Origin: Phycisphaerae bacterium
Lineage (GTDB): Bacteria; Planctomycetota; Phycisphaerae; UBA1845; Fen-1342
DNA: 46,788 bases
Direction of reading: 5' to 3'
NCBI GenBank assembly: GCA_028279405.1
Contig: JANQNU010000086.1
Coordinates: 1 to 46,788, forward strand
Shown: positions 1 to 46,788 of the stretch, piece after piece
How positions within the stretch are numbered: the stretch's first letter is position 1
How the letters are laid out: every line of letters begins with the position of its first letter
Made by a program: the position numbers and the translations under genes
Notes under the pieces: generated by a model
Told to the model about the DNA's origin: nothing
Database searches by the model: none
Seen by the model: only the letters and a program-made list of their open reading frames with translations

Positions 1-119
1 CGAATCAAACCGGCGACGCTCGGATAGAAGAATGGGGCCCGGCGGCAGGCACCACTTGACAGAAAACGGACGCTCATAGAAGGGTGGGGGACGTGTTTCG
101 GGCAGCAGGTTAATGTGTC

Positions 120-140
120 CCCCAGGGTAGAACCCTGGGG
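120..140. repeat. Palindromic hairpin, REP-like
   Basis: CCCCAGGGT at 120-128 and ACCCTGGGG at 132-140 form a perfect 9-bp stem around the loop AGA. No T-tract follows on either strand, so it is not a classical intrinsic terminator. It could be a dispersed repetitive palindrome, but only one copy was found in this window. Confidence 0.5.
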
Positions 141-180
141 CACCAACCACCTGCAATACCAGCCAAGGTGCCCATCTATC

Positions 181-206
181 GCGCCCTTCGTGCGCATCTT
201 TTTTTT
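181..206 (+). terminator. Possible weak intrinsic terminator
   Basis: A short GCGC/GCGC stem at 181-195 is followed three bases later by a run of eight T at 199-206. The stem is only 4 bp, so the call is weak. It could end a rightward transcript entering from outside the window. Confidence 0.25.
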
Positions 207-315
207 GCGATCGACGGAGCATTGTCCAGCGAGCAGCGCATGCCATCCGAAGGCGCAAGCAATCCCCGCCACGCACTCATGCGAAACGCATTCCCCCGGG
301 CACTCGCCGTCGCGG

Positions 316-1050
316 TCAGGCGCCCGCGGCCTTGCGGGCCGGCTCGGGAGGCTCTTGATCGGTCGGCGACGGGGATTCGACGCGGGCCTTGATCGCCAGC
401 GCTTCCATCGGCGGAAGGTCTTCGAGTCGGCCGAGCCCGAAGACATCGAGGAACTTCTTGGTCGTGCCGTAGAGTAACGGGCGACCGACAACTTCAGCGC
501 GGCCGACGATCTTGACCAGCCCCATCTCGCGCAATCGGTTCAGAACCTCACCACAGGCGACGCCACGAACTGCTTCGACGTCGGCCCGGATGATCGGCTG
601 ACGGTAGGCGATGATCGAGAGCGTCTCCATCGCAGCGTCACTGATTCGGCTTTGTCCCCGATCGCGGTCGAGCTTGGCCAGCCAGGGACCGAACGCGGGC
701 AGTGAAAGCATCTGGTATCCGCCCGCGAGTTCCTCGATCCGAAAGGTCATGCCGGCTTGCCCGTAGCGGTCGTTGAGGGTCTCGACGCACGCGCGAACGT
801 CACGAACCGAATCGGCGCCCGCCAATTCCGCCAACCGGCGCGGCGGCAACGGCGCGTCCGAGGCGAACAGCAGCGCCTCGATGATCTGCTCGGTGCAAAT
901 CTCGTTCGGGTCGGTCGGGGTAATGCGAAGGGCAGCGCCCGTTTCAAGCTCCGACTCGGGTGCGTTCAGCGCGGGATCCCCTTCTGGTGATTGCACGTCG
1001 TCGATCGGCATTGCGGCTACGGGTTCCGTCACCAGCGTGGCGTCATCCAT
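316..1050 (-). CDS. scpB: Segregation and condensation protein B
   Basis: ScpB is the winged-helix kleisin partner that works with ScpA and SMC in chromosome condensation and segregation in the cytoplasm. The protein is 244 residues. The central part is typical ScpB, with EALLFASDAPL near the start of the first winged helix, ETLSIIAYRQPI and RGV in the second, and YGTTKKFLDVFGL near the end. The ATG at 1050 is chosen because GAGGTG lies about eight bases upstream. An in-frame TTG at 1062 is the alternative, but it would sit on top of that ribosome binding site. The acidic N-terminal ~45 residues and the C-terminal tail look like unstructured extensions. scpA is not in the window. Confidence 0.93.
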   Translation of the reverse strand: MDDATLVTEPVAAMPIDDVQSPEGDPALNAPESELETGAALRITPTDPNEICTEQIIEALLFASDAPLPPRRLAELAGADSVRDVRACVETLNDRYGQAGMTFRIEELAGGYQMLSLPAFGPWLAKLDRDRGQSRISDAAMETLSIIAYRQPIIRADVEAVRGVACGEVLNRLREMGLVKIVGRAEVVGRPLLYGTTKKFLDVFGLGRLEDLPPMEALAIKARVESPSPTDQEPPEPARKAAGA

Positions 1051-1222
1051 GACACACCTCAAGTTTCAGCTCTGTGTGCGACGACTTGTGTCGATCGGCA
1101 CGGTCCTGTCGTGACGGCCGGCCGCACTGCAACGTGGATCATGCGCGTCACGGAGATCGAACGCTCAATAGTCTAGCTCGTCGCAGATTCCGGGTCCAGC
1201 GCGAATCGAAGTCCGTACGCGA

Positions 1223-3094
1223 TCAGCGCCCCGTCACCAGCAACACGAACCCGTTGATGTCGCCGACGGAGACCTGACCGTCGCCGTTGGTGTCGGCGTT
1301 GAGCGGGTCACATTCGGCGAACTGCTTCGCGTAGGCGCTCGGGTCTGTTAGCGCCAGCACGAACGCGTTGATGTCCCCGACGCTGACCGTGCCGTCGCAG
1401 TTCAAGTCACCCAGCGACTCGCACGCGTCAAGCAAGCCATTGCCATTCAGGTCCGTTCTCGGCGCTGCCGCGATCTGCGCGGGGTCAGGCACACCGTCGT
1501 CGTCGCAGTCCATGAAGATTCGGCGTACCTCGCCCGTCCCGTTGGTGTTGTTGAGGTGGACGTAGTACAAGGCGTGCTTCTCCGCGTCGACCGTCAGCAT
1601 CACCGGAAACGTACCTCCCGGCGATCGAAGCGGGGCGATATCCAGTAGCTGGTCGTCGCTTGTGAACTGTGCCATCTGTATACGCCCCTGCACGGTCTCG
1701 GCGAAGACGTATCGATCGCCGACCGTCGGGCCGAGCATGTTGTTCTCGATCCACACGCCGCCGAGCGCGAGATTGCCTTCGAAGGGGACACCCGTTACCG
1801 GCGATTGTGCACTGTCGATCGGGATCGCGACGGGGAAGCCGCTGATGAAGATCGGCACGCGTGTGATCGGTTGCCCGTGCCGGTAGTCGAGTACGGGGCG
1901 GGTGTGCATGAAAGTGAACCCAGGGGGTATCATTGTCTTGGGATCACACGGGTTCGGAAACATGGGCACCGTCAGCGAATCCTCGGCCAACAATTCAGCA
2001 AACGTAAAGTGCTCTGCTTGGCAGGAGGCGCCGTCGAACAACGGGTTGGGCGCATCCTTGTTTTCCGTTGACGCTGATGCATAGGCCGTCGGTCGCGCCA
2101 TGCCTTCGTACAACGGCCAGCCGAAGTTACGGCCGGCCTTGGTGCAGACGTCCTGCTCCTCCCAAGCGTTCCACCCTACGTCGCCGATGTACAGCACTCC
2201 AGGGTCGCCGTCTGCCGGATCATTGCTGCCGGTTCCGGGGCGCACCGAGAAGCGGAACGGGTTGCGCAGCCCCAGTGCCCAGACGCGCGATCGCGGCGCA
2301 TCCGGCGCGAGCGCATCGAAGAATGGATTGCTTGGGAGTCCGAGCCCGGTGTCTGGATCGATCCGCAGGATCTTGCCGCTGTGAGAGTCGACCAGCTGCG
2401 CCCGAAACGCGCCGACCTGTTCGTTCGGTGCAAGGATGCCGTCCTGTTCGGCGGTGTTGGTGCTGAACAGCGTCAGACGCGGCCCGCCGAGGTCCACTGC
2501 CGCAAACTGTGCTCCATCGCCGATGCTGGCAAGCAAGGTTCCGTCGGATCCGAACACAAGCGCGTTACACGTATGACCACCGCTCGTTATCGGGAAACCA
2601 CTCGTGTGATCCTGCCCGATCAAGACGGTCCGAGATTCGAGTAGGGCGGTGCTGAACCCGTCCTGTGGATCGGCGGCAAAGCGCGTCAGTCGACCGAATG
2701 TGTCGTGTTTCGCGTCCAGATTGGCAGGGTTGGGTTGCCCGGCGGTGCTGTGCCATTCCCAATCGACGACATAGAGCAAGTAGAACAGGCCATTCTGTGA
2801 GAACCCGGGGTCAAGCGCGAAGCCGATCAGGCCTTGTTCGAAGTACGCACTCACCTCGTCAGAGAGATCGATCAGCGGCTTCGGTCGCCGGACGCCGTCT
2901 TCGACAATCCAGACGGCGCCGGCCTTCTCCCAGACGTAGATTCGGCCGTCGGCGTCGAGGGTCGCCCCGACCGGCTGGGCGAACCCGGCGATGACGACCT
3001 GCTCTTTCAAGCCGGGGAACGTAAACGGTTCGCCCGCCACGCTTGTCGACCAAGCGGCGCTGACGAGGAGCCCCAGGAGCATTCGCCAAACCAT
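1223..3094 (-). CDS. Secreted PQQ-type sugar dehydrogenase-like protein with dockerin-like tail
   Basis: The 623-residue protein starts with a signal peptide (MVWRMLLGLLVSAAW, ending near AGEPF). Residues ~25-360 match the glucose/sorbosone dehydrogenase beta-propeller family: GFAQPVGATLDADGRIYVWE, GLIGFALDPGFSQNGLFYLLY, SGKILRIDP, WALGLRNPFRFSV and GRNFGWPLYEG. Family members oxidise aldose sugars with PQQ, but the substrate here is unknown. The last ~60 residues carry two dockerin-like calcium loops (DLNCDGTVSVGDIN and DTNGDGQVSVGDIN), the same tail style as the large protein at 21939-26051. GGGGAGAG lies four bases before the ATG. A TTGAAC-18-TATCAT promoter lies upstream. It is probably a single-gene transcript, and extracellular or periplasmic location is inferred from the signal peptide. 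Confidence 0.85.
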   Translation of the reverse strand: MVWRMLLGLLVSAAWSTSVAGEPFTFPGLKEQVVIAGFAQPVGATLDADGRIYVWEKAGAVWIVEDGVRRPKPLIDLSDEVSAYFEQGLIGFALDPGFSQNGLFYLLYVVDWEWHSTAGQPNPANLDAKHDTFGRLTRFAADPQDGFSTALLESRTVLIGQDHTSGFPITSGGHTCNALVFGSDGTLLASIGDGAQFAAVDLGGPRLTLFSTNTAEQDGILAPNEQVGAFRAQLVDSHSGKILRIDPDTGLGLPSNPFFDALAPDAPRSRVWALGLRNPFRFSVRPGTGSNDPADGDPGVLYIGDVGWNAWEEQDVCTKAGRNFGWPLYEGMARPTAYASASTENKDAPNPLFDGASCQAEHFTFAELLAEDSLTVPMFPNPCDPKTMIPPGFTFMHTRPVLDYRHGQPITRVPIFISGFPVAIPIDSAQSPVTGVPFEGNLALGGVWIENNMLGPTVGDRYVFAETVQGRIQMAQFTSDDQLLDIAPLRSPGGTFPVMLTVDAEKHALYYVHLNNTNGTGEVRRIFMDCDDDGVPDPAQIAAAPRTDLNGNGLLDACESLGDLNCDGTVSVGDINAFVLALTDPSAYAKQFAECDPLNADTNGDGQVSVGDINGFVLLVTGR

Positions 3095-3443
3095 GTGTCT
3101 CTCCCCGGCCCCGTTTCGGTAACTTACGTGGGATCGCGTACCGAGCCCGGCGGTACTCGGCGTTTCCGTTCCTATGATAGGGATTTCATTGTCGCGAGTT
3201 CAACTGACACGTATCGAAACGACCGATAATGAAAGGCGCGGTCGGGGCGTCTTGTCCGGTCATCGGGCATCCCCTACCATTGGCGTTGGGTATTGTGGAC
3301 TGCGTCCGGGAGTCGGTGGGCGCGGTTTGTCGGGTCCGGCAGGCGTCGCGGTTCGGTCGTCGGCGGTCGGTAGGCCGCCGGGAGTCGGCAGTGGTGTTCA
3401 CCGCCGGTCAGCGCGGGTTTCGTTGTTTGAGGAATCACGGCTC
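3095..3443. other. Divergent intergenic region
   Basis: This 349-base gap separates the leftward sugar dehydrogenase-like gene from the rightward amidohydrolase. It holds the leftward promoter at 3174-3203. The frame of the amidohydrolase stays open upstream to 3174, but that stretch is Gly/Arg-rich with no family similarity, so I treat it as non-coding. No other gene is seen. Confidence 0.6.
3174..3203 (-). promoter_or_regulatory. Candidate sigma70 promoter for the sugar dehydrogenase-like gene
   Basis: On the minus strand TTGAAC (3198-3203) and TATCAT (3174-3179) are separated by 18 bases, about 80 bases upstream of the ATG at 3094. The -10 lies in a short symmetric CCTATGATAGG, so it could also serve as a weak rightward -10. 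Confidence 0.45.
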
Positions 3444-4319
3444 ATGATCGTCGATTGTCACACGCAGGTTTGGGATGCCGGCGGCACGTTTCTGCGCGCG
3501 ACGGCACCCTACGTCAGCCCGACGGTTCACGCCGACGCTTCGCGACATCTCGAGGCGGTCGATCCGGTGGACCGGGCGATCGTACTGGCGTTCAAGAGCC
3601 GCTACCTCGATGCCGAGATTCCCAACGAGTTCGTCGCGGAGTACGTTCAGAAGTACAGCGCGAAGCTGATCGGCTTTGCCGGGATCGATCCGACGGAGCG
3701 GGATGCGCTCGAAGAGCTGCGGATTGCTCAGGAGGATTTGCGGCTGAAGGGGGTCACGATTTCGCCTCCGATGCAGAATTTCCATCCGTCGGATACCCAG
3801 GCGATGCGGGTGTATGAGGAGTGTCAGCGGCGTAACATGCCGATCCTGTTTGCCCAGAATCACTGGAACCCGGCTTCCAAGGGCGAGTTCGGGCGGCCGA
3901 TGTTGCTGGACGAGATTGCCCGCGAACTGCCTGAGTTGCGGGTAGTGATCGCGCACATGGGCTATCCGTGGATCGACGAGACGATCGTCATGTTGGGCAA
4001 ACACCGCCACGTGTATGCGGACATCTCCGGCCTGCTGCGGCAGCCGTGGAAGGCGTACAACGCGTTGTTGGCAGCACATGAGTACGGCGTGATCGACAAG
4101 CTCCTGTTCGGGAGCGACTTTCCGTTCCGTTCGCCCGCCGCATGCATCGAGGCGCTGTACTCGATCAACCAGGTGAGTGCCGGCACCAACCTTCAGACGA
4201 TTCCGCGCGAACACCTGCGGGGGATCGTCGAGCGCGACGCGCTGGTGCTTCTGGGTATCGAGTCGCCGACCACCGCCAGTCGCAAGATTCGCCGGGGCAT
4301 CCTCGACGACGATGAATGA
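3444..4319 (+). CDS. Amidohydrolase family protein (TIM-barrel, type 2)
   Basis: The 291-residue protein belongs to the amidohydrolase_2 superfamily of metal-dependent hydrolases and decarboxylases. It opens with the strand MIVDCHTQVWD, where the usual HxH metal pair is replaced by C-H-T-Q. It continues with VVIAHMGYPW (metal/active-site His) and LLFGSDFPFRSP (the conserved Asp). The ATG at 3444 is chosen because the protein family starts exactly there and GAGGAA lies about ten bases upstream. The substrate cannot be told. The loss of the first metal-binding His is a deviation worth noting. The stop overlaps the ATG of the next lipoprotein gene by eight bases, so the two are translationally coupled. 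Confidence 0.85.
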   Translation: MIVDCHTQVWDAGGTFLRATAPYVSPTVHADASRHLEAVDPVDRAIVLAFKSRYLDAEIPNEFVAEYVQKYSAKLIGFAGIDPTERDALEELRIAQEDLRLKGVTISPPMQNFHPSDTQAMRVYEECQRRNMPILFAQNHWNPASKGEFGRPMLLDEIARELPELRVVIAHMGYPWIDETIVMLGKHRHVYADISGLLRQPWKAYNALLAAHEYGVIDKLLFGSDFPFRSPAACIEALYSINQVSAGTNLQTIPREHLRGIVERDALVLLGIESPTTASRKIRRGILDDDE

Positions 4320-4971
4320 TCTTAGAGGCCGTTGCTGGTGCTGGTTGCTGCTCGCGACTTGTGTCGGCGGGCTGACGGTCGGCTGTCGCACGCGCGAACC
4401 CTCGCAGCTTCGTATCCTGTCCCACAAGGATCCGTTCTTTCCCGAGCCGTTCGTCGCACAGTTCGATCGTTGCGTGTTCTACCGTGACCGCGGCAGCGAC
4501 CTGCACGTGCTGGCCGAGACCCGGTCGGCACCCGGCAACGTTACCGGTGGCCCGTTCGTTCAGCAGTTGCATGTTCATCTTTACTGGCGGCCACGCCCCG
4601 GACGGACGTTTACCGATCCGTCGAAGATCGACGCCACCGTTCGTTACCTGATCGCGAGCCCCAGCGGTGTTGTCACCTATGACGGCGCGGGGTTCGTTTT
4701 TCCGCGGACCTTGCGCGACGGCCGGCTGCGCTGTGACGTCGAACAGGGCATGATCGAGATCAAGAATCTCGTGGGGGATGTCCCCGATCTGTTTCGCACA
4801 GCGACGCTCTCCGGGCGATTGTTCGTCGAGCCCGACCGCAGTCAAGCCATCGACCTTCTTCGATCGATGGAAGTCCTGTCGGAGATGGAGGGGCTCGAGG
4901 CACCGCCGCCGATTCCGACCGCCGGTTCTGCGCCGGGCGTGCCGGCCGCGGCCCTGACTGCCGAGGGCTGA
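4312..4971 (+). CDS. Hypothetical lipoprotein coupled to the amidohydrolase
   Basis: The 219-residue protein begins with a short charged start, a hydrophobic stretch (CWCWLLLATCVGG) and the lipobox LTVGC. It is therefore predicted to be lipid-anchored and exported. The mature part shows no motif I recognise. It is mixed alpha/beta in appearance and ends in a Pro/Ala-rich tail. The start ATG lies inside the end of the upstream amidohydrolase gene (8-base overlap), which fixes this start and suggests co-expression. Function unknown. Confidence 0.75.
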   Translation: MNDLRGRCWCWLLLATCVGGLTVGCRTREPSQLRILSHKDPFFPEPFVAQFDRCVFYRDRGSDLHVLAETRSAPGNVTGGPFVQQLHVHLYWRPRPGRTFTDPSKIDATVRYLIASPSGVVTYDGAGFVFPRTLRDGRLRCDVEQGMIEIKNLVGDVPDLFRTATLSGRLFVEPDRSQAIDLLRSMEVLSEMEGLEAPPPIPTAGSAPGVPAAALTAEG

Positions 4972-5100
4972 GCGGCGACAGCTCGACCGGTCTTGCCTCA
5001 CGGCGGTCGGCGTTTCGGTCGGCGAGGAACTCCGTGGACCAGCGACCCCACCCCGGCACCTGTTGCGTTCGGGGCAGGGCCTCTGATCGACCGTGTCGCG

Positions 5101-5712
5101 TTACCGTCGGCGGATCAGCGCGCACAGGCTGCCGACGAGCAGCAGGGCAGCCGAGGTCGGCTCGGGGATGGCGTTGAAGCGGACTTCGACGCGTGCCCAG
5201 TTATTCGGGTTCTCTTCGCCGAAGTGAGTGAAGTCGGCACCGAAACTGATGACCTCGCCACCGGGGCCGTACACCGCTTCAAACACTTCGTAGAATCCGC
5301 TGGCGCGGTTGTCGAGCCGGCCGGTGCTGGAGAATTCGAGACCCGGACGGTCCGGATCCTGGAACGGGAACCGCTGGAAGTCCGGGAAGAAGCCCGGCTG
5401 AATCTCGGCGTCGAACGGTGCCGCGAAGTTCAGTCGCCAACTGGTGATGGACGTCCCGGGAAGGGCAGGGCCGTTCATGCTCAAGCCAACTCCGTTGTCA
5501 AAGTTGCGCGATGGTGCGAACGACCAGCCGTCCGCTTCCGTTACGGTGTAGTTGGTGAGACCGCGTGCCACCCAACTCGTCGACGAACTCTCCACCACCG
5601 TGAATCGCGTTTCGCGCACCGCACCCGCCGAGGCATCGGACACGACCGACAGCGAAACCGCGAGAACCGCGACCAGACCCATGACATTCTGACGGCTTGT
5701 TTGCACCAACAT
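5101..5712 (-). CDS. Secreted PEP-CTERM sorting-domain protein
   Basis: The 203-residue protein has an N-terminal signal peptide (VLAVSLSVVSDASAG cleavage region). It ends with the PEP-CTERM signature: a PEPTS motif, a short hydrophobic segment and ALIRRR. This tail is recognised by exosortase and anchors or sorts proteins in species that make exopolysaccharide-type surface layers. The middle has beta-rich sequence with no known catalytic motif. The ATG at 5712 is preferred to the in-frame start at 5745 because GAAGGAGA lies directly upstream. Nothing adjacent is an exosortase, which may be encoded elsewhere. Confidence 0.82.
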   Translation of the reverse strand: MLVQTSRQNVMGLVAVLAVSLSVVSDASAGAVRETRFTVVESSSTSWVARGLTNYTVTEADGWSFAPSRNFDNGVGLSMNGPALPGTSITSWRLNFAAPFDAEIQPGFFPDFQRFPFQDPDRPGLEFSSTGRLDNRASGFYEVFEAVYGPGGEVISFGADFTHFGEENPNNWARVEVRFNAIPEPTSAALLLVGSLCALIRRR

Positions 5713-6167
5713 TGTGTTCTCCTTCTCAGTCAAAAAAACGGACAACTCACCTCGACGACACCTTGCCGTCGAGCGTCGAAACGCTCATTGACCCAGCGCA
5801 AGAACATCCCCCCGGATAGTTCTGAAACCAAAGAGATTGCGCTCCTTGCGGCTCGCCTGAAGACGAGTGTCGCCGAAACGACAACTTGGTCGGACCCAAT
5901 TGCTATGAATAACCCCAGCCGTCCGGAAACCTCCTGTCGCCGACGACCGTTTGAGAACTTGATGTGAGTGTATACACCAGTTGGCGTGCAACACAAGAAA
6001 AAAACAACTCGCAGCAACAATGCCCTACCGAGCCGCGATCGTTGGCTGGGGCTACGCTCGTGATGACAACTCGCCATCCAGCGACATGAATTGAGCGGCC
6101 GGCTACAAGATGCAGGTCCGGCCGGATACGATGGTTGTCCCCACGATCTTGTTGGAAGGAGCGAGCG
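5713..6167. other. Divergent intergenic region
   Basis: This 455-base gap lies between the leftward PEP-CTERM gene and the rightward metallohydrolase gene. It has lower GC than its surroundings near 5960-6010. It contains a 10-bp palindrome GTGTATACAC at 5968-5977 that could be a regulator site. Open frames through it show no protein character. No gene is called. Confidence 0.5.
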
Positions 6168-7565
6168 ATGGCGGAGATACTGTTTCACGGGGCGGCGGGT
6201 GAAGTCACCGGATCCATGCACCTGATTCGCATTGAGGACCGCTGGGTCGCGCTGGACTGCGGGATGTTCCAGGGACGGCGCAGCGAGTCCGAGGAGAAGA
6301 ATCGGACGTGGCCGGTGCCGCCGCAGGAGATTGCCGCCGTCGTTCTGAGCCACGCGCACATCGATCACACCGGCAAGCTGCCGCGCCTGGCGCGGGACGG
6401 GTTCGAGGGCCCCGTGTATTGCACGCCCGCGACACGTGACCTTTGTGCACTGATGCTGCCCGACTCCGCTCATATCCAGCAGGAGGACGTGCAATACGTC
6501 AACAAGAAGCGCAAGCGCCGCGGCCTGCCGCCGATCGAGCCGTTGTACGAGGACGCCGACGCGGACAAGATCGTCTCGCTGATGCAGTCGATTCCATACG
6601 GTCGCTGGTTTCAGGTGATTCCAGGGCTGCTGGCACGCTACCAGGAGGCCGGGCACATGCTCGGCTCGGCGGGGGTCGAACTCGCGTTCGGCAAGCATGC
6701 CGGCAACAACGCATCACTCTTCTTCACCGGCGACGTCGGTCGGCGCGACAAGCCGATCCTGCGTGATCCGGCCGGGTTCCCGCAGTGCGAGACGTTGATC
6801 TGCGAGTCAACTTACGGTGCGCGCGTGAACGAAAGCGTCGGCGACGCGCGCGTCATTCTGGAGGAAGTGGTCAAGCGCACCGTCGATCGCGGCGGCAAGG
6901 TCATCATCCCGGCATTCTCAGTCGGTCGGACCCAGACGATCGTCTATTACCTGCAGGAGATGATGGATGCGGGACGATTGCCGTGCATCCCGGTGTACGT
7001 CGACAGCCCGCTTTCCGTGAACGCCACCGAGGTCTTTCGTATGCACCCCGAAGTATACGATCGGGACGCACGCGCCCTCCAGCTGCGCACCGGCGAGATC
7101 CTCCGCAACCAGTGTATGATCTACATTCGCGACGTCGAGCAGAGCAAGGCCCTACACGGTCGGCGCGAGCCCAGCATCATCATTTCGTCGAGCGGGATGT
7201 GCGAGGCCGGGCGAATCCGTCACCACCTCAAGAACAACATCCGCGACAGCCGCAATACCGTGTTCATTCCCGGCTATCAGGCAGCGCACACACTCGGTCG
7301 CCGACTGGCGGACGGCGCGGACGAGGTTCGGATCTTCCACGAGGAGTTCCGCGTCGAGGCCGAGGTGGTGCAGGTGCATGGCTTCAGCGGTCACGCAGAC
7401 CAGGCCGATCTGCTTCGAATGATCGAGCCGCTCCGCGGCGTCGCGAAGCGGATTCTGCTGGTCCATGGCGAAGACGAGCAACGGCAGGTGCTCGCGGACC
7501 TGCTGCGCGACCGCGGGTTTAACGCCGAGCTGCCGACGCCGGGAATGCGCGTGGCGCTTTCGTAG
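6168..7565 (+). CDS. MBL-fold/beta-CASP RNase-type metallohydrolase
   Basis: The 465-residue protein is a metallo-beta-lactamase fold hydrolase with a beta-CASP insertion and C-terminal RNA-metabolising domain, the family that includes CPSF73-like RNases. Visible landmarks are HAHIDHTGKL (residues ~62-71, the HxHxDH zinc site), EAGHMLGS and FTGDVGRRD (His and Asp ligands), and the beta-CASP motifs PAFSVGRTQ, IIISSSGMCEAGRI and VHGFSGHADQ. It probably acts as an RNA endo- or exonuclease in the cytoplasm. The ATG at 6168 is chosen because GGAAGGAG lies eight bases upstream. It appears monocistronic, with a short GC hairpin starting at its own stop codon. Confidence 0.9.
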   Translation: MAEILFHGAAGEVTGSMHLIRIEDRWVALDCGMFQGRRSESEEKNRTWPVPPQEIAAVVLSHAHIDHTGKLPRLARDGFEGPVYCTPATRDLCALMLPDSAHIQQEDVQYVNKKRKRRGLPPIEPLYEDADADKIVSLMQSIPYGRWFQVIPGLLARYQEAGHMLGSAGVELAFGKHAGNNASLFFTGDVGRRDKPILRDPAGFPQCETLICESTYGARVNESVGDARVILEEVVKRTVDRGGKVIIPAFSVGRTQTIVYYLQEMMDAGRLPCIPVYVDSPLSVNATEVFRMHPEVYDRDARALQLRTGEILRNQCMIYIRDVEQSKALHGRREPSIIISSSGMCEAGRIRHHLKNNIRDSRNTVFIPGYQAAHTLGRRLADGADEVRIFHEEFRVEAEVVQVHGFSGHADQADLLRMIEPLRGVAKRILLVHGEDEQRQVLADLLRDRGFNAELPTPGMRVALS

Positions 7566-7581
7566 CGCGCGAAACGCGCTA
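7563..7581 (+). terminator. Hairpin at stop codon, possible terminator
   Basis: TAGCGCG (starting at the stop codon) and CGCGCTA form a 7-bp stem around CGAAA. No T-run follows, so termination would be inefficient or the hairpin may simply protect the 3' end. Confidence 0.3.
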
Positions 7582-7634
7582 AAGAAGCGAGCTTCACTGG
7601 CTGGATGGATCGATGGGTGGCACTGGGTCTTTCT

Positions 7635-7756
7635 GGGTGGCACTGGCGGCTTGTCCGCCAGTGTGCGGAACGTGCGATCGATCAAGTCGCGAGTGGATTC
7701 AGCGAATACCGTACAAGCACCCTCTGAACACTGGTAGCAAGCTACCAGTGCCACCC
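7635..7756 (+). repeat. 122-bp paired-palindrome element, copy 1
   Basis: The element begins GGGTGGCACTGG and ends CCAGTGCCACCC, a perfect 12-bp terminal inverted repeat. The left end folds as CACTGGCGG/CCGCCAGTG with a 5-base loop. The right end folds as CACTGGTAGC/GCTACCAGTG. Between the ends lie conserved blocks GGAACGTGC and AGCACCCTCTGAA. The architecture resembles a paired REP unit (BIME) or a very small MITE. No protein is encoded. Confidence 0.8.
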
Positions 7757-7773
7757 AGTTCATGCGAAGTCCT

Positions 7774-7890
7774 CCACTGGCGGCTTGTCCGCCAGTGTTC
7801 GGAACGTGCGATCGATCAAGTCGCGAGTGGATTCAGCGAATACCGTACAAGCACCCTCTGAACACTGGTGGCAAGCTACCCGCGCCACCC
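7774..7890 (+). repeat. 122-bp paired-palindrome element, copy 2 (left end clipped)
   Basis: The internal ~85 bases match copy 1 essentially base for base, which indicates a recent tandem duplication. The leading GGGTGG is missing, and the right hairpin has drifted (GGTGGC...GCTACCCGCGCCACCC). Confidence 0.8.
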
Positions 7891-7897
7891 GGCCGTT

Positions 7898-8575
7898 TCA
7901 TGCGGTCGACGGCTGGTCGTCGTCCGCGTCCGACCGCGCTCGCTCCACGATCGTCGCGAAGGTGACCAGTCCACTGAAGAGTGGTCGTCCGATCACCAGC
8001 AGCCCGATCGGCAGAACGACGGCGACGTAGTCCAGCGTTCGTGTCGGGTCGAGCATCCCCGTCGCCGCGAAGACGCCGGCCAGCAGCATCAACATCGTGG
8101 CCACCCACTTGCATCGTGCGAAGAGCTCGACGACTCGTTCCGGCGTCGCGGTTTCATGCGGGAATTGGCGGACATAAGCGCGGATCGCTGCACCCGTGTA
8201 GAAGCCGGTGATGAGCAGCATGACGAACGGCAGCGACAGTCTCGCGATGCGCAAGCTGGCGCGAACAGTCCCCGTCCCGGTCCCGATCGGCACGACCCTG
8301 CCGAGAAAGTACGCGACGATCGCGAGCCCGATGAGCATCAGGATCACATTGGTATTGAGTTGGCTGATTCGCCGAACGCGGGCCAGGAGCGCGCGAATCG
8401 CAGCTCGATCGGCCGGGTCCGGCGCTGTTTCGACCGCGAGCGATGCATCCGGCTCACTATTTGCCTCATTCGCGCTCAGTGCCGGTTGCGGCGTCGGCGT
8501 TCCGTTACGGAGTGCCGGACTGTCATCGTTGGACTGGGGCGTGACGATCAGGTCCGCGTCGCGCGGTTCGCTCAC
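7898..8575 (-). CDS. Hypothetical multipass membrane protein
   Basis: The 225-residue protein has a polar, Pro/Asp-rich N-terminal ~70 residues. Four hydrophobic segments then follow: VILMLIGLAIVAYFLG, LPFVMLLITGFYTG, VATMLMLLAGVFAATG and VAVVLPIGLLVIG. No catalytic motif is recognised. Translation starts at a GTG that overlaps the stop of the upstream gene by four bases (GTGA), so the two proteins are made together and may interact. It is the last gene of the leftward run that starts at thrS. Confidence 0.7.
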   Translation of the reverse strand: MSEPRDADLIVTPQSNDDSPALRNGTPTPQPALSANEANSEPDASLAVETAPDPADRAAIRALLARVRRISQLNTNVILMLIGLAIVAYFLGRVVPIGTGTGTVRASLRIARLSLPFVMLLITGFYTGAAIRAYVRQFPHETATPERVVELFARCKWVATMLMLLAGVFAATGMLDPTRTLDYVAVVLPIGLLVIGRPLFSGLVTFATIVERARSDADDDQPSTA

Positions 8576-9321
8576 CGGTAGTTCCTCAGGCTCAGAATCA
8601 GTTCCACCTCGCCAAGCGGCATGTTAACCGCTTCTGCGATTTGGATCGCCCGTTGGCCGGCGTCCGCGAGCTGATAAATGTGAGCGTAGCGCGGATCCGG
8701 AGCTTGCGGATCGGAAATGGGCTCGGCGGGCGGCGGCAGGGGCGATTCACTGTTCGTCAAGGCCGGGGTCGGCGGTGCGTCGAGTGTGATCTCCACGATG
8801 TCCAACTCGTCCCCAGGCACGGCTGTCGATGCCGCTGGCGGCTCGGCGTCCGGTTTGTCGGCTCGCGGCAGGTCAGGGCTGACCTCGTCCGGCAAGGGAA
8901 ACGGCAGTGCCGGCCGTCGTTCCGATCGGACTGTGGGCGTTGTCGATACGGGTTTCGCCGAACGCCGGCGCTGCGTGATGCGTTTTTTGACCGCCGAGAT
9001 CTCGCGCTCCAGCGTTTCCAGCCGATCGATGCGCTCGTCGGCATCTTCGATCAGTGTTTCGAGCCGAACGAACTTTGTGTCGAGCTGGGCGTTGACTTCG
9101 CGGGCCACTTCTTCGAGTTGCACGAGCACCGTGTCCAGCGTCTCGCGCGCCGCGCGGCTGGCCTTCCACTCGTCGAGTCGTTCGCGCCCCTCGCCGACGC
9201 GCGGCAGCGTCCGGAGCCGCGCCCGGCGCATCAGCAAATACGAAACCAGCAGCATCGCGGCAATGGCGAGCAGGGGCAGCACGTTGCCGCCCATCAGACC
9301 CATGCCTTCCGCTGCGATCAT
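8572..9321 (-). CDS. Membrane-anchored coiled-coil protein with DUF2802-like C-terminus
   Basis: The 249-residue protein has one N-terminal membrane segment (VLPLLAIAAMLLVSYLLM), a basic stretch and a coiled coil (about residues 50-120, with ARETLDTVLVQLEEV and IDRLETLEREISAV). A long Pro-rich acidic linker follows. The C-terminal ~40-residue helical module ends in GEVELILSLRNYR. That end resembles the small helix-turn-helix-like DUF2802/SwrB-type terminus. The ATG at 9321 is chosen because GAGG lies six bases upstream; a longer start at 9366 lacks one. It is coupled to the downstream membrane protein by a 4-base overlap. Confidence 0.6.
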   Translation of the reverse strand: MIAAEGMGLMGGNVLPLLAIAAMLLVSYLLMRRARLRTLPRVGEGRERLDEWKASRAARETLDTVLVQLEEVAREVNAQLDTKFVRLETLIEDADERIDRLETLEREISAVKKRITQRRRSAKPVSTTPTVRSERRPALPFPLPDEVSPDLPRADKPDAEPPAASTAVPGDELDIVEITLDAPPTPALTNSESPLPPPAEPISDPQAPDPRYAHIYQLADAGQRAIQIAEAVNMPLGEVELILSLRNYR

Positions 9322-9394
9322 CCTTGACCTCAACTCGTACGCGCGTCCGTGCGCCGTCGTCTGCAACGCCCGCTGTGCGGGACGGATCCTCCGG

Positions 9395-10582
9395 TCAGCC
9401 GCTGTTGGATCGACGCCACGCGCTCAGCGCAGCGTCCTGCACGACAGTCAACGGCTGTCCGCTGGCGCGTGCCGCGGACTCACAATCGTCATACTCGGGC
9501 CAGGCCTGAACGAGCCGGCCCGCCCGCCGACCGACCTTGACCCGTACCTGGCCGTATGGCGTCTCGACCGTATGCGACTCGCGGTCCAGGATCTGCCGTG
9601 CACACCGTGTAGCCCGCACGCCGAACGTCGACGTGTGTCGAAAGACGACGTCCTGGAGCGTCGTCTGGTCTGCGTCGCGGCATAGGACGGTCAGCAAATG
9701 CCCCGGTCGTCCTTTTTTCATCATGATCGGCACGATGAACACATCCAGCGCACCCGCTTCGAAGAGTCGCTCGGTCGCATACGCCAGCGCTTGGCCGCTG
9801 AGATCGTCCACCTGGGCTTCGAGCAACGTGACGTGGTCCGCCTCCTTGGCCGCTGAAACGGCAGCGTCGCCAACCAGAATCCGCATGAAATTGGGACGTG
9901 TGACGCCTTCGCGGGTGCCGGCGCCGTACCCAGCGGCCCGCACCGTCATATCCGGGGCCGGGCCGAACCGCGTCGCCAGCGTGCGGGCTATCGCGACACC
10001 GGTCGGCGTGGCCAACTCCGCTTGCTCGTCACACCCGGCAATCGGCAGATCGCGCAATAACTGCGCCGTCGCAGGCGCCGGAACGGGCATTACCCCATGC
10101 TCGCAAGTCACCGTCCCCGAACCCGGCGGGATCGCGGAGCAGTGCAACTCGTCCACCTCGAGCAGCTCTATTCCGACAGCGGCGCAGCAGATATCGACGA
10201 TCGCGTCCGCTGCCCCGACCTCGTGAAAATGGACCTTCTCGATCGTGGTGCCGTGGACCGTCGCCTCGGCCTCCGCGAGCGCTCTGAAGATCGCGATCGC
10301 GCGGCCCGTGGCGGCTGCGGACAGCTTCGCGCGCTCGATGATCTCCACGATCTGCGGCAGATGACGGTGCTTCTTTCGGGCCTCCGGCGGCACGGCGACG
10401 TCGACGTGCGTACACGCGATTCCGTGGCGCTGCACCGACGTGGCACGCAGCGCGACGCCGGGAAGATCGAGTTTCGCGACCACGTCCTGGAACGCGGCCA
10501 GCGGCGCGCCCGCATGGATCATCGACGCGATGGTCATGTCGCCGGCGATGCCGGAAAAGCAGTCCAGGTAGGCAATTCGCAT
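9395..10582 (-). CDS. larC: Nickel-pincer cofactor biosynthesis protein LarC
   Basis: LarC is the CTP-dependent cyclometallase that inserts nickel into the pyridinium dithiocarboxylate precursor to form the nickel-pincer nucleotide cofactor of lactate racemase and relatives. The protein is 395 residues. It has the family opening MRIAYLDCFSGIAGDM, the segment KVHFHEVGAADAIVDI, the PTGVAIAR block, and the C-terminal half with LEAQVDDLSGQ and PIMMKKGRPGHLL. Unlike the Lactobacillus gene, which needs a programmed frameshift, it is one uninterrupted frame. The ATG at 10582 follows the preceding gene by 10 bases. larA, larB and larE are not in the window. Confidence 0.9.
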   Translation of the reverse strand: MRIAYLDCFSGIAGDMTIASMIHAGAPLAAFQDVVAKLDLPGVALRATSVQRHGIACTHVDVAVPPEARKKHRHLPQIVEIIERAKLSAAATGRAIAIFRALAEAEATVHGTTIEKVHFHEVGAADAIVDICCAAVGIELLEVDELHCSAIPPGSGTVTCEHGVMPVPAPATAQLLRDLPIAGCDEQAELATPTGVAIARTLATRFGPAPDMTVRAAGYGAGTREGVTRPNFMRILVGDAAVSAAKEADHVTLLEAQVDDLSGQALAYATERLFEAGALDVFIVPIMMKKGRPGHLLTVLCRDADQTTLQDVVFRHTSTFGVRATRCARQILDRESHTVETPYGQVRVKVGRRAGRLVQAWPEYDDCESAARASGQPLTVVQDAALSAWRRSNSG

Positions 10583-10592
10583 CGGAGAATAC

Positions 10593-11492
10593 TCAGGTCG
10601 GTTGCGCGGCAAAACTGCGGTCGATCGCCTTGATCATCGCCTGCGTACCGAGGTCACCGCCCGCGGGCGCTGCTTCGACCGCCCGAAAGAGCTGCTGAGC
10701 GAGTGCGGTGCCGACCAGCGGGACCCCCAGTCGCTGAGCGGCATCCTGTACGATCCGCAAATCCTTCTGAATCAACTTGATCATGAACGCAGGCTGAAGG
10801 TCATTGTCCACGATCTTGCGACCGAGGTTGGCCCAGGCCCAGGAGCCGCCGGCGCCGCCAGCGAGCGTCTCGAGCGCGAGATCCAGATCGAGCCCGCTGC
10901 GCCGCGCCAGCGTCAGCGCCTCACAGATGCCCACCATGTTCAACGCGCAGAGCACCTGGTTGCAGGCCTTCAGCGCTTGTCCGCTCCCAGTCGGCCCGAC
11001 GTGTACGACCGTGCGGCCGAGGTGCTCCAACACCGGCCGGACCCGCGAGAATGCCACCTCCGGACCACCGACCATGATCGTCAGCGTCGCGTTCTGCGCG
11101 CCCACGTCCCCGCCCGTGACCGGCGCGTCGAGCATGACCACGTCACGTTCCGAAAGGCGCGCGGCGAATTCCCGCGTCGCATCCGGCGAGATCGTCGACA
11201 TGTCTACCACGCAGGTGCCCGCGCCCAGCGTTTGGCACGCCCCGCGATCCCCGAACAAGACCGCCTCGACGTCCGGCGTGTCGGTCACGATCGTGCACAG
11301 GATGTCGCAATCAGACGCGACGTCGGCCGGGCTGTCGCACCAGACGGCGCCGCGCTCCACGAGTGCTGATGCTTTGGATCGCGTGCGGGAATAGACGGAG
11401 AGCGGCAGCCCTGCTGCCAGCAGATGACCTGCCATCGGGGAGCCCATGATCCCGAGGCCGATGAAGCCGATTCGGGGAAGTGGCTCGCTCAT
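10593..11492 (-). CDS. 3-hydroxyisobutyrate dehydrogenase/tartronate semialdehyde reductase family
   Basis: The 299-residue protein is an NAD(P)-dependent beta-hydroxyacid dehydrogenase. It has the Rossmann motif GFIGLGIMG (residues 9-17), the substrate-binding block DAPVTGGDVGA (~122-132) and the catalytic lysine in GSGQALKACNQ (K175). The C-terminal helical domain carries KDLRIVQDAAQ. The usual substrates are 3-hydroxyisobutyrate, tartronate semialdehyde or succinic semialdehyde, and the sequence does not decide between them. It lies between infC (21-base gap) and larC (10-base gap), so it is probably co-transcribed. Confidence 0.87.
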   Translation of the reverse strand: MSEPLPRIGFIGLGIMGSPMAGHLLAAGLPLSVYSRTRSKASALVERGAVWCDSPADVASDCDILCTIVTDTPDVEAVLFGDRGACQTLGAGTCVVDMSTISPDATREFAARLSERDVVMLDAPVTGGDVGAQNATLTIMVGGPEVAFSRVRPVLEHLGRTVVHVGPTGSGQALKACNQVLCALNMVGICEALTLARRSGLDLDLALETLAGGAGGSWAWANLGRKIVDNDLQPAFMIKLIQKDLRIVQDAAQRLGVPLVGTALAQQLFRAVEAAPAGGDLGTQAMIKAIDRSFAAQPT

Positions 11493-11513
11493 CGGACGAC
11501 CCCGATCGGCCGG

Positions 11514-12071
11514 CTATTCATCTGTATCGTCGGCATGGTCATCGATCTCGGTGTCGTCATCGAGATGCTCGACCGCGACGTTGTCGAACGCACCCTTCAC
11601 CGGCGCAAGCACCATCGTCATGTTGCGGCCTTCCATTCCCGGGTGACGCTCGACTTTGACCCGCTCACCGAACTCATCAATGATGCTCTTGAAGATCCCG
11701 AAACCGATCTCGCGATGCGCCCGTTCACGGCCACGGAAGAGCATCGTGAACTGCACCTTGTCGCCTTTCTTGAAGAACTTCACGGCGCGGTTGATCTTGA
11801 TCTTGCGGTCGTTGGCGTCGGTCTTCGGGCGGATGCGCACTTCCTTGAGCACCTGCTCATGCGACTTCTTGGCGTGCTTCTTCTGCGTGTACTTCCACTT
11901 GCCATAGTCGATAACGCGACACACCGGCGGTCGTACGTTCGGCGCGACCTCGACCAGGTCCAGCCCGTGCTCGCGTGCCATACCCAGGGCTTCGTCCCGC
12001 GAGATAATGCCGACCTGCTCACCGTCCGGACCGATGACCCGTAAGGGCGAAATGCGGATCTGCTCGTTCAT
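11514..12071 (-). CDS. infC: Translation initiation factor IF-3
   Basis: IF-3 binds the 30S subunit, prevents premature joining of 50S and checks start-codon/initiator-tRNA pairing. The 185-residue protein has the N-domain (EQIRISPLRVIGPDGEQVGII), the linker with PVCRVIDYGKWKY, and the C-domain with KEVRIRP, VKFFKKGDKVQFTMLFRGRE and MTMVLAP. An acidic C-terminal tail of about 20 residues (DDDTEIDDHADDTDE) extends past the normal end. The start is a normal ATG, not the autoregulatory AUU of enterobacteria. It follows thrS by 29 bases, a common bacterial gene order. rpmI and rplT, which often come next, are absent here. Confidence 0.95.
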   Translation of the reverse strand: MNEQIRISPLRVIGPDGEQVGIISRDEALGMAREHGLDLVEVAPNVRPPVCRVIDYGKWKYTQKKHAKKSHEQVLKEVRIRPKTDANDRKIKINRAVKFFKKGDKVQFTMLFRGRERAHREIGFGIFKSIIDEFGERVKVERHPGMEGRNMTMVLAPVKGAFDNVAVEHLDDDTEIDDHADDTDE

Positions 12072-12100
12072 GCGGAGATTTTCTTTAATGGATCACCTCT

Positions 12101-14281
<2,181 letters not shown>

Positions 14282-14664
14282 GTCGCGCGTGTCCCGGGAC
14301 CGCAACACAGCGCCGACGTCGTTGCGACACGCGAACGAGCGGCACGGAGAAGGCAAATTGAAGAGGCGACGGCACGCATAGATATCGTCATATACGTGAA
14401 AACCGATCGGCCGGTCAGCCGTCCCCCGCAGGACGCCGACAACCGCCGATCGAGCCCAATCACTCTATCGGACCCGCCGGCGAAGTCAACCGTGATTATC
14501 CTGCCCGCCGCCAGACACCGCCGCACCAGGAGTCACGGGGAAACACACCACACCTGCGGCTCGGGTGGCACTGGCAATGCAAAGGGGGGATCCCCCATGT
14601 CCGCTAGTGGGGACCTTATGAGGCAAGCCGCTGCGCCTGCCCTTACAAGATGCTCACTCTCTCT

Positions 14665-14705
14665 GGGTGGCACTGGCGGCTTGTCCGCCAGTGTTTGGAA
14701 CGTGC
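14665..14705 (+). repeat. Half copy of the paired-palindrome element
   Basis: This is the left end only: GGGTGGCACTGG, the GGCGG/CCGCC hairpin and TTTGGAACGTGC. The right hairpin is missing. It lies 46 bases before a full copy with the same left end. Confidence 0.75.
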
Positions 14706-14751
14706 GCCGGCGGTGTGAGCAAGCTGCCTTGGCTAGGTTGCCGCACTCTCT

Positions 14752-14874
14752 GGGTGGCACTGGCGGCTTGTCCGCCAGTGTTTGGAACGTGCATTTTGGC
14801 TAGATACCTAGTGGATAGTGCGAATTCGGTTCCAGCACCCCCTAATCACTGGTAGCAAGCTACCAGTGCCACCC
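14752..14874 (+). repeat. 122-bp paired-palindrome element, copy 3
   Basis: The copy is full length (123 bp) with both 12-bp termini and both hairpins intact. The inner spacer differs strongly from copies 1 and 2, except for the blocks GGAACGTGC next to the left hairpin and CAGCACCC next to the right one. The ends are therefore conserved more than the middle. Confidence 0.8.
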
Positions 14875-14946
14875 TGGACGGACGCGCTACCGCCCACTGG
14901 TACTCCCGCGCGAGCGATTCATGCGTTCCGACGGCTGCCGACTCAG

Positions 14947-16107
14947 CTAGACGAACGCGCAGACTTTCTTCGCGGCGTCGGTGAGGTCGTTCGCTGTGTG
15001 CATCCCGTCGATGTTCGCTTCCTTGAGCATCTCGCGGGCTTTGTCGACGTTCGTACCTTCGAGCCGGACCACGACCGGGACTTTGAAGCCGACCTCCTTG
15101 GCGGCCTTGATCAGCGCGTCCGCGATCACGTCGCATTTCGCGATTCCGCCGAAGATGTTGACCAGCACCGCCTTGACGCGCGCGTCGGCGAGAATGATGC
15201 GAAAGGCCTCGACAGCGCCCTCTGCCGTCACGCTGCCGCCGACGTCGAGAAAGTTCGCCGGCTCGCCACCGTGGAGCTTGATGATGTCCATCGTCGACAT
15301 CGCCAACCCCGCGCCGTTGACCAGACAGCCAATGTTGCCGTCCAACGCGATGTAGCTCAGATTGAATTCCTTGGCGCGCAGCTCGGCAGGGTTCTCCTCG
15401 GACGGATCGAACATGCCTTCGACATCGGGATGCCGGAACAACGCGTTGTCGTCAAAGTTGAACTTGGCGTCGATTGCCAGTAATTGACCGTCCTTGGTTT
15501 CGACCAGCGGATTGATCTCGGCCAGCGTGCAGTCCTTCTGGTTAAAGAGCCGTGCGAGCTGGAGCATCATCTTCGTGGCCGTCTTGGCCTGGTCGCCGCG
15601 CAGGCCGATCTCTCCGGCGAGCTGAACCGCCTGAAACCGTTGCAGCCCGAGGTGGGGATGGAACCAGGCCTTCTTGATCGCGTCAGGGTTCTTTTCCGCA
15701 ACTTCCTCGATTTCCACGCCACCCTCCGCGCTGGCCATCATCACCGGCACACGCCGGGCGCGGTCGAGCACGACGCCCAGATAGTATTCCTTCGCGATGT
15801 CGACGGCCGCCGCGAGCAGCACTTTGCGCACCTGGATGCCGTCCGGACCGGTCTGCTTCGAGACCATCGGCTCGCGCAGCATGCGCGCCGCGTGCTCCTG
15901 GGCTTCGGTCGGCGAATTGACCAGTTTGACGTAGCCCGCTTTGCCGCGTCCGCCGGCATGCACCTGGGCTTTGACGACGACCGTCTCCGCGCCAATCCGC
16001 TCCCAGGCGGTCGCGACCTGATCGCCGCTGTCCACCACCTCGCACGGCGGGACAGGAATTCCGGCCTGTTGCATCAGTTCGCGCGCCTGGTATTCGTGCA
16101 CCTTCAT
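14947..16107 (-). CDS. sucC: Succinate-CoA ligase (ADP-forming) subunit beta
   Basis: SucC is the nucleotide-binding beta subunit of succinyl-CoA synthetase in the TCA cycle, making ATP from succinyl-CoA with SucD. At 386 residues it has normal length. It shows the family start MKVHEYQARELMQQAGIPVP, the ATP-grasp block VVVKAQVHAGGRGKAGYVKL, the metal-binding region TLAEINPLVET and the C-terminal subunit-interface motif VNIFGGIAKCDVIADAL. It is transcribed away from the efflux permease at 16291. sucD, which normally overlaps or follows sucC, is not on either side, so the alpha subunit must be encoded elsewhere. Confidence 0.95.
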   Translation of the reverse strand: MKVHEYQARELMQQAGIPVPPCEVVDSGDQVATAWERIGAETVVVKAQVHAGGRGKAGYVKLVNSPTEAQEHAARMLREPMVSKQTGPDGIQVRKVLLAAAVDIAKEYYLGVVLDRARRVPVMMASAEGGVEIEEVAEKNPDAIKKAWFHPHLGLQRFQAVQLAGEIGLRGDQAKTATKMMLQLARLFNQKDCTLAEINPLVETKDGQLLAIDAKFNFDDNALFRHPDVEGMFDPSEENPAELRAKEFNLSYIALDGNIGCLVNGAGLAMSTMDIIKLHGGEPANFLDVGGSVTAEGAVEAFRIILADARVKAVLVNIFGGIAKCDVIADALIKAAKEVGFKVPVVVRLEGTNVDKAREMLKEANIDGMHTANDLTDAAKKVCAFV

Positions 16108-16290
16108 CGATTGCTCTCCGTCAGGACGGTTGTCGTACGTGCTCGTCGGCGATGCTTCGTCAACGTTGCGCCAATTTCTGCGTGAACGTCTATCCTAACC
16201 AGCCGGACCGTATCCAACCAGAGGCGCCGCCGACCCGCGCCTCCGGCTACAATCATCTCCAGCGGCCGCGTACGGTCCAAGAGGCAATCG

Positions 16291-17517
16291 ATGGATATCG
16301 TCCTGTCAGTATTGAGCGAAACCTGGCGGCTGGTAGCGGAATCGGCACCCTATCTGCTCGTCGGCTTCCTCTTGGCCGGCCTGCTGCACACGTTGCTACC
16401 CGCCGACCGCGTATCACGCTGGCTGGGTCGGCAACACTGGTCTTCCGTAGTAAAGGCCGCTGCGATCGGTGCGCCGTTACCATTATGCTCCTGCGCGGTC
16501 GTCCCGGTTGCCGCCGAGTTGCGCAATCGCGGCGCCAGCAAGGCCGCGACCACCTCGTTCTTGATCTCCACCCCTGAGAGCGGCGTCGACTCGATTTCGC
16601 TCACCTACGCCCTGATGGGGGCGCCGATGGCGATCGCACGGCTGTTCGCCGCAATGCTGACGGCGCTGGTTGCGGGGCTCACCCAGCTGGTCGCGGACGC
16701 GGGGAACCGAAGAGTAGCGGCAGTGCCGTTGGCTGCGGGTCAGACCTGTTGCCATGGCAGCGATGCCGCGGCATCGGCGCCGGAACACGCCTGCGGCGGC
16801 GGTCACGCGACGTCCGCGCCGGCCGTCTCCACATGCTGCGGCGGCGCAGCCAAGCCGAGCCCTGTGCGGACCTGGCTGGGGCGACTCGGCGCAGGCGTGC
16901 GCTACGGGTTCGTCGACATGTTCGTTACGTTAGGCGGTTATCTCGCGATCGGCTTCCTGCTCGCGGGTGCGTTGTCGGTCGTCCTCGACCGCTTCGACGT
17001 CCTGCATCGAGCGCTGGATTCGCCGTTCGCGATGCCGATGATGTTGATCGCCGGGATTCCATTGTATGTCTGTGCCGTGTCGGCCACGCCGATGGTCGCG
17101 GTGCTGATGGGCGCCGGGTTGTCGCCTGGCGCCGGGCTCGTTTTTCTATTGACAGGGCCGGCGACCAACGCGGCAACCTTTGTGCTGCTGCGCAAGCTCT
17201 TGGGTACGCGGGGCGTCGTTATCTACTTCGTGTCGATCGCGGGCTGCGCACTCGCGGCCGGCTGGCTGCTCGACGCGGTTTGGGGACGCAGCATCACCGC
17301 GACGGTCGAGACGTTGACCTGTAACGACTGCGCTCCGGCATCCGCGAGCGCGATCATCGCCGGTACCGCGCTCCTGCTGCTGATTGGGAACGGGATCGTA
17401 CGCCAGTTCCTGTCGCGCAACGGCCGAGACACGACAAGTGGTCAAGATGTGACGGCAGGTGGAGCAACGGCGACCCTGGAGGGCGACGTCGGTTGCGGTC
17501 GACGGGTATGGCGATGA
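16291..17517 (+). CDS. SO_0444-type Cu/Zn efflux permease
   Basis: The 408-residue inner-membrane protein belongs to the DUF318/SO_0444 permease family. Two permease halves are visible, each with several hydrophobic helices. The first has PLPLCSCAVVPVA and STPESGVDS; the second has CAVSATPMVAVLMGAGLSPG and LLTGPATNAATF. The loop between them (about residues 150-185) is rich in Cys and His (TCCHGS, EHACGGGH, STCCGG), which suggests soft-metal binding. AGAGG lies six bases before the ATG. It is divergent from sucC. No CsoR- or ArsR-type regulator is adjacent, and the next gene is unrelated. Confidence 0.83.
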   Translation: MDIVLSVLSETWRLVAESAPYLLVGFLLAGLLHTLLPADRVSRWLGRQHWSSVVKAAAIGAPLPLCSCAVVPVAAELRNRGASKAATTSFLISTPESGVDSISLTYALMGAPMAIARLFAAMLTALVAGLTQLVADAGNRRVAAVPLAAGQTCCHGSDAAASAPEHACGGGHATSAPAVSTCCGGAAKPSPVRTWLGRLGAGVRYGFVDMFVTLGGYLAIGFLLAGALSVVLDRFDVLHRALDSPFAMPMMLIAGIPLYVCAVSATPMVAVLMGAGLSPGAGLVFLLTGPATNAATFVLLRKLLGTRGVVIYFVSIAGCALAAGWLLDAVWGRSITATVETLTCNDCAPASASAIIAGTALLLLIGNGIVRQFLSRNGRDTTSGQDVTAGGATATLEGDVGCGRRVWR

Positions 17518-17551
17518 TCCGAGAATCGGGGAGCGTTCCTGCGGTGTGGGC

Positions 17552-18244
17552 CTACTGACTTCGGTCTCGTTCGATTTCCATCATCGTTTCACTCGAACGG
17601 ACGCGCGAGATGTTGCTCCGCCAGTTCGCCTGCAAGTGAACCGCAGCCTCCTCGAGATCCCCGCGCTCGATCGCATCGATGATCGCCGCATGTTGGTCGG
17701 CGGAGCTTTCCGTATCCAGATGTCGGTTGAGAAACGCACATTCGTAGCGGTTCACGGCGCGGCGACTCTTGCGGATGAGTTCCATGAGGTAGACGTTGGT
17801 GCATTCGGAAACAAGGGTCTCGTGCCAACGGATGTTGGCTTGAATGGCGGCCTCGACATTGTCGCCGAGCAGTCTGAACTCTTCGTTGATGTTGCGGAGG
17901 TGGACTACGGTTTCCGGCTTCAGAGACTTCGACGAACGCAGTGCCAGGCCCTCGAGCATGCCCAACACGGAGTAGATGTCCGAGACCTCCTGTGCGCGGA
18001 AGGACGATACGACGAATCCTTTCCCCGGCGTCCGTTTGAAATAGCTCTCGCGCTCCAGGCCAAGCAGGGCTTCCCGAACGGGCGTGACGCTCACGCCGAG
18101 TTCTCTGGCCAGCGCGGTTTCGTTCACCCGTTCGCCGGCCGTCAGCGTACCCGCCAGGACACGCTCGATGACCGCGTCGCGAACGGCTTCCCGCAACGTC
18201 TCTCTCTTGATTGGACGATCAGGTGAAGAACTCTTGCGCTGCAC
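17552..18244 (-). CDS. GntR family regulator, FadR/FCD type (first of two)
   Basis: The 230-residue transcription factor has an N-terminal winged helix-turn-helix (GERVNETALARELGVSVTPV through REALLGLE) and an all-helical FCD ligand domain with the metal/ligand residues of that fold (RWHETLV and the final DQHAAIIDAIERGD helix). It starts at a GTG 29 bases after the serine hydrolase gene, so it is the last gene of the leftward cluster. It is clearly paralogous to the GntR protein at 20216-20866, especially across GLE..Y...TPGKGFVV and the recognition helix. The two may read the same operators or different effectors. Confidence 0.87.
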   Translation of the reverse strand: MQRKSSSPDRPIKRETLREAVRDAVIERVLAGTLTAGERVNETALARELGVSVTPVREALLGLERESYFKRTPGKGFVVSSFRAQEVSDIYSVLGMLEGLALRSSKSLKPETVVHLRNINEEFRLLGDNVEAAIQANIRWHETLVSECTNVYLMELIRKSRRAVNRYECAFLNRHLDTESSADQHAAIIDAIERGDLEEAAVHLQANWRSNISRVRSSETMMEIERDRSQ

Positions 18245-18268
18245 GATTCCGGACGTCCCTTGCAGTAC

Positions 18269-18279
18269 GAATACTATTC
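18269..18279. promoter_or_regulatory. Possible GntR half-operator palindrome
   Basis: GAATA-C-TATTC is an 11-base inverted repeat 25 bases upstream of the GTG of the first GntR gene. Its GAATA/TATTC arms match the inner part of the perfect palindrome at 20911-20932, which makes it a candidate internal binding site of the cluster's regulators. Confidence 0.35.
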
Positions 18280-19413
18280 CACGATTCGAAGGAGGCGCTG
18301 GCGAATGTCCTCTGCCTTAGGGTCGCGAAGTGTCCAGTGAACGACCGCATAGTAGCCCTTCTCCAGGTTGACGAACAACATGCTGCGGTAGCTGCACAAT
18401 GCGCCGAAATGCCGCATGGAAACGGTTCGTCCGTCCCTGATCCGAAGAGTGGCGCCCAACCCGTAGGGCTTGCCCGCGAACTGCCGTCGCGTGAACGCTG
18501 ACCAGGCGGCTTTCGAAAGTACGCGCCGGCCGCCTGATTGACCTCTGTTCAGAACCATCATGGCGAAGCGCCCCGTCTCCTCTGCGTTCGAGTAAATCGA
18601 TCCTCCGACGAGCGCCAGGCGAAGTTCGCTTCCGAGGAGATGAGGAGAGGCAGGGTGGGGAACGATGTTGCCGTCCCGATTCAGGCCGCCGACAGCGATG
18701 CCCTCGTCCTGAATCTTGGGGAAATAGGTTGTCCGGGCGAGTTGCAGCGGCCGACAGAGACCCTCTTGCAGCAGCGCCTCGAAACTGTCTCCCGATGCAA
18801 TCTCCGCGACCCGTCCAAGTACGCAGTAGCCCGCGCCGCTGTACGCAAACGATCTACCTGGGACATCCAGGAGCGGTTGTGCCGAGATGATCGTCACGGC
18901 GTCCGTCAAGGAGAGTCGAAAGTCTCGAATGGCCCGTTTCTGTAACGGGTTCATCGCTCGCTTTTGAGAGTAGATACCACCGCGGTGAGCGAGCAACTCG
19001 CGTACGGTGGGGGGCCGGGTGAGTGGTGAATCGCGCCCATCATCCAGACGGTCGAATCCCTCGAGCCATTTGTCCACCGAATCTTCCAGCGAAAGTGCTC
19101 CGCTATCCACGAGCGTCAGCAAACACGCCGACGCAAGCGTCTTGGAACAAGAACCGATGCAGAACAAGGTCTCGCGCGTGACGGCTTGCCGACTTCCGGG
19201 AGCGATGACGCCGAACTGTCGCAACGCGACCATGCCGTCGGCCCGACCGATCGCAAGCTGCGCTCCGATGACCGAACCCCGATCGATCGCCCGCTGAATC
19301 AGGTCGCTTACCTGCTCAGCCAGCGGCGGTCGGCTCCGGTCGGCGTCACCCGCAACGGTCGGCGCGTTAGCGAAGAACACCTGCAACAAGATGTTGAACC
19401 AGACAATGCTCAT
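18274..19413 (-). CDS. Serine hydrolase, beta-lactamase/esterase family
   Basis: The 379-residue protein belongs to the class C beta-lactamase-like serine hydrolases (penicillin-binding protein, esterase or amidase type). A signal-like segment (MSIVWFNILLQVFFANA) implies export. The catalytic SxxK is S88-C-S-K91 in CIGSCSKTL. The second motif appears as YSGAGY, and HFG near the end could be the third. The ATG at 19413 gives a clean signal peptide. A start at 19455 is possible because GGAGG lies in between. It follows the crotonase gene by 56 bases. The substrate is unknown, but the context suggests hydrolysis of an ester, amide or lactone in a small degradative pathway. Confidence 0.82.
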   Translation of the reverse strand: MSIVWFNILLQVFFANAPTVAGDADRSRPPLAEQVSDLIQRAIDRGSVIGAQLAIGRADGMVALRQFGVIAPGSRQAVTRETLFCIGSCSKTLASACLLTLVDSGALSLEDSVDKWLEGFDRLDDGRDSPLTRPPTVRELLAHRGGIYSQKRAMNPLQKRAIRDFRLSLTDAVTIISAQPLLDVPGRSFAYSGAGYCVLGRVAEIASGDSFEALLQEGLCRPLQLARTTYFPKIQDEGIAVGGLNRDGNIVPHPASPHLLGSELRLALVGGSIYSNAEETGRFAMMVLNRGQSGGRRVLSKAAWSAFTRRQFAGKPYGLGATLRIRDGRTVSMRHFGALCSYRSMLFVNLEKGYYAVVHWTLRDPKAEDIRQRLLRIVE

Positions 19414-19469
19414 AGGGGCTCGTCCGTTGCCGACGCCTCCGTAGCGACCAGCCACTCGTCGTGTCGCAT

Positions 19470-20219
19470 TCAGTGTATGCGAATCGATGAAAGCCGTTCG
19501 CGAGTGTTCGGCGAATACCAGATCTCAACGAATTCCCGGATCGACGATGCCTCCACCATTCGCACGCGGTCTGCTACCGGGCGCCGCAGTATCCGTTTGA
19601 TGCTCCGCTGCGCCTCGGCATCGCAAGCGGCAAACGCGCGTGCCGCACGTATCGCCGTCGCCATCACTTCCTCCGGCTCGCACACTTCGTCGACGAGTCC
19701 CAGGGCAACCGCTTGCTCTCCGGAATACAACGCTCCCGTGAGAAGAACGCGCTCCGCGTTACGATGACCCACCCAATGGCGGAGAATCTCCACGCTGCCT
19801 GCAAAGACAGATGCCCCGAACGTGACTTCGTTCAGCCCGATTTTTGCCCGACCCCGCGCCATGACGCGATAGTCGCTTCCCAGTGCCAACATGCAACCGC
19901 CTGCAACGGCATGGCCGTTCAACGCTGCGACGACCGGCTTTGGACATTCGAAGAACTCGAGGTAGAGCGATGTGAAGTCGTGGACGAACCGATCAAAAGC
20001 TGTCCGCTCATACGAGATTATCTCAGGAACGTCAAACCCGAACGAAAAGAACGCGCCCGTTCCGGTGAGGAGCAACACGTCTACGTCGTCGTCGCTGATT
20101 GCACGACGAAGCCCCGATCGCAAGTCCTCCACAACGTCCGGGTTCAGCGCGTTGACCTTACCCCGGTCCAACGTCAGCATGGCCAGGTTCGCCTGCTTGG
20201 TGAATTGAACGAGGCTCAC
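19470..20219 (-). CDS. Enoyl-CoA hydratase/isomerase (crotonase) family protein
   Basis: The 249-residue crotonase-fold protein has the oxyanion-hole segments ALNPDVVEDL and FSFGFDVPEI, then ALNGHAVAGGCMLALGSDYR (the GG of the CoA-binding oxyanion hole) and IGLNEVTFGA. Such enzymes hydrate, isomerise or hydrolyse acyl-CoA thioesters. The start is the GTG at 20219, overlapping the stop of the upstream GntR gene by four bases (GTGA), which is stronger evidence than a longer in-frame start at 20276. Co-translation with the regulator shows it is the first enzyme of this leftward operon. Confidence 0.85.
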   Translation of the reverse strand: MSLVQFTKQANLAMLTLDRGKVNALNPDVVEDLRSGLRRAISDDDVDVLLLTGTGAFFSFGFDVPEIISYERTAFDRFVHDFTSLYLEFFECPKPVVAALNGHAVAGGCMLALGSDYRVMARGRAKIGLNEVTFGASVFAGSVEILRHWVGHRNAERVLLTGALYSGEQAVALGLVDEVCEPEEVMATAIRAARAFAACDAEAQRSIKRILRRPVADRVRMVEASSIREFVEIWYSPNTRERLSSIRIH

Positions 20220-20866
20220 GGATCGCTCCCGACTCGTTGCGAAACACCGTGCAGTTGACGAGCGAGCTCCCGCCAATGGACCGTCAGCCAGCGGACGGCA
20301 CCCTCAATGTCCGCACCAGCCAGGGCGTCAATGATCGCTTCATGGTGATCGCTCAACGCAGACCTGTGCGGCAATTCGCACAACAATGCATGCTCGTAAC
20401 GGCTGGCCGCCCGCCGACTCAATTCGATCTGCTCCAGCAAGTAGGAATTCGGACATGAGGCCACCAGCGTCGTGTGCCACCGAACGTCGGCGGCGATCGC
20501 GCCCACATCGTCCGACGCCAATCGGCATTCGTGTTCCAACTCTCTCAGCGTAGCCAGCGTCACCTCGTCGAACCGCGCCATCCGCAATGCCGTCGCATCC
20601 AACTCCGCCAGTACACAGTAGATGTCGAGCATCTCCCGAGCGTCGAGCGCGGCAACCACAAATCCCTTGCCCGGCGATGACCGCACGTACGTATCCTGCT
20701 CCAGGCCGAGCAGCGCCTCCCGGATCGGCGTCGCACTGACGCCCAGCTGCTCTGCCAGCGCTGTCTCGTTGAGTCTCTCGCCGGGAAGAAGTTCGCCTGC
20801 CCTCATGCGCCGACTCAACTCCTCCCGGACACGATCCACCAGACTGATTCGTCGAATCTCCGCCAT
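20216..20866 (-). CDS. GntR family regulator, FadR/FCD type (second of two)
   Basis: The 216-residue protein has a winged helix-turn-helix (GERLNETALAEQLGVSATPI through REALLGLE), the SSPGKGFVVAAL wing and an FCD domain with DVRWHTTLV and SDHHEAIIDALAGAD. It is the first gene of the leftward operon and lies directly beside the symmetric promoter/operator at 20897-20946. Autoregulation and control of the divergent cupin operon are therefore likely. I take the ATG at 20866; a GTG at 20887 in the same frame would add seven residues, and neither has a strong ribosome binding site. It is paralogous to the GntR at 17552-18244. Confidence 0.87.
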   Translation of the reverse strand: MAEIRRISLVDRVREELSRRMRAGELLPGERLNETALAEQLGVSATPIREALLGLEQDTYVRSSPGKGFVVAALDAREMLDIYCVLAELDATALRMARFDEVTLATLRELEHECRLASDDVGAIAADVRWHTTLVASCPNSYLLEQIELSRRAASRYEHALLCELPHRSALSDHHEAIIDALAGADIEGAVRWLTVHWRELARQLHGVSQRVGSDP

Positions 20867-20896
20867 GAAAAACCCGGCCACTCCCACGTTACCGAA

Positions 20897-20925
20897 TTGA
20901 CACGATCTGTTCTATAGAATATATT
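20897..20925 (+). promoter_or_regulatory. Sigma70 promoter for the cupin/ABM operon
   Basis: TTGACA at 20897-20902 and TATATT at 20920-20925 are separated by exactly 17 bases, nearly the consensus. The predicted start of transcription is near 20932, about 50 bases before the GTG of the cupin gene. The -10 lies inside the 22-bp palindrome, so a bound repressor would block it. Confidence 0.75.
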
Positions 20926-20932
20926 CTATAGA
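20911..20932. promoter_or_regulatory. Perfect 22-bp palindromic operator
   Basis: The left arm TCTATAGAATA is followed immediately by its exact reverse complement. It overlaps the -10 elements of both divergent promoters and lies between a GntR/FCD gene and the genes it probably controls. FadR-subfamily regulators bind as dimers to short palindromes, so this is the prime candidate site. The binding protein is inferred, not shown. Confidence 0.75.
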
Positions 20933-20946
20933 GTTTGAAATGTCAA
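20918..20946 (-). promoter_or_regulatory. Sigma70 promoter for the leftward GntR operon
   Basis: Read on the minus strand, TTGACA (20941-20946) and TATATT (20918-20923) are again exactly 17 bases apart. It is the mirror image of the rightward promoter, sharing the same central palindrome. Transcription would start near 20911. Confidence 0.75.
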
Positions 20947-20985
20947 GCGTGTTCGGGGGCAGCGAAACACACGAGGGAATGGACC

Positions 20986-21354
20986 GTGATCGAAAAGGTG
21001 AATCTGGCGGATCGGCTCGCGACATTCGACGAGACTTGGGTGCCCAAGGTCGTCGGCCAACTCAACGATCAGTACGTCAAGGTCGTGAAGTTTGTCGGCG
21101 ACTATGTCTGGCACCACCATCAGCATGAGGACGAGTTGTTTCTCGTGCTCAAGGGGGCGATCCGGATCGAACTCCGCGACGGTGCGGTCGACTTGGCGGA
21201 AGGGGAGTTCGCGATCATCCCGCGGGGTGTGGAACACCGACCCGTTGCGGACGAGCTTGCCGAGGTTCTCCTGTTTGAGCCCGCGTCGACCCGAAATACG
21301 GGCAACGTCGATCACGACTATACGATCGAGGCCGACAAGCTGGATCACATCTAG
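20986..21354 (+). CDS. Cupin domain protein
   Basis: The 122-residue protein is a single cupin barrel. Motif 1 is visible as HHHQHEDELFLVLKG (the metal-binding histidines and Glu), and motif 2 as GEFAIIPRGVEHRPVA. It ends with a short tail rather than a second domain. Such small cupins are dioxygenases, isomerases or sensors; the activity is not clear here. The GTG at 20986 is preferred because GAGGGA lies seven bases upstream. A TTG at 20935 would be almost at the transcription start. It is the first gene of the rightward operon facing the GntR operon. Confidence 0.83.
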   Translation: MIEKVNLADRLATFDETWVPKVVGQLNDQYVKVVKFVGDYVWHHHQHEDELFLVLKGAIRIELRDGAVDLAEGEFAIIPRGVEHRPVADELAEVLLFEPASTRNTGNVDHDYTIEADKLDHI

Positions 21355-21404
21355 GCGTTGGATGGCCCATTTGGGTATGCGCCGCATTTGTCTAAAGGGA
21401 AGTC

Positions 21405-21749
21405 ATGCGAGAAATGGAAGAATCGCCGAACGTCGTGCGTGTCTGGTCGGGGCGCGCGCGCCGCGATGATGCAGCGCGGTACGTCTCTCACTTCGCTCGC
21501 GACGTGCTCACAAGTCTCAGGAGTACCAATGGCTTTCAGCATGCCAGACTCCTCTACCGGGAGGTGGACGCTGAGACGGAGTTCCTGGTCCTCACACGTT
21601 GGGATTCTCTGGATGTCGTCCGGGAATTCGCCGGGGCTGATCTCGACCTCGCGGTGGTGGCTGATGAAGCGCGCGAAGCCTTGACGTCGTTTGACACGCT
21701 GGTCAGGCACTACGGCGTCGCGCTTAGTGCCGATCGGGACGCTGACTGA
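21405..21749 (+). CDS. ABM-type dimeric alpha/beta barrel protein
   Basis: The 114-residue protein looks like an antibiotic-biosynthesis-monooxygenase (ABM) fold domain. It has a beta strand (VVRVWSGRARRDDAARYVSH), a long helix, LLYREVDAETEFLVLTRWDS as the central strands, and a final helix with AVVADEAREALTSFDTLVRHY. Such domains act as cofactor-free monooxygenases or as heme- or small-molecule-binding dimers. AAGGGAAG lies just before the ATG. It follows the cupin gene by 50 bases and shares its promoter. Confidence 0.65.
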   Translation: MREMEESPNVVRVWSGRARRDDAARYVSHFARDVLTSLRSTNGFQHARLLYREVDAETEFLVLTRWDSLDVVREFAGADLDLAVVADEAREALTSFDTLVRHYGVALSADRDAD

Positions 21750-21840
21750 CGACCGGCAACGTTTCTAACGTTACCTGGACGGGGTCGAAGGAAGTCTTGC
21801 TGCGGACGTCCCTCAGCGATTGAGGAGGACGAAACGAGCA

Positions 21841-21860
21841 CCGGGCCCGCGTGGGCCCGG
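21841..21860. terminator. GC-rich hairpin between convergent genes
   Basis: CCGGGCCC and GGGCCCGG form a perfect 8-bp stem around GCGT, between the convergent ends of the ABM gene (21749) and the large LamG protein (21939). There is no T-run, so it may act as a bidirectional, Rho-aided or weak terminator. Confidence 0.4.
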
Positions 21861-21938
21861 CGCGGCGTCATCGTCTGTTGGAGACGACAAGATGCAGGCC
21901 TCCGTCCGCTCTCGGGCGACCCGCATAGATCGTTGACG

Positions 21939-24900
21939 TCAGCCGCCTGTGACGAGTGCGACGAAGCAGTTGATGTCGCCGACGGTGACCTGGCCATCGT
22001 CGGTACAGTCTGCGTTCAGGGCGTCGCAATCCGGGAATTGCAGGGCGTACGCGTCGGGGTCGGTCAGCGCGAGGACGAACCCGTTGATATCGCCGACGGA
22101 AACCGTCCCATCGCAGTTCATGTCACCGACGAGCGTCGTCGTGGTAAACGTCCAGGTGGTGCTTTGGGTGTCGGACCCGCCGTCATTGACCCGTGCGAAC
22201 CACTCGTAGCTGAAGCCATCTTCGAGGCCTTCCCAGGCAAACGTGGCGGTCGCACCGCTCGTGGCGTTTTCGACCGTGCCGAGCAGCTCGAAGTTGGTAC
22301 CGGACATGTCATAGTCCAGTGAGAACTGGCTGTTGGCGTCCACCTCGAACCGGTCGAGCGTCGGCGAGTAGGTTTGGACCCGGATCAGATTGTCCGCCGG
22401 CCGGAACTCGTAGATCCGCAGCCAGCCGTCGCCACCGTTGGGTCGACCCTGGTAGTCCGCGAGCAGCGAATAGATCTTATTGCCGTTGAACGTATCTTCT
22501 CGGCGTCCTTCGCCGATCACGTGGCCGCCGTGCATCAGGAACAGGTTCGGATTCTCCTTGAGTGCCTGATAGATGGCGGCACCCTGCGTGCTGAAGTTCG
22601 CCGGGTTACCCGTGTTCACCAGGTGGTGTGTCACGACGATGCCCCGTCGGTCGGCGTGGGTCTTCAGCAGGCTGTCGGCCCAGTCGAGCACCGGTTGTTC
22701 CGGAGAGGTGTCGTACTCGAAGTGGATCGCGATGAAGTCCATGCCGCCCGCGCTGAACAGCAGGTAGCTGTTGTCGTTGTCGTTGCCGTGATGGCCGCCG
22801 TACCAGGGTGAGACGCCCATGTATCGCGAGTATGGGAAGAACAGGTTGTAGTTGGTAGTGGCCGTCGGATTGCCGGCTTGATCGTGGTTGCCCACCGTCA
22901 GGCCGTAGGGCAAGTCCGGTAGCAGGTCGACGATCGACATCGCGGTGTCGGCGTTCACCCACTGTGGAATGACCGTCGCGGTCTGGACGATGTCGCCCAG
23001 GTGCATGACGTACTTGATGTTCAAGGCGTCGCGGTTGTTCACGATCCACTGGGTTTGGGCGTTGAAGAATGCAGGGAAGCGTTCGGAGTAGAACTGCGTG
23101 TCCGGAAGCGCGATGAAGGTGAACGGATCGGCCGTGTTGCGTCCGAGCCGCCGGCCCCAGAATTCGACCGTGAGGGCATCGGCTTCGGGGTCGTTGACCT
23201 CGACCTCGAGGGAAACGGCGCCGGCGGGCTGAATGCTGCCGGTCGGCGGTGCGACGAGCAGCGGCGCATCCGGCGCGAAGTTGATCGCGAATGGCGCACC
23301 GATCGTCCAGACGCCGCCGACGACCGTCCCGTCCTTGGTCGATCCGCTGGAATCGACCGCGACGGTGCCGGTACCCTCGTTGAAGCCCCAACGGGCCACG
23401 AGGTTCGGTGCCGATTCGATTTCGACGCTCGCTCCATCGCGGAGTTCCTGCTGCGTTCGGACCACGTTCCACACCCGGACCTCGTCGATGACGCCCGCGA
23501 AACGTCCTTCCGTCGCCCCGATCGAGTTCAGCGCCGTCCCGACCCCGAAGTGCTGGATGCTGTCGAAGCGCGGCGTTGCATCGACCGTCAACTCGGCGTC
23601 AAGCACGCCGTTGAGATAGAGCCGCCACGTACTGCCGTCATAAGTCACCGCTGCGTGATACCAGCGGCCTTCTTCGATCGGCAACGAGCCCGTCACCGGA
23701 TGATTGGAGCCGTTGGCGAAGTCCTCGAAGTCGGCCGCCAGCGTATTCCCGGCGATCGCGAAGAAGTAGTTGCAGTCGACGTTGCTGCCGTCGGTCTCGC
23801 CGCGTCCTTTGCAGATCAGCGGCACGCCCACGACACCGCCAGCGCCGGAAGAGGCCGTCACACCGTCGCCGGTCCGCTTGAACCAGCACTCGAGCGTGAA
23901 GGCGTCGAGTCCCAGGCTCGGAGACGCGCCCATCGTCACGTAGTCTCCAGTGCCGTCAAGCTCCAGGCCGAAGCGGTCGGCGGCGAAGAATGACAGGACC
24001 GCCCCCTCGGCGGTCTGGCTCTGCCCTTGTGCAACCGCCTGGTAGTAATAGACAGTGTCTGGGACGAGTTTGGCCAGGGATGCTTCGAAGTTGCCGAGCG
24101 CGCTCAGTGTCTGCGTCGGCGTCGTCTGATCGAGCTGGTCCGGGTGCGTGCCGTAGCGGAAGAAGACATCGGCACTGCTCTCGTTGCCGAAGGCTGTCAG
24201 CGCACCCTGGAGCGTAGCCCCGGTCGGCGTAATGTCGTCCGCTCCGAGTGTTGTCACGCCGAGAGGTACGATCAGATCGAACGGGGCACCTTCGGTCCAC
24301 GTCGCGCCCACGATGCTCCCGATCTTGTTGTTGGTGGTCGAGTCGCCGATCGTCGTCCCCGATGCCTCGTCCATCCCCCAGCGACCGGCCAGACCCGCGA
24401 CGGGGTTCGCCAACTCGGCATTGATGGTCGAGACGATCTCTGATTGGCTGCGAGCAGCGCCCCAGACGCGAACCTCGTCGATCGCACCGCCGAACGCGCC
24501 TGCCGCTGTACCGACCGAGTTCAACGCGCTCCCGATCCCAAAGTGCTGCACGCTATCAAAGCGCGGCGTGGCGTTCGCCGACAGCTCCGCGTCGATCGAT
24601 CCATCCAGGTAGAGGCGCCAGACACTACCGTCGTAGGTTGCCGCGGCGTGGTGCCAGACATTGGTCGATACCGGCGTGGTTCCGATGACGGGGTGGTTCA
24701 GGCCCGCCGCGAAGTCCTCGAAGTCCGCTGCCAGCACGCCGCTGCCGGGGATGATCCCGAAGAAGTAGTTGCAGTCGACGTTGCTGCCATCAGCCTCGCC
24801 GCGACCCTTCGCGATGAGCGGGTAGGTGCTTACGCCGCCGGACCCGGATGACACGCTGACGCCGGTGCCGTCCCAGTAGAACCAGCATTCGAGCGTGAAG

Positions 24901-26051
24901 GTCGCGAGGCTCAGGCTCGGTGCAACACCCATCGTGACATGGTCGTTGACCCCGTCGAAGCGTAGTCCCGGATTGTCGGTCGCATAGAACTGCACGACGC
25001 CCCCAGCGGTATCGGCCGACGTCCCGTCGGCTGTCGCCTGACAGAAGTAGGGCGTGCCGGTGTTCAGGCCGCTCACGATCGCGGAGAAGCTTCCCGGCGC
25101 AGTCCGCGTTTGCACCGATGTCATCTGGTCCAGATTCTCGGGATCGGTACCGTATCGGAAGCGGACGTCGACGGATGTATCGGCGCCGAGCGCCAGTAGC
25201 TCGCCGCGGAGCGTTGCGCCGTCAGCGTCCACATCCGTCGGGCTCACGGTCCGCACTTCGAGCGTCTCGGGCAACTCGACCCCCGGTCCCCACGAAACGT
25301 CGCCGATTAGTGTGCCGGCGTTGCCGTTGCCGGTCGAATCGTTGGCGGTCGTCCCGGCACCCTCGTTCATGCTCCAGCGGCCGACCAGGTGCTCCGCGAT
25401 GGGAATCTGTACGTTCATGCCTTTCTGGATCTGTTGTTGTGTACGTGCAATGTTCCACACCCGGGCTTCGTCCATTTCGCCTGCGAAGAAACCGGCCGCA
25501 GACCCGGTGGAGGTCAGCGCAGATCCGAGGGCAAAGTGCTGGATGCTGTCGAATCGCGGCGTCGCGTTGGCGACGAGCGTCGTCTCGAGCACGCCGTCGA
25601 GATAGATTCGCCAAGTCGTGCCGTCGTACGTGACGGCGGCGTGATACCAGACGTCGTTCTGCACCGGCGTGACGCCAGCCACCGGGTGATTCAGCCCGCT
25701 CGTCGTATCCTCGAAATCCGCTGCCAGGACGCCGTCGCCGCCGCGAATACAGAAGAAATAGTTGCAGTCACGGTTGTTACCGTCTGCCTCGCCGCGCCCT
25801 TTGCAGAGAAGCGGAACGCCACTGACACCGCCCGATCCGGACGAGGCGGTCGCGCCAGTTCCGGTGCGCTTGAACCAGCACTCCAGCGTGAACGTCTCGG
25901 CCCCCAGCCCGGGTGCGACGCCCATCGTTACGTAATCACGCGAACCGCCGAATGCCAGACCACCCCCGGACGATCCAGCGACGGCTGCCGCCGTCGACAG
26001 CAGGCACCACATTAGCGCACACAACCCCCCATGCGCACCGCATCCGCGCAT
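21939..26051 (-). CDS. Giant secreted LamG/Fn3/phosphoesterase protein with dockerin-like tail
   Basis: The 1370-residue protein has a signal peptide (CALMWCLLSTAAAVAGS). Three LamG/concanavalin-like domains follow (approx. 30-270, 375-620, 720-960), each with FTLECWF and ATPRFDS. Fibronectin-like modules (SPTDVDADGATLRGEL and DDITPTGATLQGAL) separate them. Residues ~1010-1260 form a calcineurin-type phosphoesterase: FIALPDTQFYS, MHLGDIVQ, VGNHDQ, VVTHHLVN and GGHVIG. A further Fn3-like part leads to the dockerin-like tail with DMNCDGTVSVGDIN and DCTDDGQVTVGDIN. The AGGAGGAG ribosome binding site decides the ATG at 26051. It probably binds and processes an extracellular phosphorylated polymer, which is inference from the domains. 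Confidence 0.85.
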   Translation of the reverse strand: MRGCGAHGGLCALMWCLLSTAAAVAGSSGGGLAFGGSRDYVTMGVAPGLGAETFTLECWFKRTGTGATASSGSGGVSGVPLLCKGRGEADGNNRDCNYFFCIRGGDGVLAADFEDTTSGLNHPVAGVTPVQNDVWYHAAVTYDGTTWRIYLDGVLETTLVANATPRFDSIQHFALGSALTSTGSAAGFFAGEMDEARVWNIARTQQQIQKGMNVQIPIAEHLVGRWSMNEGAGTTANDSTGNGNAGTLIGDVSWGPGVELPETLEVRTVSPTDVDADGATLRGELLALGADTSVDVRFRYGTDPENLDQMTSVQTRTAPGSFSAIVSGLNTGTPYFCQATADGTSADTAGGVVQFYATDNPGLRFDGVNDHVTMGVAPSLSLATFTLECWFYWDGTGVSVSSGSGGVSTYPLIAKGRGEADGSNVDCNYFFGIIPGSGVLAADFEDFAAGLNHPVIGTTPVSTNVWHHAAATYDGSVWRLYLDGSIDAELSANATPRFDSVQHFGIGSALNSVGTAAGAFGGAIDEVRVWGAARSQSEIVSTINAELANPVAGLAGRWGMDEASGTTIGDSTTNNKIGSIVGATWTEGAPFDLIVPLGVTTLGADDITPTGATLQGALTAFGNESSADVFFRYGTHPDQLDQTTPTQTLSALGNFEASLAKLVPDTVYYYQAVAQGQSQTAEGAVLSFFAADRFGLELDGTGDYVTMGASPSLGLDAFTLECWFKRTGDGVTASSGAGGVVGVPLICKGRGETDGSNVDCNYFFAIAGNTLAADFEDFANGSNHPVTGSLPIEEGRWYHAAVTYDGSTWRLYLNGVLDAELTVDATPRFDSIQHFGVGTALNSIGATEGRFAGVIDEVRVWNVVRTQQELRDGASVEIESAPNLVARWGFNEGTGTVAVDSSGSTKDGTVVGGVWTIGAPFAINFAPDAPLLVAPPTGSIQPAGAVSLEVEVNDPEADALTVEFWGRRLGRNTADPFTFIALPDTQFYSERFPAFFNAQTQWIVNNRDALNIKYVMHLGDIVQTATVIPQWVNADTAMSIVDLLPDLPYGLTVGNHDQAGNPTATTNYNLFFPYSRYMGVSPWYGGHHGNDNDNSYLLFSAGGMDFIAIHFEYDTSPEQPVLDWADSLLKTHADRRGIVVTHHLVNTGNPANFSTQGAAIYQALKENPNLFLMHGGHVIGEGRREDTFNGNKIYSLLADYQGRPNGGDGWLRIYEFRPADNLIRVQTYSPTLDRFEVDANSQFSLDYDMSGTNFELLGTVENATSGATATFAWEGLEDGFSYEWFARVNDGGSDTQSTTWTFTTTTLVGDMNCDGTVSVGDINGFVLALTDPDAYALQFPDCDALNADCTDDGQVTVGDINCFVALVTGG

Positions 26052-26222
26052 ATCATCTCCTCCTGTCTCGTAACTAAGGAACGGGACTCGCTCGCGCCAG
26101 CGGCGCTCAACATCGATCAACCTGGATTACAGCGGTAAGGCGCTAATCGTGCTTGTGTGAATCGTGAAAAGTGCAACAAGGGAGCAAGCTCGCGGAGTGC
26201 GGCCCTTGCCTACGCCACGGAC

Positions 26223-26344
26223 GGGTGGCACTGGTAGCTTGCGACCAGTGTTCGGAGGGTGCTGAGGTGAAACCGCTACGTGTACACCAGGGGTCATCAA
26301 GTGCACGTCCCGAACACTGGCGGACAAAGCCGCCAGTGCCACCC
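26223..26344 (-). repeat. 122-bp paired-palindrome element, copy 4 (inverted)
   Basis: The same element lies in the opposite orientation: GGGTGGCACTGGTAGC hairpin first and the GGCGG/CCGCC hairpin last, ending CCAGTGCCACCC. The length is exactly 122 bp. Read on the minus strand, the blocks GGGACGTGC and CAGCACCCTCCGAA match copies 1-3, while the middle is unrelated. Confidence 0.8.
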
Positions 26345-26383
26345 ACCCCTCGCTGGTGGGGCGGGCGGACAAAGAGAGGGTGG

Positions 26384-26402
26384 GGCGGGCGTCTCGCCCG
26401 CC
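26384..26402 (-). terminator. GGCGGGCG hairpin downstream of ybeY
   Basis: GGCGGGCG and CGCCCGCC form a perfect 8-bp stem with a 3-base loop, ten bases past the ybeY stop. It may end the phoH-7TM-HD-ybeY transcript or be a dispersed palindrome. There is no T-run on the minus strand. Confidence 0.4.
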
Positions 26403-26411
26403 ATTGCCTCG

Positions 26412-26912
26412 TTACTGTGATGCGAACACGGGTCCGAGCTTCAACTCGGAGAGCAACTCATCCTCGCGCGCGTGCATCCGCTCGAACGCGCGCGGGTCGT
26501 GGTCGTCATAGCCGGCGAGATGCAGGATTCCGTGGGTGACGTATAGCGCCAGCTCACGCCGGGCGCCAGCGGTCGGCGATCGGGACGTCGGCTGTTCCGA
26601 CCGACGGACGGCCCGTAGCGCGACATCGGCGCAGACGACGATCTCGCCGTCGAGCACGCCCGCGGCAGTGTCGCACCCCAGATCGAACGTCAGGACGTCG
26701 GTGGGCGACGGGTCGTTCATGAACAGTTCGTGGAGCCGGGCCATGCGTCGATTCCCGACAACAGCAATCGAAAGCGTTCCCCGCCAAAAGCCCTCGCGTG
26801 CCGCGACAAACCGCGCCACCCGCAGCAACAACGATCGGGCGCGCCATTCGCGCCGAATTGCCCATGTCAGCTCGATGGTTAGTTGGCGCTCGTCGTGTGG
26901 CCTGTCGCTCAT
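26412..26912 (-). CDS. ybeY: rRNA maturation endoribonuclease YbeY
   Basis: YbeY is a zinc-dependent single-strand RNase needed for 16S rRNA 3' maturation and 70S quality control. The protein is 166 residues. The hallmark zinc motif THGILHLAGYDDH (H3xH5xH) is at about residues 127-139, and the upstream strand NDPSPTDVLTFDL is typical. The ATG at 26912 overlaps the stop of the 7TM-HD gene by four bases (ATGA). It closes the phoH > 7TM-HD > ybeY operon, a widely conserved bacterial order. Confidence 0.95.
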   Translation of the reverse strand: MSDRPHDERQLTIELTWAIRREWRARSLLLRVARFVAAREGFWRGTLSIAVVGNRRMARLHELFMNDPSPTDVLTFDLGCDTAAGVLDGEIVVCADVALRAVRRSEQPTSRSPTAGARRELALYVTHGILHLAGYDDHDPRAFERMHAREDELLSELKLGPVFASQ

Positions 26913-29206
26913 GACACCTGCGAAGCAATCGCCGGCGACTTGCGCGTCTGTGGCTTGTCTTCCTTTTCGGGGTATGCAATTCGCGCGTGGTAGATGCCGC
27001 AGAGCGTTTTGACAAGCGTCTTTTCGATGGTAGCGAGCTCGCGGAAGGTCAGATCGCACTCGTCGAACTGGCCGTCGGTGAGTCGCTTTTGAATGATCCG
27101 GGCGACGGTGTCCTCGATGCGGCCGGGCGTCGGTTCGGGCATGGCGCGGACCGCACCTTCGACCGCATCCGCCATCATCAGGATCGCCGTTTCGATCGTC
27201 TGTGGCTTCGGGCCGGGATAGCGGAACGAACTCTCGGACACCTCAGCGTCGCCGGGCTTGCGCTGCTTGCTGGCGGCATGATAGAAGTATTCGACCAGCG
27301 TCGTGCCGTGATGCTCCGCGATGAACGCGTGTAGGGGCATCGGGATTGCATACTCGCGGGCCATTTCGATCCCGTCCTTGACGTGCCCGATGATGATCAG
27401 ATGACTCATCGCGGGTGTAAGCCGATCGTGCCGGCTGATCCCCAGTTGCTGGTTCTCGACGAAGTACCCCGGCTTGTTGATCTTGCCGATGTCGTGATAG
27501 TACGCGCCCGCGCGGCACAGCAGCCCGTTGACGCCGACCGACTCGGCCGACGCTTCCGCGAGCGCGCCGACCAGCAGGCTATGGTTGTAGGTACCCGGCG
27601 CCTCGGCCGCCATCATGCGCAGCAACGGTTTGTTGGCGTCACACCATTCCAACAGCGTCATATTGGTCGAGAGGCCGAAGACGCGCTCGAGTCCGGGTAG
27701 CAATCCTTCGATGAGGAACCCGGCTGCCAGTGCCGTTCCCACAGACCACACGGCTTCGTTCATCAACACCGATCGCAGGGGCTCGCCTTGTACGAGCCCG
27801 GTCGCCAGATTGGCCAGCAGCGCAAACACCGCGGCCCCGGCACCCACCGCCACGATCTTGCCGCGGTTGCGAATGTCACGCAGGCCATTGAGCATGATCA
27901 TCGACGGTGCCATCAGGATCAGCATGAATCCGATCGACTCGCGCGTCGCGATCGCGATCAGTACCGCCAGGCCGCCAGCCAGCGACGTGACGCGGGCCCG
28001 AGCGGCGATGATCGCGAACAGACCCGCCGCGAATAGCTGCGCTCCCAGGGTCGCGTGCGGGATTCCGAACTGGGTGTAGCTGATGCGTGCTGCAGCGAGC
28101 ATCGTGATCGCGACCACGACCAGCCCCCATCGTCGTCCGGCTGAGATCGTGGCGCGCGCATCGGCAAAGACGTGCAAAGCGAGACCGATGACGATCAGGA
28201 TCGCAAGAATCGAGCGGCCCGCGTCCACCAGCAACGCCGCCACCCGGCCGTCCGGCTGCGTTCGCCGCTGCGCTTCGAACGCAGCCCGCTCGGCTTCGAG
28301 CAGCTCGATCTCGGCTGCCGTCACCGGGCCGGCGTCCGCCAGCGTTGCGCCGAGCGGATACGTGTCTTTTTCCGTCTCGACCGCGTTGTACTCCGCCTGT
28401 GCCGCTGTCAATGAGCGGTCGCGATCGTAGCGGTAGATAGGCGTTGAACCGTCGGCCGCACGGAGCATCTTGGCCAGCGACTGTTGCATGCTGCCACGCA
28501 GCGGCGGGTCGAAGACGACTGCGGCCGCTTCGGCGGCGCGCGCCGCAGATTCGGGGGCGGTCGAGGGGAGCAACAGTCCAACGGGGCGCGACTCGCCCTT
28601 CGGCCTGTCCGCGTCCACCAGCATCGCGTAGACGGCGGTTCGCTGGCTGCCGGCGGGAGTCGCTTCCACGATCGGTTGCTGTCGAAGCTTGCTGAGCGCT
28701 TCCTGTACCTGCTGTTCGAACCCACTCGCGTCGTCATCCTGCGCCAGGCGCACGAGCTCGGCCAAGGCATCGTCGCCGAGCACGAGCGAGAATTCGGCGC
28801 CCGCCTTTCGCAATGCGACCGGATCTTCGCGGTGTTCCTGTGCCAGGCGGAAGGCGCTCATCAATCGGCCTTCGACGCTCGCGAGTAGCAGCTCGTCAAG
28901 CCGGTAGTAGTTGGGGGTGCCGTCGCGCGCCTGAATCCGCATCTCCTGCGTCCGCTGCGCGTTTACCCGCTCGAACTCGACACGCGCGGTCAGCGCCCGG
29001 CCCAGGGTGTCGTTCACGCGGACTTTCAGCGGGTCGGTCCCGACGTTCAGCAGTCCGGCCGTAACCAGGCCAAGGCCGATGGTGAGCATCGCCGGGCCGA
29101 AATTGAGCGGCAGTGCGATTCGCCGATACCATGCCAGTCCGCGCTGTGCTTTCGAGCGTCGGATTTCCGCTCGACGCGATCCGGCTTTTCGACTGCGCGG
29201 CCACAT
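26909..29206 (-). CDS. 7TM-HD family membrane phosphohydrolase
   Basis: The 765-residue protein matches the 7TMR-HD family (PgpH of Listeria is a c-di-AMP phosphodiesterase of this type). One N-terminal membrane segment (LTIGLGLVTAGLLNVG) is followed by a large extracytoplasmic 7TMR-HDED region (~45-300) with coiled parts. About seven membrane helices (~310-500) follow, then a cytoplasmic HD domain with TYNHSLLVGALAEA, YYHDIGKINKP and HVKDG. The HD metal ligands are intact. It probably hydrolyses a cyclic dinucleotide, though the exact nucleotide is not shown. It starts two bases after phoH and overlaps ybeY by four. Confidence 0.9.
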   Translation of the reverse strand: MWPRSRKAGSRRAEIRRSKAQRGLAWYRRIALPLNFGPAMLTIGLGLVTAGLLNVGTDPLKVRVNDTLGRALTARVEFERVNAQRTQEMRIQARDGTPNYYRLDELLLASVEGRLMSAFRLAQEHREDPVALRKAGAEFSLVLGDDALAELVRLAQDDDASGFEQQVQEALSKLRQQPIVEATPAGSQRTAVYAMLVDADRPKGESRPVGLLLPSTAPESAARAAEAAAVVFDPPLRGSMQQSLAKMLRAADGSTPIYRYDRDRSLTAAQAEYNAVETEKDTYPLGATLADAGPVTAAEIELLEAERAAFEAQRRTQPDGRVAALLVDAGRSILAILIVIGLALHVFADARATISAGRRWGLVVVAITMLAAARISYTQFGIPHATLGAQLFAAGLFAIIAARARVTSLAGGLAVLIAIATRESIGFMLILMAPSMIMLNGLRDIRNRGKIVAVGAGAAVFALLANLATGLVQGEPLRSVLMNEAVWSVGTALAAGFLIEGLLPGLERVFGLSTNMTLLEWCDANKPLLRMMAAEAPGTYNHSLLVGALAEASAESVGVNGLLCRAGAYYHDIGKINKPGYFVENQQLGISRHDRLTPAMSHLIIIGHVKDGIEMAREYAIPMPLHAFIAEHHGTTLVEYFYHAASKQRKPGDAEVSESSFRYPGPKPQTIETAILMMADAVEGAVRAMPEPTPGRIEDTVARIIQKRLTDGQFDECDLTFRELATIEKTLVKTLCGIYHARIAYPEKEDKPQTRKSPAIASQVS

Positions 29207-29208
29207 GG

Positions 29209-30180
29209 CTATTGCCCCCCGTTGTCGGAAGGAGGCCGCTCGTCTGCGGCCGACGTTTCCGCGTAGCGCGCCACGATCTCCTGCACGAGACGGTGCCGGA
29301 CGATGTCGCGCTCGGTGAGGCGCAGGATAGCGATCTTCTCACTGCCCTTCAGACGGCTGACGGCATCGACCAGACCTGACGGCTGGTCGAAGGGGAGGTC
29401 GACCTGGCTGTCGTCGCCGGTGACGATCATCTTGCTGTTGTTTCCCAGACGTGTCAGGAACATGAGCATCTGCATGGGGGTCGCGTTTTGTGCCTCGTCC
29501 AGGATGATGCACGCGTTGTTCAGCGTGCGGCCGCGCATGAACGCGAGCGGGATGACCTCGACCACGTCGTTGACCATGAATCGCTTGAGCTGGTCGAAGG
29601 TCATCATGTCGTGCATCGCATCGAAGAGCGGTCGCAGGTACGGGTTGACCTTGGCCTGCATGTCTCCGGGAAGGAATCCCAGCTTCTCTCCGGCCTCGAC
29701 CGCCGGCCGCACGAGTGCGATGCGCTTGATCTCGCCGCGTTTGAGCAGGTGAACGGCCACTGCAACCGCCAGGTAGGTCTTGCCCGTACCCGCGGGTCCA
29801 AGGCAGAAGCTCAGGTCGTGGGTGAGCATGGCCCGAATGTAGGCCTCCTGACCCTCGGTGCGCGGTGCGAGCGCTGCGCTACGGTTGAAGACCGATAAGT
29901 GTCCGGCGCTGTTGTTGCCGTCGCGTGCCGCGACTTCGTCGATCGCATCCTCGACGGCGTCGAGTTGCAGCTCGGGCTTTCCGCGGAGCAGGTTTTGAAG
30001 TCGTTCGAGTACGGCGGCGGCCTTCGCGACGTTGGCCGGTTCGCCGATGATGCGGACGGTCGCGTTGCGGGCGTTGGTGCGCACCTGGAGCGCATCCCGG
30101 ATACGTCGCAGATGCCGATCTCCCGGGCCGAACAGCTCCGCCCGCTTGTGGGGCTCGACGAGCGTCACGGTCAACTCCAT
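29209..30180 (-). CDS. phoH: PhoH family ATPase
   Basis: The 323-residue PhoH-like P-loop protein is probably an ATP-dependent RNA helicase/ribonuclease partner. The N-terminal KH-like domain (residues ~1-100) binds RNA in this family. Walker A is GPAGTGKT (128-135) and Walker B is ACIILDEAQ (~223-231), followed by VTGDDSQVDLP. The ATG at 30180 (MELTVTLVEP) matches family starts. A longer in-frame start at 30297 adds unlikely sequence. No strong ribosome binding site is visible. It is the first gene of the operon with 7TM-HD and ybeY. Confidence 0.93.
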   Translation of the reverse strand: MELTVTLVEPHKRAELFGPGDRHLRRIRDALQVRTNARNATVRIIGEPANVAKAAAVLERLQNLLRGKPELQLDAVEDAIDEVAARDGNNSAGHLSVFNRSAALAPRTEGQEAYIRAMLTHDLSFCLGPAGTGKTYLAVAVAVHLLKRGEIKRIALVRPAVEAGEKLGFLPGDMQAKVNPYLRPLFDAMHDMMTFDQLKRFMVNDVVEVIPLAFMRGRTLNNACIILDEAQNATPMQMLMFLTRLGNNSKMIVTGDDSQVDLPFDQPSGLVDAVSRLKGSEKIAILRLTERDIVRHRLVQEIVARYAETSAADERPPSDNGGQ

Positions 30181-30270
30181 ATGTATAGGGTAGTCGGCGG
30201 GTTGGTGCGCTGGCAACAGTCGACCCGCGTGAGCGATTGCGAAACGCGCAAGAGTCGCGCACAATAGAGG

Positions 30271-30298
30271 TTGCATAATGACAGGCGGATCGTACAAT
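30271..30298 (+). promoter_or_regulatory. Sigma70 promoter for the rod-shape cluster
   Basis: TTGCAT (30271-30276) and TACAAT (30293-30298) are 16 bases apart on the plus strand, about 90 bases upstream of the GTG at 30388. It is the only good promoter seen before mreB, so the coiled-coil protein, the 55-residue protein and mreB are probably one transcript. Confidence 0.6.
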
Positions 30299-30387
30299 CC
30301 GACCTTGTCGTTGCGGCGTGGGCGGCAGGACCGCCGGGGCCGCGAGAGGCCGGGAGCGCTCCAGCGGGCGTTTGAAGGAGTACGCGT

Positions 30388-31242
30388 GTGAGCACGATGA
30401 CCAAGGTTTTCATCGTTCTGACGACGATCTCAGCCGTTGCGCTGTCCGTCCTGACCGTGTCCTATGCGGCACAGGTCACCAACTGGCGCCAGTTTGCGGT
30501 CGATGCCCAGACGACGGCGAAGGCCGCGATCGTGGAGCGCAAGAGCGCCGAGGCGAGCAAGATTGCTGCCCTGGCGATCAAGGAGGACGAGTTGCGCCGG
30601 ATGGGGGCCCAGCGCGACGAGGCCCGGAAGGACCAGCTGCGGCAGTCCGATGAAAACAACGGACTGCGTAACGAGCTTGCGGCGGTTCGGAACGAGCTGG
30701 CGGCGTTGAAGGCCAGTCGCAAGAAGGTCGAGGAGTTGGCGGGTGTCCAGGCCAACCAGCTGGCCTCGATCCAGAAACAGAATCAGAGCTTGCTCAGTGA
30801 GAACATCGATCTGCAGACACGCAACCAGTCGCTTCAGGATCGTCTTTCGGAGTCGACCTCGGAGCTGACGCTGGCCCGTGATGAAATCCGCAACATCCAG
30901 GAGAAACTGATCGCGGCCGAGCAGCGTTGGGCTGGTAGCGGCTCGGCGGTTGTGCCGGGCGCGGGTTCGGTGCCGGCGAACGTCGGGATCGTGGCGACGC
31001 CGGTGGCGCGGGGTGACTTGCCGCGTGCCGAGATCGTGGACGTGGCGGGCAACTACGCGAGCATTAACGCCGGCGAGAACTCGGGCATCGTCCGCGGTAT
31101 GACGGCGATGATCTTCCGCGGTCCGAATTACCTGGGTGACCTGCAGATCGATTCGGTTCGTCCGCGTGAGGCCGGTGGCAAGCTGACGACGCTCGTCGGC
31201 GATGTGCGGCCGGGTGATTCCGTCAAGTTTGTGAGCCAGTAG
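30388..31242 (+). CDS. Membrane-anchored coiled-coil protein upstream of mreB
   Basis: The 284-residue protein has one N-terminal membrane segment (VFIVLTTISAVALSVLTV), then a long coiled coil to about residue 180 (repeated DENNGLRNELAAVRNELAAL-type heptads). A compact C-terminal domain (~195-284) has YASINAGENSGIVRGMTAMI, resembling the beta-domain style of MreC-like proteins. The GTG start follows GAAGGAG by seven bases. Its place directly before mreB and mreC suggests a role in cell elongation or envelope scaffolding. No database-level identity is claimed. Confidence 0.75.
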   Translation: MSTMTKVFIVLTTISAVALSVLTVSYAAQVTNWRQFAVDAQTTAKAAIVERKSAEASKIAALAIKEDELRRMGAQRDEARKDQLRQSDENNGLRNELAAVRNELAALKASRKKVEELAGVQANQLASIQKQNQSLLSENIDLQTRNQSLQDRLSESTSELTLARDEIRNIQEKLIAAEQRWAGSGSAVVPGAGSVPANVGIVATPVARGDLPRAEIVDVAGNYASINAGENSGIVRGMTAMIFRGPNYLGDLQIDSVRPREAGGKLTTLVGDVRPGDSVKFVSQ

Positions 31243-31257
31243 CGGAGGTTCGCGAGG

Positions 31258-31425
31258 ATGGCCAGAACGCCTGCGACAGCGTCCCGTCCGCGACCGTCGG
31301 CGGACAATGACGTCTACACCGTGCTGGTGCTCGTTTCCTTTCTGAGCATGTTGGGCGCGACGCTCTTCGTTGCCTACAAGTCTGTCTCAATGTTTGGATC
31401 TATGTTGCCCCCTGGTGGCAGCTAG
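31258..31425 (+). CDS. 55-residue single-pass membrane protein
   Basis: A small frame starts with ATG at 31258 and encodes MARTPATASRPRPSADNDVY followed by one hydrophobic segment (TVLVLVSFLSMLGATLFVAY) and a short tail ending PPGGS. GGAGG lies about ten bases upstream. It sits 15 bases after the coiled-coil gene and 101 bases before mreB, in the same direction. The basic N-terminus and single helix fit an inner-membrane microprotein. Its place suggests a partner of the MreB/MreC machinery. It is below the usual annotation length limit. Confidence 0.65.
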   Translation: MARTPATASRPRPSADNDVYTVLVLVSFLSMLGATLFVAYKSVSMFGSMLPPGGS

Positions 31426-31526
31426 ACCCGGTCGCGGCTGACCGCAATCGCCGCAAGGATGTGGCGCAGAATGGTCTCAAGGCACCCGGTGGTGATTCAC
31501 ACTGACGGCCCTGGCGGGAGGACTCC

Positions 31527-32579
31527 GTGTTCCTGCGTCGGATGATGGGCTGGTTCAGCGTCGACATGGGGATCGACCTCGGCACCTGCAATACGCTGGT
31601 GTGTGTCAAGGGGGAGGGTATCGTTCTCAACGAACCTTCGGTGGTCGCGGTGCGGAAGGGCACCAACGAGGTGCTCGACCACGGCAATGCGGTAGGGCTG
31701 GTGGCCAAGGAGATGCTTGGCCGGACGCCGGGGAGCATCACCGCCATTCGGCCGCTCAAGGACGGGGTGATTGCCGATTTCGATATTACCGAGGCGATGC
31801 TGGGTTACTTCATCCGCAAGGTCCACGGTAATCGCGGGCTGGCTCACCCACGGGTCGTGATCGCGGTTCCGTCCGGCATCACGGCCGTGGAAAAGCGGGC
31901 CGTGTACAACTCGGCCAAGCGTGCGGGGGCCCGCAAGGTGCATCTCGTTGACGAGCCCAAGGCGGCTGCGATCGGCGCCGGCCTCCCGATTATGGACGCG
32001 ACGGCATCGATGATCGTCGATATTGGCGGCGGTACCTCGGAGGTCGCGGTATTGTCGCTGGGGGACATCGCGGTATGCACGTCGTTGCGCGTGGCGGGTG
32101 ACGACATGGACGAAGCGATCATCAACTACATGAAGCGGACGTACAACCTGATGATCGGTCCGCAGACAGCGGAGGTGATCAAGATCAACATCGGGTCGGC
32201 GTCGCCGTCGGACGAGGAATCGAGCGTCGAGGTGAAGGGCCGCGACATGATCAGCGGTCTGCCGCGCAAGGCGGTGGTCAAGAGCGAGGAGATCCGCGAG
32301 GCGCTCAAGGAGCCGGTAGGGCACATCATCGACGCTGTCTTGCGGACGCTCGAGCAGATCGAGCCCGAACTGGCTGCCGATCTGGTCGACAACGGGATCC
32401 ATCTGGCGGGCGGCGGCGCATTGCTGCGCGGGCTCGACGTTGTTCTCTCGAAGGCGTCCGGGTTGGATGTGTATCGCGTGGACGATCCGCTTTCGTGCGT
32501 CGCGCGCGGGACCAGCGAATACCTCGACCATATCGATGAGTGGCACCCGACGTTGGAGTCTGACGAGGACAGCTACTGA
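31527..32579 (+). CDS. mreB: Rod shape-determining protein MreB
   Basis: MreB is the actin-like filament that organises cell-wall growth. At 350 residues it has normal length, with phosphate-1 MGIDLGTCNTLV, the PSVVAV strand, connect-1, phosphate-2 IVDIGGGTSEVAVLSLG, adenosine motif LAGGGALLRGLD and RKAVVKSEEIREAL. A short membrane-binding N-terminus (MFLRRMMGWFS) precedes the fold. The start GTG follows GGGAGG. mreC follows after 201 bases. Many planctomycetes lack MreB, so its presence is informative for the lineage. Confidence 0.95.
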   Translation: MFLRRMMGWFSVDMGIDLGTCNTLVCVKGEGIVLNEPSVVAVRKGTNEVLDHGNAVGLVAKEMLGRTPGSITAIRPLKDGVIADFDITEAMLGYFIRKVHGNRGLAHPRVVIAVPSGITAVEKRAVYNSAKRAGARKVHLVDEPKAAAIGAGLPIMDATASMIVDIGGGTSEVAVLSLGDIAVCTSLRVAGDDMDEAIINYMKRTYNLMIGPQTAEVIKINIGSASPSDEESSVEVKGRDMISGLPRKAVVKSEEIREALKEPVGHIIDAVLRTLEQIEPELAADLVDNGIHLAGGGALLRGLDVVLSKASGLDVYRVDDPLSCVARGTSEYLDHIDEWHPTLESDEDSY

Positions 32580-32780
32580 TCTGGTGCCGGAAGCGGCCGA
32601 TCGATGCCCGCAGGCTTTTTCGACAGCATGTTGGGGGGCGGCGTTCCGGGGCGATATGGTCTCCGTCGCTCGGATAGGCCGACCGAGACAGCGCGTCGTT
32701 GGCGGGGCGCGTTAGCGAGGGTTTGATGTTGCGCTTCGCTTGCGGGGCGCCGATTTGAAGGGATTCTGCGCGGGGACTGC

Positions 32781-33629
32781 ATGCGGCGTCCACGAAGAGC
32801 GACTTTGTTCGTCTACCTGATGTGTCTGGCGGCGGTCGGTGCGTTGCTTCCGCGGACCTACACGCAGTGGATCGCTGTGCCGGTTCAGCTAGTCGCCTAC
32901 ATCCGGGAGCCGTTACGGCGGCTGACGTCAGCGACGGTAACGAGCACCGTCGGTGGCTCGTCGGCGGAAGTCGAGGAGCGGTCTTCGTTGGAGCGACTGG
33001 TGTTGCATCAGCAGATGTTGCTGGCGCAACGCGACGAACTGCTGGCGACGATCAGCGGCATTCGCCAGGGATTTCCGGATGGCGAGGGAAGTGTCTGGGT
33101 GGCGCGCGTGTTGGCGTTTGACGGCCAGCCGAGCGGGGGCTCTTTGTTGATCGGTCGCGGCAGCAACCATGGTATCGAGCGCGGAATGTGGGTGGCCGCG
33201 GGACAGCGGCATGACGCGACGGAAATGCCGGATCGGCTTTATCGCGGTTGGCTGGTCGGGCGCGTTTCCAGTGTTCAGCCGATGACCAGTCGCGTACAGC
33301 TGACAACAGCCACGAGCTTCGCGTGTGCGGTTGTCGCGGCGAAGGAGTTGGCGGACGGCATGATTCAAGTCGAGCCGCAGCCGATGGAACTCCGGGGGGC
33401 GGGCCGCGGGCAGATGGTCATCCGCCAGGCGACGCGGAACTACTCGACGGATGGCATCGACTTGATCCTCGGGCAGGCGGGACCGGATCTACCGAGCCCG
33501 ATGCTGATCGGCCGGATCACGGGCGCCAGCGGCCGGAACGACTCGCCGCTGCACTTTGATCTGACGGTCGAACCAGTCGGTGACTACCGTTTGCTGGAGA
33601 CCGTCTACGTGATCGTGGCGGACGGCTAG
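32781..33629 (+). CDS. mreC: MreC-like rod shape-determining protein
   Basis: The 282-residue protein has an N-terminal membrane segment (ATLFVYLMCLAAVGALLP), a coiled coil (~60-95, EVEERSSLERLVLHQQMLLA) and a C-terminal two-beta-barrel MreC region. Landmarks are SLLIGRGSNHGIERGMWVAAG, LVGRVSSVQPMTSRVQLTT, FACAVVAA, GRGQMVIRQA and LLETVYVIV at the end. It is more divergent than mreB but has MreC order, topology and position. A further membrane protein MreD and PBP2/RodA do not follow; a lipoprotein does. Confidence 0.85.
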   Translation: MRRPRRATLFVYLMCLAAVGALLPRTYTQWIAVPVQLVAYIREPLRRLTSATVTSTVGGSSAEVEERSSLERLVLHQQMLLAQRDELLATISGIRQGFPDGEGSVWVARVLAFDGQPSGGSLLIGRGSNHGIERGMWVAAGQRHDATEMPDRLYRGWLVGRVSSVQPMTSRVQLTTATSFACAVVAAKELADGMIQVEPQPMELRGAGRGQMVIRQATRNYSTDGIDLILGQAGPDLPSPMLIGRITGASGRNDSPLHFDLTVEPVGDYRLLETVYVIVADG

Positions 33630-33807
33630 TGGTCGAGGCCTGAGGGGCGGGCTAACGGCGTTGCGGCGAGGCGCATCGCAACCGAGGCGGTCGCGCCGGG
33701 TATGTTCCCGGCGGAGGGGGGCCGGTGTGCTGGTTTGCGCGGCGGAGTCTTGGACCATAGCGAGATCGGGGTTGGTGATATTGAGAAACGTCCGATCAAC
33801 GCAGTGG

Positions 33808-34311
33808 ATGCTTCGGATCCTGTTGTTGGCGCTTTGCCCGGCGCTCAGCGGCTGCCCCATGTACATGTGCACGGCGCAGGTCTTCGGCATTCGGGTCCAC
33901 GACAAGGCCTCCGACGATGAGAAACCATCGGATCTGGAGTTGCGATACGGTGCGCGTAGCATCGAGGTTGCCGAGGGGTCCACGCGGGAATTGCCTGCGT
34001 GGTCTACGGTGGTAGATTCCGGGCATGCCTGGATCGTGTACTGGCGGTTCGATTTGGTCGGGCGGATGCTGTTCCCGCGGATTCCCAAGCGACTGGATGC
34101 GCTCGGTAACGAAGAGGTCGTAATCGTCGGTGCGCCACCGCACGAGGAGCGGCATGAACTTCGGCTGTTTCCCGGGGCTGAGTCGGAGGGGGCGCGCTAT
34201 CGACTCCGCGTTACCACGGCCAGTGCGCCGGCCCTGACCAATTGGCCGCTGCCGGACTCGTTCTGGGATCGCGCGAGGCAAGAGAAAACGAGCATCGAGC
34301 CGCCGCCCTAG
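33808..34311 (+). CDS. Hypothetical lipoprotein following mreC
   Basis: The 167-residue protein starts MLRILLLALCPALSGC, a signal peptide with lipobox LSGC, and is predicted to be lipidated. The mature part is beta-rich (DLELRYGARSIEVAEGSTRE, WSTVVDSGHAWIVYWRFD, RHELRLFPG) without a recognised motif. Upstream in-frame TTG/GTG starts exist (33775 and before), but the ATG gives the cleanest signal peptide. It may be the last gene of the rod-shape cluster, 178 bases after mreC. Confidence 0.6.
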   Translation: MLRILLLALCPALSGCPMYMCTAQVFGIRVHDKASDDEKPSDLELRYGARSIEVAEGSTRELPAWSTVVDSGHAWIVYWRFDLVGRMLFPRIPKRLDALGNEEVVIVGAPPHEERHELRLFPGAESEGARYRLRVTTASAPALTNWPLPDSFWDRARQEKTSIEPPP

Positions 34312-34499
34312 CGGCTATGTGGTCTACCGATCGCGCCAGCTTGGGCGCGCAGCGTTGCCTCGGCGACAAACCGCGCGCACCGAATGCGGTGGCCGGCCGA
34401 CGTGCCTGACCTGCCGGGACCAAGACACGCCGAACCGGCCACGCATCGGTCCGGACGCACAGTAGATACACCTCAGCCGTTGAAAATACAGTCCCTTGG

Positions 34500-34529
34500 G
34501 AAAAACCGCCGGTCATGATTACAGGCGGT
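34500..34529 (-). terminator. Rho-independent terminator
   Basis: The 6-bp stem ACCGCC/GGCGGT with a 13-base loop is followed by five T on the minus strand. It lies about 210 bases downstream of the Arg-rich protein gene and would end the ECF sigma operon transcript. Confidence 0.6.
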
Positions 34530-34645
34530 GCCACGAAGAACCGTGGCAGGGTTGCATGCAAGTGCAGTCATTCCTCGAAAAGAAACAGTGCCTCGACCAG
34601 GGCGGAGGAGGCACTGCATCGCGGAGATCTTGCGAGTTGATCTCC
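34500..34645 (-). ncRNA. Candidate sRNA or structured 3'UTR
   Basis: Read on the minus strand, four stem-loops follow one another. A 7-bp GGAGATC stem is at 34645-34623. A 9-bp CAGTGCCTC/GAGGCACTG stem at 34616-34586 has a C-rich loop starting CTCCGCC. A GCCACG/CGTGGC stem is at 34547-34530. The last is ACCGCC/GGCGGT followed directly by TTTTTCCC, an intrinsic terminator. C-rich loops are common in sRNAs that pair with ribosome binding sites. It may be an independent sRNA or the 3'UTR of the ECF operon ending at 34741. No promoter was clear. Confidence 0.4.
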
Positions 34646-34740
34646 AACCGGGATTTAGACATTGAGCACTCTAGCGAAGGTCGCGCTTGGGCGTATAGGA
34701 CGCACCGAGCGCGCGTTGTACGCAATTAGCGCGGCGGCAG

Positions 34741-35766
34741 CTAGGCGCCGGGGAATGGCGTCGGCGGGGGGCCGTCAGTGGGCTGGCGTTGTTCCGGCTG
34801 TCCGGGACGTCGGCGTTCGCGTTCGCCGGGCGGCTGCGGTCGTCGACGTCTTCGCTTGGGCCGGTCGTCGAACAGTCGCTCGACCCAGTCGTCGATGATT
34901 TGCGAGCTGTCCCCGCCGAGGTGCTCGAGTCTCCGGCCGAGATTCTCCAGTTCGAGCGTCACTTCACGCTCGATGATCGATCGCAATTGCGCCGCGATCT
35001 GCCGGCGCTCCGCAGTGTCGGATGCCTCGTGATAACGTCGCACCCGGTCGCGAATCGCGGGCCGTTCGCCAGGCGGGGGCCCTTGTTCGCTCAGGAACGC
35101 GTGCAGTCGCCCGTCGATCAGCGCGGAGCGATCGCTCTCGATCCAATTGATGCGGTGGGCTAGCGTCTGCCCTTCGAGCGCGAGCATGTCGGCGACGATG
35201 TCCCGTGCCTCGCGCTTCAGCCGAACCAAGTCCGTGTCGTCCGCTGTCGCCCCATCGCGTCGTAGCCGTTCGGCCCTGCGCTGCACGACCCGCAATCGGA
35301 ACATCTGCTCGGCGTGTTGTCGGTGCAGCCGAAAAAGGGCGGGATCGCGGTCGAAGATCCGCTTGAGGTGACGCAAGCGTTGAATGGTACGCTGTTGGCG
35401 GCCGGCATGCCTTTCGTCCGCGCTGCCCAGGACCCGTTTTGCCGCAGTATGCATCATCGGCAGGTGTTCCTCGGCGAACGCCAGCAGATCGTCAATCTCC
35501 GCCTGCTCGGCGGGTCCGAGATCCTGCGGACGCGGTCGGAACAACCGCGACGCAAACAGCCCCGGCGCCCCGCGGCGCGCCTTCTCAGGCCCTCGTCGTC
35601 GGCGGTGCTCAGCTCGGTGGGGGCGCTTCTTGCGCGGCTCGTCGTCCCGGATCGCCGGGCGCGGCGATTCTTGGTGGTCGGACGCCGGCGTTTGCGCCCG
35701 AAGCGGCGCGCTGGCGGTCAGCCACAAGGCCAGTAACCCAACGATGTACACGCGCGTCCGACTCAT
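34741..35766 (-). CDS. Secreted Arg-rich helical protein of the ECF sigma operon
   Basis: The 341-residue protein has a signal peptide (VYIVGLLALWLTASAPLRAQ). A very basic, Arg-rich linker (RKKRPHRAEHRRRRGPEKAR) follows. A long helical core (~100-300) contains EIDDLLAFAEEHLPMMHTAA and repeated R/E heptads. The C-terminus is a second basic Pro-rich tail. Its stop codon is at 34741. It overlaps the anti-sigma gene by four bases (35763-35766), so the two are coupled. The helical exported core recalls the periplasmic heavy-metal resistor/CnrX-type sensors that pair with anti-sigma factors, but this is only a structural analogy. Confidence 0.65.
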   Translation of the reverse strand: MSRTRVYIVGLLALWLTASAPLRAQTPASDHQESPRPAIRDDEPRKKRPHRAEHRRRRGPEKARRGAPGLFASRLFRPRPQDLGPAEQAEIDDLLAFAEEHLPMMHTAAKRVLGSADERHAGRQQRTIQRLRHLKRIFDRDPALFRLHRQHAEQMFRLRVVQRRAERLRRDGATADDTDLVRLKREARDIVADMLALEGQTLAHRINWIESDRSALIDGRLHAFLSEQGPPPGERPAIRDRVRRYHEASDTAERRQIAAQLRSIIEREVTLELENLGRRLEHLGGDSSQIIDDWVERLFDDRPKRRRRRPQPPGERERRRPGQPEQRQPTDGPPPTPFPGA

Positions 35767-36209
35767 ACCGGTTCCTCTGCGGAGTCGGGGTCGTCATCAA
35801 ACAGCAGGGCTTCGATCTCCAGTAACTCGTCGATATCGTACTCCAAATCCTCCGGGTCGACGCCGACCAGCTGCGCGTAAAGACTATCCTCTGACGCGTC
35901 GTACGCCGCCAGCCAGTCGTCGAGCCGGGCCATGACCCGGGTTCCGTTGGAAGACGGCGCCGCCGTGGGCTGCGGGAACACCCATGTCAGTCCGACCGCC
36001 AGGATCACCACCGCGGCGGCAGCAAACCACGGTCGCCAGTGACGGTGTCGCGTAGCGCGCGATGCGTCGTGTCGCCAGCGACGCGCCTCGGTGCTCACCG
36101 CGGTGTGGATCTCTCGCAGACAGGCGTCGGAGGGCCGGACCTCGGGCAGGTCACGCAGCAGCCGCGCTTCGTGTTCGAGCTGTTCGATGTCCAGTTCATC
36201 CGGTCTCAT
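35763..36209 (-). CDS. Anti-sigma-factor-like membrane protein
   Basis: The 148-residue protein has a helical cytoplasmic N-terminus (~1-65), one membrane helix (WFAAAAVVILAVGLTWVF) and an acidic extracytoplasmic C-terminus with the YDASEDSLYAQL segment. There is no clear zinc-binding HxxxCxxC motif, so it is an anti-sigma by position and topology. The ATG at 36209 follows GGGAAG and overlaps the end of the sigma gene by 14 bases, the usual sigma/anti-sigma coupling. Confidence 0.7.
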   Translation of the reverse strand: MRPDELDIEQLEHEARLLRDLPEVRPSDACLREIHTAVSTEARRWRHDASRATRHRHWRPWFAAAAVVILAVGLTWVFPQPTAAPSSNGTRVMARLDDWLAAYDASEDSLYAQLVGVDPEDLEYDIDELLEIEALLFDDDPDSAEEPV

Positions 36210-36786
36210 GGATTTCTTCCCGGCCGATGACGGCCCGCAGTTTCTTGAGCGCCCGATGTCCGCGGGCCAGCGCCGTCCCGAGCGGTACACCGAGCAGGGC
36301 CGCGATTTCGCGAAACGACAGGCCGCCGTGGTGATGCAAGAGCAGAACCTCCCGCTCGTGATCGTTCAGCGTACCCAGTCCACGCTCGAGCGCCGCCGAC
36401 CGTTCGGCCCGATCGAGGCCGCTGTCGACCGACTCCAGGTCAGCGACGGCTCTGTCCGCGATCCCGACCTGACCGTCGTCCAACGGGGCATCGAGCGAGA
36501 GCGACGGCCCGCGTCGCGCCTGGCGCCGAATCCAGTCGCGTGCCAGGTTGCCGGCGATTCGCAGCAGCCATGCGTCGAATCGCCCGCTGGGCTCGTAGCG
36601 TTCGATCGTGCGGACCATCCGCAGAAACGTCTCCTGCAGCAGGTCCTCGGCGACGTCGCGTGACCCGGTCATTCGATACAGCAGTCCGAAAAGACGCGGA
36701 TGGTAACGCTCGACGATCGCCGCCAGGGCGGCTTCGTCCCGTCGTCTGGCACGCTGTAGGATGTCGTCCGATTCGCCGACGTTCAC
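36196..36786 (-). CDS. ECF RNA polymerase sigma factor
   Basis: The 196-residue sigma-70-family extracytoplasmic-function factor has region 2 (RLFGLLYRMTGSRDVAEDLL, then QETFLRMVR) and region 4 (LNDHEREVLLLHHHGGLSFREI, then AALLGVPLGTALARGHRALK). A linker of about 45 residues separates them. It starts at a GTG with GAGGG six bases upstream. It opens the three-gene operon with an anti-sigma-like membrane protein and a secreted helical protein. Together they form a likely envelope-signal response unit. Confidence 0.93.
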   Translation of the reverse strand: MNVGESDDILQRARRRDEAALAAIVERYHPRLFGLLYRMTGSRDVAEDLLQETFLRMVRTIERYEPSGRFDAWLLRIAGNLARDWIRRQARRGPSLSLDAPLDDGQVGIADRAVADLESVDSGLDRAERSAALERGLGTLNDHEREVLLLHHHGGLSFREIAALLGVPLGTALARGHRALKKLRAVIGREEIHETG

Positions 36787-36920
36787 GAAGCCCTCTGTTA
36801 AGGCTCAACGCAACCCGGCCCGGATTATTGCCGAAATCCGGTTCGCTGGCATTCGGCACGGTATTATCGCTCCTGGGGAGTCGGCCTTTGAAACAGGCGC
36901 TCAGTGCTCTCCGCATTGGC

Positions 36921-36950
36921 TTGCCGCTTCGGTCGGTTCGCGATTATGAT
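36921..36950 (+). promoter_or_regulatory. Promoter of tRNA-Cys
   Basis: TTGCCG (36921-36926) and TATGAT (36945-36950) with an 18-base spacer end 13 bases before the tRNA, fitting a transcript that begins just before the acceptor stem. Confidence 0.6.
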
Positions 36951-36963
36951 AGGACGCTTGTCG

Positions 36964-37037
36964 GGTGGCGTGCCCGAGTGGACTAAGGGGACGGATTGCA
37001 AATCCGTTTTTCGAGGGTTCGAATCCCTCCGCCACCT
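36964..37037 (+). tRNA. tRNA-Cys (GCA)
   Basis: The acceptor stem GGTGGCG/CGCCACC is fully paired. The anticodon arm ACGGA-TTGCAAA-TCCGT gives anticodon GCA (Cys). The T arm is GAGGG-TTCGAAT-CCCTC. The discriminator base after the acceptor stem is T (U73), the known identity base of tRNA-Cys. CCA is not encoded. The D arm is CCC...GGG with AGTGGACTAA in the loop region. Confidence 0.93.
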
Positions 37038-37111
37038 TTCATTCCCGACAAAACCCCGGTGTTGAATCGGCTCGATCGAATGACCGCCGTCGCGGCGGTT
37101 GCAGCCGGTCG

Positions 37112-37140
37112 TTTCACGCCAGGACGCGCTCGCGTATACT
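37112..37140 (+). promoter_or_regulatory. Promoter giving a leaderless parA transcript
   Basis: TTTCAC (37112-37117) and TATACT (37135-37140) are 17 bases apart. Only six bases separate the -10 from the ATG at 37147, so transcription should start at or next to the start codon. No ribosome binding site is present between them. Confidence 0.5.
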
Positions 37141-37146
37141 TCGCAC

Positions 37147-38124
37147 ATGCGACGGATCGCGGTTCTCAATCAGAAAGGTGGCGTCGGGAAGACGACGACG
37201 GCTGTCAACGTCGCTGCCGCGCTCGTCCGAGACGGACTGCGGGTGATGTTGATCGACCTGGATCCGCAGTCTCATGCGACGCTTCATCTTGGCGTCGAAC
37301 TGGGCCCGGACGATCTCAGCGTGCACGATATGTTGATGGGGGCCGCGCCGCTGGCCGAGATCGCACGGCACGTGGACGAGCAGCTTACGGTGATCCCGGC
37401 GAATCTGACGCTCGTCGCTGCCGAACTGGGGCTCGCCGAGCGTGATCGACGCGAACATGTCCTTGCCGATGCGCTCGACCGTTACCGGGAAGCGTTCGAT
37501 GTTTGCATCATCGACTGCGCTCCGTCGCTGGGCCTGCTGACGTTGAACGCTTTGGTCGCTGCCCACGAGGTGATCATTCCGCTGCAAGCCCATTTCCTCG
37601 CGCTACAGGGCCTGGGTCGGCTGCTCGAAACCGTGACGCTGGTGCGCGACCGTCTGAATCCCCGGCTATGCGTCTCGGGCGTCGTGCTTTGCATGTTCGA
37701 CGGTGGGACACGATTGGCTGAAGAAGTTCGTAGCGATGTCGAGCAGTTTCTCGCGGCGGCAAGCGAAGAGGATCCGTGGTTTGGTGCGCGTCTGTTCGGG
37801 ACGCCGATCCGGCGCAACATCAAGCTCGCCGAGTGCCCCAGTTTCGGACAGACGATCTTCGAGTACGCGCCGTATAGCAACGGTGGACGGGACTATGCAG
37901 CGCTCGCGACCGAGATCATCGCGCACGGGGCGACGTCCATTTCGAAAAAAAATGAAACGAAGGCTGACGACGAGGTGGTCGTCAAGTCGGCGGCCGCGGG
38001 CCGGGACGGGGTCGCGAGTCGCGCTCATCGGCGTGAGGGTCTGATGGAGGGCCTGGTGCCCGATGGACCGGACGAGGCGGAGGCGGCATCGGCACCGGGC
38101 GCGACTGACGCGACCGAGGAATGA
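37147..38124 (+). CDS. parA: ParA-family ATPase
   Basis: The 325-residue ParA/MinD-type ATPase has the deviant Walker A KGGVGKTTT (residues 10-18), LMLIDLDPQ-like Walker A' region (VMLIDLDPQSHAT), and CIIDCAPSLGLLTLNAL as Walker B. The last ~55 residues form a low-complexity Ala/Glu/Asp tail after the fold. No parB or parS lies adjacent, and the ATG has no ribosome binding site, in line with a leaderless message. It overlaps the VanZ-like gene by four bases (ATGA). Confidence 0.88.
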   Translation: MRRIAVLNQKGGVGKTTTAVNVAAALVRDGLRVMLIDLDPQSHATLHLGVELGPDDLSVHDMLMGAAPLAEIARHVDEQLTVIPANLTLVAAELGLAERDRREHVLADALDRYREAFDVCIIDCAPSLGLLTLNALVAAHEVIIPLQAHFLALQGLGRLLETVTLVRDRLNPRLCVSGVVLCMFDGGTRLAEEVRSDVEQFLAAASEEDPWFGARLFGTPIRRNIKLAECPSFGQTIFEYAPYSNGGRDYAALATEIIAHGATSISKKNETKADDEVVVKSAAAGRDGVASRAHRREGLMEGLVPDGPDEAEAASAPGATDATEE

Positions 38125-38525
38125 GCGCGCGGCCGATTCGTGTGATGGGCGCGCGTTGGACGAATTGGTATCGACGAGCATTTCCGGCGTATCTCATCTT
38201 CCTGTTCAGCACGACGCACTTTCCCAATTTGCGCCTTCCAGAGAAGGCCGGCGACGACAAGTTGGCGCACATGGTCGCCTTTGGCCTGTTGGCGTTCCTG
38301 TTCTGGCGGTTTCTCGTGACTTTTGTGACGCCGCACACGTGGCGCTTCGCCGGGGGGGTGGCGCTGGCGACGATCGCGTATGCGGCATTTGACGAAATCA
38401 CGCAGCCGATCTTTCGGCGCAGCAGCGACGTATCGGACTGGGTCGCGGACACTTGCGGAATTGTGGTGGTGATTGTCGCATTGGAAGTGGTGCGACGGTT
38501 TCAAAAAACCGATGTTTATCGGTAA
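38121..38525 (+). CDS. VanZ-like family membrane protein
   Basis: The 134-residue protein has about four membrane segments. Its VanZ-like core motif includes LAHMVAFGLLAFLFWR, YAAFDEITQPIFRRSSDVSD and a final hydrophobic helix VADTCGIVVVIVALEV. VanZ gives low-level teicoplanin resistance in enterococci, but most family members have unknown envelope roles. It is translationally coupled to parA by ATGA. Confidence 0.82.
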   Translation: MSARPIRVMGARWTNWYRRAFPAYLIFLFSTTHFPNLRLPEKAGDDKLAHMVAFGLLAFLFWRFLVTFVTPHTWRFAGGVALATIAYAAFDEITQPIFRRSSDVSDWVADTCGIVVVIVALEVVRRFQKTDVYR

Positions 38526-38532
38526 GCGGGTG

Positions 38533-38561
38533 TTGCGGACTCAACCGAGATCCGATAATTC
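38533..38561 (+). promoter_or_regulatory. Promoter of the outer-membrane barrel gene
   Basis: TTGCGG (38533-38538) and TAATTC (38556-38561) have a 17-base spacer about 50 bases before the ATG at 38612, giving a short leader that includes the GGAGG ribosome binding site. Confidence 0.5.
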
Positions 38562-38611
38562 ACAAGTTAACAACACACATTCTTCGTTGGCTTTTTCATG
38601 GAGGAAAGACA

Positions 38612-39679
38612 ATGGCGGGCCGATCCTTGCTCATCCTTTCTCTGATCGGGCTGGCGCTTCCCGGGGCCTTCGCGACAGACTCACTGCTGACCATGAGACC
38701 GGTCAATCCTGCGCAGGAAGAGGCCGATGCGCCGACCGAAGGTGCGCCGGCTGACGACATGCCGATGCCGGACGAGTCGATGTCGCTTGCGATGGGGCGC
38801 TCCGAGCGAGCGACCTATCTGCTGGGGAACGCGCCGTGGCACAACGATCCGGAAATCCTGTGGCCCGGGCTGTTGACCGGTATGCGCGGTTTCGAGCACT
38901 TCTACGAGCCGGTCGGTAACCCGCTCTACTTCGAGTCGCCGTTCATCAACACGCAGCTGCGGTTCCTCTACCTGCACCATCGTTTCCCGAACGGCTCACA
39001 GCTTGGCGGCGGCGACGTCAACGTGTACGCCTTGCAGGCACGGATTGCGCTCACCGAGCGGTTGGCGTTCATCGCGACCAAGGACGGCTACTCGGACCTC
39101 AACGCGCGGGCGCTGCCGGCGGACGAAGGTTGGAATGACATCGCTGCGGGTTTCAAGTACGCGTTCATCGCCGACCGGGAGAACGACTTCATCCTGACCG
39201 GCGGTGTTCGTTGGGAGCTCTCGAACGGTCATTCCGGCATCCTGCAGGGCAACGATGACGAGCTAAGCCCGTTCGTGAGCTTCGCGAAGGGCTGGGATCG
39301 CTTCCATATGCTCGGAAACATCACCGGCCGGCTGCCGATGGATCGCAACAAGGGCAACTACATTCTCCAGTGGGACCTCCACTTCGACTATGAGATTGCT
39401 CCGGAAACGTTGCCCGGCTTCGCGCCGCTGATCGAATTCCACGGGTTGCATTATTTGTCCGACGGCGATGCGTTTCCGCTCAGTGTCGGTGCGTACGACT
39501 ACTCCAACATCGGGTCGAGCGACGTCTCCGGCGACGGCGTGGTATCGATGGGAGCGGGCTTCCGCTGGAAGCTCAATCCGCACGTCTCGATCGGTTCGAC
39601 GTATGCGTTCCCGTTGCACAACCAGGATAACGACATCATGGGCGGGCGTTTCACCGCCGATATCGCTTTGACCTGGTAG
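38612..39679 (+). CDS. Outer-membrane beta-barrel-like protein
   Basis: The 355-residue protein has a signal peptide (LLILSLIGLALPGAFA) and an acidic linker to about residue 65. The rest is amphipathic beta strands with aromatic girdle residues, e.g. YALQARIALTERLAFIATKD, KYAFIADRENDFILTGGVRW and GSTYAFPLHNQD. It ends in IALTW, a C-terminal aromatic as expected for outer-membrane barrels. GGAGGAAAG precedes the ATG. It may be a porin or transporter, with no substrate visible. Confidence 0.72.
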   Translation: MAGRSLLILSLIGLALPGAFATDSLLTMRPVNPAQEEADAPTEGAPADDMPMPDESMSLAMGRSERATYLLGNAPWHNDPEILWPGLLTGMRGFEHFYEPVGNPLYFESPFINTQLRFLYLHHRFPNGSQLGGGDVNVYALQARIALTERLAFIATKDGYSDLNARALPADEGWNDIAAGFKYAFIADRENDFILTGGVRWELSNGHSGILQGNDDELSPFVSFAKGWDRFHMLGNITGRLPMDRNKGNYILQWDLHFDYEIAPETLPGFAPLIEFHGLHYLSDGDAFPLSVGAYDYSNIGSSDVSGDGVVSMGAGFRWKLNPHVSIGSTYAFPLHNQDNDIMGGRFTADIALTW

Positions 39680-39801
39680 CGAGTGCGTTCGCGCGGGTGC
39701 GCGGCATCGGGTGAATCGATGAGAGAAGACACGAGCAGCAGACGGGGACGGCGTGGGGATGGTATGCCGGTACGTCTGCAATATCTGGAAGGAGAATTCT
39801 G

Positions 39802-39999
39802 ATGTTGTTTCGCACGCTCTCGAAGAAGAGCCGGAAACGGTGGGCGCTGCTGGCCAGCACCGGCGTGATGTTCCAGCTCATTCCGTTCGGCTGTGGCCAG
39901 AACATCCTGCATCTGGTCTCGCCGATCCTGCTGGACGGCACGAACAACTTCTTGGATCGGGTCCTGGCGGTGATCGCGCCGCTCGTGCTGCCCGGCTGA
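39802..39999 (+). CDS. Small secreted or membrane protein (65 residues)
   Basis: A 65-residue protein begins with basic residues (LFRTLSKKSRKRW), then ALLASTGVMFQLIPFGCGQN, a hydrophobic stretch whose Cys could act as a lipobox-like site. A second hydrophobic stretch (FLDRVLAVIAPLVLP) follows. GAAGGAG lies just upstream. It follows the barrel gene by 122 bases and is ended by a strong terminator. Function unknown. Confidence 0.6.
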   Translation: MLFRTLSKKSRKRWALLASTGVMFQLIPFGCGQNILHLVSPILLDGTNNFLDRVLAVIAPLVLPG

Positions 40000-40028
40000 C
40001 ACGGGCACTCGAATCGCAGAACGACGAG

Positions 40029-40070
40029 CGGGTGCGTTCCTGAGATGGGACGCACCCGTTTTCGTTCGTT
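40029..40070 (+). terminator. Rho-independent terminator
   Basis: A 12-bp stem (CGGGTGCGTTCC with GGGACGCACCCG, one G-T wobble) and a TGAGAT loop are followed by a T-rich tail TTTTCGTTCGTT. It ends the barrel/small-protein transcript. Confidence 0.75.
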
Positions 40071-40157
40071 GAATCCAGGGAAGCTGTTCGGGAAGGCTTG
40101 GCGCAACGCGCCATCAGGCACTGCCGTCGCTCTCGCGAAAAGGGTGGTTGAACCGGC

Positions 40158-40385
40158 CTAGCCGGCGTGCTGCTCGAGCTTGTCCAGGATTTCTTCGTCT
40201 TCGGGGAATCGGCCGGTCTCGTGCTTGCTGTAGATCAGCTCGCCATCGACCGCGACGTCGAAGATGCCGCCATCGCCTTTGATCAGCTCTGACTCGACGC
40301 CATGTTCCTGTCGAATTGCATCCGCCAAACTGGCGGCTTTCGGCAGGTAGTTTCACTGATTGCAGTAGGTGATCGAGATCTTCAC
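40158..40385 (-). CDS. SelW/Rdx-family selenoprotein (CxxU)
   Basis: The 75-residue protein has an in-frame TGA at 40353-40355 read as selenocysteine. The N-terminus is VKISITYCNQU followed by NYLPKAASLADAIRQEHGVE, GGIFDVAVDGELIYSK and ETGRFP, a complete SelW-type thioredoxin-like Rdx protein whose CxxC redox motif is here CxxU. Translation starts at a GTG with AAAGGAGAG five bases upstream, which would be pointless for an 11-codon peptide. The hairpin 40307-40347 is a bacterial SECIS candidate. The rest of the frame is open to a TAG at 40158. selA, selB and selC are not in the window, so incorporation is inferred. Confidence 0.82.
40307..40347 (-). promoter_or_regulatory. Bacterial SECIS-like hairpin
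   Basis: It begins six bases after the UGA. The outer stem is CCUG/CAGG, then a C-A mismatch and CG/CG. After an internal loop, the apical stem CCGCC/GGCGG (40332-40336, 40322-40326) closes the loop AGUUU with a G in position 2. The apical loop starts 22 bases after the UGA, within the range for bacterial SECIS elements. Confidence 0.7.
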
Positions 40386-40502
40386 CCGGACTCTCCTTTG
40401 GCTTGGGTAGAGCGCGACCCGTGCAGCGCGTGGACGGGCACTTACAACGAGTATATCGTTCGGCGCCGCTGCGCCCATGCCCCGCGCCCCGATTTCGCAG
40501 CC

Positions 40503-40727
40503 TTAGATGTCGAATCGGCGAACGTAGCGTCCGCAGTCGTTCTCTTCGTATAGCAGTTGCTCGAAGAAGTTCATGTCTTCGAACTCCGATTCCGAGATCG
40601 TGTTCTCGTCGAAGCAATCGTCGAGCAGGCCGGTGATGTTGCCCAGCGGGCAGCTTTGCAACAGGAACGCGCTGCAGGCGAGCAGGCTGACCAGCCCTGC
40701 GGATCGGATCGCCATCAAGTGTCGCAT
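40503..40727 (-). CDS. Small Cys-containing lipoprotein
   Basis: The 74-residue protein has a signal peptide with lipobox LLQSC. The mature part begins CPLGNITGLLDDCFDENTIS and ends in an acidic, helical segment (SEFEDMNFFEQLLYEENDCG). It has three Cys in the mature chain. GGAGGA lies seven bases before the ATG at 40727. It lies upstream of the selenoprotein in the same direction, 117 bases apart. No function is known. Confidence 0.65.
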   Translation of the reverse strand: MRHLMAIRSAGLVSLLACSAFLLQSCPLGNITGLLDDCFDENTISESEFEDMNFFEQLLYEENDCGRYVRRFDI

Positions 40728-40846
40728 CGGTGAGTCCTCCTCCATGATCACCACGTTTCCACATGGTTAGCATAGCACGCCGCGCTGTTCGCCGCGCGCG
40801 GTCGTTCCTGCTCCGACGAGAAAGGCATTCGCCTCGATAGCTGCGA

Positions 40847-41137
40847 CTACCCGATTCGCGTCATCTCGTGCAGTGTGAATTCTTCGATTGCCCCCTCGGT
40901 CGCCGCCAGGTAGTCCTTCAGGTGCTGGTTGTTCATATGTGCTTGCCACAAGTCTCGGGACTCCCAATTCTCGAAGAACAGGAAGTGCGCCGGGGCCGCG
41001 TTGTCCTGATGGAGGTCATATTGGATGCAGCCTCGTTCTGCCCGGGTCGTGGAGATGAGCTTCTCGAGTTCAGTCCGGACGAGGTCGATCTTGTCTGATT
41101 TGGCCGTGATGTTGGCGACGATCGTAAGCGGACCCAT
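40847..41137 (-). CDS. Antibiotic biosynthesis monooxygenase-domain protein
   Basis: The 96-residue protein is a typical single ABM domain (YgiN-like): VANITAKSDKIDLVRTELEK, GCIQYDLHQDNAAPAHFLFF, ENWESRDLWQAHMNNQHLKD. Such proteins form dimers and may oxidise quinones or reactive aldehydes, or act in stress tolerance. AAGGAG lies six bases before the ATG at 41137, and the longer in-frame region upstream is not family-like. It is transcribed after tssA, 89 bases downstream. Confidence 0.87.
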   Translation of the reverse strand: MGPLTIVANITAKSDKIDLVRTELEKLISTTRAERGCIQYDLHQDNAAPAHFLFFENWESRDLWQAHMNNQHLKDYLAATEGAIEEFTLHEMTRIG

Positions 41138-41226
41138 GAAGACTCCTTCATCTTCGAAAACAGTATGCGTACGGTGTCTGCGAGGTGGACGCATGTCGGC
41201 TGACTGCTTCGCCAGGGTCCGACGTG

Positions 41227-42828
41227 TTATTTGGCCCCATCGAGCTTCAACGCGGCCGCAGGGTTCAGCCGGCAGAGCTTCGCGAACACGTCGTTCATGC
41301 GACCCTGCTGGTCCGGCGTCGGTTTCGGGAGCGCCTTCTTCAGGCATTCGTACTGCTTTTGATACACTTCGGCGGCGAGTTCGGGCTCCCATTGCACGAC
41401 GGCATATTCGGCGATGATCGATTCGAGCCCTTCGAGGATCGGCGTCGCGAGGTTGGGCTTGTTCATGTCCGCGCAGAACCCTGCCAGTGCGAGCTGGGCG
41501 CGGAACTGCTGCCGTCGACTGGACGAACCGTCGGCTGCCCGGGTCAGTCGTTGCAGTGCGTCGGCCTGCTTGGACTCGGTGAGCAGCTTTCGTGCTTCCG
41601 CGACCGCTTCGCCCAGCGCGTCTCCGGCCGCGGCCGAACCGCCGCCGCCACCGCCGCCGAACTCAGACTGCATCTCACCGATCCACGCTTTCGTCGCACC
41701 GTCGGCAAAGCCGGCGCCGTCCTTGAACGTGACCTCGAGCAGGTCCGGCAAGCGGGAAACGAGCGCCAGCGTTTCGAACACGACGATGTGATGGGCCGCC
41801 GCGTACATGGGCCCCATTCCCTTCAACGCGGTGGCCACGAACCGTTGCATATCGAGCCATAGCGGCGTTACCACGAATTGTCCCTCGGCCTGCGTCAGCA
41901 GTTCCGGGAAGTTGCCGCCACCCGCAGCAGTCTCGAAGAACTGTCGGCGTTGCGGATTCGCCGGCGCCGGCAGTAGCCGGTCCTTCGGCGCCTGCAGAAC
42001 GCCGCCAAAGTGGGCGGCGCGCGCCAAGGCGTACGGTCGCGGGTCCTTGTCATTTTGAGCCATCAGGTACTTCGCGACCTTGATCACCGCCTGCACCGCC
42101 GCGGTCGGCGTCGCAAAGGAATCGGGAACGGCCGCTCCCAGGGGCGCGGCAGCGGGGGCCGGGGCCGCGGTAGCCGCTGCCGGGGGAGCAGCGGCGCCGG
42201 GTTGGGCTGGTGGGGCGGCAGGCTGCGCCGGCTGCTCGCTGACCAACGGTCCGACCTTGGTGGCAAGCGCCTTGAACGCCCGTTTCAACGGCAGCGGATT
42301 CGGCGAATCGGGCATGTCCTTGAACGCAGCGTCGAGCGCCTCGACGAAGCTGTCGAACTGTTCAGCGCATTGATGCACCGCTTCCTTCTCACCGGCGCCG
42401 GGCATCCGCTTGCATTCGCCGCCCTTGAGTTCGATCTGTACGAGCAGCTTGTCGATCAGGTACTGGATCGCGTTGTACCGACCATGCGGCGGTTTGACCT
42501 TGGGGAAGCAACCTTCCCAAAACGTCTTGAGAAACTCGGTGTAGCAGCAAAGGCCGGCGCGCAAACCGCGGTAGCCATCCTGCTCGAAGAGGCCGAGCCC
42601 CAGGTAGGTGACGACGAGCAGGTCTTTGGACTTGTTCTTGAGGATATCCGTTGCGAGCGTCACCACCTGGCCCCATTCCGGCTGCTCTCCGGAGAGCGAG
42701 CCGATGCGGTCCAGTTGCGCCTGCAACTCCTCGAAGGCCTCGTCATAGCGAACGGGGTCGCCGACGGGGGCGTCATCTCGTACCGGGTCGCGGCCGAGCG
42801 CGACGATCGCATCATGGTCGACAGCCAT
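41227..42828 (-). CDS. tssA: Type VI secretion system protein TssA (ImpA_N)
   Basis: The 533-residue protein has an ImpA_N domain (residues ~20-140, with PEWGQVVTLATDILKNKSKD, LLVVTYLGLGL, GLRAGLCCYTEFLKTFWEG, and RYNAIQYLIDKL). A long Ala/Pro linker leads to a C-terminal part with a Gly run and a VasL/TssA-like helical end. TssA caps and primes the T6SS sheath/baseplate. No other T6SS gene is in the window (no tssB, C, K or hcp), so the gene stands alone between rsmB and an ABM gene. The start is the ATG at 42828. Confidence 0.8.
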   Translation of the reverse strand: MAVDHDAIVALGRDPVRDDAPVGDPVRYDEAFEELQAQLDRIGSLSGEQPEWGQVVTLATDILKNKSKDLLVVTYLGLGLFEQDGYRGLRAGLCCYTEFLKTFWEGCFPKVKPPHGRYNAIQYLIDKLLVQIELKGGECKRMPGAGEKEAVHQCAEQFDSFVEALDAAFKDMPDSPNPLPLKRAFKALATKVGPLVSEQPAQPAAPPAQPGAAAPPAAATAAPAPAAAPLGAAVPDSFATPTAAVQAVIKVAKYLMAQNDKDPRPYALARAAHFGGVLQAPKDRLLPAPANPQRRQFFETAAGGGNFPELLTQAEGQFVVTPLWLDMQRFVATALKGMGPMYAAAHHIVVFETLALVSRLPDLLEVTFKDGAGFADGATKAWIGEMQSEFGGGGGGGSAAAGDALGEAVAEARKLLTESKQADALQRLTRAADGSSSRRQQFRAQLALAGFCADMNKPNLATPILEGLESIIAEYAVVQWEPELAAEVYQKQYECLKKALPKPTPDQQGRMNDVFAKLCRLNPAAALKLDGAK

Positions 42829-42934
42829 GGGCTCTCCCGTGCATTTCGTGGTCGAAATCCGAAAGTCGATTGTACCAATTCGGTGCCAGGCTCACATCTT
42901 GCCGAGGACGACCGGCCGGTCCCGTCGTTACGGG

Positions 42935-44353
42935 CTATTCCGATCGTTCGAGCCGCGCGACGTAGCCGCCGTCACGCCAGGCGCTGCACGCCGACCCCCA
43001 CTGCGGGAGCGTGAGCTGCTGATGCGTTTGGCGCCAGCCGACATTGGACGCTAAAAACCGCTGCAAGAGCGCCTCGTTCTCGCTCGGCTCGATACTGCAC
43101 GTACTGTAGACCAATCGGCCGTTGACCCGGACTCGCTTGGCCGCGTCCTGCATCAGCTGAAGTTGCAGTTCGGTCAGTGCCGGCAATAGGCGCCCGATCG
43201 CGTTGAAACGCGCCTCTGGCCGCCTGGCGAAGACGCCTGTGTTCGAGCACGGCACATCGACCAGAACCGCATCGAACGTGTCCGGAATCGCAACGTCGTC
43301 GGCTGCGCCCGGTGCGCCGTCGGCGGGCCACGGGTGGACCGTCACACAGTGCAGTCCGAGCCGGGTGGCATTCTGCGCCAAGCGTGCGAGCCGGTCCTCG
43401 GAAGTGTCGGCTGCAACAACCCGCCCCCGATTGCGCATGCGGATTGCCGTCGCAATCGTCTTACCGCCGGGGGCTGCACAGTAGTCGAGGATTTGTTCGT
43501 CCGCCTCCGGCTCCAGCACGTCCACCACACCGTGAGCGGTGACGTCCTGGACGTAAACGTCGCCGGCATGCAGCGCAGCACGCAGGCTGTCGGTGATTCG
43601 ACTGCTGTACAGCACGTCTCGGGCTGGTGCCGCGGACTCACCAGCAGACGCTTCAGACATGGAACGCGACAGAGTAGACCAGGTCTCATCGGACCCCAGC
43701 GCATTTCGCTGAATCACGATCGGCGGCTCTGCCTGCGCGGCCCACGCGATCGACGCGGCCTCTGCGCTACCATGGTCCGCGGTCCAACGATCGCACCAGC
43801 GGGCGCCGGCGCCGCTTGCGTCCGCCAGAAACCGCGCCTCAGTGCCCTGAACGGGATCCGGCAGTACTGCCTGCGAGAACGCCCGGGCGCGCGACCAATC
43901 GAGCCGTACGAGTCGAGGATCACTCGGCTTCCATTCGGTTGGCTCCGCCACGATCGCCTTCGTCAGCCGACGGAGGATGGCGTTGACCATCGCGCCGCCG
44001 CGCTTGCCTGCGTGTCGCTTTGCTTGCTCGACCGCTTCGTCCACGGCGGCGTACGTCGGTACGCGATCGAGGTAGATCACCTGGAAGGCGCCGCAGTGCA
44101 GGATCGCGCGCAGCAACGGTTTGACCCGGGCCGGCTCATACTCGGCGACGTGTTTCAGAACGGCACTGATCGTGATCGTGTGACGGACCGTGCCATAAGC
44201 GAGCTGGGTCGCCAACCCGGCTTCGCGCGGGTCCAACTGGGATCGTGCGTCGAGCGCTTCCAACCGGTCGGCGGCGAACTGTCGACGCGAGTAGACAGCG
44301 GCAATCGCCTCGACCGCATAGTCGCGGGCCGTCTGCGGCTGAAAGCGCTTCAT
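42935..44353 (-). CDS. rsmB: 16S rRNA m5C967 methyltransferase RsmB
   Basis: The 472-residue protein has an N-terminal NusB-like RNA-binding domain (1-130, with AILHCGAFQVIYLDRVPTYA) and a SAM-dependent methyltransferase domain. SAM motif YCAAPGGKT is at 291-299, and the two catalytic cysteines are in VDVPCSNTG (C369) and VYSTCSIEP (C419). It methylates C967 of 16S rRNA. The ATG overlaps the fmt stop (ATGA). The fmt-rsmB pair is a common bacterial order. Confidence 0.94.
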   Translation of the reverse strand: MKRFQPQTARDYAVEAIAAVYSRRQFAADRLEALDARSQLDPREAGLATQLAYGTVRHTITISAVLKHVAEYEPARVKPLLRAILHCGAFQVIYLDRVPTYAAVDEAVEQAKRHAGKRGGAMVNAILRRLTKAIVAEPTEWKPSDPRLVRLDWSRARAFSQAVLPDPVQGTEARFLADASGAGARWCDRWTADHGSAEAASIAWAAQAEPPIVIQRNALGSDETWSTLSRSMSEASAGESAAPARDVLYSSRITDSLRAALHAGDVYVQDVTAHGVVDVLEPEADEQILDYCAAPGGKTIATAIRMRNRGRVVAADTSEDRLARLAQNATRLGLHCVTVHPWPADGAPGAADDVAIPDTFDAVLVDVPCSNTGVFARRPEARFNAIGRLLPALTELQLQLMQDAAKRVRVNGRLVYSTCSIEPSENEALLQRFLASNVGWRQTHQQLTLPQWGSACSAWRDGGYVARLERSE

Positions 44354-45300
44354 GGAGTGCTCGGGGTGCGCAGGTGATCGCCGGGTGCGACCTGTCGACC
44401 GTTCGCGAACGCTTCGAAGGCCATCACCTTGCCGCTCGCGGGCTTCACCTCGAGCAGACGGAGGGTTCCGCGCCCGGTCTGAACCGTTCCATCAGTGCGA
44501 AAAGCGCCGGGCGGCGTGTTTGCTGTCGGGATGCAGTCCGGATCGACGACCGTCGCTCGAGCGAGCAGCAGGGGTTCGACCTTTCCACTGCGCGAGACGA
44601 ATTCTGTCGTCGCCGCCGGCCAGGACCACAGTCCGTGGATCCGTCGCTGCAGCGCACGGGCCGACTCGGCCCAGTCGAGATATCCCGTCGCCTTGGAAAG
44701 TTTGGGGGCGCGTGTGGCTTGTGTGGCGTCCTGTGGCGTCGGTTGTCGGTCCTGGGCGATCATGGCCAGTGATTCGACGACGAGCGCTGCGCCGAGTTGT
44801 GCCAGACGGTCGTGGAGTTCGGAAGCGGTCTCGTGCGGGTCGATGGGGGTCTCGCGAAATCCCCAGACGTCGCCGGCATCCCAACGCTCGTTGAGCTGGA
44901 AGACGGTGACGCCGGTCGTCGGCTCATCATTGATCATCGCCCAGTTGATCGGCGCCGCGCCGCGATACTTCGGCAACAGCGACGCATGAATGTTGACGCA
45001 GCCGCGCGGGAAGCGATCGAGCATGGTGCCGGAGATCTTCTGACCGAAGGCGACGACGACACCGAGCGCCGCCTGGTCGACCAGTCGGTCGAGCGGTTCG
45101 CGGTTCACATCCGCGGTTTGGAGGTGCGGGATGCCCAGTTCATCTGCGGCCGCGTGGATCGGCGTCGGCGCCACTCGTCGACCGCGGCCGGCGGGTCGAT
45201 CCGGCTGGCTGACCGCGAGCGCGACCTCGTGGCCGTTCTCGTGCAATGCCGACAGGGCCGGTACGCCGAACGCCCCCGTTCCGAGAAAGACGATGACCAT
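44350..45300 (-). CDS. fmt: Methionyl-tRNA formyltransferase
   Basis: Fmt formylates initiator Met-tRNA with 10-formyl-THF. The 316-residue protein has the start VIVFLGTGAFGVPALSALHE, the loop QPDRPAGRGR, the catalytic region VNIHASLLPKYRGAAPINWA and the C-terminal OB-like domain. It is the first gene of the fmt-rsmB pair. The ribosome binding site is weak (AAGAG). def, which often sits in front, is not seen. Confidence 0.95.
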   Translation of the reverse strand: MVIVFLGTGAFGVPALSALHENGHEVALAVSQPDRPAGRGRRVAPTPIHAAADELGIPHLQTADVNREPLDRLVDQAALGVVVAFGQKISGTMLDRFPRGCVNIHASLLPKYRGAAPINWAMINDEPTTGVTVFQLNERWDAGDVWGFRETPIDPHETASELHDRLAQLGAALVVESLAMIAQDRQPTPQDATQATRAPKLSKATGYLDWAESARALQRRIHGLWSWPAATTEFVSRSGKVEPLLLARATVVDPDCIPTANTPPGAFRTDGTVQTGRGTLRLLEVKPASGKVMAFEAFANGRQVAPGDHLRTPSTP

Positions 45301-45358
45301 AACACTCTTCTAGCGGGGTGGCGGCACGGCGCCAATCGCCGGGTGACGTGGCTTGGAA

Positions 45359-46066
45359 CTAGCGAAACGTGCCGATCGCGTCGGCACGCTCGCCGATCAG
45401 GCGGTAGATGCTGATAACGATGCCGTCTTCGAGCTTCTCGCCGACCTCCATTCGACCGTAGACCTCGATCAACTCGTCGGGGACGAACTCCGTGCGACCT
45501 TCCATTTCGACCCAGACCCACTCGTTCATGCCCAGGCGCACGCCGAAGCAGCACATCAGTTGATTGCCTGCAAGCAGAAAATGCTTGACCGTGCCGTCGT
45601 CGAGGTCAACGGGCGTCATGTACCCCGCCAGTACCGCCGGCTGCTGGTCGAGCACACGAACGCGATCCGGGATCTCGCCGCGGGCCAGCTCCGGATCGAG
45701 GCCGTCGATGTCCTCATCCATGAAGGGTTCGTATGCGAATCCTCCGAGCTGCTGGAACGCGACCTCGCGATACCCATCGCGCAATGGAAACCGTTCCAGC
45801 GCCGCCGCCGCGTCGAACGCTTCGCCGGCCCCGAGCGCGTCTTGATCGTGCTCGTCGGCGACCTCAGGCCGATACCCCGCTTCAATCAACGGCCGACCGA
45901 CGACCGCTCGCGGGGACGCCGACGGTCGAGCGCTCGGTGGACTCTCGAGCCAGACAATCCCGAACCCGAAGACGACGAGCAGGCCGCCGAGCACTAGCGT
46001 ACGCCGCCCGATCGCCGCGCGCCGGCATATGCGGTCATGACACATTCGTTTTTGATGCATTTTCAT
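45359..46066 (-). CDS. DUF3299 domain-containing exported protein
   Basis: The 235-residue protein has an N-terminal basic region and a membrane/signal segment (TLVLGGLLVVFGFGIVWL). A linker and a C-terminal DUF3299 domain follow, with VAGYMTPVDLDDGTVKHFLL-like sequence and AGNQLMCCFGVRLGMNEWVW. The double Cys is typical of this family, which often occurs near ABC-type export genes. None is found here. The ATG at 46066 has no ribosome binding site. An internal ATG at residue 8 is an alternative. Confidence 0.75.
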   Translation of the reverse strand: MKMHQKRMCHDRICRRAAIGRRTLVLGGLLVVFGFGIVWLESPPSARPSASPRAVVGRPLIEAGYRPEVADEHDQDALGAGEAFDAAAALERFPLRDGYREVAFQQLGGFAYEPFMDEDIDGLDPELARGEIPDRVRVLDQQPAVLAGYMTPVDLDDGTVKHFLLAGNQLMCCFGVRLGMNEWVWVEMEGRTEFVPDELIEVYGRMEVGEKLEDGIVISIYRLIGERADAIGTFR

Positions 46067-46226
46067 AAATGCTTATTTGAAAAGATCTTAGATCGTTTTG
46101 TCCGCATCTTGGCCGACGCGAACGGTCGGAATACCCGCCAAATGTTGCGGGAAGACGCTACAATTCAACGTACCGGGCCCGCGTCCCACATGTAAGAGAA
46201 TAGCCGCTTCCAATAGGTTTGCGTAG

Positions 46227-46788
46227 GTGTTTTCCAGGACGGCCGATAGTTCCGATAATCCGGCCAACCGGGCTGACTTCGGTCAGATCGGCGATCCGTT
46301 CGTGCAATCGTTGGCGGCGCTGGTGGGGGCGTTGGCGCCTGAGCCGTTGGCGGAGCACCTGGCACCGTTAGTGGCATCGGCGACGGGGGCGCGCCGCATG
46401 GCATTGGGAATCGTCGACCCGGACCGTGAGTCGATTCGTTTGCTCGAGCGCGGCGACGGCGCGACCGGGACGGACCACGTCGGCGACGAGCTTGCGGACG
46501 AGCGCTGGCGACCCGAAGCCGACTGGTCGTGGGCCAATCGGACGCTCGGTTGGGATCTACCGGAACACGCTCGGCATCTGGTGATTCGTGTCGATGGCCG
46601 TACGATTGGTACGCTCCACGTCCAGTTTCCGGGGCCACCGACGGAGGAAGCGGAGTCGCGTCTGGAGTTGATTGCGCGCTTCGTTGCCCCGGTCTTGTTC
46701 AATTGTTTCGCTCAGTCAAAGTTTGTCCGCGGTGATCGACGGCGCGACACGCTCGTAGAGCTGACGCGCGTCATCAACAGTTCTTTCG
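46227..46788 (+). CDS. GAF-domain sensor protein (partial, runs off the window)
   Basis: An open frame starts at a GTG directly after an in-frame TAG and stays open to the window end (187 codons). It reads DPFVQSLAALVGALAPEPLA, ATGARRMALGIVDPDRESIR, LIRVDGRTIGTLHVQF-type strands and RRDTLVELTRVINSSF. The first part looks like a GAF fold, and the end is the start of a second GAF (TRVINSSF is a standard GAF entry). The output domain is outside the window. The ribosome binding site is weak, so the start is uncertain. Confidence 0.65.
   Translation, partial: MFSRTADSSDNPANRADFGQIGDPFVQSLAALVGALAPEPLAEHLAPLVASATGARRMALGIVDPDRESIRLLERGDGATGTDHVGDELADERWRPEADWSWANRTLGWDLPEHARHLVIRVDGRTIGTLHVQFPGPPTEEAESRLELIARFVAPVLFNCFAQSKFVRGDRRRDTLVELTRVINSSF

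Follow-up and report, generated by a model that had tools for sequence, protein, structure and literature searches.

The window, by which we mean the whole stretch of 46,788 nucleotides analysed here, carries a small gene whose reading frame is interrupted early by an in-frame TGA (Table 1). Read on the minus strand from 40385 to 40158, it translates as VKISITYCNQ-U-NYLPKAASLADAIRQEHGVESELIKGDGGIFDVAVDGELIYSKHETGRFPEDEEILDKLEQHAG-stop (TAG), 75 residues starting at the GTG at 40385, with U standing for the TGA codon. An earlier note on this DNA had placed a selenoprotein gene with a TGA at codon 11 at these positions. Both the coordinates and the codon are correct, the TGA being seen in the context CNQ-TGA-NYLP, and we add the strand, which the note did not state. 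Both strands were checked, and the plus-strand frame at the same positions was rejected because it encodes nothing sensible. The DNA 5′ of the GTG, CAAAGGAGAGTCCGGGTGAAG, contains AAGGAG just ahead of the start codon, a good ribosome binding site, as the note had claimed. Substitutions relative to related genes are commonest at third codon positions (in the downstream segment, 694 at third and 302 at second positions), a pattern expected of translated sequence.

Table 1. Features of the SelW-like locus and its neighbours in the window.
Feature	Position	Strand	Remarks
Predicted SelW-like (Rdx family) selenoprotein gene	40158..40385	(-)	75 codons + TAG stop, GTG start
In-frame TGA, codon 11, predicted selenocysteine	40353..40355	(-)	second active-site residue of CNQU
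Shine-Dalgarno-like AAGGAGAG 5′ of the GTG start	40391..40398	(-)	read by eye
SECIS hairpin core: 6-bp upper stem, GUU apical loop, 22 nt from UGA to loop	40322..40336	(-)	alignment columns 20-34
Longer hairpin with lower stem, window copy	40307..40347	(-)	MFE -17.8 kcal/mol; 4-5 of 200 shuffles as good
Small predicted protein, 83 aa	40503-40754	(-)	lipoprotein-like start; next upstream of the SelW-like gene
TssA/ImpA-like protein	41227-42828	(-)	ImpA_N + T6SS_VasJ domains

The 83-residue protein next to the gene had no match in Pfam. Besides the TssA/ImpA-like gene, no further type VI genes were seen among the few neighbours of the SelW-like gene that were scanned. A comparison of the window with named relatives revealed no conserved neighbourhood, and the sole large neighbourhood cluster was discounted as an antisense frame over SelW itself.

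The earlier note had pointed to Rdx/SelW proteins of the TIGR02174 type as relatives. With the TGA read through, the frame does fall in the Rdx/SelTWH families, and all matches lie above the cut-offs: Pfam Rdx PF10262 with 9.2e-21 (74.3 bits against a cut-off of 22.6, residues 2-71), NCBIfam NF041051 with 8.6e-28 (96.4 bits against a cut-off of 88, residues 3-70) and TIGR02174 with 1.8e-16. The Rdx domain covers the whole length of the SelW-like protein. Since this match runs across the TGA, the sequences on either side of it form one domain, which agrees with the note's statement that frame and family sequence continue on both sides. NF041051 (SelTWH_Campy, 'SelT/SelW/SelH family (seleno)protein') is named for Campylobacter, whereas the window gene is most likely planctomycetotal. 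The solved Rdx protein 2fa8 (Atu0228) was matched by sequence with 5e-10, and the UGA aligns with the second Cys of its CTQC motif. Cys-type Rdx proteins of this kind share the domain with the window protein but carry CxxC, Cys replacing Sec, and do not need a SECIS. Eukaryotic selenoprotein W (SELENOW, 2npb) belongs to the same family and has the CxxU motif of the window gene, but the sequence match is weak (E 0.03). In eukaryotes the SECIS is located in the 3′ UTR and is built differently, whereas the SECIS of bacterial SelW-like genes is described as lying just after the UGA (PMC1088965). From the matches to solved Rdx proteins we infer a thioredoxin-like fold.

A sample of the phylum was searched, and a homologue was found in 143 of 392 genomes, nearly always with one in-frame TGA. 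Base-by-base reading confirmed TGA at the CxxU site in 78 genes, including that of the window. At the Sec position, TGC is found in four homologues and a codon for glycine in six paralogues, so that the expectation of Cys or U at this site, voiced in the earlier note, is borne out by the UGA and the four TGC forms. The CxxG paralogues (L054-L057, L059, L061) are second Rdx copies in genomes that also carry the UGA form, and none of them has a scoring SECIS hairpin. Among the genomes for which the Cys form is the only homologue listed, two, G004 and G291, are absent from the selA list. The named relatives come mainly from Phycisphaerae and other Planctomycetota; by record name they also include Deltaproteobacteria, Gammaproteobacteria, KSB1, Eisenbacteria, Acidobacteria, Firmicutes-type bacilli and Actinomycetota. 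This composition makes Planctomycetota the most likely phylum of the window. Across the phyla named, nearly all named homologues have TGA at the column of the window gene's UGA. The note had reckoned with unrelated stop codons in close relatives; the relatives compared instead retain TGA at the same codon.

Selenocysteine insertion depends on the Sec machinery, and the genome search proposed in the note returned all four genes, selB and selC among them. In the genome that holds the window we found selA (1.7e-166), selB (278.6 bits, over the cut-off), selD (2.5e-111) and, for selC, one tRNA-Sec above the gathering score (66.5 bits), which ARAGORN also calls tRNA-Sec with anticodon TCA. The selD gene (L018, G000:C92:136693-137619) has an in-frame TGA of its own near the start of the match (SCAG-U-AGKLP), followed by a stable hairpin (-23.6 kcal/mol), and is itself a predicted selenoprotein gene. 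The SelW-like gene is thus not the sole predicted selenoprotein gene of this genome. Throughout the sample, selA is present in 127 of 139 genomes with UGA-SelW compared to 115 of the 253 others (Fisher 4e-21, kinship ignored). The selA threshold was set near the family cut-off, which gave 242 genomes against 239 at the tool's own. No SelA match above the threshold was obtained in 12 of the 139 UGA-SelW genomes, and many of these assemblies are incomplete.

A SECIS-like stem-loop at the expected distance from the UGA had been proposed in the note. The core of the hairpin found there, CCGCCA-GUU-UGGCGG, lies 3′ of the UGA within a longer stem. The bacterial SECIS model, as described in PMC13188914, has a loop of 3-9 nt with G in one of its first two positions, an upper stem of 4-16 bp, a distance of 16-37 nt from the UGA and an MFE of -7.5 kcal/mol or lower. 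The window hairpin agrees with it in all respects: the loop is GUU, the upper stem has 6 bp, the distance from the UGA is 22 nt, and stretches of 46-56 nt fold with -11 to -18 kcal/mol. As a single sequence, it is only moderately more stable than dinucleotide shuffles, 4-21 of 200 of which do as well (z -1.3 to -2.5), and it does not stand out among synonymous recodings (z -0.8). Stability of the single hairpin was rejected as proof of a SECIS on account of this latter value, and covariation and codon evidence were used in its place. An Rfam search of the stretch gave no match.

We therefore turned to an alignment of 59 genes and the six hairpin pairs. Among these, 93.8% of pair cells are paired, and double changes occur in 33 cells compared to 10.9 in shuffles. 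The covariation score of 0.392 (0.212 shuffled) was reached in none of 500 shuffles, and slid controls were all far lower. One pair, 21-33, alternates between C-G and G-C. The RNAalifold consensus comprises just four pairs with a weak energy, because pair 22-32 is non-standard in 18 of the 59 sequences, and the lower stem of the window hairpin is missing from the family consensus. Codon choice in the loop points the same way. At the G/U codon of the loop, serine is encoded by AGT in 41 of 43 cases, compared to 17 of 241 (7%) elsewhere in the same genes (Fisher 3e-33), and glycine by GGT in 28 of 31 cases, compared to 52 of 473 (11%) elsewhere (Fisher 1e-21); both values are nominal, as the genes are related. 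The loop thus forces AGU or GGU for Ser or Gly in 69 of 74 cases. A covariance model built from the alignment gave 24-61 bits for Sec homologues outside the training set (L043, L081, L112-L114, L116, L120, L124, L128, L132, L141), and on eleven Cys/Gly homologues its best score was 10.9 bits (E 0.63). In a whole-genome search, the SelW-like gene alone was significant. All other matches had E > 0.1, so the hairpin model does not reach the SECIS elements of other genes. The comparative evidence places the hairpin far beyond chance, and covariation supports the proposed SECIS.

Termination at the UGA of selenoprotein genes can depend on selenium. The UGA of the window gene comes very early, and it could be regulatory, yielding a short terminated peptide under selenium shortage and the complete selenoprotein under selenium supply, in which case termination would have a role of its own. 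We consider this very unlikely, as there is no sign of a function for the 10-residue peptide. A decaying Cys-type Rdx gene, or a sequencing error, would require little, TGC and TGT each being one base from TGA. However, the same TGA occurs in dozens of separate genomes from several phyla, the frame is intact on either side, and the loop is under synonymous constraint with a covarying hairpin, so that the comparative data contradict this reading and leave it hardly any probability. That UGA stands for another amino acid here, because the code is reassigned or a suppressor tRNA is present, has only the open frame in its favour, and is contradicted, with next to no chance of being right, by the full Sec machinery with its UCA tRNA-Sec, by TGA serving as the ordinary terminal stop in several homologous genes and by the restriction of the hairpin to UGA forms.

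Hence, with a probability of roughly 0.97, this is a chromosomal gene for a SelW-like selenoprotein of the Rdx family whose UGA is decoded as Sec via SelB and the hairpin. The earlier note had interpreted the locus as a selenoprotein gene, and the gene, its family, the conservation of the TGA, the Sec machinery and the covarying SECIS established here all support it. Judging from these sequence comparisons, the early UGA is almost certainly read as selenocysteine. Known biology suggests how the gene would work. Translation would start at the GTG, a complex of SelB, GTP and Sec-tRNA(UCA) on the downstream hairpin would decode the UGA as Sec, and translation would then continue to the TAG. The expected product is small and thioredoxin-like, has CxxU as its redox pair and would react through a selenenyl-sulphide.

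Among the selenoprotein families of the Sargasso Sea set, SelW-like proteins ranked first in abundance with 48 genes; they are described there as having CXXU and a bacterial SECIS, and their function is called unclear (PMC1088965). A 2006 list for bacterial genomes includes them and gives very few Cys homologues among organisms that use Sec (PMC1794560), and PF10262 appears as a CxxU family in reviews of 2022 and 2026 (PMC9312934, PMC13188914). A paper of 2016 described selenoproteins and a full Sec machinery in Planctomycetes; its text does not name SelW (PMC4807772). As portrayed in PMC1088965 and, under PF10262, in PMC13188914, bacterial SelW-like selenoproteins share with the window gene the Rdx domain, CxxU, a SECIS just 3′ of the UGA whose apical loop contains G, and the lack of a known substrate. 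On these accounts the window gene differs in species and not in kind. The note had called the gene hidden. It is a real gene with an in-frame UGA, but the term is overstated, as SelW-like proteins are already listed as a predicted family of bacterial selenoproteins (PMC1088965, PMC1794560, PMC13188914) and NF041051 matches the gene. It is a further member of a bacterial selenoprotein family known since about 2005.

The SelW-like SECIS appears unusually uniform across bacterial phyla (GCC-NCC-RGU-YUG-G), the apical loop dictating the Ser/Gly codon. Tentatively, and with more doubt than confidence, we suggest that the uniformity may reflect a class of SECIS maintained because SelB specificity is shared, or one that spread when the gene was transferred along with its SECIS. 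A true selenoprotein gene was recognised here by reading sequence alone, and the occurrence of SelW-like proteins across what is most likely Planctomycetota is now documented. The way in which the covarying hairpin forces AGU/GGU is a neat case of RNA structure overriding codon choice.
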